From positions 1-46,378 of the forward strand of contig JAQTUZ010000011.1 in assembly GCA_028707065.1 (NCBI GenBank): a DNA stretch of 46,378 nt, in the 5' to 3' direction. The DNA is from Patescibacteria group bacterium. Its GTDB lineage: Bacteria; Patescibacteriota; Patescibacteriia; Patescibacteriales; WJLG01. Positions 1-46,378 of the stretch are shown piece by piece. The stretch's first letter is position 1. Every line of letters starts with the position of its first letter. The position numbers and the translations under genes are program-made. The notes below the pieces were generated by a model that saw only the letters and a list, made by a program, of their open reading frames with translations, made no database searches and had not been told where the DNA came from.

Positions 1-1
1 C

Positions 2-82
2 GGCCAGGAAAAACCCGACTTCGTCTTAGTGCTTGGCCAAGACGCGGACAAAACCAACTCGGGAACGGCGAATACACAGTAA
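2..82 (+). CDS. C-terminal tail of a gene entering from the left
   Basis: Only the last 26 codons are in the window, in frame 2, ending at TAA (80-82). The tail reads as a short hydrophobic strand (DFVLVLGQD) followed by a polar Ser/Thr/Asn-rich end. Such a strand near a C-terminus resembles the last strand of the LytR_C domain found after LytR-CpsA-Psr proteins, but this is a guess from nine residues. Codon use (gac, gcg, acc) is like the neighbouring genes. The gene's identity needs the sequence upstream. Confidence 0.4.
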   Translation, partial: GQEKPDFVLVLGQDADKTNSGTANTQ

Positions 83-210
83 GCAAAAAGTAATAAGTTA
101 AAAGTAAAAAATTGGGGTTAACTATCCCTGTTTTTTATTTAAAAACATTACTAGTATATTAGTTAATTGGTTAATTGGTTGAAGCTGTTTTTATTTCCGA
201 TAAAAATAAA

Positions 211-355
211 TTAATTCCCCTTGTAGCACGCATTGAAAAATTTTGGATAAGACGCGCAGCGTCCCAAAATTTGTCCTTGCGCGCAGTTTTTCTTGTCCCG
301 TCATTTTTGCGGGATGCGCCACTTTTTTTAAAAAAAGTGGCAAAGATTTTTGATG
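211..355 (+). repeat. Mosaic dispersed repeat, copy A (simplest copy)
   Basis: This block recurs at 34621-34819 (same strand) and 7301-7528 (opposite strand). Shared core words in order are GCACGCATTG, AAAATTTTGGA, GACGCGCAGCGT, CCCAAAATTTG, GCGCGCA and a closing hairpin GCCACTTTTTTT/AAAAAAAGTGGC followed by AAAGAT. Copy A lacks the palindromes that copies B and C carry after GCAGCGT, so it may show the empty state. A 61-codon open frame crosses it but is only the translation of the repeat. Confidence 0.8.
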
Positions 356-411
356 AATAGCCTTTTTTTATCTATTGCTACATCTAATTTTCTCCTCTAT
401 ACTTGAAATAT

Positions 412-1968
412 ATGCCTAAAACTAAGAAAAAATTGCCCTTGGTGGTCATTTTCGGCCGGACCAATGTGGGTAAATCCACGCTTTTCAACACTTTGGTCGA
501 AAAGCACCAGGCGATCGTCTCCGATATCGCCGGCACGACCCGCGACAGCAACGTCAATATCGTCCGCTGGGGCGGTTTTGCTTTTGAATTGATCGATACC
601 GGCGGCATCATCAACCCTAACGAGGAAACACTTTTCGATAAACGCAAACCTATATCGACTGAAAACCCACCCCGCCTCGCCGGGCTCGGCACCCCTCCCA
701 AGAGGGGAAGCGGCAAAGAGATCAAAACCGAGGAAGAGATCAATATCAAAGTCCAAAAACAGGCGGTGCAATATTTAAAGTTAGCCGACCTGGTACTTTT
801 TGTCGTTGATAATAAAACCGGCATTTTGCCTGCCGACCGGCAAATGATCAATGTCTTGCGGAAAAATTTGACCGGCGAAATCGAAAAAAAAATAATGCTC
901 GTTGCCAATAAAGTCGATTCACAGGCGCAACAGGCTGACGCGGCTGAATTCAACAAACTCGGTTTGGGCGAACCGTTTATGATTTCCGCCGTGACCGGTT
1001 CAGGCACCGGCGATCTTTTGGATCTCATTGCCAAATTCTTGAAAAAGAAAAAATTGTCCGTCAAAGAAAAAACCGAGGAAGAGGAAAAAATCTCCGTCTG
1101 CATGCTGGGCAAACCGAACGTCGGCAAATCCTCGCTTTTGAATTCTTTGTTAGGTTATGAAAAAGTGATCGTCTCGCCGATTCCCCATACGACCCGCGAA
1201 CCGCAGAACACCGAATTGGAATATCTGGGCAAAAAAATTATTTTAATCGACACAGCCGGAATCTCCCAGCACGCGCACCAGGCCGAAGGTTTGGAAAAAT
1301 ACGGCGTGGAAAAATCTCTGGCCACGTTGCGCCGCTCGGATATCGTCTTGCTTGTTTTGGATATTAATGAAATTTTAACCCATCAGGATGCCAAACTGGT
1401 CGAAGAAATCGTGGAAGCCGGCAAAAGTTTGATCATCATCGCCAATAAATGGGACTTGGTCAAAGAAAGGAATACTAAAAAATATACGGCGGAAATTCGC
1501 GATCATTTTCCTTTTGCCAATTGGGCGCCGATCCAATTCGCTTCGGCCAAGACCGGCGAGAAGGTACAGAAAATATTTGATCTGATTCTGGAATTGGAAG
1601 CGGCCAGAAAAATCCAATTATCCAATTCACAGTTGGCGCATTTTCTTTCCAAGATCGTCAAAATCCACCGCCCGGCCAAAGGCAAAGGAACGCGGCCGCC
1701 GCATATTTATGAATTCAAACAGGAGGGCATCGACCCGCCGGTTTTTGAAGTCCGCATCGGCCCCGATGACAATCTGCATTTTTCCTATACCCGCTTTATC
1801 ATTAATCAATTGCGCGAGAAATACGGCTTCAACGGCGTGCCGATCAAAATTTTTGTGTCGAACAAACCGAAAGTTCACGGCCAAATGGGCTTGCCCGGCC
1901 GCAAGCGCGCCATCCCCGGCCGCCCGCCGGCCGTACCGAGAAGATTCAGGGCGGCAAGACGGAAATAA
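412..1968 (+). CDS. der: GTPase Der (EngA), ribosome assembly
   Basis: Der is the double-GTPase-domain protein needed to mature the 50S subunit. The first P-loop is GRTNVGKS (residues 15-22), unusual in having Thr where Pro is normal; the second is GKPNVGKS (from about 233). Both G3 motifs (DTGG, DTAG) and both G4 motifs (NKVD, NKWD) are visible, and a C-terminal KH-like domain precedes a basic tail. The start is set at ATG 412: the alternative TTG at 403 has no better ribosome site, and family members begin just before the first P-loop. At about 518 aa it is longer than usual. Part of the excess is an in-frame repeat insertion at residues 84-100, between G3 of domain 1 and the next conserved helix. 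pth follows after a large hairpin. Confidence 0.95.
   Translation: MPKTKKKLPLVVIFGRTNVGKSTLFNTLVEKHQAIVSDIAGTTRDSNVNIVRWGGFAFELIDTGGIINPNEETLFDKRKPISTENPPRLAGLGTPPKRGSGKEIKTEEEINIKVQKQAVQYLKLADLVLFVVDNKTGILPADRQMINVLRKNLTGEIEKKIMLVANKVDSQAQQADAAEFNKLGLGEPFMISAVTGSGTGDLLDLIAKFLKKKKLSVKEKTEEEEKISVCMLGKPNVGKSSLLNSLLGYEKVIVSPIPHTTREPQNTELEYLGKKIILIDTAGISQHAHQAEGLEKYGVEKSLATLRRSDIVLLVLDINEILTHQDAKLVEEIVEAGKSLIIIANKWDLVKERNTKKYTAEIRDHFPFANWAPIQFASAKTGEKVQKIFDLILELEAARKIQLSNSQLAHFLSKIVKIHRPAKGKGTRPPHIYEFKQEGIDPPVFEVRIGPDDNLHFSYTRFIINQLREKYGFNGVPIKIFVSNKPKVHGQMGLPGRKRAIPGRPPAVPRRFRAARRK
662..709 (+). repeat. Palindromic repeat cassette inserted in frame in der
   Basis: The 46-48 bp here are, by eye, identical to the reverse complement of 7237-7282 in an intergenic region, and related to cassettes at 9600-9750, 17888-17934 and 31924-32082. 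The unit carries the inverted repeat CCCCTC/GAGGGG plus a GC-rich arm. It is translated as PRLAGLGTPPKRG inside Der domain 1, without breaking the frame. Confidence 0.85.
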
Positions 1969-1971
1969 AAC

Positions 1972-2072
1972 ATGATGCGAATCCGCTAATGGGCGCGAAT
2001 GCCGCAAATCAATGCGAATATTTTATTAGCATCCATTCGCGGCATTCGCGTAAATTTGCGGATTAGCATCAT
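1972..2072. repeat. Long imperfect hairpin between der and pth
   Basis: The two arms, about 45-50 nt each, start with ATGATGCGAATCCGC and end with the matching GCGGATTAGCATCAT; the core word GCGAATGCCGC recurs inverted inside. No T-run follows, so this looks like a palindromic repeat made of GCGAAT words and not a simple terminator. A similar word set lies at 17571-17620. Confidence 0.75.
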
Positions 2073-2081
2073 ATTAAAAAT

Positions 2082-2621
2082 ATGAAAATAATAGTAGGCT
2101 TAGGTAACCCGGGCCAGGAATACGAAAATACGCGCCACAATTCCGGCTTTATGCTGGTCGATAAATTAGCCGCCGATGCCGGAGCGACTTGGAAATTCAA
2201 CAAGCACTTCAAGGCCGAGCTGGCCGAAAGCCGGGGCGTTTTTTTCGTGAAACCGCAAACTTTTATGAATGAATCGGGCGTCGCGGTCGCTTTAGTCCTG
2301 TCTTATTATAAATTGCTTCCCAAAACTTTGGGAATTTTGAAAGCCAAAGGCGCCGATCTGTCCCAAATATTAACCGTCATTCATGATGATCTGGATATTG
2401 AATTCGGCACCTACAAAATTTCCGTTGATTCCCGCTCGGCCGGGCATAAGGGCGTGCAATCGATCATTGATCATCTCAAGACCAAAAATTTCCAGCGCAT
2501 CCGCCTCGGCATCAAATCCGCCGACCGCGGCCAAATTCCGGCCGACAAATTCGTCTTGATGAAATTCAGCAATGAGGAAAAAGAAAAAATCGGTAATTTA
2601 ATTAGAACTATAAAAATTTAA
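2082..2621 (+). CDS. pth: Peptidyl-tRNA hydrolase
   Basis: Pth releases tRNA from peptidyl-tRNAs that fall off the ribosome. The 179-aa frame has the family signature throughout: GLGNPG (N9), NTRHNSGF with the catalytic His19, FMNESG, the HDDLD segment with the catalytic Asp, and GHKGVQSI. The length is slightly below the usual 185-195. Between the helix after FMNESG and the HDDLD strand there are about 16 extra residues, whose DNA contains a perfect 8-bp inverted repeat (2317-2334). This may be another small palindrome insertion. No clear Shine-Dalgarno site precedes ATG 2082. Confidence 0.95.
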   Translation: MKIIVGLGNPGQEYENTRHNSGFMLVDKLAADAGATWKFNKHFKAELAESRGVFFVKPQTFMNESGVAVALVLSYYKLLPKTLGILKAKGADLSQILTVIHDDLDIEFGTYKISVDSRSAGHKGVQSIIDHLKTKNFQRIRLGIKSADRGQIPADKFVLMKFSNEEKEKIGNLIRTIKI

Positions 2622-2624
2622 TTT

Positions 2625-2700
2625 TTGCTTTGCCATGCGGCAGTCTCCCGATCAGGGGGCTGCCGCAGTCCGCCGACGCGAGACTGCGGCATGGCGAAAA
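2625..2700. repeat. Palindromic element, AGTCTCGC family (left of Nudix gene)
   Basis: The ends are inverted (GCCATGCGGCAGTCTC against GAGACTGCGGCATGGC) around an inner GGGGGCTGCCGCAGTCC stretch. A second member lies just after the Nudix gene (3124-3206), and a short member sits inside the radical-SAM gene (43803-43830). An open frame reads from here into the Nudix gene, but that is accidental. Confidence 0.75.
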
Positions 2701-2719
2701 CTCTAATCACCAAATATTT

Positions 2720-3115
2720 ATGGTGCGCAACGTAGCCGTTATAATTCTTTTCGACAAAGATAAAAAAATATTGCTCCAGCATCATGCGGATAATTTAAGA
2801 TTGACGCCTGGCTATTGGGCATTTTTCGGCGGCCCGATCGAAGATGGAGAAACTCCGGAGCAAGCCGTAAAACGAGAGGCTCTGGAAGAATTAGAATACC
2901 CGCTTAGCAATCCAAAACTAATAATGAAGCAAAACTTTTTATCACACGGCGACAATAACGAAAAATATGTTTTTATGGAAGAGTATGATCTGAATAAAAA
3001 AATCACTTTGGGCGAAGGGCAAGATTTGGGCTGGTATGCTCTTCCTGAAGCAACCCAATTAAAAATTTTCGGCCACGATCTGGAAGTTCTCAAATACATT
3101 GCAAACAAATACTAA
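2720..3115 (+). CDS. Nudix hydrolase
   Basis: A 131-aa protein starting at ATG 2720; upstream in-frame codons lie in a palindromic repeat, so the longer frame from 2630 is rejected. The Nudix box is visible as GPIEDGE, then seven residues, then REALEELEY. It matches GX5EX7REUXEEXGU except that the last Gly is Glu. Nudix enzymes cleave nucleoside diphosphates linked to another group; the substrate cannot be read from the sequence. The gene is bracketed by two members of the same palindromic family and has neither a clear ribosome site nor an operon partner. Confidence 0.85.
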   Translation: MVRNVAVIILFDKDKKILLQHHADNLRLTPGYWAFFGGPIEDGETPEQAVKREALEELEYPLSNPKLIMKQNFLSHGDNNEKYVFMEEYDLNKKITLGEGQDLGWYALPEATQLKIFGHDLEVLKYIANKY

Positions 3116-3123
3116 AAACCTAT

Positions 3124-3206
3124 TTGCCTTGTCGCAGTCTCGCCTCGGACTGCGACGCGACCGCAATCAGCAGCAGTCCGCGGCGAGACTGCTGCATGGC
3201 AAAAAC
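3124..3206. repeat. Palindromic element, AGTCTCGC family (right of Nudix gene)
   Basis: Two hairpins lie in tandem: GTCGCAGTC/GACTGCGAC (3130-3155) and CAGCAGTC/GACTGCTG (3170-3193). They share the AGTCTCGC/GCGAGACT words with the element at 2625-2700. Confidence 0.75.
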
Positions 3207-3644
3207 CGCAAAACAAAAAAACCGGCCTCGAACCGGATTTTATTTTAAATTTTTTACTTTTTGTTTTTTACTTTTTGCTTCTGCGTTCTGCCGCGCGCAA
3301 TTCTGCTTAAAAGCAAGGTTGCCCTTTTTAAAGCTAAGCCGAATCAAGGAGGGGCGATCCAACAAAGCTACTTTCAAGCAGAACTCCAGGCGCCAGTCCC
3401 CCCAGGCTGTCGTCAAATATTAATCTTTCGTGATACAATAGATAACGTTCGCTTTGCCGCTTGCTTTACGGCGAGTGAATGAACAAGGAGGAATGCATCC
3501 ACAAACCGATAAAACAGGCGGCAAGCCGAACGCTAAAAATCGTGAAATGAAAATATCAATTGTCGTATTATATTAACATAGTAAAAAATCCCGTCAAGTG
3601 CAAAATGATTATTGCTTTAATAATTCAAATATTAGCCAAATATT
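3207..3644. other. Gene-free stretch with a large inverted repeat
   Basis: No convincing gene is seen. Small open frames here have no start context or family resemblance. A weak terminator-like AAACCGG/CCGGATTTT lies at about 3218-3243, then a run of TTTTTACTTTTT words. At 3444-3534 a 20-nt arm (AACGTTCGCTTTGCCGCTTG) pairs imperfectly with 3515-3534, enclosing about 50 nt. This could be a structured RNA or a decayed repeat; it matches no RNA family that I recognise. Confidence 0.4.
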
Positions 3645-4745
3645 ATGAATTTTGCCGATAAAAATTATTTGGTCGCCCTGACTTATTTTCGAAAATTCGG
3701 CCCGGTCAGCTTGAAAAAATTAAAAAATTATTTTCCTTCCTGGCAAAATATTTTTCATGCTCCGGTTGGAGAAATCGTTCGCGCCGGAATCGAAGAAAAA
3801 ACCGCGCTGGAATTTTCTCAAGAGAGAAAAAATATCGTGCCGGAAAAAATCGCCGAATATTTGGCGCGGGAAAATATCCAGACCATTTCGCTTGAGGAAG
3901 ATGAATATCCCGAATTGCTTAAAGAAATATTTTATCCGCCTTTTCTTCTGTATTATAAAGGTGATCTTGCGCTTAATGGCCTGAAAACTTTGGCCGTGGT
4001 CGGCGCGCGCAAATGCACTTATTACGGCCAGCAGGCGATCGAAAAAATAATTCCGCCGCTGGTCGCCCACAAGATATTAATAGTCAGCGGTTTGGCGATC
4101 GGCATTGATTCGCTGGCGCAATTGGAAACAGTTAAGGCAGGCGGCCGGACGATCGCCGTGCTTGGGTCAGGAATTGATAAAAAAAGCATCTATCCGGCGC
4201 AAAACTTATTGCTCGCCGAACAAATTATCGCCCGAGGCGGAAGCGTAGTTTCCGAATTTCCTCCCGGCACTCCGCCGCTCCGGCAAAACTTTCCCCAGCG
4301 CAATCGGATCATCGCCGGATTAGCCCAAGCAACGCTCGTTGTCGAGGCCAACCAGAAATCCGGTTCGCTCATCACGGCGCGCTTCGCCTTGGAAGAAGGC
4401 CGCGAGGTCATGGCCGTGCCAGGAAACATCTTTTCTCCGTCTTCCGAAGGCCCGAATAACTTAATAAAATCAGGGGCAAAACCAATATTTTCCGCTGATG
4501 ATATTTTGGAATCTTTTGGATTTTTTTCCGAAAAAAATCCGGAAAATTCTCCCAAAGATTTCTCGCAATTCAACATCGATGAAAGGAAAATTCTGGAAAA
4601 ATTATCCTGCGAACCGATTCATACTGACGAACTCATCCGCGCCACTCAACTTGACACAAAAATAATAAATAGTACACTAACAATATTGGAACTGAAAAAA
4701 GCCGTAAAAAATGTCGGCGGCGGGAATTACATACTAGCTAATTAG
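3645..4745 (+). CDS. dprA: DNA-processing protein DprA
   Basis: DprA binds incoming single-stranded DNA and loads RecA during natural transformation. The 366-aa frame has an N-terminal helical (SAM-like) part. Its Rossmann-type core shows VVGAR, SGLAIGIDSLAQ, GSGID and the long conserved block SEFPPGTPPLRQNFPQRNR, followed by SGSLITA and AVPGN. A short winged-helix-like C-terminus (about 300-366) ends the protein. The ATG at 3645 fits the family start. topA follows after about 100 bp of low-complexity palindrome, an order (dprA-topA) common in many bacteria. Confidence 0.95.
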   Translation: MNFADKNYLVALTYFRKFGPVSLKKLKNYFPSWQNIFHAPVGEIVRAGIEEKTALEFSQERKNIVPEKIAEYLARENIQTISLEEDEYPELLKEIFYPPFLLYYKGDLALNGLKTLAVVGARKCTYYGQQAIEKIIPPLVAHKILIVSGLAIGIDSLAQLETVKAGGRTIAVLGSGIDKKSIYPAQNLLLAEQIIARGGSVVSEFPPGTPPLRQNFPQRNRIIAGLAQATLVVEANQKSGSLITARFALEEGREVMAVPGNIFSPSSEGPNNLIKSGAKPIFSADDILESFGFFSEKNPENSPKDFSQFNIDERKILEKLSCEPIHTDELIRATQLDTKIINSTLTILELKKAVKNVGGGNYILAN

Positions 4746-4851
4746 AATCTTTTCATAAAAAAACCTATATTGTTAAATTGTTGCATTGCTACATTGTTAA
4801 AACTTTAACTTCGTTGCGCAACAATGTAACAATTTAACAATGTAACCATTT

Positions 4852-7110
4852 ATGGATCTAATCATCGTTGAATCTCCAACTAAGGCTAAAACCATCACCA
4901 AATTCTTGGGCAAAGGTTTTACCGTCGAATCTTCCTACGGCCACGTGCGCGATCTCCCTAAAAGCGAGATGGGTATTGATATTGAGCACGATTTCGCGCC
5001 TTCCTATATTATACCGACCGCGGCCAGAAAAAATGTCACTAAATTGAAAAAATTGGCGGCCAAAGCCGACAAAGTCATACTCGCGACCGATGAAGACCGC
5101 GAAGGAGAAGCGATCGCCTGGCATTTGCTGGAAGCTTTGGATATTCCGGCCGAAAAAACCGAACGCATCGCCTTCCATGAAATCACCAAGGAAGCGATCG
5201 AAGAAGCTTTGAAAACTCCGCGCGAACTGGATCTGAACCTGGTCGATGCCCAGCAGGCGCGCCGCATTCTGGATAGATTAGTCGGCTATGAACTCTCCCC
5301 TTTCCTTTGGAAAAAAGTCGCCCGCGGCTTGTCCGCCGGCCGCGTCCAATCAGTCGCCGTCCGCTTGATCGTTGAAAAAGAACGGGAAATCCAGGCCTTC
5401 AAACCGGAAGAATATTGGGATATCTTGGGTAAATTCTTGACTGCCAAGAGTGAAAGCTTTGAAGCGTCGCTCAACAAGATCGACGGCAAGACCGTGGAAA
5501 AATTGGCCATCAAGAGCAAAGAAGAAGCTGATAAGATTTTAGCCGATCTGAATAATGCTAAATATATAGTAGCCGGTGTCGAACAGAAGCAAAGCAAAAA
5601 AAATCCGCCCGCCCCGTTCACCACTTCGACCCTGCAGCAGGCGGCCAACTCGATCCTGGGCTTTTCCGCCAAACAGACGATGATGATCGCCCAGCAATTA
5701 TATGAAGGTACGGAAATAGCCGGCGAGGGCCAGGTCGGTTTGATCACTTACATGAGAACCGACTCGCTGAATTTATCGATAAAATTCCTGACTGACGCCC
5801 AGGCTTATTTGAAAAATAATTTTGACGCTAAATATCTAATCGCCGAGCCGCGGACATTCAAGACCAAGAGCAAGGGCGCCCAAGAAGCGCATGAAGCGAT
5901 CCGCCCGACCGAAGCCAGCCGCGCTCCGGAATCTTTGGAAGCATCGCTTACTCCCAACCAATTCAAGCTATATAAATTGATCTGGCAAAGAGCTATTGCC
6001 TCGCAGATGCCGGAAGCGATCGTCAACTCGGCTTCGATCAATATCGACGCGCAAAATACTCCTTATCAATTCCGCGCCACCGGTCAGACTTTGGTGTTCG
6101 ACGGCTATCTGAAGATCTATCCGGAAAAAACTTCCGACAATATTCTGCCGACCGTGGCGGAAAAAGAAGAGGTTAAGCTTGAATCGCTCGGCGGCGAACA
6201 GCATTTTACCAAGCCGCCAGCCCGCTATTCCGACGCGACCTTGGTCAAACAACTGGAAGAATACGGCATCGGCCGCCCTTCCACTTACGCGCCGACCATC
6301 GCCACGATCATTGAAAGAAATTATGTCGAGCGCGATGATGCCAAGAAATTAAAGCCGACCGAGATCGCCTTTGTCGTCAATGATCTCTTAGTGGCGCATT
6401 TTCCTCAGATCGTTGATTTTAAATTTACCGCTGATATGGAAAATAATCTGGACGCGGTCGCCGAAGGCGAAAAGAAATGGCAGCCGGTGATCAATGATTT
6501 TTATCAGCCCTTCCATAAAAATTTAACGGCCAAATATGACGAGGTCGATAAGAATAAAATTATGCCTGAAGAAAAATCCAACGAAGTCTGCGACAAATGC
6601 GGTTCGCCGATGATCATTAAGACCGGCCGCTATGGAAAATTCCTGGCCTGTTCCGGTTTCCCCAAATGCAAGAACATCAAATCGATGGACAAAAACAAAG
6701 ACGGCAAAAACGACGGCCAGGACGAAAAGATCACCGCGCAGATGGACGCCCTAAAAGAAAAATACAAAGCCGAGGTCTGCGAAAAGTGCGGTTCGCCGAT
6801 GATCATCCGCAACGGCCGCTTCGGTATGTTCCTCGCCTGCTCCGCCTACCCGAAATGCAAGAATATCAAGAATATGGAAGAGAATAAGGTCGGCACCGGC
6901 ATCACCTGCCCGGCCTGCGGCAAAGGCGAAATAGTGCAAAAACGCTCCCGCCGCGGCATCTTCTACGCCTGCAACAATTATCCTGAATGCAAGAACGCCT
7001 ACTCCGGCAAACCGGTTGAAGAGAAATGCCCCGAGTGCGGCGCACTCTTAATGGAAGGCAAAGACGGCCTCAAATGCTCGAGCAAGGAGTGTGAATACGA
7101 GAAGAAGTAA
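4852..7110 (+). CDS. topA: DNA topoisomerase I
   Basis: TopA relaxes negative supercoils through a covalent Tyr-DNA link. The 752-aa protein starts directly with the Toprim strand (IIVESPTKAKTI). It has the acidic Toprim motif (TDEDREGEAIAWH) and the catalytic tyrosine in GLITYMRTDS at about Y300. After residue 580 come three four-Cys zinc ribbons (CDKCG..., CEKCG..., CPACG...) and a fourth, shorter CPEC...C...C element. The first two ribbons are nearly identical, suggesting an internal duplication. A rho-independent terminator follows at 7172-7199. Confidence 0.97.
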   Translation: MDLIIVESPTKAKTITKFLGKGFTVESSYGHVRDLPKSEMGIDIEHDFAPSYIIPTAARKNVTKLKKLAAKADKVILATDEDREGEAIAWHLLEALDIPAEKTERIAFHEITKEAIEEALKTPRELDLNLVDAQQARRILDRLVGYELSPFLWKKVARGLSAGRVQSVAVRLIVEKEREIQAFKPEEYWDILGKFLTAKSESFEASLNKIDGKTVEKLAIKSKEEADKILADLNNAKYIVAGVEQKQSKKNPPAPFTTSTLQQAANSILGFSAKQTMMIAQQLYEGTEIAGEGQVGLITYMRTDSLNLSIKFLTDAQAYLKNNFDAKYLIAEPRTFKTKSKGAQEAHEAIRPTEASRAPESLEASLTPNQFKLYKLIWQRAIASQMPEAIVNSASINIDAQNTPYQFRATGQTLVFDGYLKIYPEKTSDNILPTVAEKEEVKLESLGGEQHFTKPPARYSDATLVKQLEEYGIGRPSTYAPTIATIIERNYVERDDAKKLKPTEIAFVVNDLLVAHFPQIVDFKFTADMENNLDAVAEGEKKWQPVINDFYQPFHKNLTAKYDEVDKNKIMPEEKSNEVCDKCGSPMIIKTGRYGKFLACSGFPKCKNIKSMDKNKDGKNDGQDEKITAQMDALKEKYKAEVCEKCGSPMIIRNGRFGMFLACSAYPKCKNIKNMEENKVGTGITCPACGKGEIVQKRSRRGIFYACNNYPECKNAYSGKPVEEKCPECGALLMEGKDGLKCSSKECEYEKK

Positions 7111-7171
7111 TTAGTTGATTAGTTAATTGGTTAATTAGTTTTAAAAATTTCAAGTTCTCTCTATAAAAAAA

Positions 7172-7199
7172 TCGTCTGCCTAGGGTAGACGGTTTTTTT
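7172..7199 (+). terminator. Terminator of topA
   Basis: The stem CGTCTGCC/GGTAGACG, with a 3-4 nt loop, is followed by seven Ts. Confidence 0.85.
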
Positions 7200-7200
7200 G

Positions 7201-7282
7201 TCCCCCTCCTTACGAAGGAGGGGCTAGGGGTGGTTTTCCCCTCTTGGGAGGGGTGCCGAGCCCGGCGAGGCGGGGTGGGTTT
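7201..7282. repeat. Two adjacent CCCCTC/GAGGGG cassettes
   Basis: A short hairpin CCCCTCCTT/AAGGAGGGG (7203-7223) is followed by a full cassette (7237-7282). That cassette's reverse complement equals the in-frame insert in der. Confidence 0.8.
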
Positions 7283-7300
7283 ATTCCTCTGACATTATTT

Positions 7301-7528
7301 CAAAAATCTTTGCCACTTTTTTAAAAAAAAGTGGCGCAAATAACACACCCCGCCCTCGCTAATCGCTCGGGCACCCCTCTCGAGAGGGGACTTGCGCGCT
7401 GAACAAATTTTGGGACGCTCCGCTATGAAACCTAGCCCCGCCGCTGGCGGGGCACGGTTTCCTTGCCCCGCCAGCGGCGGTGGTACGCTGCGCGTCTAAT
7501 CCAAAATTTTCCAATGCGCACTACAATG
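7301..7528 (-). repeat. Mosaic dispersed repeat, copy C with two nested cassettes
   Basis: Read on the minus strand it follows copies A and B. After GACGCGCAGCGT it carries a palindrome module (GGAAACCGTG ... CTAGGTTTCATAGCGGAGCGT) that itself encloses CCCCGCC/GGCGGGG. After GCGCGCA it carries a CCCCTC/GAGGGG cassette (about 7343-7391). It ends with the same GCCACTTTTTT hairpin. Confidence 0.8.
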
Positions 7529-7581
7529 AATATTATTTAAAAAAATCGCCAACAATTTGCTAACGATTTTTTTAAAAATGA

Positions 7582-8649
7582 TTATTCTTCTGCTCTTAAA
7601 TATTTTACCAACGCATCAACCTCTGTATTTGAAAAAACTTTATTTCCATAAATAATATGTCTGTTAATCTCATTAAGGGATAATATTTTTACATATTGAA
7701 ACTCTTCTGATGGTTTATGATTCATCAATAAAATAATATTCTTTGGTGATATCTTTTGACCGCCCCAACTTATGTTAAATACATTTAATTCACCGTTTTC
7801 TACGGCTTGGTTTAATAAAACGAACATGGCAAAACTGGAACGGCGCAATTGCTTTACCGGGGAAAATAAATCAAGATTTTCAACAGACGCCTGACTCCAA
7901 TTTTTCGTTTCAACGATATGGATACCAGTTGGACCAACCACTATATGATCTATTTGTATTGAATGAATCCGGTCATCATTTCTCTTGTCATAAATTGGCC
8001 GATAAAATTCTCTACGGTAATCATTTATAACAAAATAAGAATCGGGAAGTCTTGAAAGTTCACTAAAAGCACGTTCTTCCCCTTCTGCACCGTAAAATAA
8101 ATTTTTATTCTCATCAAGAACTGATAACACAAATTTCATCCTATCTATTTCTGCTTCTGATAGGGAATCAATCCATTTTTCAGTATTATTGCTTTTATCT
8201 TCATGCTCTTTCTTTAATGCTTCAATTACCTTAATCTCATGACGAAAAGGTTTTTTAACTTCCTCTTCGAAATTTAACTCCAAAACTGACATCCTATTAA
8301 GTAATTTTTTTCTTTTAAACCAAGAAATGAATTCTGTTATAGGATTATTTGTTTTTTTCAAATAAGCTATTTTCTGAAAAATATCTACCTTTTCTTTTTC
8401 TAACAACTGCCTTCTTTCTTTTGTCGCTCTATCTAGCTCTAGCGAAAATTTTGCATATTCAGACTCCAACCTGCTTATGTCTTGTAATAAACGTTCCTTG
8501 TTTTTCTGTTTTATTAATTCTAAGGAACCCTGATAATTTCTTCTAAAAAGACGAATATCTTCTAAAGTTTGAAAATCGTCTATTTTTCGCTCGCCCAATT
8601 TACTTAAAAGTTCAGTTAGTGATCCAATTTGATTATATGTCGTAGCCAT
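7582..8649 (-). CDS. NERD-domain protein (nuclease-related), coiled-coil N-terminus
   Basis: The 355-aa protein has a highly charged, probably coiled-coil region at about 40-175 and a NERD domain at about 190-300. The domain shows GAEGEERAFSEL, then IQIDHIVVGPTGIHIVETKNW, the D...(V)ETK pattern shared with restriction-endonuclease-like folds. NERD proteins are presumed nucleases, but their role is unsettled. The gene is clearly more AT-rich than its neighbours and uses AT-ending codons, which fits recent transfer. It closes the minus-strand synthetase cluster; a bidirectional terminator-like hairpin separates it from the next gene. Confidence 0.8.
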   Translation of the reverse strand: MATTYNQIGSLTELLSKLGERKIDDFQTLEDIRLFRRNYQGSLELIKQKNKERLLQDISRLESEYAKFSLELDRATKERRQLLEKEKVDIFQKIAYLKKTNNPITEFISWFKRKKLLNRMSVLELNFEEEVKKPFRHEIKVIEALKKEHEDKSNNTEKWIDSLSEAEIDRMKFVLSVLDENKNLFYGAEGEERAFSELSRLPDSYFVINDYRREFYRPIYDKRNDDRIHSIQIDHIVVGPTGIHIVETKNWSQASVENLDLFSPVKQLRRSSFAMFVLLNQAVENGELNVFNISWGGQKISPKNIILLMNHKPSEEFQYVKILSLNEINRHIIYGNKVFSNTEVDALVKYLRAEE

Positions 8650-8666
8650 ATTAATAAAAATAATTC

Positions 8667-8697
8667 AAAAACCGCCCCAAAAGGAGCGGCTTTTATA
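8667..8697. terminator. Bidirectional terminator-like hairpin
   Basis: ACCGCCCC/GGAGCGGC around AAAA, with an A-run on one side and TTTTATATTT on the other. It could end the minus-strand cluster before the NERD gene. Confidence 0.65.
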
Positions 8698-8700
8698 TTT

Positions 8701-9084
8701 CTATTTCTCTTTAACCTTTACTTTCCGCGGCTTTTCTTCCTTGGCTTTTTCTTCGGCGCACTCCTGGCAATCGCATTCTTCATCGTCGTCGCATTCGCAT
8801 TCTTCGCCGCCCTGCTTGGCGTGCCAGGCTTTGGCGATCTCGACGATTTTCTTGAGGCCTTCGCCGATTAGATATAAATATCCGGCGCTGGAATTGATTT
8901 TTTCCTTGAGCGCATCGACCACGCCCTCGGCTTTATCGATGATGCGGCGAATGTCTTTGACGATCTTAAAAAAGTTGCGCGCCATCGCGACAAGATAGTA
9001 CATCCCCCAGCAGAGGAAGATCGTGAAGGCGGCGACGCAGGCGGCGATAGTCAGAAGCAAAATGTCGTGGCTAGTCGAAAACAT
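8701..9084 (-). CDS. Small membrane protein with acidic Cys-rich tail
   Basis: Starts at ATG 9084 (MFSTSHD); the frame is open further upstream, but that part is the translation of a dispersed repeat. The 127-aa product has one strong transmembrane segment (about residues 7-32) and an amphipathic helical middle (about 35-85). Its tail has seven Cys among Asp and Glu (ECECDDDEECDCQEC), followed by a Lys/Glu-rich end. The Cys-x-Cys spacing suggests metal binding. No family is recognised. It lies downstream of the DUF3566-like gene on the same strand, separated by about 95 bp of repeat. Confidence 0.65.
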   Translation of the reverse strand: MFSTSHDILLLTIAACVAAFTIFLCWGMYYLVAMARNFFKIVKDIRRIIDKAEGVVDALKEKINSSAGYLYLIGEGLKKIVEIAKAWHAKQGGEECECDDDEECDCQECAEEKAKEEKPRKVKVKEK

Positions 9085-9094
9085 AAAATTGAAA

Positions 9095-9170
9095 GTCATT
9101 CCCGCGAAAGCGGGAATCCAGAAAATCATTTCGAGGCCCGAAACTGGATCCCCGCTTTCGCGGGGATGAC
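9095..9170. repeat. Inverted pair of GTCATTCCCGCGAAAGCGGGAA-type repeats
   Basis: ATTCCCGCGAAAGCGGGAAT and, about 50 bp on, CCCCGCTTTCGCGGGGATGAC. The first matches the widely distributed palindrome called dRS3 in Neisseria. When read through it yields the familiar RESGDP / FAGMT peptides. Confidence 0.85.
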
Positions 9171-9178
9171 AAAGTAAA

Positions 9179-9571
9179 TTAATATTTAAAAAGTTCTTGT
9201 TTTTCTTTGCCCGCCGTAGCCTTGGCGAAGGCGGGTTTCTCTTTTGTCCCCTCGCCAACAGTTTCCTCCGTCAATTCAACCTTCACTCCCCCGATCTGCC
9301 GGGCTAGATAATTATAGCAGGCGGCGATTACTAATCCGAGCAGCCAGCCCATGATGCCCGCAATAAGCGCGGCGGCGAGAGCAATCAGAAAACCCAAGCC
9401 CAAATTGGTCGCCATATATATAAGAAGCTTATCGGCCATCGGCTTTTGGGTGATTACGGTTAGCAAAGAATAAATTGTCACCGAAAAAGACGCAACAAAA
9501 CCGAACAGCGCGTAGATTAAGGCGATGATATTAGCTAGGGATAATTTTTTGATTTTTTTAATTTCCTGCAT
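9179..9571 (-). CDS. DUF3566-like membrane protein
   Basis: The ATG at 9571 (MQEIKKIKKLS) is preferred over an upstream GTG at 9604 that lies in a repeat. The 130-aa product has two to three hydrophobic segments: about 12-38, 48-78 and possibly a third up to about 88. It ends with YNYLARQIGGVKVELTEE, which closely resembles the terminal pattern YNLISDLVGGIxVTVxE of DUF3566 proteins. After that the C-terminus runs into a repeat-encoded peptide (KPAFAKATAGK) and stops soon after. Function unknown. Confidence 0.65.
   Translation of the reverse strand: MQEIKKIKKLSLANIIALIYALFGFVASFSVTIYSLLTVITQKPMADKLLIYMATNLGLGFLIALAAALIAGIMGWLLGLVIAACYNYLARQIGGVKVELTEETVGEGTKEKPAFAKATAGKEKQELFKY
9209..9236. 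repeat. PAFAKA-type palindrome inside a coding 3' end
   Basis: GCCCGCC ... GGCGGGT around about 14 nt. The same element occurs twice in folC (35274-35331). Its translation is PAFAKATAG. Confidence 0.85.
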
Positions 9572-9599
9572 AATTTCCGTAATATTTACTTCCGGCTGT

Positions 9600-9831
9600 A
9601 ACACACCCCGGCGCTTCGCGCCACCCCTCTCTAGAGGGGACTAAATATATTATTTCGTTGCGAAGTCCCCTCTTGCCTGCCCCGCAAAGCGAAGCGATGC
9701 GTGGGAGAGGGGTGCCGAGCCCGCTTGCCCGCCTCGGGCGGGGCGAGGCGGGGTGTGTGAGGCGCGGCGTTCACAGCGGCAAACCACCCCCGCTCCCACC
9801 ACCCCCAACCCCTCCTCAGGCAGGAGGGGAA
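9600..9831. repeat. Cluster of CCCCTC/GAGGGG cassettes between pheT and DUF3566 gene
   Basis: Three cassettes are stacked: 9600-9643 (ACACACCCCGGC...CTAGAGGGGACT), 9663-9760 and 9781-9831 (CCCCTCC/GGAGGGG end). The second contains a nested GC-rich insertion (CCCCGC...GCGTGGG) within its hairpin. A 74-codon frame across the region is spurious. Confidence 0.75.
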
Positions 9832-12261
9832 TTAAAAATTCCTGATCTGCGCGTCGTATTTTTCTTTAAGATGATTGATTAATTTTTCCTGCAAGGCATC
9901 GACTTCGGCGGATTCCAAGGTCCGGTCCGGCGAAGAATAGGTGACATGGAAAGCCAGGCTTTTCTGGCCAGCCGGCAGATTCTTGCCCTGATAAACATCG
10001 AATAATTCCGTTTTGGTTATCAAGATATCGAATTTTTCAATTTCAGCTTTGATGTTATTATACAGGACATTTTCCTTGACCACAAAAGCCAGGTCGCGCT
10101 CTAAGGTTGGATATTTATTCGGCTTGGCATACATCTTTCCGGGCAGCGACAGGATTATCTTGGTCAGTTTTTCCAGATCAATTTCCAGCGCGGCGGTTTC
10201 CTTTTTGACGCCCAAAGAAGCGGCGATCGCTCGGGGCAGATTAGCTACCCAGCCGATCTCCTCGCCGGCAACGATCACTTTGGCGAAAGTTCTCTTGTCT
10301 GCCCATTCCGGGGTCATCTCGCTTCCTTCAAATCTGGCTTCAAGATCAAAATTTTCCAAAAGATATTCCAACTTGCCTTTGACTTTATCATAAGCTTCCG
10401 CGGCCTTAGCGCCGGCCTCGATCAAGCCCAAATGTTTTATCTGAAAAGGTAAATTTTCTTTCTGATCAGAATCTTTATTGATTCGGCCGACTGAATCCCA
10501 GAAAATGCTGCCGACTTCGAACAGACTTAATCTGTCGTATTTGGCCTGGTTAGATTTGATGTTATCGACCAAATTTTCCAGCAGATTCTGCCGCAGCATG
10601 GTCTGATGGCTGGCGATCGGATTGACCAAACGGATATAACCCTTCGGGTTGAGTTTCAATTTGCTCAATTTTTCCTCGCCGACGAAAGAATAATTATAAA
10701 CTTCAGTCGAACCGGCGCCCAAGGCCAGGATATTTTTTATCTTGCGCTCCAACTTTCTTTCTTCGTTGACGAGCGGCGCTCTCATTTCCAGAACCGGCAT
10801 GCTGATCGGAAAATTATTGTAGCCGTGGACGCGGGCAATCTCTTCCAGGACGTCTTCGCGGATGGAAATATCTTTGGTGGCGCGCCAGGTCGGGATCGCC
10901 ACGCGCAAAAGATGCGCGCCGGCGCTGTCCACCTCAAAACCCAGCGCTTCCAATATTTTAATAATTTGTTTTTTACCTAAATCTTCCCCTAATCTTTTCG
11001 CGGCCCAGTTCAGATCAAATTCGATCGGCCCGGTCTTGATGGTGAAATTGCTCAAATCAGCGACTTGGCTATCGACTTCAGCTTCCTTGCAAGTTTCCGT
11101 AATCAACTCGAAGCAGCGCGCCAGGGCCGCGTCGCAGATATTCGGATCAAGCGCTTTTTCAAAACGCATCGAGGCTTCAGTGCGCAAACCGAGTTTAGTG
11201 GAAGTTTTTCGAATCGATGAGGCATCAAAATTCGCCGCTTCCAAGATAATCGCTTTGGTTGATTGGTTGATTTCGCTTCCTTCCGAACCCATCACGCCGG
11301 CAATGGCGATCGCCTTTTCTTTATCGGCAATAACGAGCATCGAATTATCCAAAATGCGGTCAATACCGTCCAAAGTCTTGATGGTTTCATCTTTTCCCGC
11401 GCGCCTTACGACAATATCCTGAACTAGGGCGGCGTCAAAAGCGTGCATCGGCTCACCTAATTCCAGCATCACATAATTTGTCGCATCGACGATATTATTG
11501 ATCGGCCTCATTCCCGCGGCGGTCAATCTTTGCTGCATCCATTCGGGCGATTCCTTGATCTCCACGTTGGAAATTTTCACCGCCGCGTAGCGCGGACAGA
11601 GCTTATCGTCTTCGACTTTGACTGATAATTTTCCCAGGCTCTCGCTATCTTCAATTTTGCCGGTCAAAAATTTTTTAAATTCTTTGGTCGTTTTAGAATC
11701 CAGGAGCACGGCGATTTCTCTGGCCATGCCGAGGTGCCCCCAGAGATCCGGGCGGTTGGACAGACTTTTATTATCAACTTCAAAAACAACATCGTCTAAT
11801 TTTAGATATTCGGCGAACGGCTGGCCGACTTTGACTTTCTTGCCGAGCACCATTATGCCGGCATGTTCTCCGCCCAAACCCAATTCGTCTTCAGCGCAGA
11901 TCATCCCAAAAGACTTTTCGCCGCGGACATCGCGCTCCTCGATTTTCATTCCATTGGGTAAGACTGCGCCGACTTTGGCCACCGGCACCAATTGACCCGC
12001 CGAAACGTTGGGCGCGCCGCAAACGATCGCGAGCGGCTCTTTGGCACCAACATCAACGCGCGTCAAATTAAGCCGATCGGCATTAGGATGCTTTTTGACT
12101 TCCAAAACTTTGCCGACCACGACATTATCAAACCGCGCCGCTTGCTTTTCGATCTTCTCGACTTCGACGGTGTAGTTAGTCAATTTAGTTCCAAGTTCTT
12201 CCGGCGATACCGAGTTGGGTATGTTCACTAGATCTTTAAGCCAATTGAGGGATAAAAACAT
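9832..12261 (-). CDS. pheT: Phenylalanine-tRNA ligase, beta subunit
   Basis: PheT pairs with PheS to charge tRNA-Phe and carries the editing site. The 809-aa frame shows the typical start (SLNWLKDLV), the EMAP-like tRNA-binding domain at about 40-150 (VVVGKVLEVKKHPNADRL), B3/4 editing domain (about 215-380; MHAFDA), B5 domain (about 400-480), the class II-like core, and a C-terminal ferredoxin-like anticodon domain (about 715-805; PTLERDLAFVV). The length is normal. It follows pheS with a small four-helix-bundle gene between them. Confidence 0.97.
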   Translation of the reverse strand: MFLSLNWLKDLVNIPNSVSPEELGTKLTNYTVEVEKIEKQAARFDNVVVGKVLEVKKHPNADRLNLTRVDVGAKEPLAIVCGAPNVSAGQLVPVAKVGAVLPNGMKIEERDVRGEKSFGMICAEDELGLGGEHAGIMVLGKKVKVGQPFAEYLKLDDVVFEVDNKSLSNRPDLWGHLGMAREIAVLLDSKTTKEFKKFLTGKIEDSESLGKLSVKVEDDKLCPRYAAVKISNVEIKESPEWMQQRLTAAGMRPINNIVDATNYVMLELGEPMHAFDAALVQDIVVRRAGKDETIKTLDGIDRILDNSMLVIADKEKAIAIAGVMGSEGSEINQSTKAIILEAANFDASSIRKTSTKLGLRTEASMRFEKALDPNICDAALARCFELITETCKEAEVDSQVADLSNFTIKTGPIEFDLNWAAKRLGEDLGKKQIIKILEALGFEVDSAGAHLLRVAIPTWRATKDISIREDVLEEIARVHGYNNFPISMPVLEMRAPLVNEERKLERKIKNILALGAGSTEVYNYSFVGEEKLSKLKLNPKGYIRLVNPIASHQTMLRQNLLENLVDNIKSNQAKYDRLSLFEVGSIFWDSVGRINKDSDQKENLPFQIKHLGLIEAGAKAAEAYDKVKGKLEYLLENFDLEARFEGSEMTPEWADKRTFAKVIVAGEEIGWVANLPRAIAASLGVKKETAALEIDLEKLTKIILSLPGKMYAKPNKYPTLERDLAFVVKENVLYNNIKAEIEKFDILITKTELFDVYQGKNLPAGQKSLAFHVTYSSPDRTLESAEVDALQEKLINHLKEKYDAQIRNF

Positions 12262-12313
12262 ATATTAGTTGATTAGTTAATTAGTCACTTAGTCTACAAG
12301 AAACCTCCATTAA

Positions 12314-12685
12314 CTATTTTAATTTTTTATGTTTCAAAAAATTTATATAACAATTTGTTTGCTTTAATAATTCAATATATTTATTTACTGCGAATTCAGA
12401 TAATTCTTTAGAAATAAAACCCTTCAAAAAGGCGCGTTCTAGCCCGCTTTTCGTTTCCATCATTTCTCCCCTGGCAATGAACAAATTATTTATCTTAGCT
12501 CCAAATGAATATTTTCCGTAACTTTCGGCTATATTATCAGATGACGAAGATGACGATCTCTTTAACTGGTCAGAGCCGCGAAATTTTTCTTCCTTGGGAA
12601 ATTTTTCGTCAACTACGCGATGAACAAAAACTTCCAAGCGGACTGATAGCTTATAGATTTTTAATTTCTCTAAACCCCCTCCCAT
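12314..12685 (-). CDS. Four-helix-bundle protein (23S IVS-encoded type)
   Basis: The 123-aa, mostly helical protein has the TIGR02436 look: LKIYKLSVRLEVFVHRV near the start, then SDQLKRSSSSSSDNIAESYG, a long helix with ARGEMMETKSGLERAF, and a final helix. This family is known from intervening sequences of 23S rRNA and as stand-alone genes; its function is unknown. Here it lies between pheS and pheT, flanked on both sides by AGTTAATTAG word repeats. That suggests it was dropped into the pheST operon. Codon use is more AT-rich than in the flanking genes. Confidence 0.8.
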   Translation of the reverse strand: MGGGLEKLKIYKLSVRLEVFVHRVVDEKFPKEEKFRGSDQLKRSSSSSSDNIAESYGKYSFGAKINNLFIARGEMMETKSGLERAFLKGFISKELSEFAVNKYIELLKQTNCYINFLKHKKLK

Positions 12686-12726
12686 AAAAACTAATTGACT
12701 AATTAACTAATTGACTAAGAACCTTG

Positions 12727-13755
12727 CTAGAATTGCGAAAGAAATCTCATATCTCCGCTCATCGCCAATCTGGCATCGTCTATTCCATATTTAAGTTGGG
12801 CTAAGCGGGATAAGCCGAAGCCGAAGGCGAAGCCGGAATAGATTTCCGGATCAATTCCGCCGGCGCGCAAAACATTGGGATGAACCAAGCCGGCGCCGAT
12901 GACTTCCAGCCAGCCGGAATTCTTGCAAAGGCGGCAGCCCTTTCCCTTGCACAATAAGCAAGTGTATTCGCCATTAGTTCCGGGTTCGACAAAGGGGTAA
13001 AACTTCGGGCGCATGCGCAACTTCGTATCCGGACCGAATAATTTTTTCCCGACCATTTCCAGCACGCCTTTGAGATGGGAAAAATTTATATCTTTATCGA
13101 TCAGCAATCCTTCAAACTGATATAAAGTGTGCTCGTGGCGGGCATCGGTCGCTTCCGAACGGAAACAGCGGCCGGGCACCACGATCTTCAGCGGCGCGCC
13201 GTATTTCTGCATCGCCCGCACCTGCACCGGCGAAGTGTGCGTCCTAAGGAGCAGGTCATATTCGCCGTCGGCGTTTTTCTTGTCGATGTAAAAAGTGTCC
13301 TGCATGTCGCGGGCCGGATGAGTCTTGGGAATATTCAGCGCTTCAAAATTATAATAATCGCTTTCCAATTCCGGTCCGTCCGCCACCAAAAAACCCATCG
13401 AAATAAATAGATCCTCCATTTCCGCCTGAATTATGGAAATCGGATTAAGGTGGCCTCGTTCGATTTTTTTGCCAGGCAGCGTGACATCGACAAAATCAGC
13501 GGGCGTTTCCTTGCCTTCGACTTCCCGTTTGATCTCCTCGAATTTGGCGGTCACGTCATTTTTAATCGAATTGGCCAGCGCGCCGATTTCCTGACGCTCC
13601 TTTTCGCCTAAATCTTTGATGGTGCGCAAAATATTGGACAATTCGCCTTTGCGGCCGAGATATTTTATCTCCAGCTCGTTAAGCAATTCCCCGCTCTTGG
13701 CCTTATCCAATTCCTCCAAAATTTTCTTCTGCAAATCTTCTAATTTATTTTTCAT
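12727..13755 (-). CDS. pheS: Phenylalanine-tRNA ligase, alpha subunit
   Basis: The 342-aa protein has an N-terminal coiled coil (about 1-75) and the class II catalytic core. Motif 2 reads FRSEATDARHEHTLYQFEG, and motif 3 is GFGLSRLAQLKYGIDD near the end. A CLLCKGKGCRLC cluster followed by GWLEVIGAGLVHP is the usual Cys-bearing loop of this family. Phe-binding segments (THTSPVQVR) are present. The length is normal. Confidence 0.97.
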   Translation of the reverse strand: MKNKLEDLQKKILEELDKAKSGELLNELEIKYLGRKGELSNILRTIKDLGEKERQEIGALANSIKNDVTAKFEEIKREVEGKETPADFVDVTLPGKKIERGHLNPISIIQAEMEDLFISMGFLVADGPELESDYYNFEALNIPKTHPARDMQDTFYIDKKNADGEYDLLLRTHTSPVQVRAMQKYGAPLKIVVPGRCFRSEATDARHEHTLYQFEGLLIDKDINFSHLKGVLEMVGKKLFGPDTKLRMRPKFYPFVEPGTNGEYTCLLCKGKGCRLCKNSGWLEVIGAGLVHPNVLRAGGIDPEIYSGFAFGFGLSRLAQLKYGIDDARLAMSGDMRFLSQF

Positions 13756-13855
13756 ATCGAATATATTATTAAATTGTTACACTGTTGCATTGTTACATTG
13801 TTGCGCGACGATCTTAGAACAGTTAGCAATGAAACAATGCGACAATGAAGCAATC
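13756..13855. repeat. TGTTACATTG word palindrome
   Basis: Repeats of ATTGTTACA/TTGCATTG words are followed by inverted CAATGxxACAATG words. Similar blocks lie at 4772-4850 and 22684-22755. They are imperfect hairpins at gene junctions with no coding content. Confidence 0.65.
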
Positions 13856-14251
13856 TTACTTTGTCCTTAATATCCTCGATCTTGAATAAGATATTAAAAA
13901 TAATTCTAATAAAGCAAGGCCGGCTATCAAGAAGGTTATATTCAGCCAGGTGAAAAGATGATGGGATAAAAGGAATAAGGCGGCAATGATCAAAATGGCG
14001 AATAAAAATGATTGCCGAAAAGCTTCCCCTACCGCCCGAAAGGCCAGCTGTTGTTTTAGCAACAAAAAACGGAATAAAAAGCCGAAGATCGTACTCGTAC
14101 CCAGTATGGCTAAAAATAACGAAGCATAAAACATAATGAACCCCGGCCAGTTGGTAGTATTCGGATCAATAGTTATCACCACGCCGACAAAAATCCCCCA
14201 GCAGACCAGGGTGGTGAAAATCATTAGTAATAAGTAGCTCTTAAGCGTCAT
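13856..14251 (-). CDS. Small multipass membrane protein, unknown
   Basis: The 131-aa protein has four hydrophobic segments (about 6-28, 38-62, 82-100, 104-124) separated by short polar loops, with a basic C-terminal end (SYSRSRILRTK). The fold and topology resemble many short, unnamed membrane proteins. No catalytic motif is seen. It lies between valS and pheS in the same orientation, but repeats on both sides make co-transcription uncertain. Confidence 0.7.
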   Translation of the reverse strand: MTLKSYLLLMIFTTLVCWGIFVGVVITIDPNTTNWPGFIMFYASLFLAILGTSTIFGFLFRFLLLKQQLAFRAVGEAFRQSFLFAILIIAALFLLSHHLFTWLNITFLIAGLALLELFLISYSRSRILRTK

Positions 14252-14256
14252 TTTTT

Positions 14257-14342
14257 TAGTTAATTGGTTGATTAGTTAATTAGTTTTATATTAAACAGGG
14301 GCTCGGTATTCTTCAACTAATTAACCAATTAACTAATTAACT
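14257..14342. repeat. AGTTAATTGG word palindrome
   Basis: AGTTAATTGGTTGATTAG on one arm pairs with CAACTAATTAACCAATTAAC on the other around about 35 nt. Related words lie at 158-182, 7110-7142, 12263-12290 and 12688-12717, always at gene junctions. Confidence 0.65.
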
Positions 14343-14367
14343 GCCCTAAAATAGAAAAAATGCTTTT

Positions 14368-17300
14368 TTATTTTAAAGCTAATAATTGTTCTTTAAGCTT
14401 ATCTAATTCAATCTGTGCTTTGGCCAATTTTTCCTTTTCGACGGCGACGACTTTTTCCGGCGCTTTGCCGATAAACTCTTGGTTGGATAATTTTCCCTGC
14501 AGAGCCGCGGCGAATTTTTCCAGACTGGCAATCTCTTTTTCCAAACGCGCTTTTTCCTTAGCCGCATCGACCGCGCCCAAAAGATAAATCTCAATTCCGC
14601 CGACCGTGGCATAGATCGCATTGGGGATTTTCTCTCCTTTGGCCAAGATTTTCAGATCACTGATCCCGGTGCGCAGACTCTTGATCAAAATTTCATTTTC
14701 CCTGATCAATTTCGCGTCCGATCCGGCATAAATGACCGCTTCGACTTTTTTGGCCGGCTCAACTTTATTTTCGGCGCGCGCGTTTCTGATCGCCATGATA
14801 ACTTCTTTGGCCAAATCAAAACTATTGCTGACTTCGAGTTCGTCAGTGCCAAGCATCGGCCAGGGCTCGACCATCAATAAAGAATCATTGAATTTTTTCC
14901 AGATCACTTCCGTGACGAACGGAGCAAAAGGATGCGCGAGTTTCAAGACTTTGCGTAAAATCTCCAGCAAGATGGCTTTATTATTTTCACCGTCTTCGAA
15001 TTTACTCGCTTCCAGATACCAATCAGCCAGATCATTCCAGACAAAATCGATCAATTTTTCACCGGCTTGGGAAAAAGAAAATGATTCAATATCCTTGGTG
15101 ATGGCGGCAACCGCGTCATTGATCCGATACGAGATCCAAATATCAGCGGTGGTTAAATTATTCACATCGACTTTTCGATTAAAATTTCCTTCTGCTCGGC
15201 TTAAAATATAACGGCTGACATTCCAAAGCTTATTCACAAAATTACGCTGTGCCTCGATCCTCTCCCAGGACATCCGCGAATTATTTCCCGGCGTGCTGCC
15301 AATTAATAAGGCCAGACGCAAAGAATCAGTACCGTATTTGGCAATCACGTCCAGCGGATCAATGCCATTACCTTTAGATTTAGACATTTTTTTGCCCTTG
15401 TCGTCCAAGATCATCCCGTGCAGATAAACATCGCTAAACGGCTTTTCGCCCAAAGCGTAATAAGACATCAGAATCATCCGCGAAACCCAGAGCGTCAAAA
15501 TTTCAAAGCCGGTTTCCAGCACGGCCGTTGGATGAAATTTGGCCAGATCGCCTGATTTTATCCCATCTTTATAAGTATCCGGCCAGCCTAAAGTCGAGAA
15601 GGTCCACATCCCTGACGAAAACCAAGTGTCCAGAGTATCTTCATCCTGAGTCCAAATGTCCTTTTGCAGTTCTTCCAAAATCTTTTGATTTTCTAATTCA
15701 TTGAAGTGCGAGGCGGCCTCGGGGACTTTTATCACTCTCGCGCCCAACAACCGAGCCAACTCTTCCTGATCTTCCAGCGGGACAGCATGATCAATCCCCG
15801 GCTGAAAGCAGACGATTTCGCCGACATTTTTTTTCACCTTGGCAAAATCAATCACCAGATTATCATAATTCTTTCGTCCCAGCTTAACGGGCGTTTTTAA
15901 GGCCGGGGAAATTAAAACTAATTTTTTTATTTTCAAATCATGCTCCTCGATCAGTTTCAGCGCGAGCGTGCCGCCACGGGAATGAGTCACCATCACGGTA
16001 TCCTCGTTAATTTTGGCGTTCTTTAAAACAAACTCAGCTTGTTTAAGACGATCGGGCTGGTCGATATTCGGAAGCACGTGCCAAAAATTATCCGGGCGAT
16101 TTAATTTACCGTTCAACCAGGCCAAAGGATCCTTACCAACTACCGATTGATATGAACCATGCAAAAAAACAAAATTGGTTTTATCTTCCGGCGCATTTTC
16201 CCCCACATAAACTTCTTCATTTTCGGGAATTTGGAATTTGGAATTTGGAATTTGGGAATTTTTTTTATACCAGGCGGGAATTCTATGGCCGTACCAGATC
16301 TGGCGCGAGACGCACCAATCATGCAGATTATACATCCAATTTTCATACTGGCCCCGGAATCTGTCGGGAGTAAATTTTATTTCTCCGCTGGTTGCCACGG
16401 CCAAGGCAACTTCTTTTAAAGATTCTCCGCCCAGCCGATCTAATTTTTTATCAACATCAACAAACCATTGCTTCGACGGAATCGGCTCGACTGAAGTATC
16501 GCAGCGATAGCATTGCGACAAATTATTAGTGATATCCTCTTCTTTTTCCAGTAAACCGGCTTCGCGCAAGCGCTCAACGATCTTTTCCCGGGCTTCCAAG
16601 GCGCGCAATCCGGAGTATTCGCCAAAACCCGGATGAATTTTCGCGTCCTCATCAATAACTTTGACCAGCGGCAATTCGTTTTTCTGCGCCATCTGCCAGT
16701 CAACCATCGAATGCGCCGGCGTCACGCCCAAAGCGCCCGTGCCAAAATCTTTTTCCACGCCCCGATCGGCGATAATTTTTATTTTTAAAGGCACACCGAC
16801 AAAATCAACTTCAAAAGTCTGCCCGATATATTTTTTATAGCGCTCATCGGACGGATTTGCCGCCACGGCCGTATCGCCCAATTTCGTTTCCGGCCTGGTC
16901 GTGGAAATCGCGATCGGGAAATCCTTGGAATATTTAAAAGTATATAATTTCGCCGTCTGCTCTTTATATTCGACTTCATCATCAGCCAAAGTCGATTGGC
17001 AGCGCGGACACCAATTGATCACCCGCTCGCCGCGATAGATCACGCCGTCATTATACATATCGATGAACATTTTCTTGACCGCCTTGCCGCGCTGTTCATC
17101 CAAAGTAAAGGCCAAGCGCGACCAATCCAAAGAAGCGCCCATTTTTTTGATCTGATTCAAAATAGTCTTCTGCGTCACTCCAGCAAATTTATTTACTTCG
17201 GCCAAAAAAGCCTCGCGCCCTAAATCGTGCCGCGTTTTTCCGGTTTCTTTGAATAATCTTTTTTCCACGACGTTTTGCGTGGCGATCGCCGCGTGATCCG

Positions 17301-17556
17301 TTCCGGGGAGCCAAAGCGCGCGAAAACCGTTCATTCTTTTATAGCGGATCAACAAATCTTCTACTGCAACCATCACCGCATGGCCGACATGCAATTTATC
17401 GGTGATGTTCGGTGGCGGCAAAACTATTGTGTAGGCGGGTGCGTTTTCGGGCAACTTCAAATTATCCGGATTAAAAAAACCGGAAGCTTCCCATTCCTTA
17501 TTAATTGCGTCTTCGTAATCGGCCGGATTGTACTGTTTGTCTAGTTCTTTGTTCAT
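14368..17556 (-). CDS. valS: Valine-tRNA ligase with an inserted RBBP9/YdeN-type hydrolase domain
   Basis: ValRS charges tRNA-Val. Class I signatures are clear: PPNITDKLHVGH (HIGH-type, about residues 49-62), the CP1 editing domain (about 200-410, TTRPET), WYGHRIPAWY, DTWFSSGMWTFSTLGWP, KMSKSKGN (about 720), and a C-terminal coiled-coil arm (about 990-1062). At 1062 aa it is long. Between RIPAWY and DTWFSS, where ValRS normally has a short zinc-knuckle segment, lies about 175 aa of an alpha/beta hydrolase (residues about 458-632). It shows FVFLHG, VTHSRGG (nucleophile S526), PGIDHAVPLED (D589) and ASHFN (H617). The junction begins with a repeat-encoded peptide (NSQIPNSKFQIP). In CP1 the block GTGALGVTPAHSMVD has Gly277 and Ser283 where Lys and Asp are usual. 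Confidence 0.93.
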   Translation of the reverse strand: MNKELDKQYNPADYEDAINKEWEASGFFNPDNLKLPENAPAYTIVLPPPNITDKLHVGHAVMVAVEDLLIRYKRMNGFRALWLPGTDHAAIATQNVVEKRLFKETGKTRHDLGREAFLAEVNKFAGVTQKTILNQIKKMGASLDWSRLAFTLDEQRGKAVKKMFIDMYNDGVIYRGERVINWCPRCQSTLADDEVEYKEQTAKLYTFKYSKDFPIAISTTRPETKLGDTAVAANPSDERYKKYIGQTFEVDFVGVPLKIKIIADRGVEKDFGTGALGVTPAHSMVDWQMAQKNELPLVKVIDEDAKIHPGFGEYSGLRALEAREKIVERLREAGLLEKEEDITNNLSQCYRCDTSVEPIPSKQWFVDVDKKLDRLGGESLKEVALAVATSGEIKFTPDRFRGQYENWMYNLHDWCVSRQIWYGHRIPAWYKKNSQIPNSKFQIPENEEVYVGENAPEDKTNFVFLHGSYQSVVGKDPLAWLNGKLNRPDNFWHVLPNIDQPDRLKQAEFVLKNAKINEDTVMVTHSRGGTLALKLIEEHDLKIKKLVLISPALKTPVKLGRKNYDNLVIDFAKVKKNVGEIVCFQPGIDHAVPLEDQEELARLLGARVIKVPEAASHFNELENQKILEELQKDIWTQDEDTLDTWFSSGMWTFSTLGWPDTYKDGIKSGDLAKFHPTAVLETGFEILTLWVSRMILMSYYALGEKPFSDVYLHGMILDDKGKKMSKSKGNGIDPLDVIAKYGTDSLRLALLIGSTPGNNSRMSWERIEAQRNFVNKLWNVSRYILSRAEGNFNRKVDVNNLTTADIWISYRINDAVAAITKDIESFSFSQAGEKLIDFVWNDLADWYLEASKFEDGENNKAILLEILRKVLKLAHPFAPFVTEVIWKKFNDSLLMVEPWPMLGTDELEVSNSFDLAKEVIMAIRNARAENKVEPAKKVEAVIYAGSDAKLIRENEILIKSLRTGISDLKILAKGEKIPNAIYATVGGIEIYLLGAVDAAKEKARLEKEIASLEKFAAALQGKLSNQEFIGKAPEKVVAVEKEKLAKAQIELDKLKEQLLALK
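15660..16185 (-). other. Inserted alpha/beta-hydrolase domain inside valS
   Basis: This part encodes a complete small serine-hydrolase fold: a first strand with HG oxyanion motif (FVFLHGSYQS), nucleophile elbow THSRGG, an acid strand (PGIDHAVP) and a His loop (EAASHFNE). The spacing of Ser-Asp-His (63 and 28 residues) is almost that of human RBBP9 (Ser75, Asp138, His165, from memory). The frame is intact across both junctions. Confidence 0.85.
16229..16266. repeat. GGAATTTGGAATTT word repeat inside valS
   Basis: Four tandem words of the type GGAATTT, translated on the minus strand as NSQIPNSKFQIP, lie exactly at the N-side junction of the hydrolase insertion. Confidence 0.7.
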
Positions 17557-17834
17557 AATAAACTTGGGTATACAATGCGAATACTGCGAATTTTACGCGA
17601 ATACTACGAACGCTAACCGGATCGAAAAAAAGATTTTTCGCGCATTTCCATCAATGCATTCAGCTAATATTTCCTTTATTTTATAATATAAGATTATCAA
17701 AACAAAGGGGTTTTGGCAAGGCGAAATAAATTAAAATTGTTCCGCCAGCCGGTGGATTATAAATTAAGAATTTTTCCAGGGAAGGTTGTATTTTAAGCCA
17801 ATTTTTATTATAATGTAATGATGCTTAATTATTA

Positions 17835-17863
17835 TTGACACCCTAATAAATTAAGTATAAGAT
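17835..17863 (+). promoter_or_regulatory. Probable promoter of the DHH-type gene
   Basis: TTGACA (17835-17840), 17-nt spacer, TAAGAT (17858-17863). The transcript would carry the repeat cassette at 17888-17934 in its leader. Confidence 0.6.
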
Positions 17864-17887
17864 TAGATTTTTGAATAAAATTAATTG

Positions 17888-17934
17888 AAACCCACCCCGG
17901 CCGCGAGGCGCAGCCACCCCTCCCGGGGAGGGGA
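17888..17934. repeat. CCCCTC/GAGGGG cassette in a 5' leader
   Basis: AAACCCACCCCGG ... CACCCCTCCCGGGGAGGGGAA, a variant of the cassette found in der and rarA, ending about 20 bp before the next start codon. Confidence 0.8.
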
Positions 17935-17954
17935 ATTAACAGCACAAAAAGCCA

Positions 17955-19127
17955 ATGCTGAGTCAGCACCAGCAGATTTTCGAACAGATAAAAAAGGCGA
18001 AAAACATCTTGATCGCTTTTTCTTCCAATTGGAACGGCGATAATATCGCCAGCGCTTTGGCGTTTTATTTATTCCTGAAAAAAATCGGCAAGAAGGCAGA
18101 AATAATTTCCAGCAAATCTGAAGACGGCACGGCCATGGAAATAAAAAGCAAGGCTTTTTCCTTTTTGCCCGGCTTTGCCGAAATTAAAAGAATCGCCCGG
18201 GAGATGAATAAATTCGTCATCTCGCTCAATTTGGGCAAAGCGAAAATCAAGGGCGTAAAATACCGCCTCGAATCCGGCGCGGCCAAATTCATCATCACTC
18301 CGGCCAAAGGAAATTTCACCGAAGAAGACGTGAAGATCGAAACCGAAGGAGCCAAATATGACCTGATCATCATCTTGGATACGCCGGATATGGAATCTTT
18401 GGGAAAAATCTTTTCCGAGAACACCCAATTTTTTTACAGCACGCCGATCATCAATATCGACCATCACTCCTCCAACGAAGAATTCGGCCAGATAAATTTG
18501 GTGCAAATCAATGCGGTTGCCACTTCGGAAATTATTTTTTCTTTATTAAGTTCTTATGAAGAAAATTTAATTGATGAAGATATTGCCACCTGCCTTTTGA
18601 CCGGCATTATTTCCAAAACTAAGAATTTCAAAACCGCCAATGTCACGCCGGATACTTTAGCAGCCACTTCGTCCCTGATTTCCAAAGATGCGCGCCGCGA
18701 AGAAATCGTCAATAAATTATATCGTTCCCGCGGCATCGGCGTCCTGAAGCTTTGGGGAATAATCTTGTCCCGCCTGACTTACGCCAAGAACGGCCAAATC
18801 ATCTGGTCGGCCGTCACTAATAATGATTTCATCAAAACCGACACTTCTAAGAACGATTTGAACGATATAATCGACGAATTAATCGCCAATATTCCCGAAG
18901 CTAAAGTAATCATAATTTTTTATGAAATTTCCGATGCGGCAGGAAATTTGACCACCAGTTTCCTGGTCCATTCCCCGAAAAACATCAACGTGCTTGACTT
19001 GACCAAAGATTATAACCCGAAAGGCGATGAAAAAATGGTCGAGATCGAAACCAAAAAACAGTTGGAAGAAATCAAGGAAGAAATAATCGAACTAATCGAT
19101 AAAAAAATAAATCAGTATTCAGCTTAA
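17955..19127 (+). CDS. DHH-type phosphoesterase-like protein, motif I degenerate
   Basis: The 390-aa protein has the layout of DHH/DHHA1 proteins (nanoRNase, pAp phosphatase, RecJ relatives). DTPD (about 143) and NIDHHSS (about 170) match motifs II and III. The first motif, normally HxxPDGDxxGS, is replaced by SNWNGDNIASA, so two metal ligands appear lost. The C-terminal DHHA1 part lacks the usual GGGH glycine loop and ends in a Lys/Glu-rich helix. It may therefore bind rather than cleave its substrate. A consensus promoter lies about 90 bp upstream. The start ATG 17955 follows repeat DNA with no Shine-Dalgarno site. Confidence 0.75.
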   Translation: MLSQHQQIFEQIKKAKNILIAFSSNWNGDNIASALAFYLFLKKIGKKAEIISSKSEDGTAMEIKSKAFSFLPGFAEIKRIAREMNKFVISLNLGKAKIKGVKYRLESGAAKFIITPAKGNFTEEDVKIETEGAKYDLIIILDTPDMESLGKIFSENTQFFYSTPIINIDHHSSNEEFGQINLVQINAVATSEIIFSLLSSYEENLIDEDIATCLLTGIISKTKNFKTANVTPDTLAATSSLISKDARREEIVNKLYRSRGIGVLKLWGIILSRLTYAKNGQIIWSAVTNNDFIKTDTSKNDLNDIIDELIANIPEAKVIIIFYEISDAAGNLTTSFLVHSPKNINVLDLTKDYNPKGDEKMVEIETKKQLEEIKEEIIELIDKKINQYSA

Positions 19128-19300
19128 ATCAATTAGGCTTGAAAAAACTGATTTTACGTGTTAAATTGGTTATTGTTATATGCGTTCGGATTATGAGAGC
19201 GTCCTGAAGCTGCAGCTGGTTATCCGCGACGTCGCCTACGGCGCGCGCGGACCCGCTCACGGCCTTCGGCCGATGTAGCGGGGATCACGGCTCTTACTTG

Positions 19301-19436
19301 TCCCGCCACATTTTTCAAGTTTTTTCTACCCTGGGTGCGTAGCTCAGTTGGTTAGAGCACGGCTCTTATAAAGCCGGGGTCGATGGTTCAACTCCATCCG
19401 CACCCACCAATTACTAATTTGAAAAATGTGGCGGGA
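19301..19436. repeat. 18-bp perfect inverted repeat flanking the inner tRNA
   Basis: TCCCGCCACATTTTTCAA (19301-19318) and its exact reverse complement (19419-19436) enclose the intact tRNA gene. The right end abuts the anticodon-loop remnant TAA of the broken outer copy. Confidence 0.9.
19333..19409 (+). tRNA. tRNA-Ile (anticodon UAU)
   Basis: A complete 77-nt cloverleaf with encoded CCA: acceptor GGGTGCG/CGCACCC, D-stem GCTC/GAGC, anticodon stem CGGCT/AGCCG with loop CTTATAA, T-stem GATGG/CCATC with loop TTCAACT. The anticodon read by position is TAT, which decodes AUA. Most bacteria instead use a CAU tRNA modified to lysidine by TilS, so this is a notable type. Confidence 0.92.
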
Positions 19437-19527
19437 TAAAGCCGGGGTCGATGGTTCGCCACGTCATCCGACGTGGCGCCCTGTCGAATGACAGGGCGAA
19501 TCCATCTGGACGCACACAAAATATTAA

Positions 19528-19604
19528 GGGCAATTAGCTCAGTTGGTTAGAGCGTTACATTGACATTGTAAAGGCCACTGGTTCGAATCCAGTATTGCCC
19601 ACCA
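19528..19604 (+). tRNA. tRNA-Val (anticodon GAC)
   Basis: A complete 77-nt cloverleaf with encoded CCA: acceptor GGGCAAT/ATTGCCC, D-stem GCTC/GAGC, anticodon stem TTACA/TGTAA with loop TTGACAT (GAC), T-stem ACTGG/CCAGT with loop TTCGAAT. It lies 13 nt after the broken tRNA copy. Confidence 0.95.
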
Positions 19605-19612
19605 AAATAAAA

Positions 19613-19637
19613 ATGCCACTGCTTAGGTGGTTTTTTT
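19613..19637 (+). terminator. Terminator after the tRNA-Val gene
   Basis: A short stem CCAC/GTGG with a 7-nt loop followed by seven Ts. Confidence 0.6.
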
Positions 19638-19668
19638 AATATAATTATACATAAAAATGTGCTTTTGA

Positions 19669-19674
19669 TATACT
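19669..19674 (+). promoter_or_regulatory. -10 box placed for a leaderless transcript
   Basis: TATACT preceded by TGA lies 6 nt before the ATG at 19681. Transcription would start at or next to the start codon, giving a leaderless mRNA for the DKNYY gene, which has no ribosome site. Confidence 0.45.
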
Positions 19675-19680
19675 ATAGGC

Positions 19681-20772
19681 ATGCCCAAACAATGTTATAA
19701 AAAATCGAAAAAAAATATAAAAAGATTGATAATTTTTATATCTTTTATTTTTATCACAATCTTTAGCCTATTTTATTGGATAATGATACCAAAATATGCA
19801 GGCGTTGGATTGAGCGGGTTGTCATATTACCATCTCAACAGCCTCAAGAAATCAAAGCTCGTTAAAGTTGGCGATGTATATGTAAAAAATTCTAAAACCG
19901 TTTACTGTAAAGAAGCTGTAAATTGTAGCTTTTTTGGTTGCGATGAACCAGCATATGCAGTTATCCAAGGCGCAGATGCTAAAACTTTCCAAAAAACAGA
20001 CGATTCAGCTTTTTATTATGCTAAAGATAAAAATCATGTTTATTACTACTGCAACAGGATAAAAGAATCTGATCCGGAAACTTTTAAAACTGTAAACGGT
20101 TATTACGCAAAAGATAAAAATAACGTCTACTACGGCATTGAAGCGTTGCAAGGAGCTGATCCAACCACCTTCACTTTAATTAAAACAATTGGATTTTCCA
20201 GCTATGCTAAAGACAAAAATAACGTATATATTAATAACGTCGTAATCCAAAGCGCTGATCCCTCAACTTTTACTTTGTTTAATTTTGGTTACGCAACCGA
20301 TAAAAAACAAGCGTACTACAACGGCAACGTCATTCCGGATGCCAATCCCGAAACTTTTGAAGTAATCAAAGAGCTTAACTATGGTGCTTCAAAAATTGAC
20401 TACGCCAAAGATAACAAAAATGTTTATACTAACGGTTCGATACTTCCAGGCGCTGATGGCAATACTTTCAGAATTATGGAATATTGGTACACTGCTGACA
20501 AAAATAACGTATACCTACATAACAAAATCATTCCTGAAGCCGACCCATCAACCTTTGAAGTTATAAAAAGAATAAGTGATAATATTGTTTACGAAAAAGA
20601 CAAAAATAATATTTATTTTAATGATTTAATCATTCAAGGTGCCGACCCGGAGACCTTCCAGCTTATCGATGGCGACGCTTTTAATTACTATACAAAGGAC
20701 AAAAATTACGTATACCATAACGACAAAATTGTGGAGTGGGCAGACCCCGCATCTTTCAAAGTAGCAAAATAA
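19681..20772 (+). CDS. DKNYY repeat protein, membrane-anchored
   Basis: The 363-aa protein has a basic N-terminus and one transmembrane segment (about 14-34), so most of it is probably outside the membrane. From about residue 60 on it is a tandem array of about nine units. Each carries a YAKDKNNVYY-like strand followed by a GADPxTF turn, the hallmark of the DKNYY family. Function unknown; such repeats are thought to form an extended beta structure. The DNA is markedly AT-rich compared with its neighbours, suggesting transfer. Confidence 0.85.
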   Translation: MPKQCYKKSKKNIKRLIIFISFIFITIFSLFYWIMIPKYAGVGLSGLSYYHLNSLKKSKLVKVGDVYVKNSKTVYCKEAVNCSFFGCDEPAYAVIQGADAKTFQKTDDSAFYYAKDKNHVYYYCNRIKESDPETFKTVNGYYAKDKNNVYYGIEALQGADPTTFTLIKTIGFSSYAKDKNNVYINNVVIQSADPSTFTLFNFGYATDKKQAYYNGNVIPDANPETFEVIKELNYGASKIDYAKDNKNVYTNGSILPGADGNTFRIMEYWYTADKNNVYLHNKIIPEADPSTFEVIKRISDNIVYEKDKNNIYFNDLIIQGADPETFQLIDGDAFNYYTKDKNYVYHNDKIVEWADPASFKVAK

Positions 20773-20878
20773 TAACAAAACAATTTAAAAAATAAAACAT
20801 ACTACACGAAAAAATAATCAGTTCGAAAAATAAAAATATAAAAACACACCTGGTCTAATTTTAATTTTTAACTTTTTT

Positions 20879-21190
20879 ATGCCTAGAAAATTTCAACGAA
20901 AAATCGAGGATTTTGTCTGCGAGAATTGCGGGGCGAAAGTAAAAGGCAACGGCTACACCAACCATTGCCCGGTTTGCCTTTGGAGCAAGCATGTCGACAT
21001 CAATCCGGGCGACCGGGCAGCCGAATGCGGCGGACTGATGAAGCCGATTGACATCGAGCTTAAAAAAGGAGAATATGTTCTGACACAACAGTGTGCCAAG
21101 TGCAAGCACATTCGTAAAAACAAAATAACCAAGAAAGACAATATAAAAAAAGTAATCGAACTTTCGAAAAATAAAATCTTCACCATCTAA
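20879..21190 (+). CDS. RNHCP-domain zinc-ribbon protein
   Basis: The 103-aa protein begins with a zinc ribbon (C14xxC17 ... NHC30PVC33) followed by WSKHVDINPGDRAAECGGLM and a second pair (CAKCKHIRKNK). This is the RNHCP pattern, named for these residues. It is a presumed nucleic-acid-binding protein of unknown role. It ends with KIFTI just before a strong Shine-Dalgarno site for the next gene, so the three small genes 20879-21857 probably form one operon. Confidence 0.85.
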   Translation: MPRKFQRKIEDFVCENCGAKVKGNGYTNHCPVCLWSKHVDINPGDRAAECGGLMKPIDIELKKGEYVLTQQCAKCKHIRKNKITKKDNIKKVIELSKNKIFTI

Positions 21191-21200
21191 GGAGGAATTT

Positions 21201-21515
21201 ATGGCGGCAGCCGGAGTAATAACCTTTGACGTGTTCGCCCAATTAATCTTTAAGGGAGACATGCTCTTGTCGCGCGGCGGATTATACGGAGAAATTGAGG
21301 GCATCGGAAAGATTGCCGAAATGGGGATGGACATAAACATCCGAATGTCCAGAACGGCCGCTACCGCCCATATCAGGAGAAAGGATGCCTTCTTTTTCCT
21401 GGAAACTGACGGCTGCGTGCAGCTCGTTGCCCAAAGAAACGGCGTGGATACCTTTATCGTCTCTTTGCATAGAAAAAAGTGGCGAGACATCCAGCCACTG
21501 GTGGAGAAAAAGTGA
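21201..21515 (+). CDS. Small unknown protein, paralogue of the next gene
   Basis: The 104-aa protein has a very good ribosome site (AAGGAGGA, 8 nt before ATG). Family unknown. It aligns by eye with the product of 21579-21857. Shared points are GD/ND near position 20-ish, GG-x-x-G-x-IE, a run of beta strands, a His, then FF and a final DxxxV. It is probably a small beta-rich fold. No membrane segment or catalytic motif is seen. Confidence 0.65.
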   Translation: MAAAGVITFDVFAQLIFKGDMLLSRGGLYGEIEGIGKIAEMGMDINIRMSRTAATAHIRRKDAFFFLETDGCVQLVAQRNGVDTFIVSLHRKKWRDIQPLVEKK

Positions 21516-21578
21516 TTCTGACCCCAAAAAACGGAAATGTCCCAAATCAAAATTTTCACCATCTAATCAGGAGGTGTA

Positions 21579-21857
21579 ATGAATATCGAACCGATCGGTG
21601 CCGGCGGTTTTTTGGAAAAAATTTCTCCGAATGATCCGATCTTTTGTGCCGGCGGTCCGTCGGGATATATCGAGAGGATCACTAACGAGACTTTCACCAT
21701 TTCGCTGATTATCACGATTCCGGATGTTAAAGTCGTAACTCATAATCTGCAAAAGGTGAATAGCTTCTTCCTGATAAAAACCGAGGAAGCTATCGTCTTG
21801 CTCTCGATTTCCAAAAGCGGCGACGTGACTGTCGTCCGGCCGCAACGCATCCAATAA
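21579..21857 (+). CDS. Small unknown protein, paralogue of the previous gene
   Basis: The 92-aa product, with a strong ribosome site (AGGAGGTG), has the GG-x-x-G-x-IERI motif, then VTHN and FFLIKTEE, parallel to GGLYGEIEGI...HIRRKDAFFFLETD in its neighbour. The 30 nt before it repeat the end of the RNHCP gene (codons for KIFTI and stop), so a unit was tandemly duplicated. A terminator follows. Confidence 0.65.
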   Translation: MNIEPIGAGGFLEKISPNDPIFCAGGPSGYIERITNETFTISLIITIPDVKVVTHNLQKVNSFFLIKTEEAIVLLSISKSGDVTVVRPQRIQ

Positions 21858-21883
21858 AATTATTGTTTCACGGCAAATATGAC

Positions 21884-21914
21884 ATCGGAAGTCCTAACGG
21901 CTTCCGATTTTTTC
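21884..21914 (+). terminator. Terminator of the RNHCP operon
   Basis: Stem ATCGGAAG/CTTCCGAT with a short loop, followed by TTTTTT. Confidence 0.85.
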
Positions 21915-21965
21915 TTGCTTAAAATGGCTAAAAATTATATAATATGGACGTAAAAACAATTCGAT

Positions 21966-22032
21966 CATTACGAGGGGAAGCAGCGACAAAGCAGCTCCGA
22001 CGGGATTGCTTCGCGAGGCGCTCGCAATGACA
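21966..22032. repeat. Dispersed CATTGCGAG-type repeat
   Basis: CATTACGAGGGGAAGCAGC ... GCTTCGCGAGGCGCTCGCAATGAC. The ends are inverted versions of the CATTGCGAG/CTCGCAATG word known from many unrelated genomes. It lies 10 nt before hsp20. Confidence 0.75.
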
Positions 22033-22042
22033 AATTAATATT

Positions 22043-22456
22043 ATGTTCAAGCTATTTAAAAAGGGGTCGGGCCAGGATCTGCAAAACGCGCCCGAAAAAC
22101 CGCATGCCTGGCAGCCGGAAGATTTCGAGGAAGGGCAATTATCGATCGACGTTTACGAAACGGAAAAAAATATCATTATCAAATCCACCATTGCCGGCGT
22201 CAAACCGGACGATCTGGATATCACTATCGATAATGATATGCTAACGATCCGCGGCAAACGCCATGACGAGGCGGAAAAAGAAGGGCGGGATTATCTCTAT
22301 CAGGAATGCTATTGGGGCTCATTTTCCCGTTCGGTCATCTTGCCGGTTGAAGTGGACGCCAAAAAGATCGACGCCTCGCTGGAAAACGGGGTCTTGACTA
22401 TCACTTTAAAAAAGGTTAAAAAGGCTGGTAAGGTGGGAGTTAAAGTTAAAAGTTAA
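22043..22456 (+). CDS. Small heat-shock protein, Hsp20 family
   Basis: The 137-aa protein has the alpha-crystallin domain (about 32-125): LSIDVYETEKNIIIKSTIAGVKPDDLDITIDNDMLTIRG is the core, and ENGVLTITLKK the final conserved strand. It would hold unfolding proteins as an oligomer. The short N-terminal arm is basic (FKLFKKGSG). The C-terminal VKVKS reads into an AAAGTTAAAAGT word repeat, so the original C-terminus may have been replaced. Confidence 0.9.
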   Translation: MFKLFKKGSGQDLQNAPEKPHAWQPEDFEEGQLSIDVYETEKNIIIKSTIAGVKPDDLDITIDNDMLTIRGKRHDEAEKEGRDYLYQECYWGSFSRSVILPVEVDAKKIDASLENGVLTITLKKVKKAGKVGVKVKS

Positions 22457-22491
22457 AAGTAAGAAAGTTATAAAGTATTAAAGTTTTTTTC

Positions 22492-22686
22492 ATGAAGTTT
22501 ATTTTTAATATTGATAAAATTGAGGATGATGAAGCCACTCTTAATGACGGCGGAGGAAAAATAATCAATTGGCCCATAGACAAATTGCCTCTCGGCGCTA
22601 AAAAAAACGATAAGATAACTTTCTCTGTCGGCGAGGAGGATAATTTGGCCAAGGATATTTTAAATGAAATATTAGATCGGGGTTAA
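22492..22686 (+). CDS. DUF3006-like small protein
   Basis: The 64-aa product reads IDKIEDDEATLNDGGGKIINWPIDKLPLGAKKNDKITFSV. It matches the DUF3006 pattern of a small beta barrel with xxVDRxExxxAVLE and LPxGxxxGD. Function unknown. It lies 35 bp after hsp20 on the same strand. Confidence 0.75.
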   Translation: MKFIFNIDKIEDDEATLNDGGGKIINWPIDKLPLGAKKNDKITFSVGEEDNLAKDILNEILDRG

Positions 22687-22755
22687 ATTGTTACATTGCT
22701 AATCTTACTATTTTCGTTGCGTAACAATGTGGCAATGAGACAATTAAGCAATCAC
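22684..22755. repeat. TGTTACATTG word palindrome
   Basis: AATTGTTACATTGC is paired with GTTGCGTAACAATGTGGCAATG; same family as 4772-4850 and 13756-13855. Confidence 0.6.
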
Positions 22756-22766
22756 CATAATTCAAT

Positions 22767-24632
22767 ATGTTTTCCCATTCTCAAGAAATGACTGAAACAA
22801 ATAAACTTCACCGGCATTGGCCGCTATACTCGGTGGCTGTTTTTTTTATTTTAGCCGATCTGGTTGCCGCGTCATATCTGATTTTTGAAGAATATTATCA
22901 GAACAAAATTTATCCGGGCGTGAGCATCGGCCAAATCCGCTTAGGCGGAAAAACCGCCGCTGAGGCGAAAAATATCCTGGAAGCCAAGATCAACGACATC
23001 AATCAAAACGGCTTAAAATTCAATTACGGCGAAAATGGAGCGACGATCATGCCGATAATTTCCTCTTTTAACGGCGATATCGCCCTGCAAATCATCACTT
23101 TTAACACTGATGATATAATCGAGCGCGCCTTGAGCGTCGGCCGCGGCCAAGGAATTTACCATAATACCGCGGCACAGCTGCGCGCCGCGCTTAGCGGCTG
23201 GAAAATTTTCTCTTTTTTTTCCTCTGACGACGAGCTGATCAAAAAAATGCTGGTCGACAATTTCGGCCAGTTCGCGGCGCCCGCGGAAAACGCCAAGCTC
23301 TTCGCCACCACCACGGTCCGATCGGAAAAAAAAGAAATTGTTTTGGGAGTAACCGACGAAAAGCTGGGCTATCAGTTTGATTATGACCAGGCGCTGCTTA
23401 AAATGAAAACCAATCTGGAAAAACTGGATAACTCGCCGATCGAATTATTCTCCGCCAAGGGTTATCCGGACATTAACAAAAAAGAGCTTGAGCCGTTTGC
23501 GGTTGATGCGCAAAAATTCTTGGATAATGCCGCCTTAACCTTGGTCTATGCTGATAAAAAATGGCCGGTAGCCAAAGAACAATTCGCCGATTGGCTAATG
23601 GTCGGCCGCGCCACCGGCAGCGAACTCGTTCTGGGTTTGGACGAAAATAAAATCAATGATTACCTGAAACAAAAGGCGGCGCCGCAAATCGAGGTGCCGC
23701 CGACTGACGCGCGCTTCGAGATCAAAGACGGAAAAGTGGTCCAATTCGTCAATAGCCGAAACGGCAAAAAAATCGACTTGGACCGGACTTGCCAAAATTT
23801 AAAAACCGATTTCTTGGCTGGAGGAAAAAATACGGTGACGATCGCCGTGGCCACGGTAACGAGCGCGATCACGGCCGACCAAACCAACAATCTGGGCATC
23901 ACCGAGATCATCGGCACCGGCCATTCCAATTTTGCCGGCTCGCCCAAAAATCGCGTTCATAACATCGGGGTGGGCGCCGCTTTCTTGAACGGAATTCTCA
24001 TCGCGCCGGGAACGGAATTTTCCACTGACAGTTCCCTGGGCGAAGTCACCGCCGCCACCGGCTATCTGCCGGAAATGACGATCATGGGCGATAAAACCGT
24101 GGCGCAATACGGCGGCGGCTTATGCCAGATCGGCACGACCGTTTTCCGCGCCGCGCTGGCTTCCGGCTTCCCCATTACCGCCCGCCAAGCTCATTCTTAT
24201 CGCGTCGTCTATTACGAGCCGGCCGGCACCGATGCCACGATCTATCAGCCCTGGCCTGATTTGCGCTTTATCAATGACTCGCCGAATTACGTGCTGATCC
24301 AAACCCATTCCAGCGGCACTGATCTGTATTTTGATTTTTGGGGGACGAAAGACGGGCGCGTCGTCGAGCAAACCGCCCCGACCATTTATAATATCGTCAA
24401 GCCTCTGCCGACCAAATATACCGAAACTTTAAGTCTGCCGCCCGGCCAAAAAAAATGCACCGAACGCGCCCATAACGGCGCCGATGCCTTTTTTGATTAC
24501 AAAGTCACTTATCCCGACGGCACGATCGCGGAAAAACGCTTCAAATCCCATTACGTTCCCTGGCGCGAAGTCTGCCTGATCGGCGTGGAAAAATTATCCA
24601 CTTCAACGCCGGCCGCTATTCCGGTAAAATAA
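22767..24632 (+). CDS. VanW-family cell-wall protein, membrane-anchored
   Basis: The 621-aa protein has one transmembrane segment (about 22-45) and then an extracytoplasmic part with two repeats of the YoaR/PG-binding-4 type (about 50-320; GVSIGQIRLGGKTAAEAK). The VanW domain covers about 370-500: NRVHNIGVGAAFLNGILIAP, PGTEFS, GGGLCQIGTTVFRAAL and RQAHSYRV. A beta-rich tail follows. VanW proteins are tied to cell-wall or vancomycin-resistance clusters, but the biochemical role is unknown. No van genes lie nearby, so this is most likely a general envelope protein. An alternative start is the ATG at codon 8. Confidence 0.88.
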   Translation: MFSHSQEMTETNKLHRHWPLYSVAVFFILADLVAASYLIFEEYYQNKIYPGVSIGQIRLGGKTAAEAKNILEAKINDINQNGLKFNYGENGATIMPIISSFNGDIALQIITFNTDDIIERALSVGRGQGIYHNTAAQLRAALSGWKIFSFFSSDDELIKKMLVDNFGQFAAPAENAKLFATTTVRSEKKEIVLGVTDEKLGYQFDYDQALLKMKTNLEKLDNSPIELFSAKGYPDINKKELEPFAVDAQKFLDNAALTLVYADKKWPVAKEQFADWLMVGRATGSELVLGLDENKINDYLKQKAAPQIEVPPTDARFEIKDGKVVQFVNSRNGKKIDLDRTCQNLKTDFLAGGKNTVTIAVATVTSAITADQTNNLGITEIIGTGHSNFAGSPKNRVHNIGVGAAFLNGILIAPGTEFSTDSSLGEVTAATGYLPEMTIMGDKTVAQYGGGLCQIGTTVFRAALASGFPITARQAHSYRVVYYEPAGTDATIYQPWPDLRFINDSPNYVLIQTHSSGTDLYFDFWGTKDGRVVEQTAPTIYNIVKPLPTKYTETLSLPPGQKKCTERAHNGADAFFDYKVTYPDGTIAEKRFKSHYVPWREVCLIGVEKLSTSTPAAIPVK

Positions 24633-24691
24633 TGATAATTATAAAAAGAAGGCTCGCTTGATCCCTCTTTTTTATTTTTTGGGTCAGCAAC

Positions 24692-24727
24692 ATAAAAAAG
24701 CGGCTGCCGGAGGGGGCAAACCGCTTG
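24692..24727 (-). terminator. Terminator of acpP
   Basis: On the minus strand AAGCGG ... CCGCTT with an inner GCC/GGC, followed by TTTTTAT. It lies 20 nt past the acpP stop. Confidence 0.75.
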
Positions 24728-24747
24728 TATTAAACATTATTTTGAGC

Positions 24748-24984
24748 TTATTTGGTGGCATTTTCGACAAAGTCGAAAATATCCTTGACGGTTTGGATTT
24801 TTTCCGCGTCTTCGTCCGGAATCTCGATTTGAAGCTCATCCTCAATGGCCATGATCAATTCGACTTGGTCGAGCGAATCCGCTCCTAAATCATCAACGAT
24901 GCTGGCCTGCGGGGTTACTTTGTCTTCTGCTACTCCCAGCTTTTCGACAATAATTTTTTTGATCTTCTGTTCCTTTTCCAACAT
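24748..24984 (-). CDS. acpP: Acyl carrier protein
   Basis: The 78-aa acidic protein has the phosphopantetheine site [13 protein letters not shown], with Ser37, and the usual second helix and IPDEDAEKI. Normal length. A strong ribosome site (AGGAGG) precedes the start, unlike most long genes in this window. No other fatty-acid gene is adjacent, so its acyl pathway cannot be inferred. A 176-bp palindrome lies about 50 bp upstream. Confidence 0.95.
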
Positions 24985-25033
24985 GGCGCCTCCTCTTCTT
25001 GAGGTTTAGGTGAAAAATTGATCGGGATAGATT

Positions 25034-25209
25034 GAGATGGTTACAAAATTATTTTTACTGCAATTTGCTATTTTCAGCCGATACTTCGTCAAACTGGCGC
25101 AAAATGATTTTCACCGTAATGTTATTACGGCTCAAATCATTTTGCTGGTTTTCCTCGTCTCGGCTGAAAATATCTAAATTTCGTTACAAAATAGTTTTGT
25201 AACCATCTC
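25034..25209. repeat. 176-bp near-perfect palindrome upstream of acpP
   Basis: The arms of about 86 nt start GAGATGGTTACAAAA and end TTTTGTAACCATCTC. Inner matching blocks are ATTTTCAGCCGA/TCGGCTGAAAAT and CAAAATGATTT/AAATCATTTTG. The centre is CCGTAAT-GTT-ATTACGG. As RNA it would be one very long stem. No coding content. It could be a miniature transposable element or a structured leader. Confidence 0.85.
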
Positions 25210-25293
25210 ATTTTAAAAAGCTAAAAAAGATCAATCAGATAATTATCTCATAATAAACCCTAAATAATTTTCTGTCAATGCTTTAAGCCAAAC

Positions 25294-25320
25294 AAAAAAC
25301 CGCCCTAAAGACGGCTTTTT
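25294..25320. terminator. Terminator-like hairpin
   Basis: AAAAAACCGCCC-TAAA-GACGGCTTTTT works on both strands. On the minus strand it would end a transcript of the structured block at 25363-25578. Confidence 0.7.
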
Positions 25321-25362
25321 CTGTTTTATCCGATATCTGATATCTGACATCCGAAATCCGGT

Positions 25363-25578
25363 CTAAGCCCGGCTCAAACGGGAAGGCAAGAAAATTTTCG
25401 TTAGGGTTCTTCGAGCCTGGTTCTGTTAGCGACGTTTTATCGTCACATCTTTCCAAAATAAATTTCGGAAACATTGAAACTTGTTAAAAAAGTTTCAAAC
25501 ACAACCAGGCCCAAAAATCCTAAGTGAAAATCCCCATGCTTGTCGTGCCTACCCCGTTTCAACCGGCCTTGATGATAA
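25363..25578 (-). ncRNA. Candidate structured RNA (unknown), strand uncertain
   Basis: An outer imperfect stem (CCGG...AAACGGG with CCCCGTTT...CCGG) leads to a stronger inner stem (GAGCCTGGTTCTGTT with AACACAACCAGGCCC). Inside are three small hairpins: GACG/CGTC, TTTCC/GGAAA and GAAACTT/AAGTTTC. This branched layout is more RNA-like than the simple palindromes nearby, and a terminator follows on the minus strand. It is not a family I recognise. It may instead be a decayed repeat. Confidence 0.35.
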
Positions 25579-25858
25579 TCCTAATCTACGAATGCATCCA
25601 AATCTACGAATATTCGGATGTTCATTTTCGGATTTAAAATTTTTTAAAATTACCAACAGATCATTACTGTAAATAATCAACAGACACTTTCAGAAAATCT
25701 TAATATAATATCACACCAATAAATAATTGTCAAGTGCTATTGTGGCCAAAAAAACCTAATTTTAGGCTTTATTTAAAAAATCGGCTAAAATTAAATGATT
25801 TTAACCAGATATTTCTCCGCCTTTAGGGCAAATTTTAGCCTATTTAGACCAAATTAAG

Positions 25859-25887
25859 TTGACAATGATCATCGGTTCGGATAGAAT
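25859..25887 (+). promoter_or_regulatory. Consensus promoter of the 25912-26450 gene pair
   Basis: TTGACA (25859-25864), 17-nt spacer, TAGAAT (25882-25887); the start codon follows 25 nt later with a GGGGGTG ribosome site. Confidence 0.75.
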
Positions 25888-25911
25888 TTAAAAAACAAAA
25901 GGGGGTGAAAA

Positions 25912-26184
25912 TTGAAAAAACAAAAAGTTGTCATCATCCAATTGTGTGTGGAAAACGGAAGCCGGGAAGGATTTAAGAAAGTTTCTTGTCTTGAAGAAGT
26001 TTCTGCTCAATCGGAAAACAAGCAATGGCAAAAAATTTCTTTGCAGGAATTGCTCGACGTGGGCTGGGAAATTAAAAATGGTTGGCCAATGGGCGGGGGA
26101 AATATTTCTACCGGCCAATGCGACGCAACAACTAAAATCGGCCCATTTGTGTCAATGATCCTGCTGGAAAAGGAGGTGCCATGA
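25912..26184 (+). CDS. Small unknown protein
   Basis: A 90-aa protein with a TTG start, chosen because GGGGGTG lies 5 nt upstream and MKKQKVVIIQLC is a natural beginning. Mostly polar, with a Lys/Glu-rich middle and a Gly-rich stretch (WPMGGGNISTGQC). No family recognised. Its stop overlaps the next start (ATGA), so the two are translationally coupled and probably work together. Confidence 0.65.
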   Translation: MKKQKVVIIQLCVENGSREGFKKVSCLEEVSAQSENKQWQKISLQELLDVGWEIKNGWPMGGGNISTGQCDATTKIGPFVSMILLEKEVP

Positions 26185-26450
26185 ACTTTTTAAAAGTGTT
26201 GGCGCAGGAACTTTTAGTCATCATCGGCACCATAGTAATGGATCCGTTTTTGTTCAAGGTTTTTATTATCAGCCTTTTGCTCAGCGGGTTGGCGGCTAAA
26301 AGTCATTTTCCTTTCCATATTTTTTGGCCGTTGGATTTTCTGCTTGTTTTTATCGTTCTTTGGATTATTTTTTTATTTCTCATGGTCTTATCAATTATCA
26401 AGGCCTTGATTTCCGGCGGAGAAATAAAAATGAACGGTAAACGATCATGA
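26181..26450 (+). CDS. Small membrane protein, unknown
   Basis: The 89-aa product has two or three hydrophobic helices (about 9-40 and 46-78) and a basic end (KMNGKRS). It is coupled to the upstream gene by a 4-nt overlap and has a ribosome site (AAAGGAGGTG) inside that gene's 3' end. A strong terminator follows. Function unknown; possibly a small envelope complex with its partner. Confidence 0.65.
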   Translation: MNFLKVLAQELLVIIGTIVMDPFLFKVFIISLLLSGLAAKSHFPFHIFWPLDFLLVFIVLWIIFLFLMVLSIIKALISGGEIKMNGKRS

Positions 26451-26467
26451 TTTTAAAGTCAGATAAA

Positions 26468-26496
26468 GAGGGCATTTCCGGCAAGCCCTCTTTTTT
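26468..26496 (+). terminator. Strong terminator
   Basis: GAGGGC ... GCCCTC followed by six Ts. Confidence 0.9.
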
Positions 26497-26537
26497 AATT
26501 TATGATATAATATAATCATTATAATATTAATAAAACA

Positions 26538-27251
26538 ATGCTAATTGAGGTAAAAAATTTGGTCAAAGAATATCACAACGAAGACGTGGTCACCAGCGTG
26601 CTGCACGGCCTTAATTTTGAAATTAACAAGGGCGAATTTGTTTCGATCATGGGCCCAAGCGGCTCGGGCAAATCAACCTTAATGCATATTCTCGGCTTGC
26701 TGGAAAGGCCAAGCGGCGGAATTTACAAATTTGACAACCGCAACGTAGAAAATCTGGACGATAACGAGCTGGCCAGGCTGCGCAACGAAAAAATCGGGTT
26801 TGTTTTCCAGTCTTTTAATCTGCTGCCGCGCACGACCGTTTTAGAAAATGTAAAACTGCCGCTTTTGTATTCGGAGAAAAAAAATGACCCCGATGCCCGC
26901 GCCCGCCAAGTTTTGGAATCGGTCGGCCTGGGCCATCGCCTGGGATATTTCACTAATCAGATCTCTGGCGGCGAAAAGCAGCGGGTGGCGATCGCCCGCG
27001 CCTTAGTCAATGAACCGGAAGTTATCTTCGCCGACGAACCGACGGGAAATTTGGACTCTAAATCCGGCATCCAAGTGATGGAAATTTTCCAAAAATTGAA
27101 TGACGATGGCCATACGATCATTTTAGTCACCCACGAAACCGCCACGGCCGAATATGCCGACCGGATCATCAAGATCCGCGACGGCGAGATCATCGGCGAT
27201 GATAAAGTCCACAATAAACGAAGGGGCGATGGGAATGGCATCCTAAAGTAA
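26538..27251 (+). CDS. ABC transporter ATPase, MacB/LolD type
   Basis: The 237-aa ATPase has Walker [11 protein letters not shown]-loop [11 protein letters not shown], signature [15 protein letters not shown], Walker [14 protein letters not shown] and the His switch LVTHE. The TxLENVxLPL and EPTGNLD wording is typical of the MacB/LolD/FtsE group that pairs with FtsX-like permeases, two of which follow at 27658 and 29017. Those transporters use mechanotransmission and do not move substrate through the membrane helices; the substrate here is unknown. The C-terminus (NGILK) ends in a word repeat. A MazG-like gene separates it from the permeases. Confidence 0.9.
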
Positions 27252-27277
27252 AAAGTAATAAGTAAAAAGTTAAAAAT

Positions 27278-27616
27278 ATGCAACTAGATGACTTGAAAAA
27301 ATTTATCAAAAAGGAAGATTTGAGACTGAAAAAACATTATGGCAACTATGCGGACGAAGAAAAGCGCATGCTTGTCAGAACGGTAAAACTTACCGAAGAA
27401 TTAGGCGAGCTATGCGATGAAGTATTAAGTTTTAATTCCTTGCAAAGAAAAGACAAGCTGGATAAACATGATGTGGGCAATTTACCGGGAGAATTTGCGG
27501 ATGTAATAATAACAACTTTACTGCTTGCGGAAACCATGAAAATTGATATCGAAAAATCCTTAAAACAAAAGATGGAAAAAATAAATAAACGTTATAACAA
27601 AAAATCTCGCGGTTAA
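27278..27616 (+). CDS. MazG-like nucleotide pyrophosphohydrolase
   Basis: The 112-aa all-helical protein has the metal site [10 protein letters not shown] (EExxE) and the second acidic motif [19 protein letters not shown], as in MazG and dUTPase-like all-alpha NTP pyrophosphatases. It probably cleaves non-canonical or excess NTPs. It sits inside an exporter operon, flanked on both sides by AAAAGTAATAAGT word repeats. This suggests it was inserted between the ATPase and permease genes and is not a functional partner. Confidence 0.75.
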
Positions 27617-27657
27617 TTATTTAATTTTTACTTTTTACTTATTACTTTTTACTTTAA

Positions 27658-28911
27658 ATGTTTAGCTTCATTAGACAATGCGCCAAGGCTTCGCTGTCTT
27701 CCCTTCTCGCCAATAAAACGAGAAGTTTTTTAACCATGCTCGGGATCATCATCGGCGTGGCCGCGGTAATTATGATCATGTCGCTCGGAGCCGGGGCGCA
27801 GGGTCTGATTATCAACCAAATTAAAACCTTTGGCACCAACAAGATCGGAATTCTGCCGGGCAAGGCCGAAGCCAACGGCCCGCCAGCTTCGGCTTTCGGC
27901 ATCGTGGTCACCACGCTCAAATATGATGATATGCAAGCCTTGCGCAATAATCCCGACCTGCCTTATATTTCCGGCGCGGTGGCCTATGACAATTCTTCGG
28001 AAACCGTCAGCTATCACAACATTTCTTATACCACGACTGTCCAAGGCATAGCCGGCGATTATTTTACGGTCGAGGGCGGAGAATTGGCCGACGGCCGGTT
28101 TTTAACCGACACAGATAACCAAAGTTCAGCCAAGGTCGCCGTGTTAGGCGATCTGGTGAAAAAAGAGCTCTTCGGCGATTCGCCCGCGATCGGCGCCAAT
28201 ATCAAGATCGCTAACCATATTTTTCAAGTCATCGGCGTCATGAAAAAACGCGGCAAAATCCTAATCCAGGATTATGACGATCTGATCATCATCCCCAACC
28301 AGACTATGCGCAAGACGATCCTGGGTATTGATTACTTGAATTTCATCCGCGCCTCGGTCGGCAATGAAAGCCGCATGGCGGAAACGGTCAATGAAATAAA
28401 AATGATCCTGCGCACCCGCCATGATATCACCGACCAATCGGGAAACACCGATGATTTCAATGTCCGCAACAGCGCCGACGCCTTGACCTTGATTGAAACA
28501 GTCACCAATGCCTTGAAATTTTTCTTAACCGCCATGGCCGGACTTTCGCTCTTGGTCGGCGGCATCGGCATTATGAATATCATGTTAGTCGCGGTGAACG
28601 AGCGAACCCGCGAGATCGGCCTGCGCAAAGCGGTCGGCGCTTCCAGTACCAATATCATTACGCAATTTTTAATCGAAGCGATAATCATCACCACTTTGGG
28701 CGGGATCATCGGCATCATCGTCGGCACGCTTTTATCTTTCGTCGCCACTTTAATTATCAGGAGCTTGGGTTATGATTGGCAATTTTCCATCACCTTATTT
28801 TCCATCGTTATCGCCATCGGCGTTTCCGCCACCATCGGCCTGATCTTCGGCAGCTATCCGGCCGGCCGCGCTTCCAAGCTTGATCCGGTGGAAGCGCTAC
28901 GCTACGAATAA
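27658..28911 (+). CDS. FtsX/MacB-type ABC permease (first)
   Basis: The 417-aa permease has an N-terminal transmembrane segment (LTMLGIIIGVAAVIMIMSLG, about 22-42), a periplasm-type MacB_PCD domain (about 50-270) and three C-terminal helices (about 280-410). They are preceded by the typical GIGIMNIMLVAVNERTREIGLRKA-type coupling helix. It ends with GSYPAGRASKLDPVEALRYE, the usual MacB end. It should form a heterodimer with the next permease, driven by the ATPase at 26538. Confidence 0.92.
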   Translation: MFSFIRQCAKASLSSLLANKTRSFLTMLGIIIGVAAVIMIMSLGAGAQGLIINQIKTFGTNKIGILPGKAEANGPPASAFGIVVTTLKYDDMQALRNNPDLPYISGAVAYDNSSETVSYHNISYTTTVQGIAGDYFTVEGGELADGRFLTDTDNQSSAKVAVLGDLVKKELFGDSPAIGANIKIANHIFQVIGVMKKRGKILIQDYDDLIIIPNQTMRKTILGIDYLNFIRASVGNESRMAETVNEIKMILRTRHDITDQSGNTDDFNVRNSADALTLIETVTNALKFFLTAMAGLSLLVGGIGIMNIMLVAVNERTREIGLRKAVGASSTNIITQFLIEAIIITTLGGIIGIIVGTLLSFVATLIIRSLGYDWQFSITLFSIVIAIGVSATIGLIFGSYPAGRASKLDPVEALRYE

Positions 28912-28912
28912 A

Positions 28913-29009
28913 TGTAATACGAATGCCATACGAATACATACTAATTTCGAATATGTTTTTAGCAAGCATTCGTTATATTAGTATGTATTCGTATTCATTA
29001 GTATTACAA
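28913..29009. repeat. ATACGAAT word hairpin between permease genes
   Basis: TGTAATACGAATGCC ATACGAATACATACTAAT is paired with ATTAGTATGTATTCGTAT ... AGTATTACA. A near-complete hairpin of about 97 bp that does not interrupt the operon orientation. Confidence 0.75.
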
Positions 29010-29016
29010 TATAATT

Positions 29017-30312
29017 GTGAATATCTACGGCCTCTCCAAACTATCGCTCAAGTCAATGTCGTCGAATAAGGTTCGGACGTTTTTAACTTTGCTCGGCATC
29101 GTCATCGGCGTGACCAGCATCATGATAATTTTCTCGGCCGGAGCGGCGGTCAACGGCTTGCTTTATAACCAGATCGCTTCCTTCGGCACTAATATCATCG
29201 AAACGGAGATCAAGGTTCCGGTAGACAAGAAAAAATCCGGGACCGGCGGCGAGATCAGTTCCGGCATCAGTTTGGTGATGGGCACGCAGATCACCACCCT
29301 GACTCTTGAGGACATGGATAAAATAAATAAATTGCCCAATGTCATAGCGAGCTACGGAGCAATCATGGGCCAGGAGCAGATCACTTTTGCCAGCCAGAGA
29401 AAGATCATCACCCTCTTCGGCGCCAACGCCAGCTTTATCAATATCGACCAAAGCAAAGTCGGAGAAGGCCGTTTTTTTACCGATACTGAAGACCGGACGC
29501 TGGCGAAAGTCGTGGTGATCGGCTCCAAAGTCAAAACCGACCTATTCGGAGATTCCGCGGCCGTAGGACAGGAAGTAAAGATCGGCAAATTGAAATACAC
29601 CGTGATCGGCGTGATGAAATCCCGGGGCGCGGCCAGCGCCGGCCTGGATTTCGATACTTATGTCTATCTGCCGCTCCGCACCATGCAAAAAAGAGTGCTC
29701 GGCATCAATTATGTCATGTATATGGTCCACGAAGTGAAAGATTCCGCGCAAGCTGATGTCACTGCCCAGCAGATCACGGGAATTTTGCGCGACTCGCATC
29801 ATATCACTCCGGACATTGACCCGGCTACGGGCCAGGCAACCACCAATAAAGACGATTTCCGCATCACCACCATGAAGGAAATGGTCAAAATGTTAGAAAC
29901 AGTCACTAACGCTCTGACAATCTTGCTTTTAGCCATCGTGGCCATCTCCCTGATCGTCGGCGGAGTGGGCGTAATGAATATTATGTATGTCGTAGTCAGC
30001 GAGCGCACGGCCGAGATCGGTTTGCGCAAAGCGGTCGGCGCCCGCTATCACGATATCATCGGGCAATTTTTGGCCGAATCGGTCTTGGTCACTTTTTTTG
30101 CCACCTTGGTCGGCATTGTTTTAGGCGTGGCCATTTCCTTTTTAGTTTCAGTGGGCGCCAAAAGCCAGGGGATCGATTGGGTTTTTGACGTACCGCCGCA
30201 GGCTTTTGCCGTGGCTCTGGCTTTCTCGGTTATCTGCGGAGTTCTCTTCGGCCTCTTGCCGGCGCGCAAAGCCGCCCGCCTTGACCCGATCGTGGCCTTG
30301 AGAAACGAATGA
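29017..30312 (+). CDS. FtsX/MacB-type ABC permease (second)
   Basis: The 431-aa paralogue of the preceding permease starts at GTG 29017, matching the partner's start position. The same layout is present: first helix (FLTLLGIVIGVTSIMIIFSA), MacB_PCD part with GxxxxI..DQSKVGEGRFFTDTED, then VGGVGVMNIMYVVVSERTAEIGLRKAVGA and three helices, ending ARKAARLDPIVALRNE. The two permeases probably form the two halves of one transporter. Confidence 0.92.
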   Translation: MNIYGLSKLSLKSMSSNKVRTFLTLLGIVIGVTSIMIIFSAGAAVNGLLYNQIASFGTNIIETEIKVPVDKKKSGTGGEISSGISLVMGTQITTLTLEDMDKINKLPNVIASYGAIMGQEQITFASQRKIITLFGANASFINIDQSKVGEGRFFTDTEDRTLAKVVVIGSKVKTDLFGDSAAVGQEVKIGKLKYTVIGVMKSRGAASAGLDFDTYVYLPLRTMQKRVLGINYVMYMVHEVKDSAQADVTAQQITGILRDSHHITPDIDPATGQATTNKDDFRITTMKEMVKMLETVTNALTILLLAIVAISLIVGGVGVMNIMYVVVSERTAEIGLRKAVGARYHDIIGQFLAESVLVTFFATLVGIVLGVAISFLVSVGAKSQGIDWVFDVPPQAFAVALAFSVICGVLFGLLPARKAARLDPIVALRNE

Positions 30313-30383
30313 TAAATGATCAATAATGGATGATAAATTAGTTAAAATAATAGCTAATATTAAATATTTATCACTAATTGCTA

Positions 30384-30412
30384 TTGACTTTTTATTATAA
30401 ATGTTATATGAT
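30384..30412 (+). promoter_or_regulatory. Consensus promoter of the 30472-31256 pair
   Basis: TTGACT (30384-30389), 17-nt spacer, TATGAT (30407-30412). Confidence 0.75.
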
Positions 30413-30471
30413 AATCAAGGTTCATTTTTATCCGAATATTCAACAATAAACTTCTTTCGGAGGAATAGAAA

Positions 30472-30846
30472 ATGGAAGATCTTAATCTTTATCTGAAAAA
30501 TTGCCTGCTAAATAAGACACCGATCCAGACAGACCTTCTTAATGCCGTGGCTTACGGCAAAATCTCCGGCAACGAAAAAACTGACACAAAATCGGGCGAC
30601 GAGCACGCGATAAAATTTTATGGCATGCTTAATACCGAAAGCCCGGAGTTGCTCGAAGTGATCGGCGTGGCCGCGAATGTCGCGCTGCGGTTCAAGCAAA
30701 ACAACGCGGCGATTATTCTTTTCGGCGAGGGCGGATATTACCCCCTTATTCACAAACATCATCAAAAAGGCGATGCGGTTAAAATCGCCAAAGAGGCGAT
30801 TAATCCCGCTGGAGTCAAAAAAGATCTTAAAGTAGCGCTTGTTTAA
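30472..30846 (+). CDS. Small unknown cytoplasmic protein
   Basis: A 124-aa protein with a CGGAGGA ribosome site. Mixed alpha/beta. The middle (GMLNTESPELLEVIGVAANVALRFKQNNAAIILFGEGG) looks like a compact domain, and the C-terminal part is Lys/Ala-rich. No motif or family recognised. It shares promoter and orientation with 30882-31256. Confidence 0.65.
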   Translation: MEDLNLYLKNCLLNKTPIQTDLLNAVAYGKISGNEKTDTKSGDEHAIKFYGMLNTESPELLEVIGVAANVALRFKQNNAAIILFGEGGYYPLIHKHHQKGDAVKIAKEAINPAGVKKDLKVALV

Positions 30847-30881
30847 TACAAAATCATTTTTCTCTTTCAAGGAGGTTTCTT

Positions 30882-31256
30882 ATGGGAGTTTTCATTCCGG
30901 AGCACCGTACGGTCGAGCAAGTTCTCAAGCTAATCAGCGAAAAGGGACTTGACATGGTCGTTGAACTTAACGGTGGCGGGAAAGCAGATGTCCGGCCCGG
31001 CTTTCAAATCAAAGACGGAGCGGTTATCGGCCGCTCGACAGGGGTCAATGTCGTCAGCATCCCGATCAGAAATATTCACGCCATTCTCAAAATCGACGGC
31101 AAGAACGTTCTGGGACGGGAATTGCCCCTGTCGAAGAAACATGTTTCTTGCTACCCCGGCGCCAAGGGTCATGCTGAGTCGCCCCTGGCCAATCCGCCAT
31201 CAGCGTCAGAGATCGCCGAGGGTGTTGCAACCAGACCGGATGTTTCTTCGATCTAA
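30882..31256 (+). CDS. Small unknown protein
   Basis: A 124-aa protein with a perfect AAGGAGGT ribosome site. The N-terminal helix (VEQVLKLISEKGLD) is followed by a beta-rich part (GGGKADVRPGF, VVSIPIRNIHAILKIDG). The last 40 residues (PGAKGHAESPLANPPSASE...) look unstructured, and their DNA contains a partial inverted repeat (CCAAGGGTCATGC...GCCCCTGGCC), perhaps repeat-derived. No family recognised. A strong terminator follows. Confidence 0.65.
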   Translation: MGVFIPEHRTVEQVLKLISEKGLDMVVELNGGGKADVRPGFQIKDGAVIGRSTGVNVVSIPIRNIHAILKIDGKNVLGRELPLSKKHVSCYPGAKGHAESPLANPPSASEIAEGVATRPDVSSI

Positions 31257-31277
31257 ATTTACAACAAGAACACAAAA

Positions 31278-31303
31278 GCCAGCAAAATAGCTGGCCTTTT
31301 TTT
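31278..31303 (+). terminator. Strong terminator
   Basis: GCCAGC-AAAATA-GCTGGC followed by seven Ts. Confidence 0.9.
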
Positions 31304-31352
31304 ATTTATTATCTCTTCTCTGGCCGCGCCGCGCGTCCGCGGGCAGGCTTTC

Positions 31353-32723
31353 TTATTTCTTATTTGATCTAAGATATTTTCTGCCTTTCAATTCTTCCGG
31401 AAAATATTCCTGCCCGGTCGAATCCTCCAATGGCGTATATTTATAATCTTTGCCATAATTTAAATCTTTCATCAATTTAGTCGGCGCGTTGCGGATGGCC
31501 AGCGGCACTTGCAGGTTGCCCAGCTCGGTCGCGTCTTTTTCCGCCTGCCCATAAGCCAGATAAGCATCAATACTTTTCGGCGATTTGGCCAGATAAATTA
31601 CCAATTGCGCCAAGTGAACTTTGCATTCGGGCAAGCCGAGATTTTTGCAGGCGTCCCAAACCGAAGTCGCGAGCATCAGGGCGCTGTTGTTGGCCAAGCC
31701 GACATCTTCCGAAGCGAACCTGATTAAGCGGCGGGCAATATAAATCGGATCCTCGCCGGCCACCAGCATCCGCGCCAGCCAGTACAAGGCCGCATCCGCA
31801 TCGCCGCCTCTTAAAGATTTATGCAAAGCGGAAATAATATTGTAATGCTCCTCGCCGGTTTTATCATATAAGAGATTTGGATGAGCGATTACTTCCTTGA
31901 CGAGTTCGTCAGTGATTTCATTTAACACACCCCCCACTTCGTTCTGCTCCGCAGAACTTCGCGGGGCAAGCCGTCCGCGCGGCGCGGCCACCCCTCTTTT
32001 TAGAGGGGATTTTTTGTGATCTCCTTTTTCGGAAAAGTCCCCTCTTGAGAGGGGTGCCGAGCCCGGCGAGGCGGGGTGTGTTATCACTTTCGAGCAAGCT
32101 TCCAAAATATTTAGACCGGTCCGGGCATCGCCGTTGGATAAATGGGCGAGCAAAGCCAGCGTATCATCGGAAATTTTTACTTTTAATTCTTTCGCGCCAT
32201 GCTTGATTATTTTTTTTAATTCTTCTTCGGTTAATCTTTCCAAAACCACGACCTTGGTGCGCGAAAGCAAAGCTGAGTTAACGGCAAAGCTGGGATTTTC
32301 CGTAGTGGCGCCGATCAAAGTTAAAGTCCCGCGCTCGACATGGGGCAAGAGCGCGTCCTGCTGGGCCTTGTTCCAGCGATGGATCTCGTCGATGAACAAG
32401 ATCGTTTTTTGCCCCAGCCGTTTATTTTCTTCGGCGCGCTTGATCACTTCTTTAAGTTCGCTTTTCCCCGACTCGACGGCGGAGAATTCAATAAAATCCG
32501 CGCCGGTCTTATTGGCGATGATCGCGGCTAAAGTGGTTTTGCCTGATCCGGGCGGACCCCAAAAAATTAGCGACGGCACTTCATCGGCTTCGATGGCTTT
32601 ATATAAAAAGCTTCCCGGCTTGATAATCTTTTCCTGGCCGACAAAACCGCCTAAATCCTTGGGTCTTAAGCGGGCGGCCAAGGGCATGCCGGCGTAAATT
32701 GGTTGATTGGTTTTCTTCATCAT
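31353..32723 (-). CDS. rarA: Replication-associated AAA ATPase RarA (MgsA)
   Basis: RarA acts at stalled replication forks. Walker A (FWGPPGSGKTTLAA), Walker B (ILFIDEIHRWNKAQQDALLPHVE, read in parts), sensor 1 (GATTENPSF) and the C-terminal tetramer part (HYNIISALHKS, DADAALYWLARML, RNAPTKLM) are all present. The start is placed at ATG 32723, because the frame's earlier TTG has no support. About 53 residues (about 214-267) between the GDARTGLNILE helix and the DELVKEVI segment are translated from two inverted CCCCTC/GAGGGG cassettes (31924-32082). Without them the protein would have normal length. Confidence 0.95.
   Translation of the reverse strand: MMKKTNQPIYAGMPLAARLRPKDLGGFVGQEKIIKPGSFLYKAIEADEVPSLIFWGPPGSGKTTLAAIIANKTGADFIEFSAVESGKSELKEVIKRAEENKRLGQKTILFIDEIHRWNKAQQDALLPHVERGTLTLIGATTENPSFAVNSALLSRTKVVVLERLTEEELKKIIKHGAKELKVKISDDTLALLAHLSNGDARTGLNILEACSKVITHPASPGSAPLSRGDFSEKGDHKKSPLKRGVAAPRGRLAPRSSAEQNEVGGVLNEITDELVKEVIAHPNLLYDKTGEEHYNIISALHKSLRGGDADAALYWLARMLVAGEDPIYIARRLIRFASEDVGLANNSALMLATSVWDACKNLGLPECKVHLAQLVIYLAKSPKSIDAYLAYGQAEKDATELGNLQVPLAIRNAPTKLMKDLNYGKDYKYTPLEDSTGQEYFPEELKGRKYLRSNKK
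31924..32082. repeat. Two inverted repeat cassettes inserted in frame in rarA
   Basis: The left cassette (31924-32008) carries an extra inner palindrome (GTTCTGCTCCGCAGAAC). The right one (32038-32082) has the same arms as the der insert. They face each other across about 30 bp. Together they add 53 codons with no stop. Confidence 0.85.
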
Positions 32724-32773
32724 ATTTACCAAATTTTATCACTCGGCCGGACGTTTAGCAACCGGATAATTGC

Positions 32774-32802
32774 TTGACAAAAATATATTATTCAGATAAT
32801 CT
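32774..32802 (+). promoter_or_regulatory. Consensus promoter of the xylose-isomerase-like gene
   Basis: TTGACA (32774-32779), 17-nt spacer, TAATCT (32797-32802), about 90 nt before the start codon. Confidence 0.75.
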
Positions 32803-32890
32803 AATCTATTCTTTGTCCTTTCGCAAAAAACCGCTTAAGAATTTAGGCGTGGTTTATATACACACATTTAACCAAGTGAGGAGGTGTCTA

Positions 32891-34177
32891 ATGGCACGAC
32901 GCAGGAAATTGTCGGTAGGATTGTGGACGGTAGGGTACAAGGGCGTGGATCCTTTTGGCGGACCGATACTTGATAAAAGTTCGGTCATCGAGAATCTGAA
33001 CATTCTCATCGTAGCCAAAAAGGCGGGGTGGATCGATTATTTCTCGCCGCACGATGACGATATCGTCACCTGGGATCCCAATAATCCCAATGACTATCTT
33101 GACGAAAAAAGCGCGGTCCGCAAAGAATTGGCGGAAATCAAAGCGATCCTGGTCAAGGGAAAACTGCCGGTAAATATGATGACCTGCTCGCTGCATGGCC
33201 ATCCGATCTTCGCCAACGGCGGCTTCACCAATCCCAATCCGGTTGTCCGGATGATGGCTGTGAAAAAAGCGATGCGGGCGGCCTGGATCGGCAATTATCT
33301 CGGCGCGACCCAGGTTACTTACTGGGTGGCCAGAGACGGTTTTGAATCGCCGGTAATGATCAGCCCGGATAACGGCGATCCTTATACCTGGCTCAAAGAA
33401 GCCCTGGATACTATTTCTTCTTCCTGCCAGCAGAATAACTATTCCATCATACGGGGCACGATCGAACCGAAGGCCAACGAACCGCGCGGTTTCTCTTTTC
33501 TGCCGCTCGTCGGTTCGGCTCTGGCTTTCATCAGCAAGCTGGACAATCCGGCTTTCTGGGGAGTCAATCCGGAAATTCCGCAGCATTCGGCCATGGTTTG
33601 CGCCAGTCCCTTTCTGGAAATCCAGCAGGCGGTCTGGGCGGAAAAATTATTCTTCCTCCATGTCGGCGGACAGATTTCAGGACAGTTCGACAATGACTTT
33701 CCCCTGTTCTTCGGCCCGGACAATTGCAAGGTGATGGTCCATATTTTCCGTTTCCTCGAAGAAAGCGGCTGGGAGGGAATCGTGGAATTCGATTGTCATG
33801 CCCTACGCTCTGATCTGGCGGCCGGAAAAGAAAACTATCGCGAAATCATGCTGCAGTTCCTGGCCTACAACGCCAGAATGTATCGGATGATCGAGCAAAT
33901 CCTGGTGCCCAGAATTCTGGCTAATGTAAAACTGAGCGAAGCCGTCTTAAGACTGAGCAGGCCGGAATATCTGGGGAGGGAATTAACCAGACAGTATGAA
34001 GACATCCTTTCTTCCGCTCCCGGCACGGAAAAAACGGAACTGATACTTAACCAGCGTCTTCCGGTGAAAGAAATTCTCATGAACCGGCAGAATGTTCTGG
34101 CCGCGGAAGAACAGTTCAACCTCTCTCTTTACGGAGTCACCGAAGAAATGCTCGACATGGTCATGGCGAACGAATAA
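32891..34177 (+). CDS. Xylose isomerase-like protein
   Basis: Starts at ATG 32891 with AGGAGGTG 6 nt upstream; the frame is open further back, but that stretch contains the promoter. The 428-aa product follows class I (actinobacterial-type) xylose isomerase along its length: GLWTVGYKGVDPFG, PHDDD (H54, D57), HPIFANGGFTNPNP, IEPKANEPRG (E192, K194), GVNPEIPQH (E228, H232), QFDNDF (D267, D269) and EFDCHA (D301). Most metal and catalytic residues are kept. Two positions differ: H257 where LFHIDLNGQ has a metal-binding Asp, and H102 where the sugar-pocket Phe of NLFTHP would be. It is most likely a TIM-barrel aldose-ketose isomerase with altered specificity. Confidence 0.85.
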   Translation: MARRRKLSVGLWTVGYKGVDPFGGPILDKSSVIENLNILIVAKKAGWIDYFSPHDDDIVTWDPNNPNDYLDEKSAVRKELAEIKAILVKGKLPVNMMTCSLHGHPIFANGGFTNPNPVVRMMAVKKAMRAAWIGNYLGATQVTYWVARDGFESPVMISPDNGDPYTWLKEALDTISSSCQQNNYSIIRGTIEPKANEPRGFSFLPLVGSALAFISKLDNPAFWGVNPEIPQHSAMVCASPFLEIQQAVWAEKLFFLHVGGQISGQFDNDFPLFFGPDNCKVMVHIFRFLEESGWEGIVEFDCHALRSDLAAGKENYREIMLQFLAYNARMYRMIEQILVPRILANVKLSEAVLRLSRPEYLGRELTRQYEDILSSAPGTEKTELILNQRLPVKEILMNRQNVLAAEEQFNLSLYGVTEEMLDMVMANE

Positions 34178-34200
34178 ACCTTATCGGAGAAAGAGACGAT

Positions 34201-34231
34201 AAAGCCCGGAGAATTCTCCCCGGGCTTTTTT
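34201..34231 (+). terminator. Terminator of the xylose-isomerase-like gene
   Basis: AAAGCCCGG-AGAATTCTC-CCCGGGCTTTTTT. Confidence 0.9.
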
Positions 34232-34286
34232 ATTTTTTTTGAAACAAAAAAACGGCTTTTCGAAAAACCGTTAAATATTTTTGCTT

Positions 34287-34580
34287 TTAATCATCCCGAG
34301 GCTGATCCGCCTTGGGCGGATTTTTCACTTTTAACTTTCTACTTTTTACTTTTGTGGCCCGTCCCGTATGATAACTTAACACCCGCCAAAGGATATGCGC
34401 CACATAGCCGGCGATAAAACCGCCCAGCATATCCAGGGCGGCCAGGGAATTAAGATGAATGCCGAAAAGCGGGACAATCCACCCAAAAATATGCCAGCCT
34501 TTCAAAAATAAAACCAACCCGGCAAAAGCGCCCAGATAACTCCCCGCCATTTTTAGCGGATTGACAGTATCTTTATCCAT
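34287..34580 (-). CDS. Small membrane protein, unknown
   Basis: The 97-aa protein has two hydrophobic segments (about 12-40 and 45-68). Its C-terminal 25 residues (KVKSRKLKVKNPPKADQPRDD) are translated from an AAAAGTAGAAAGTT word repeat and a CCGCC/GGCGG palindrome, so the original end was probably overwritten. No family recognised. Confidence 0.6.
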   Translation of the reverse strand: MDKDTVNPLKMAGSYLGAFAGLVLFLKGWHIFGWIVPLFGIHLNSLAALDMLGGFIAGYVAHILWRVLSYHTGRATKVKSRKLKVKNPPKADQPRDD

Positions 34581-34620
34581 AAATTTAATTGTCTTTAATG
34601 CTTCATCGCATCAAAAAATT

Positions 34621-34819
34621 AATTAATTTCCTTGCAGCGCGCATTGGAAAATTTTGGACCAGACGCGCAGCGTGGAAACCGTGCAAAATTTCACTGTTTG
34701 AGCGAGCGTCCAGCGAGCGAGTTTGAAATTTTGCTAGGTTTCATAGCGGAGCGTCCCAAAATTTGTCCAGCGCGCGATTTTTTGTGCCACTTTTTTCTAA
34801 AAAAAGTGGCAAAGATGTT
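34621..34819 (+). repeat. Mosaic dispersed repeat, copy B with one nested cassette
   Basis: Same core as 211-355. At the position after GACGCGCAGCGT it carries GGAAACCGTG ... CTAGGTTTCATAGCGGAGCGT, enclosing the palindrome CAAAATTTCA/TTGAAATTTTG. It ends with the GCCACTTTTTT hairpin, 8 bp before the folC stop. Confidence 0.8.
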
Positions 34820-34826
34820 GATAATA

Positions 34827-36269
34827 TTATATCATCTTCCTCTTTTCCAATATATATTCTTCCGGAAACCATTCGCCGCGCAATTCGCCGGCCAGAAAAA
34901 AAGAACCGGTGACTAAAATCAAATCATCTTTGGCTGCCGACCTTTTGGCCGCGGCCAGCGCCTCGTGCGGATCAACAAAAACGCTAATTTTTTTCTTGCT
35001 CAATTTTCTGGAAATTTGGCTCATTTTACCTAAAAATTGAGTTTTCCTGTTTTCATGCAAAAATCTGGTCAAATAAATCCTATCGGCAAGCGGCACGATC
35101 TCCCGTAAAATTCCTTCGGCATCTTTATTTTTAGACAAGCCGATCACCAGATGCAATTTTCGGTAGAAAAACTTGCTGATGAATTCAGCGGTGGTTTTCA
35201 TTTTATCGACATTATGCGCTCCATCCAAAATAACTTTTGCCTGCCGCGATATTTTTTTTCCTTGTCGGGCCTCGCCCGCCGCAGCCTTAGCGAAGGCGGG
35301 CTTGTCCACCGCAGCCTTAGCGAAGGCGGGCATTTCTTCCAGGCGGCAAGGAACGAAAACAGCGGCAATTCCTTTTTTAAACGCGCGGAGATCGGCGCCG
35401 ACAATTTTTTTTACCGCCGCAAAGGCCAAAACCGCGTTAGCCGCCTGATGCTCGCCGACCAATTTGGTTTTAAATTTTTCACCTTCATATTCGAACTCGA
35501 CGCCCGACAAATCGTTGGCGATGATTTTATAATCGCCGTTGATCCGCCGGAACGGAACTTTCTTAGTTCGGCAAATATTCTGAAAAATCCGACAGATCCG
35601 CGGATCGCGTTCAGCGGTAAAAAATTTTCCTCCCGGCTTAATGATGCCGGCCTTGTCCCGGGCGATTTTCTCCCTGGTCTTGCCCAAAACATCGGTATGA
35701 TCCAAACCGACATTGGTGATGATTTGCACGGCGGATTTTTTTATCGCGTTAGTCGCGTCGAATGAGCCGCCGATACCCGCCTCCAAAACAACATAATCGC
35801 ATTTATTATTTTTAAAATAAACCAAAGCCGCGGCCAGCATAGTTTCAAAAAACGACGGACAGCCATAGGGGCTGATCGCGGCGCAATGTGAAAGAAACGG
35901 CTTAAGCCGTTCGATAATTTCCAGGAGCTCCCGCGCCGAAATCAGTTTATTCCCCAAATGGATCCGTTCAGTAACAGAAGAAAGGTGCGGAGAAACGAAA
36001 GCGCCGACTTTAAATCCGGCCGCGGCGAGAATCGAGGAAACAAGCAGAGTCGTGGAAGTTTTTCCCGAAGTGCCGGTGAGGTGGATAAAACGCAAATTCC
36101 GATCAGGGTTGCCTAAAAGCTTGAGTAAAAAACGCAAGCGCTTGATAAAAAATCTCCTTTTATCCTTGCGGCGCCGGCCGCGGTTTTTAGCTAAAAAAGA
36201 TATCGGACCGGGAATATTGACCAATGATTCTAAAAATTTTTTGGCAGCAATGAATTTGGCGTTTTTCAT
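34827..36269 (-). CDS. folC: Folylpolyglutamate synthase / dihydrofolate synthase
   Basis: FolC is a Mur-ligase-type enzyme that adds glutamate to folates. P-loop TGTSGKTSTT (about 66-75), then SPHLSSVTERI, LEAGIGGSFDATN, NVGLDHTDVLG (with the conserved His) and DKAGIIKPG are standard; VILDGAHN opens the C-terminal domain. At 480 aa it is longer than the usual 420-440. About 20 residues come from two tandem PAFAKA elements (residues about 313-332) placed between the central and C-terminal domains. The N-terminus is very basic. Gene ends just after mosaic repeat copy B. Confidence 0.92.
   Translation of the reverse strand: MKNAKFIAAKKFLESLVNIPGPISFLAKNRGRRRKDKRRFFIKRLRFLLKLLGNPDRNLRFIHLTGTSGKTSTTLLVSSILAAAGFKVGAFVSPHLSSVTERIHLGNKLISARELLEIIERLKPFLSHCAAISPYGCPSFFETMLAAALVYFKNNKCDYVVLEAGIGGSFDATNAIKKSAVQIITNVGLDHTDVLGKTREKIARDKAGIIKPGGKFFTAERDPRICRIFQNICRTKKVPFRRINGDYKIIANDLSGVEFEYEGEKFKTKLVGEHQAANAVLAFAAVKKIVGADLRAFKKGIAAVFVPCRLEEMPAFAKAAVDKPAFAKAAAGEARQGKKISRQAKVILDGAHNVDKMKTTAEFISKFFYRKLHLVIGLSKNKDAEGILREIVPLADRIYLTRFLHENRKTQFLGKMSQISRKLSKKKISVFVDPHEALAAAKRSAAKDDLILVTGSFFLAGELRGEWFPEEYILEKRKMI
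35274..35331. repeat. Two tandem PAFAKA palindromes in frame in folC
   Basis: GCCCGCCGCAGCCTTAGCGA is followed by AGGCGGGC, then a second copy. Minus-strand translation gives PAFAKAAVDKPAFAKAAAG, the same peptide as at the C-terminus of the DUF3566-like protein. Confidence 0.88.
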
Positions 36270-36337
36270 TTTCAGCTAATTTAAAAAAATAGATATGTGA
36301 TTATTTTGAGGGCGGCGCCTTCGCGAGAGCGAGACCG

Positions 36338-36456
36338 ATCGCGCCGGCATTTTTTCGCCTCCGATTTTAAGCGCCAGCCGCAATCATCAGTTTAAGCCAT
36401 AACCGAACTTTTGTGAAGTTGGAAAAAATTAAAATATTTTCCCGGCCGGCGCGATC
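36338..36456. repeat. 12-bp perfect GC-rich inverted repeat
   Basis: GATCGCGCCGGC (36338-36349) and its exact reverse complement (36445-36456) enclose about 95 nt. The rest of the folC-GH130 intergenic region (36270-36643) holds nothing else except the promoter below. Confidence 0.7.
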
Positions 36457-36569
36457 CAAATCCGTTTTATTTTTTAATGGTGATAAACGGCTGATTCGCC
36501 AAATTTATGGCTAAAAATAATAAAATTTACCATTTTTAGCTGTGCACTTTTTTTCCACACCGCAAAAAC

Positions 36570-36598
36570 TTTAACATCCCGAGTTTTTGTGTTATAAT
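36570..36598 (+). promoter_or_regulatory. Promoter of the first GH130-type gene
   Basis: TTTAAC (36570-36575), 17-nt spacer, TATAAT (36593-36598). Confidence 0.65.
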
Positions 36599-36643
36599 TT
36601 ACGTTGTAACAAAACTCACAATAATGAATAAGTAAATAATCTT

Positions 36644-38500
36644 ATGAGGAGGATAAGAAATCTTTTTTTGTCGAGCGACGGTAAAATTGTTTCGCTTTTT
36701 TATTCGCACGGTTCAGGCGCCCAACAAGTTCACAAATTGGCGGAAAGCGCGGACACTCTGACTTTTACCCCGACGGCAAAAAAATTATCGATTGACGGCG
36801 AAAAGATCGATAAGTGCCATAATTTTCGCCTCAGCAAATTGGGCAACAAACATCTGCTTTCCTATGAAAAAGGCGGAAGATTTTTTAGCGCCGTTTCTGA
36901 CGCGCTAAATCACTGGAAAACGGTCACGGCCTTGAATGGAATCAAAGCCGTCGGCACGGTTGTGCCTGATTTTTATTATGACGAGGACCGGGTGATGTAT
37001 CTTGGGGAAAAGAAAAGCATGAAGATCGCCTATTCGGTTGATTTGAAAAAATGGCGTCTGGCGAAAATCGAATTATTAAAGACTCGGCCGGGAAAATTCG
37101 ACGCGCTAGCGGTCGTGCCGGCCGCGGTGTTTGTCCGCGACGAAGGCCTGGCTTTGGTTTATTACGCCGAGGACAAGCAAAAAAGATTTTCCTTAGGCAT
37201 AGCTTTTTTCAACAAGGATAATCCCGAACAACTTATTTGGCGCTCCGACCTGCCGCTTTGGACGCAAGACGACAAGGAGAAAATTGATCCGATCTCGATC
37301 GTCGAATGGAAAGGCAGTTTGGTCTTTTATTACGAAGATTCCAAAGGCCAGCTGATTTCCGTTTTCTTGCCCGCCGTTTGGTATGGGAAAAACGCCAACC
37401 CGTCCCTGGCCAAAAAACTTCTCAAAAAATCGAAAACCAATCCTCTGTTCGGGCCCCGGGCCGAAAAATCTTGGGAGTCGGTGGCCGCCTTTAACCCGAC
37501 CGCTTTCCAGCATGACGGCAAGATTTATCTGCTCTATCGCGCCATCGGCGACGACAATATTTCCGTGATCGGCTTGGCCACTTCGACTGACGGCATTCAC
37601 ATCGATGAACGCCTCGACGAGCCGATTTATATGCCCCGAGCCGGCTTTGAGGGAACTTCGGGCAATATCGATTTCCAGACCGCGGCGCGCTATTCTTCCG
37701 GCGGCGGCTGGGGCGGCTGCGAGGATCCGAAAGTCGTCAAGATCGGCGACCGGGTTTATATCGTTTATGTCGCTTTCAACGGCTATCCGGAAACCAATAT
37801 CGCTTTAAGTTCGATCGCCTTAAAAGATTTTCTTAACCGCAAATGGACGGCTTGGAAAAGACCGGTCTTGATCACTTCGCTTGATCTGAACACCAAAAAT
37901 CCGGCGATCATCAAGGAATATCTGGAAGATCGCCCCTGGGTGCGGAATATCGGCATTGGCGCCAAAAACCCGGCCATCTTGCCGGAAAAGATCAGGGGCA
38001 AATACGTGATCTTCCATCGCATCTGGCCGAATATCGTCATTGATTATGTTGATGATCTGGATTTTGACGGCAAAAAATTTCTCAAGGGCCAACACATCAT
38101 TCCCGCCCGGCCCAATACCTGGGACAGCCACCGGATCGGCATTGGCGGCTCGCCCTTGAAAATCAAAGAGGGCTGGTTGGTATTCTATAACGCGATCGAT
38201 CGGCGCGACATGAGCAAATACAAGATCGGCGCGATGATCTTAAAACACGACGAGCCGGAAAAAGTGCTTTATCGCACCACGCTTCCGGTGCTTGAGCCGG
38301 AAGAAGATTATGAAAATAGAGGGCACAAATACGGCGTGGTTTTCGCCGGCGGCTCCGCCATCAAAGACGGCCAGCTCTTCCTTTATTATGGCGGTTCGGA
38401 CAAATATGCCTGCGTCGCCACCGCCCCGCTCAATAAGTTCGTCAAACAGCTGATCGAAGGCGAAGCGCCGAAGATGAAGAAGGTAAAATTGGATCACTAA
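36644..38500 (+). CDS. GH130-type beta-propeller protein with extra N-terminal propeller
   Basis: The C-terminal half (about 260-610) has GH130 features: AAFNPTAFQHDGKIYLLYRAIG, GGCEDPKVVKIGDRVYIVYVAF (with the EDP acid of GH130), NPAILPEKIRGKYVIFHR, RIGIGGSPLKIKEGWLVFYNA and GHKYGVVFAGGSAI. These enzymes phosphorolyse beta-mannosides. The first 250 residues look like a second, degenerate propeller. ATG 36644 is followed at once by AGGAGG as codons 2 and 3, so a ribosome site inside the frame is possible and a later start (TTG 36668) cannot be excluded. At 618 aa it is about twice a normal GH130. A relative lies 470 bp downstream. Confidence 0.75.
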   Translation: MRRIRNLFLSSDGKIVSLFYSHGSGAQQVHKLAESADTLTFTPTAKKLSIDGEKIDKCHNFRLSKLGNKHLLSYEKGGRFFSAVSDALNHWKTVTALNGIKAVGTVVPDFYYDEDRVMYLGEKKSMKIAYSVDLKKWRLAKIELLKTRPGKFDALAVVPAAVFVRDEGLALVYYAEDKQKRFSLGIAFFNKDNPEQLIWRSDLPLWTQDDKEKIDPISIVEWKGSLVFYYEDSKGQLISVFLPAVWYGKNANPSLAKKLLKKSKTNPLFGPRAEKSWESVAAFNPTAFQHDGKIYLLYRAIGDDNISVIGLATSTDGIHIDERLDEPIYMPRAGFEGTSGNIDFQTAARYSSGGGWGGCEDPKVVKIGDRVYIVYVAFNGYPETNIALSSIALKDFLNRKWTAWKRPVLITSLDLNTKNPAIIKEYLEDRPWVRNIGIGAKNPAILPEKIRGKYVIFHRIWPNIVIDYVDDLDFDGKKFLKGQHIIPARPNTWDSHRIGIGGSPLKIKEGWLVFYNAIDRRDMSKYKIGAMILKHDEPEKVLYRTTLPVLEPEEDYENRGHKYGVVFAGGSAIKDGQLFLYYGGSDKYACVATAPLNKFVKQLIEGEAPKMKKVKLDH

Positions 38501-38515
38501 TAACAAAAGCTTTAG

Positions 38516-38591
38516 ATCATAGAGCAAAGATCAAAGAACAAGAAACAACTTTATATTTTTTTGCTCTTTGTTCTTTGCTCTATGATTTTTT
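38516..38591. repeat. AGAGCAAAGAACA word hairpin
   Basis: ATCATAGAGCAAAGATC... is paired with ...TTCTTTGCTCTATGAT, followed by a T-run. It may also terminate the upstream gene. Confidence 0.7.
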
Positions 38592-38634
38592 TTAGCAGCA
38601 GCAATGGAAGTTTTTATCGTCGTTAAATTTTAAA

Positions 38635-38946
38635 AATAAATGGTATTCAACCGCAGGGCAGGCACTCGCACCCATCTTTTCTAAAAGGTATCCTCGCCGC
38701 AAGCGTCTGCCAGCCGGCGGAGAGATCTTTATCATCGCTCGCTCGGAAATAATCCCCCGCAAAATGCGGGGATTATTTCGCTCGCTTCGCTTGATAACCA
38801 ATCTTATCGGCGCTCGCTCGGAAATAATCCCCCGCAAAATGCGGGGATTATTTCGCTCGCTTCGCTTGATAACCAATCTTATCGGCGCTCGCTCGGAAAT
38901 AATCCCCCGCAAAATGCGGGGATTATTTCGCTCGCTTCGCTTGATA
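38635..38946 (+). repeat. Left arm of a long inverted repeat, with three 75-bp hairpin units
   Basis: The outer part (ATGGTATTCAACCGCAGGGC, CACCCATCTTTTCTAAAAGG) matches the reverse complement of 41130-41223. Then a 75-bp unit repeats three times (starts 38736, 38811, 38886; the last is cut short). Each contains AAATAATCCC/GGGATTATTT around a short GC loop and the words CGCTCGCTCGG, CGCTCGCTTCGC. The repeats are identical, with no variable spacers, so it is not a CRISPR array. Confidence 0.88.
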
Positions 38947-38968
38947 ATAAATTTTAATATTTTATCTT

Positions 38969-40897
38969 ATGGCTATCGCCAAACGCTACCTCAATAATCC
39001 GATCCTCCTGCCGCTCAAATATCACGCCTGGGAAGCGGAAGAAGTTTTTAACGGCTGCCCGGTCAAAGAAGGCGGAAAGATCCATCTTTTTTACCGCGCC
39101 ATGTCCAGCCGGAGGAATATTTTCGGCGCGGATATGAACATTTCCTCTATCGGCCATGCCATCGGCCGATTCCAAAAACCTTTTGTTAGCCGCCAGCAAT
39201 TCATCAAACCCGGCGATGATTGGGACAAATACGGCTGCGAAGATCCCCGCGTCACCAAGCTCGACGGCAAATATTATATTTTTTATACCGCCCTTTCCCG
39301 CTATCCGTTCACGGCTGACGGCATCAAGGTCGGCGTCGGCGTCACCCGCGATTTTAAGACCGTGGAAAAACACCAGGTCACGACTTTCAATTCCAAAGCC
39401 ATGGCGCTTTTTCCGGAAAAGATCAACGGCAAATATGCCGCGATCTTAACCGCCAATACTGATCAGCCGCCGGCCAAGATCGCCTTGGCTTATTTTGACG
39501 AGGAAAGAGAAATTTGGTCAAAAAGATACTGGAACAACTGGTACAAGAATATCGACAAATACAAGATCAATTTCAATCAGCCGCAAGAAGATCATATTGA
39601 ATTAGGCGCGGCGCCGATCCGCATCAGGGAAGGCTGGCTCCTGATCTATTCCCATATCCGCAATTATTTCCGCGGCAATCCGACCTTTGAGATCCGGGCC
39701 GTCTTGCTTGACGCCGAAAATCCGGCCAAGATAATCGGCCGCACGGAAAATGCCCTGCTCGTTCCGGAAGAGCCTTATGAAGTTTACGGCAAAGTGCCAA
39801 AAATAGTTTTTCCGGCCGGAGCCTATATCGACGGTGATAACTTGCATATTTATTATGGCGCGGCTGATACGGTTTGCTGCGCGGCCAGATTCCTTTTGAG
39901 CGCCGTGGTCAAGGATCTGCTTGCCACGCCGGAAACGGAATTTTCTTTGAAGCGTTTTGAAAAAAATCCGATCATCAAGCCAAATCCAAAACATCCGTGG
40001 GAGGCAAAAGCAACTTTTAACGCCGGCGCGATATACGAGGGAGGGAAATTTCATATCCTTTATCGCGCCATGTCGGCTGATAACACTTCCGTCCTGGGAT
40101 ATGCTTCTTCGAAGGACGGCTTTACTATCGATGAGCGCTTGCCCCAACCGGTTTATGTTCCCCGCGAAGATTTTGAAAAAAAAGGCGTGCCGGGAGGGAA
40201 TTCCGGCTGCGAAGATCCGCGCTTGATGAAATTCGGCGACCGCATCTATATGCTTTACACCGCTTTTAACGGAGCCATTCCTCCGGGCATAGCCATTACC
40301 TCGATCTCCCGCGATGATTTTCTGGCCAAGCGCTGGAATTGGGGAAAACCAGAAGTAATCTCGGGCGCGGGCAAAGACAATAAAGACGCGGTTATTTTTC
40401 CGGAAAAGATCAAAGGCAAATATTATATCCTGCATCGCCTGAACAATGGCATTGATATCCATTCCCGCGATGATCTGAATTTTGAGCGGAACGAATTGAG
40501 CGAGGAAACCGGCTGGGCTGAACCGAGGGCCGGCAAATTCGATAGCCGCAAGATCGGCATCAACGGCGTGCCGATCAAAACCAAATACGGCTGGCTGGCG
40601 CTTTACCACGGCGTTTCCGACGAAGACAGTTCCTACCGCTTCGGCGCCTTTCTTTTGGATCTGGATAATCCGGAAGAAATATTGGCGCGCACGGAAAATC
40701 ATATTTTTGAGCCGGTGAAAGATTATGAAAAAAGCGGCCAAGTCCACAATGTGGTTTTCTCCTGCGGTTCGGTCTTGCGCGGCGACACGATCTTCGTTTA
40801 TTACGGCGGCGGCGATACCACCTTGAACGTCGCCACTGTTTCGCTGAAAAAATTATTGGCCGAGCTTTATGCCAGCTGCCATGGCTGTGCTTGGTAA
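38969..40897 (+). CDS. Double GH130-type protein (two propellers fused)
   Basis: The 642-aa protein is two GH130-like domains in tandem. The first (about 1-315) reads NGCPVKEGGKIHLFYRAM, YGCEDPRVTKLDGKYYIFYTAL, GAAPIRIREGWLLIYS and FPAGAYIDGDNLHIYYG. The second (about 325-640) reads NAGAIYEGGKFHILYRAMS, SGCEDPRLMKFGDRIYMLYTAF, FPEKIKGKYYILHR, INGVPIKTKYGWLALYHG and FSCGSVLRGDTIFVYYGG. Both keep the EDPR acid motif and the LYRAM / LYTAF strands. The predicted role is phosphorolysis of beta-mannosides or related glycans in the cytoplasm; no signal peptide is seen. The gene lies exactly between two long inverted repeat arms. Confidence 0.85.
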   Translation: MAIAKRYLNNPILLPLKYHAWEAEEVFNGCPVKEGGKIHLFYRAMSSRRNIFGADMNISSIGHAIGRFQKPFVSRQQFIKPGDDWDKYGCEDPRVTKLDGKYYIFYTALSRYPFTADGIKVGVGVTRDFKTVEKHQVTTFNSKAMALFPEKINGKYAAILTANTDQPPAKIALAYFDEEREIWSKRYWNNWYKNIDKYKINFNQPQEDHIELGAAPIRIREGWLLIYSHIRNYFRGNPTFEIRAVLLDAENPAKIIGRTENALLVPEEPYEVYGKVPKIVFPAGAYIDGDNLHIYYGAADTVCCAARFLLSAVVKDLLATPETEFSLKRFEKNPIIKPNPKHPWEAKATFNAGAIYEGGKFHILYRAMSADNTSVLGYASSKDGFTIDERLPQPVYVPREDFEKKGVPGGNSGCEDPRLMKFGDRIYMLYTAFNGAIPPGIAITSISRDDFLAKRWNWGKPEVISGAGKDNKDAVIFPEKIKGKYYILHRLNNGIDIHSRDDLNFERNELSEETGWAEPRAGKFDSRKIGINGVPIKTKYGWLALYHGVSDEDSSYRFGAFLLDLDNPEEILARTENHIFEPVKDYEKSGQVHNVVFSCGSVLRGDTIFVYYGGGDTTLNVATVSLKKLLAELYASCHGCAW

Positions 40898-40951
40898 TGG
40901 ATAATACTAATTCCACGAATCTAAAAAAATAATTTTTCAGTAATAAAAAAG

Positions 40952-40977
40952 GAGATGTGATGAACATCTCTTTTTTA
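40952..40977 (+). terminator. Terminator of the second GH130-type gene
   Basis: GAGATGT-GATGA-ACATCTC followed by six Ts. Confidence 0.9.
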
Positions 40978-40999
40978 TTGCTTTTTTATTGCTTTTTTA

Positions 41000-41223
41000 T
41001 TATCAAGCGAAGCGAGCGAAATAATCCCCGCATTTTGCGGGGGATTATTTCCGAGCGAGCGCCGATAAGATTGGTTATCAAGCGAAGCGAGCGAAATGAT
41101 CCCGCGCCTCGCAGGGATCATTTCCGAGCGAGCGATGATAAATACTTCGTCCGGCGGCACGCGAAGATACCTTTTAGAAAAGATGGGTGCAGGACTCTGC
41201 CCTGCGGTTGAATACCATTTATT
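41000..41223 (-). repeat. Right arm of the long inverted repeat, with two hairpin units
   Basis: The inverted counterpart of 38635-38946. One hairpin unit has the same sequence as on the left; in the other the stem reads ATGATCCC/GGGATCAT instead of ATAATCCC/GGGATTAT, a paired change. The arm ends at the pcm stop codon. Confidence 0.88.
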
Positions 41224-41818
41224 ACTTGGTGACCAGCGGAACAAAAACAAACCCGGGGAATTCTTTAATGGCTATTTTGCCGTTGGTTTTCACCGCTCTG
41301 ATAATGGAATTATTTACCGGGCAAACCAATATTCCGCCTTCAGCTAGTTGCGCGATCAATTCGCGCGGCAGCTCGGTTCCGGCGGCCGAGACCAGAATGC
41401 GGTCAAAAGGTTTTTCCCGGGCAAACCCCAATACTTCAGTCGCTTTAACAAGATGAATATTAGGACGGGAAGATAAAATTTTTCTCGAACTCTCCACCAG
41501 ACTGTCGATCATTTCCACTCCGTAAATTTCAGAATTGCCGGATATTTCGCTCAATAATTCCAGAACATATCCCGAACCGCTGCCCACTTCCATGATTTTT
41601 TGTTCATCTGCTATTTTCAGCAGAGCGAGCATAAAGGCGATGGTGGAAGGCTGGGAGATTGTGGCGCCGTGCCCCAGCGGGAAAGCCTCGTCATCGTAAG
41701 CGAATTTTTTGAATTTTTCGGGAAAGAATTTTTCCCGGTCCACTGCCGCGAAAGCAGCCGCTATTTTATCGGAAAATCCTTTTTCCTTCAATTTTTGAAG
41801 TAACTGATCTTTATTCAT
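41222..41818 (-). CDS. pcm: Protein-L-isoaspartate O-methyltransferase
   Basis: Pcm methylates isoaspartyl residues so that damaged proteins can be repaired. The 198-aa protein has the family order: VDREKFFPE near the start, AFPLGHGATISQPSTIAFML, the SAM-binding loop VMEVGSGSGYV-like (IMEVGSGSGY), EIYGVEM, and DRILVSAAGTELPRELIAQL. Normal length. It lies next to the AmmeMemoRadiSam genes on the same strand, 30 bp from the AMMECR1 gene, so it may be co-transcribed. Its stop codon touches the repeat arm. Confidence 0.9.
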   Translation of the reverse strand: MNKDQLLQKLKEKGFSDKIAAAFAAVDREKFFPEKFKKFAYDDEAFPLGHGATISQPSTIAFMLALLKIADEQKIMEVGSGSGYVLELLSEISGNSEIYGVEMIDSLVESSRKILSSRPNIHLVKATEVLGFAREKPFDRILVSAAGTELPRELIAQLAEGGILVCPVNNSIIRAVKTNGKIAIKEFPGFVFVPLVTK

Positions 41819-41854
41819 AAAATTTCAACTTGAGAGAAATCCTTGCCGTAAATA

Positions 41855-42409
41855 TCAAAAAACTTGGGCCGTAAAAACTTCCAATTTCACATTAGGGTCA
41901 TTTTTGTAGCAATCGGGCGGCAAGCCGGCTTTCTGAAAACAAAGCTGGCTCAAAAATTCTTCTAAGCCCCAGCCGGTTTCAACCGCCACTTGGGGCAAAA
42001 ACACTCCTTTGTTCCGTCCGCGGGAAACAATTACGCCATCTTGGCCTAATTTTATTTCTTGCCAATTTTTTATTTCTTTCGGTTCGGACAAAACGCTGAT
42101 CTCGTAATCCAGTTCGGACAATTCTTCGGCGCTTACCGGCTCAAAGCGATTATCTTCGGTCGCGGCCGCGATCGCCATCGATCTGACATTTTCCCAAAGC
42201 GGTTTGCCGGTCGAAATGATCAAGCCGATACAGCCTCTTAACTCGCCTTTTTTATTGATCGTCACAAAAACCCCCTCCGGCCTTTTTAACCGTTCGTCAG
42301 TTATTTTAAAATCCGTGATCTTTCCGTCCTTAACAAAATTTTCTACCGAAATTTTGGCAATATTTCGCAATTCTTCCCGTTGCTCTTTATTCAAAAAGGC
42401 CTCGCTCAT
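41855..42409 (-). CDS. amrA: AMMECR1-domain protein (AmmeMemoRadiSam system protein A)
   Basis: The 184-aa protein has the AMMECR1 hallmark LRGCIGLI (about 57-64) preceded by VFVTINKKGE. It continues with AIAAATEDNRFEPVSAEEL, YEISVLSEP and KLGQDGVIVSRGRNKGVFLPQVAVETGW near the end. Human AMMECR1 is linked to a syndrome, but the biochemistry is unknown. In bacteria it forms a conserved triad with Memo and a radical-SAM enzyme, and all three are here. A CCCGAGG/CTCGGG and a GCCGAT/ATCGGC palindrome separate it from memo. Confidence 0.9.
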   Translation of the reverse strand: MSEAFLNKEQREELRNIAKISVENFVKDGKITDFKITDERLKRPEGVFVTINKKGELRGCIGLIISTGKPLWENVRSMAIAAATEDNRFEPVSAEELSELDYEISVLSEPKEIKNWQEIKLGQDGVIVSRGRNKGVFLPQVAVETGWGLEEFLSQLCFQKAGLPPDCYKNDPNVKLEVFTAQVF

Positions 42410-42468
42410 AATATTTTTAATTTGTCCCGAGGCAAGCTCGGGATGCCGATTTTACATCGGCATAATTT

Positions 42469-43332
42469 TTAATTTGTAATTGAAAATGCGACCGCCCCAT
42501 AGCCCACCACCGATTCTTTGTCGCCGATCGGCACATCGCCGCTATTGGCGTACTTTAAGATTTTCGCTTGCCAGCTTCGTTTATCGGCTAAGTCCATTCC
42601 TGTTTTTACCGCCTCCCAGCCGCAAAGCAGGGTTTCTTCGCCCGCGACTCCCGATGCCATTATCGCCGAAATATGTTTATCTAATTCGCCGATTATTCCC
42701 TGTTCGATCAAGGCTAAAGTCTTTTGATCGATCCGCTGGGCGTCTTGGTAGGCGGGATAATGCGACATATCGGAACTGATTACCAGCAAATCATCTTTGG
42801 TTAATGTTGTCTCCAGAGCGTCAGCTAACTGCCGATAGTTATCATTTTCCATATTACCCAAAGCGATCGGCACAATCTTGAAACCGGGCGTTAAAACAGT
42901 TTGCAGCCAGGGCAATTGCACTTCGATCATATGATCCTGGTCATGGATCGAACCGAGGATCTTTATTTTTTTCTCCTTGGCGATAAGTTTAGCCGCAAAT
43001 TCTCGGTCAACTTCAATGTCTCCCAATGGCGTTTGCCAAGCGTCATGATCATCGATCACTGCCCCGTTAAAATAAGAAGTGTGGGAACTGCCGATCAGCA
43101 CCACCGTTCTGAATTTCCGTCCGGCGATCGCCTGATAGGCATAAGCCGCCACCGGTCCGCTAAAATTATAACCGGCATGCGGCACCATGATCGCGCGTAT
43201 TTTATCGCTTGGCGCCTTCGGTTTGGCCGCTGCCAAGTATTTTTTTATTTTTTGCGCCAGCGCTTGCGCCTCGGCCGGATAAAAACTTTCCGCCGCGGCC
43301 GGCTGCCTGATTGAATTTTCCATAACTTTCAT
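42469..43332 (-). CDS. amrB: Memo-family protein (AmmeMemoRadiSam system protein B)
   Basis: The 287-aa protein belongs to the Memo family, related to extradiol dioxygenases. MVPHAGYNFSGPVA (metal His), LIGSSHTSYFNGAVI, TPLGDIEVD, IHDQDHMIEVQLPWLQ, VISSDMSHYP and LLCGWEAVKTGM are the standard blocks. Bacterial members have no settled reaction; human MEMO1 binds metal. Two close starts are possible (43332 or 43323). The gene lies between the AMMECR1 gene and the radical-SAM gene. Confidence 0.92.
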   Translation of the reverse strand: MKVMENSIRQPAAAESFYPAEAQALAQKIKKYLAAAKPKAPSDKIRAIMVPHAGYNFSGPVAAYAYQAIAGRKFRTVVLIGSSHTSYFNGAVIDDHDAWQTPLGDIEVDREFAAKLIAKEKKIKILGSIHDQDHMIEVQLPWLQTVLTPGFKIVPIALGNMENDNYRQLADALETTLTKDDLLVISSDMSHYPAYQDAQRIDQKTLALIEQGIIGELDKHISAIMASGVAGEETLLCGWEAVKTGMDLADKRSWQAKILKYANSGDVPIGDKESVVGYGAVAFSITN

Positions 43333-43412
43333 ATAAATCTGTTAAATATCCAATATCAAATAATAAATATCCAAAAAAATAATTAAATATTTAAATATTT
43401 TTTGGTTATTTA

Positions 43413-44459
43413 TTATTGGTTATTTGTAAATATTTGTTCACCGCATTTAAGACATTTGCCGTTCTGATCAAACCGTTTTACTTGGTAATAAATCCGCTCA
43501 ATGGCGAGCTCGCCGCAATTGGGGCAATAAGTATTATCTTTGTAGCCGGAAGCATAAACAAAATTTAATCCTGCCTCTTTGCCGATCTTATAAGCTTCTG
43601 CCAAAATTTCCCGGCTGGTTTCCGGCAACTCTTTTAATTTCCAGGAAATTTCCGGGGAAAAACGGGATAAATGCCAGGGCGTGTCCTTGCCCAATTCCTT
43701 GGCGATAAATTCCGCGATTTTTTTAAGCATCGCCAGATTATCGGAAAGCGTCGGGATCACCAGCGTAGTAATTTCCAGATGAACGCCTTTTTTTCCGGCT
43801 CCGTCAGAGTCTCGCGCAGCGGACTCTGACGCGATTCTCTTCAGATTTTCCAGGATCGGTTCGACCCGGGCATGGCATACTTTATTATAAAACGGATCTG
43901 CCATTGATTTCAAATCAATATTGGCCGCGTCCAGATAAGGAATAATTGCCTCAAGACAGTCAGGCGACATAAAACCATTGGAGACCCAGATGTTTTTTAA
44001 TTTCTCCGCCCTGGCCAATTTCATAATATCCAAAGCATATTCAGTAAAAATGGTCGGCTCATTATAAGTATAGGCGATCGATTGGCACTGGGCGCGCTCG
44101 GCCCCGGCGATAATTTCCTCGGGCGCGACAAATGGCAATTTTGTCTTATCTAATTTTGATTGGGTAATCTCATAATTATGGCAATTGGCGCAGCGGAAAT
44201 TGCAGCCCAAAGTGCCCACCGAAAAAGCCGAAGAGCCGGGCAAGAAATGATAGAGCGGTTTTTTCTCGATCGGGTCGATATTGATCGCCGCCGGCCGGCC
44301 GTAAACCAAAGAATATAATTCACCGCCGATATTTTTCCGCGCCGTGCAAATTCCCACGTTATCCGGCAGGATATGGCAAAAGTGATTACAAAGCCGGCAA
44401 TCAACCGCGTTGTCCGATGACTTTTGATAAAACTTCGCTTGGATTAAATGATTTTCCAT
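43413..44459 (-). CDS. amrS: Radical-SAM enzyme of the AmmeMemoRadiSam system
   Basis: The 348-aa protein resembles pyruvate-formate-lyase activases. After an N-terminal Cys-rich part (CRLCNHFCHI) comes the cluster motif C86xxxC90xxC93 (GCNFRCANCHNYEITQ), then YNEPTIFTEYA, VSNGF and ITTLVIPTLSD. The C-terminal zinc ribbon (CPNCGELAIER ... CLKCGEQIF) is typical of this subfamily. Residues about 205-222 (SESAARDSDGAGK) are extra. Their DNA is a perfect palindrome of the AGTCTCGC family (43803-43830). The substrate is unknown; one candidate is Memo itself. Confidence 0.92.
   Translation of the reverse strand: MENHLIQAKFYQKSSDNAVDCRLCNHFCHILPDNVGICTARKNIGGELYSLVYGRPAAINIDPIEKKPLYHFLPGSSAFSVGTLGCNFRCANCHNYEITQSKLDKTKLPFVAPEEIIAGAERAQCQSIAYTYNEPTIFTEYALDIMKLARAEKLKNIWVSNGFMSPDCLEAIIPYLDAANIDLKSMADPFYNKVCHARVEPILENLKRIASESAARDSDGAGKKGVHLEITTLVIPTLSDNLAMLKKIAEFIAKELGKDTPWHLSRFSPEISWKLKELPETSREILAEAYKIGKEAGLNFVYASGYKDNTYCPNCGELAIERIYYQVKRFDQNGKCLKCGEQIFTNNQ
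43803..43830. repeat. AGTCTCGC-family palindrome in frame in amrS
   Basis: GTCAGAGTC / GACTCTGAC around TCGCGCAGCG; it adds about nine codons between the helix LKRI and the strand KGVHLEIT. Confidence 0.82.
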
Positions 44460-44539
44460 AAAAATTTATGGCAGGAACGCAAAATCTTGCGTTCCTACCC
44501 TCTATTTTATGCGCCTCTGGTTTTGTCGTCAAATCAAAT

Positions 44540-44572
44540 AAAAAGGCCCCGTAACATGATAGTCGCGGGGCT
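44540..44572 (-). terminator. Terminator of the purL-type gene
   Basis: On the minus strand AGCCCCG ... CGGGGCC followed by TTTTTATTT. Confidence 0.85.
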
Positions 44573-44593
44573 GTTATACTTCCCTTTCTATTG

Positions 44594-46378
44594 TTATGAA
44601 TTTTTATCGCACCATTCTCTCGCATTCTGAAACATCTTTAGCCAGGGCGAGGCCTTCCATTTCTTATCTAAGGTCTCGGGCAACCAGGCCCACTGCCATT
44701 TCAGAAACGCCCGTTCCGGATGCGGCATCATTCCCGTATGCCTGCCGTCCGGGGTGCAGAACCCGGCAATTGCTCTGGGTGAACCATTGGGACTGAACGG
44801 ATAACGCTGTGCCGGTCGACCCTTGTCGTCAATATAGACTATAGGGACGAGTCCTTCCTGGAATGCTTTGGGTATCAAGGTTTTATCCGGGAAAAACACT
44901 TTGCCTTCCCCGTGTGCGACCCAGACGCCCAGAATGGAATTTTCCATACCTCTGGTCAAGATCGACTTACTCTTAAGGATTTTGATCATTGACCAGGTCG
45001 ACTCGAACTTCTTGGAATCATTTTGCACCAATCGTGGCTGCATTTCATCCGACAATCCCGGCCAAGGCATTATGCCCAGTAAGGTATCGCGCTGAAAACC
45101 ATTGCAGACGCCCAGACTTAGGGTGTCGGGCCGAGCGTAAAACCTTTGCGTCATCTCCCAAACTTCGGGATTGAAGCGCGTTTTTGCCGCCCAGCCTTTG
45201 GCGCTTTCCGGAACATCAGTATGGGAAAATCCTCCGACATCCAGATTGAACCTGAACTCATCCAGATTGACTTTGCCTTTCATCATGTCAGTCATGGCCG
45301 CGTCAGTCGTTTCAAATCCGGCCTCGAAACAGGCGGAAGTCATTTCGCGGTCGCCGTTACTGCCTTCCTCCCGCAGGATGATTGCCTTCGGCTTTTTGGC
45401 CCGTACCAGAATTTCCGGAGCCGTCGGTCGCGGCGCGAATCCCAGATGATACTTCGGCTTACGGCGTTCAAAGATATTCTCTTTTTCCGCGTCAGCCGTA
45501 TCCGGATTCGACTGCAACCGCTTCAGCTGATAAGAAGTTTCCTCCCACCAGCTGCGCATGACCGGCATTCTTTCTTCAAGAATATTTCTGCCGTCCTGCT
45601 TGATCAGGATCTCTTTGCGCTTTCTGGTTTCGCCCAAGACGATCGAGCTAACGCCCCGGTCGCCCAAAATCTCAATCGTTTTTTGCAGATTTTTTTCATG
45701 GCATTCCAGGACGGCGCCGAGTTCTTCGGCAAAAAGATATCCCAGAGCAGATTTGTCATCGCGCAAATCGATCTTCAAGCCGCAGTCGCCAGCGAAAGCC
45801 ATCTCCGAAAAAGCCGTGATCAATCCGCCGTCGCTGCGATCATGATAAGAAAGCATTAAGTTCTGCCTGATCAATTCCTGCACGGCGGCAAAGGCAGCCT
45901 TGAGCTGCTCCGGACTTTCCATATCCGGTGATTCATTGCCGATTTGTTTGTTAACGCGCAACAGCGCGGACCCGCCCAAGCGATTTTTTCCCTGAGCCAG
46001 ATCAAGAAACAGTAAAATGCTTTCACCCGGCTTCTTAATGTCGGGCGTCACTACTCTTCTGATATCCGGCATGGTAACATAATTGGAAACGACCAATTGT
46101 CGGAGCGACTTGATCCATTCCCCGAGAATTTTTGTTGCCATGGCCAGACTGTCCTTGCCGCCGTCGATCGCAACACCCAGTTTGATCATCACTTCTTCGG
46201 CGGCCAGAACCGCACGATAGAGAGCTGAACCTTCGCCCGGCAGCTTCGGCGCCCACATCCAGTTGCCAGAGGACTTGATATCAGCCAAATCGCTGATCAA
46301 AGCCCCCATGATATTGGTAATGGATTCGCCAACCGCCATCCTGGCTCCGGCTTCCGGACTGATGAGCATTTTTACCGG
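44594..46378 (-). CDS. purL: Phosphoribosylformylglycinamidine synthase, large type (3' part)
   Basis: The frame is open through the right edge (codons for PVK precede the first internal Met at 46369), so the N-terminal half lies outside. Visible are the end of the first ATPase-like half (PEAGARMAVGESITNIMGAL), the second half (YHDRSDGGLITAFSEMAFAGDCGL), and a C-terminal glutamine amidotransferase (about the last 270 residues) with the nucleophile in LGVCNGFQ and MMPHPERAF. The fused layout is that of the 1200-1300 aa PurL. The amidotransferase has GGFSHTD where GGFSYGD is usual. Purine synthesis genes are uncommon in reduced Patescibacteria. Confidence 0.92.
   Translation of the reverse strand, partial: PVKMLISPEAGARMAVGESITNIMGALISDLADIKSSGNWMWAPKLPGEGSALYRAVLAAEEVMIKLGVAIDGGKDSLAMATKILGEWIKSLRQLVVSNYVTMPDIRRVVTPDIKKPGESILLFLDLAQGKNRLGGSALLRVNKQIGNESPDMESPEQLKAAFAAVQELIRQNLMLSYHDRSDGGLITAFSEMAFAGDCGLKIDLRDDKSALGYLFAEELGAVLECHEKNLQKTIEILGDRGVSSIVLGETRKRKEILIKQDGRNILEERMPVMRSWWEETSYQLKRLQSNPDTADAEKENIFERRKPKYHLGFAPRPTAPEILVRAKKPKAIILREEGSNGDREMTSACFEAGFETTDAAMTDMMKGKVNLDEFRFNLDVGGFSHTDVPESAKGWAAKTRFNPEVWEMTQRFYARPDTLSLGVCNGFQRDTLLGIMPWPGLSDEMQPRLVQNDSKKFESTWSMIKILKSKSILTRGMENSILGVWVAHGEGKVFFPDKTLIPKAFQEGLVPIVYIDDKGRPAQRYPFSPNGSPRAIAGFCTPDGRHTGMMPHPERAFLKWQWAWLPETLDKKWKASPWLKMFQNAREWCDKNS

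Follow-up and report, generated by a model that had tools for sequence, protein, structure and literature searches.

The gene valS, lying in a 46,378-nucleotide stretch of Patescibacterial DNA (hereafter the window), encodes a valyl-tRNA synthetase (ValRS) of 1062 amino acids with a small serine hydrolase of the RBBP9/YdeN type inserted in its catalytic half, and judged by its residues this predicted hydrolase is catalytically complete. Comparison with related genomes revealed a recurrent architecture, in which the isoleucyl-, leucyl- and valyl-tRNA synthetases (IleRS, LeuRS and ValRS) of Patescibacteria host small catalytic domains. The relevant features of the window are listed below in the order in which they are read along the gene.

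17556–14368, minus strand: valS, 1062-aa ValRS with hydrolase insert, stop codon included (NF004349; AlphaFold model)
17391–17380, minus strand: HIGH motif, here HVGH (motif match)
16902–16885, minus strand: TTRPET, threonine-rich motif of the native CP1 editing domain, present (motif match)
16701–16699, minus strand: Asp286, native CP1 editing domain (invariant across the aligned ValRS)
16262–16222, minus strand: run of the 7-base tandem repeat AAATTCC, coding for the low-complexity linker NSQIPNSKFQIP immediately before the insert (sequence)
16182–15658, minus strand: RBBP9/YdeN-type serine hydrolase domain, approximately residues 459–633, about 175 aa (PF06821 and Foldseek)
16161–16159, minus strand: His466 in the N-terminal FLHG motif of the alpha/beta-hydrolase fold (FVFLHG at 462)
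15981–15979, minus strand: putative catalytic Ser526 (THSRGG), Ser in 40/40 synthetase-embedded homologues
15792–15790, minus strand: putative catalytic Asp589 (GIDHAVP), Asp in 34/40 synthetase-embedded homologues
15708–15706, minus strand: putative catalytic His617 (ASHFN), His in 40/40 synthetase-embedded homologues
15630–15613, minus strand: DTWFSS, residues 643–648, restart of the ValRS catalytic core (motif and alignment)
15390–15376, minus strand: KMSKS motif (motif match)

The product of valS scored 977.7 bits against the ValRS equivalog NF004349 (cut-off 704), with the match split into two stretches, and 894.3 against TIGR00422 (cut-off 612.1). Pfam matches to PF08264 and PF10458 correspond to the anticodon-binding domain and the C-terminal tRNA-binding arm. 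AlphaFold modelled the full-length protein with a pLDDT of 87 (lower, about 50–87, in the insert region), and the best PDB match of this model was ValRS from T. thermophilus (1gax, TM 0.85). In the predicted structure, the synthetase core thus keeps its normal form despite the insert. RIPAWY (residue 425) and DTWFSS (residue 643) are separated by a loop of 213 aa, compared to 36 aa in a relative of the same genus (G001) and 24–45 aa in most related genomes, which bears out the approximately 175 additional residues reported here by a first-pass annotation of the sequence. Among about 30 ValRS sequences from Gemmatimonadota, this loop measured 32–41 aa and contained no insert. In many bacteria, the loop forms a zinc knuckle.

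The repeat run preceding the insert contains three overlapping exact AAATTCC matches, against a chance mean of 0.5 at up to two mismatches. Besides window positions 16222–16262, low-complexity peptides coded by repeats occupy the same ValRS loop at five further loci (L008, L016, L042, L137 and L148), and NSKFQIP, KLKVKSEKLK and KHENTKTQ are such peptides from several Patescibacteria. This suggests that repeats, too, may enter this loop.

In order to characterize the insert, its motifs, profile matches and predicted fold were compared with known hydrolases. The four motifs named in the first-pass annotation (FVFLHG, THSRGG, GIDHAVP and ASHFN) were all recovered at their places, and its statement that the triad spacing is close to that of RBBP9 proved accurate: Ser526, Asp589 and His617 are spaced by 63 and 28 residues, and S75, D138 and H165 of human RBBP9 by 63 and 27 (alignment with PDB 9fcr/2qs9). 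The insert alone matched the Pfam family Ser_hydrolase (PF06821) with 25.9 bits at a cut-off of 22; in the scan of the whole ValRS, the same family remained just below the cut-off (21.5 bits). AlphaFold predicted a hydrolase fold for the isolated insert, with a moderate pTM of 0.69 from an alignment of two sequences only. Foldseek searches of this model against the PDB returned RBBP9 in the top six ranks (first 7oex, E 3.7e-9), followed at rank 7 by YdeN from B. subtilis (1uxo, E 1.4e-7). The family assignment as well as the structural check proposed in the annotation therefore hold. All matches of the insert were to alpha/beta-hydrolase families, and no homology was found to the known editing folds CP1 and YbaK/ProXp. 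We also considered an intein or another self-splicing insert and rejected it, as neither the protein nor the insert matched an intein/Hint or homing-endonuclease family in Pfam.

The insert is missing from the ValRS of G001, as would be seen if it were an assembly artefact or a neutral, recent insertion. We regard this explanation as extremely improbable. The reading frame is open across both junctions, and the G+C content of the insert does not differ from that of the rest of valS. Moreover, a genome from the same order but a different family (G485) carries an equivalent insert with identical junctions, PPEDKTNFVFLHG before and IWTQDEDTLDTWFSSGM after it. Together with dozens of parallel synthetase inserts, this case rules out an assembly error as the source, unless one error is common to both assemblies; the survey of relatives suggested in the annotation thus argues against an assembly join. 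The inserts of the window and G485 share 60% identity, with a pS of 0.83 (saturated), a pN of 0.27 and a dN of 0.33, and the host ValRS segments of the same pair gave dN values of 0.36–0.54 (0.39 for the N-terminal half), so that the rate of the insert does not exceed that of the synthetase. At the sequence level, these values indicate purifying selection on the hydrolase insert. Considering the constrained dN and the near-invariant triad in 40 embedded members, neutral tolerance alone is insufficient as an explanation; of the options put forward in the annotation, selection is upheld and a domain that is simply tolerated is disfavoured. A comparable constraint was observed for a histidine phosphatase embedded in the IleRS of the window genome, which showed a dN/dS of 0.14 against G001 (host IleRS: 0.12).

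Next, we sampled 144 genomes of the class for LeuRS, IleRS and ValRS. Long sequences were retrieved, and those of their inserts that measured at least 60 aa were assigned to families with iterative profiles and with Pfam. Inserts of at least 100 aa were present in at least 42/136 LeuRS, 28/136 IleRS and 22/137 ValRS of the fetched loci; these are minimum counts, since the reading was confined to long frames. In a broader sample of the phylum, long ValRS were rarer, with 6/125 frames reaching 1000 aa. Based on Pfam, 135 inserts included 49 histidine phosphatases, 39 Ser_hydrolase domains and 25 Nudix domains, and more rarely Ham1-like (4), aminoglycoside-adenylyltransferase-like (4, PF10706; nucleotidyltransferase-like) and ASCH domains (2). 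Nearly all ValRS inserts fall within a single loop (profile positions 430–476), and the IleRS inserts occupy the homologous loop. LeuRS inserts were found at four sites, two of them within the CP1 editing domain and one immediately before TTRPDT.

The window genome itself combines three synthetases with three different hydrolases. In addition to the RBBP9-type domain in ValRS, its IleRS (L003:1-3009:-, contig C6) carries a complete histidine phosphatase after WASVLPIWEC (PF00300, E 1.4e-30), which is conserved in the same-genus relative, and its LeuRS (L004:1-2334:+, contig C2) has its CP1 editing domain interrupted by a Nudix domain (PF00293, E 4.6e-11). A free-standing Nudix gene in the window (2750–3109, plus strand) shows distant similarity (29%) to this LeuRS-embedded Nudix. 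The survey also contained synthetases with several inserts. A LeuRS frame of 1558 aa (L236:1476-6149:-) harbours four, namely a Ham1-like, a Nudix, an RBBP9-type and an unclassified domain of about 183 aa, the last of which is present in L268 as well. Tandem inserts in the one ValRS loop consist of two histidine phosphatases (L318), an RBBP9-type domain and a histidine phosphatase (L322), an RBBP9-type domain and a Nudix (L317), or an ASCH domain and a histidine phosphatase (L149), and unclassified inserts of 66–90 aa were observed at this loop in L033, L069 and L155. Elsewhere in the window, a tRNA-Ile gene with the anticodon TAT (19333–19409) adjoins tRNA-Val(GAC), and a partial duplicate of the 3' part of tRNA-Ile lies between the two. 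This anticodon is unusual in bacteria, where AUA is usually read by a lysidine-modified CAU.

Catalytic residues were retained almost throughout: both catalytic His and the second Arg are present in 49/49 histidine phosphatase inserts, and the strict Nudix box is kept in 23/25 Nudix inserts. These data bear on the idea that the inserts are structural or regulatory elements, which stabilise the synthetase or contact the tRNA and whose hydrolase activity is a leftover. The position of the insert, taking the place of the zinc-knuckle loop, would fit such a role, as would the occurrence at the same site of ASCH domains (a PUA-like, RNA-associated fold) and of several unclassified 66–90 aa inserts. 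A scaffold would, however, have no need of catalytic residues, which are near-invariant in three unrelated families, and we therefore consider this explanation improbable.

The pairing of domains and hosts was non-random. IleRS carried 27 histidine phosphatases and no RBBP9-type domain among 29 inserts, and LeuRS, the commonest host of RBBP9-type inserts, carried 38 of these and 24 Nudix domains but no histidine phosphatase among 73 inserts. In ValRS, we counted 22 histidine phosphatases (one in tandem with ASCH), six further ASCH domains and two RBBP9-type domains. The statement in the annotation that no such ValRS was known accordingly has to be widened: at least four more Patescibacterial ValRS carry the same family at the same site (L037 and G485, and in tandem G205 with a Nudix and G415 with a histidine phosphatase), and in roughly 20 others this site holds a histidine phosphatase. 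Large proteins with RBBP9-type domains are almost confined to these hosts. A PF06821 scan of frames above 600 aa in the 144 genomes assigned 23/26 to LeuRS (22) or ValRS (1), the other three being unidentified, and in a phylum-wide scan of frames above 850 aa, all 24 were LeuRS (21) or ValRS (3). Likewise, histidine phosphatases resembling that of the IleRS were found exclusively in IleRS or ValRS (23/23) among large frames.

A phylogeny of 62 domains placed the window domain within a LeuRS-embedded clade (support 96–97/90). Recent capture of a free-standing hydrolase was rejected, as grouping the window insert with free-standing RBBP9s gave an AU p value of 0.003, to be read with caution given its long branch (1.66). 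Due to this branch, the exact sister of the window domain is unsure; a sister relationship with the L037 insert, which enters ValRS at the same residue, was neither supported nor rejected (AU test, p = 0.15).

Studies on related enzymes offer a view on the potential function of the domain. Human RBBP9 is a serine aminopeptidase that requires a free alpha-amine and removes hydrophobic residues; in work with a trapping mutant, Leu/Ile, Phe, Tyr and Trp were captured, and the bond cleaved may, according to its authors, be an amide, an ester or a thioester (PMC8866121). Human BPHL, a serine hydrolase sharing this fold, hydrolyses homocysteine thiolactone efficiently (PMC4198189), and homocysteine is edited by Ile-, Leu- and ValRS (PMC5370406). 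From this chemistry we derive a working model of an aminoacyl (thio)ester or amide hydrolase acting in cis, which might serve as an auxiliary enzyme for small molecules that branched-chain synthetases make or meet; we put this forward as a possibility somewhat short of probable. The likeliest substrates of the RBBP9-type domain would be aminoacyl compounds of small hydrophobic amino acids, bound as ester, thioester or amide; candidates are a wrongly made aminoacyl-adenylate or aminoacyl-tRNA, or homocysteine thiolactone released through editing by Ile-, Leu- and ValRS. By analogy, activity on mischarged aminoacyl-tRNA is chemically plausible, since RBBP9 takes hydrophobic amino acids with a free alpha-amine. 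Embedding would couple the amount and location of the hydrolase to the synthetase.

This cis-acting role is supported by the near-invariant triad, purifying selection, the strong host specificity and the placement of the window domain in the LeuRS clade, as well as by the catalytic residues kept in the histidine phosphatase and Nudix inserts. Several observations speak against it. The residues that hold the amine in human RBBP9 are not evidently kept in our reading of the alignment: Arg527 stands opposite Ser76 and an Ala opposite Tyr99, and no Glu is evident opposite Glu108, where the alignment is weak. Nucleotidyltransferase-like and ASCH inserts are not obvious proofreading enzymes, and a Pfam scan found two free-standing Ser_hydrolase genes in the window genome, both on contig C8. 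The insert is lacking from the majority of related genomes, among them one from the same genus, so its activity must be dispensable or otherwise supplied. A substitution for a lost editing domain was ruled out, because the native CP1 editing motifs are present.

The distribution of the inserts also points to considerable mobility. The ValRS phylogeny requires at least 25 changes in insert state. The LeuRS Nudix of the window genome is 78% identical to that of the distant G065, compared to 50–70% for most of LeuRS, and is missing from the LeuRS of G001, so that single domains can move independently. Import by a long recombination tract was not seen, given that the flanks of the ValRS insert follow G001. 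Such frequent gain, loss and swapping is what one would anticipate if the insert were a housekeeping enzyme that could well be parked in the synthetase, with a metabolic job unrelated to aminoacylation, in a loop that tolerates insertion and an essential gene that secures its expression and guards against its loss as the genome shrinks. The same loops are filled by small enzymes from several unrelated families, and loops at the same site also accept repeat-coded junk (KHENTKTQ and NSKFQIP runs). On the other hand, parked enzymes should hit other long essential proteins as well, in contrast to the near confinement of the large-protein RBBP9-type domains to LeuRS and ValRS, the restriction of the histidine phosphatases to IleRS and ValRS, and the non-random pairing. 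The host specificity favours coupling and the variety of inserted enzymes favours parking, and we judge the two explanations to be about equally likely.

Enzymes of the Ile-, Leu- and ValRS type are targeted by natural antibiotics. The inserts could therefore also protect their host synthetase by destroying inhibitors, such as aminoacyl-adenylate mimics or nucleotide and ester antibiotics, from neighbouring or host bacteria. Phosphatase, Nudix, adenylyltransferase-like (four inserts, PF10706) and serine hydrolase are typical inactivating chemistries, and patchy gain and loss is compatible with an arms race. No inhibitor or ecological link is known, the same domain types recur in numerous families across the phylum, and each host is dominated by one or two domain families, which makes self-protection unlikely.

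Comparing our results to known systems, the ValRS insert matches RBBP9/YdeN (PF06821) in fold, Ser-Asp-His triad, spacing and size, but the solved members of this family are single-domain proteins and the window domain sits in a tRNA synthetase. The closest precedent in a reduced genome is the MetRS of Mycoplasma penetrans, to which an aminotransferase with a role for the host synthetase is appended (PMC7694997). As in the window ValRS, a class I synthetase is joined there to a metabolic enzyme, albeit a different one, which forms an N-terminal appendage in one lineage and not an insertion in the catalytic half. The CP1 domains of Ile-, Leu- and ValRS as well as the trans-editing proteins YbaK and ProXp-ala are likewise hydrolytic and inserted in or acting with synthetases, yet their folds are unrelated to that of the insert, and the window ValRS still has its own CP1 motifs. 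NF040702 (IleRS with an N-acetyltransferase) also describes a catalytic domain on a class Ia synthetase, from a different enzyme family. The BEAN/HABAS insertions of RNA polymerase (PMC11515920) are similarly recurrent and polyphyletic at defined sites of an essential enzyme; unlike these, the synthetase inserts are known enzymes with intact catalytic residues. Appended or added synthetase domains are thus already known. Among open-licence PMC papers, we found no report of hydrolase insertions in Patescibacterial Ile-, Leu- or ValRS, nor of intact, unrelated hydrolases recurrently inserted in the catalytic or editing modules of these enzymes, and their recurrent insertion appears to be new.

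Overall, these findings caution against dismissing long Patescibacterial synthetases as assembly errors, and they provide natural examples of large domain insertions borne inside an essential enzyme, with a use in protein engineering. Our tentative view, advanced with reserve, is that the branched-chain synthetases of Patescibacteria may act as exchangeable hosts for a few hydrolases (RBBP9-type, histidine phosphatase, Nudix and Ham1-like), with modules gained and lost, and exchanged both among genomes and across the two hosts LeuRS and ValRS, and that, taken together, these might give translation a second level of hydrolytic quality control or clean-up. It has now become a testable question whether such quality control is added in cis in reduced genomes, or whether other enzymes are sheltered there in essential genes.
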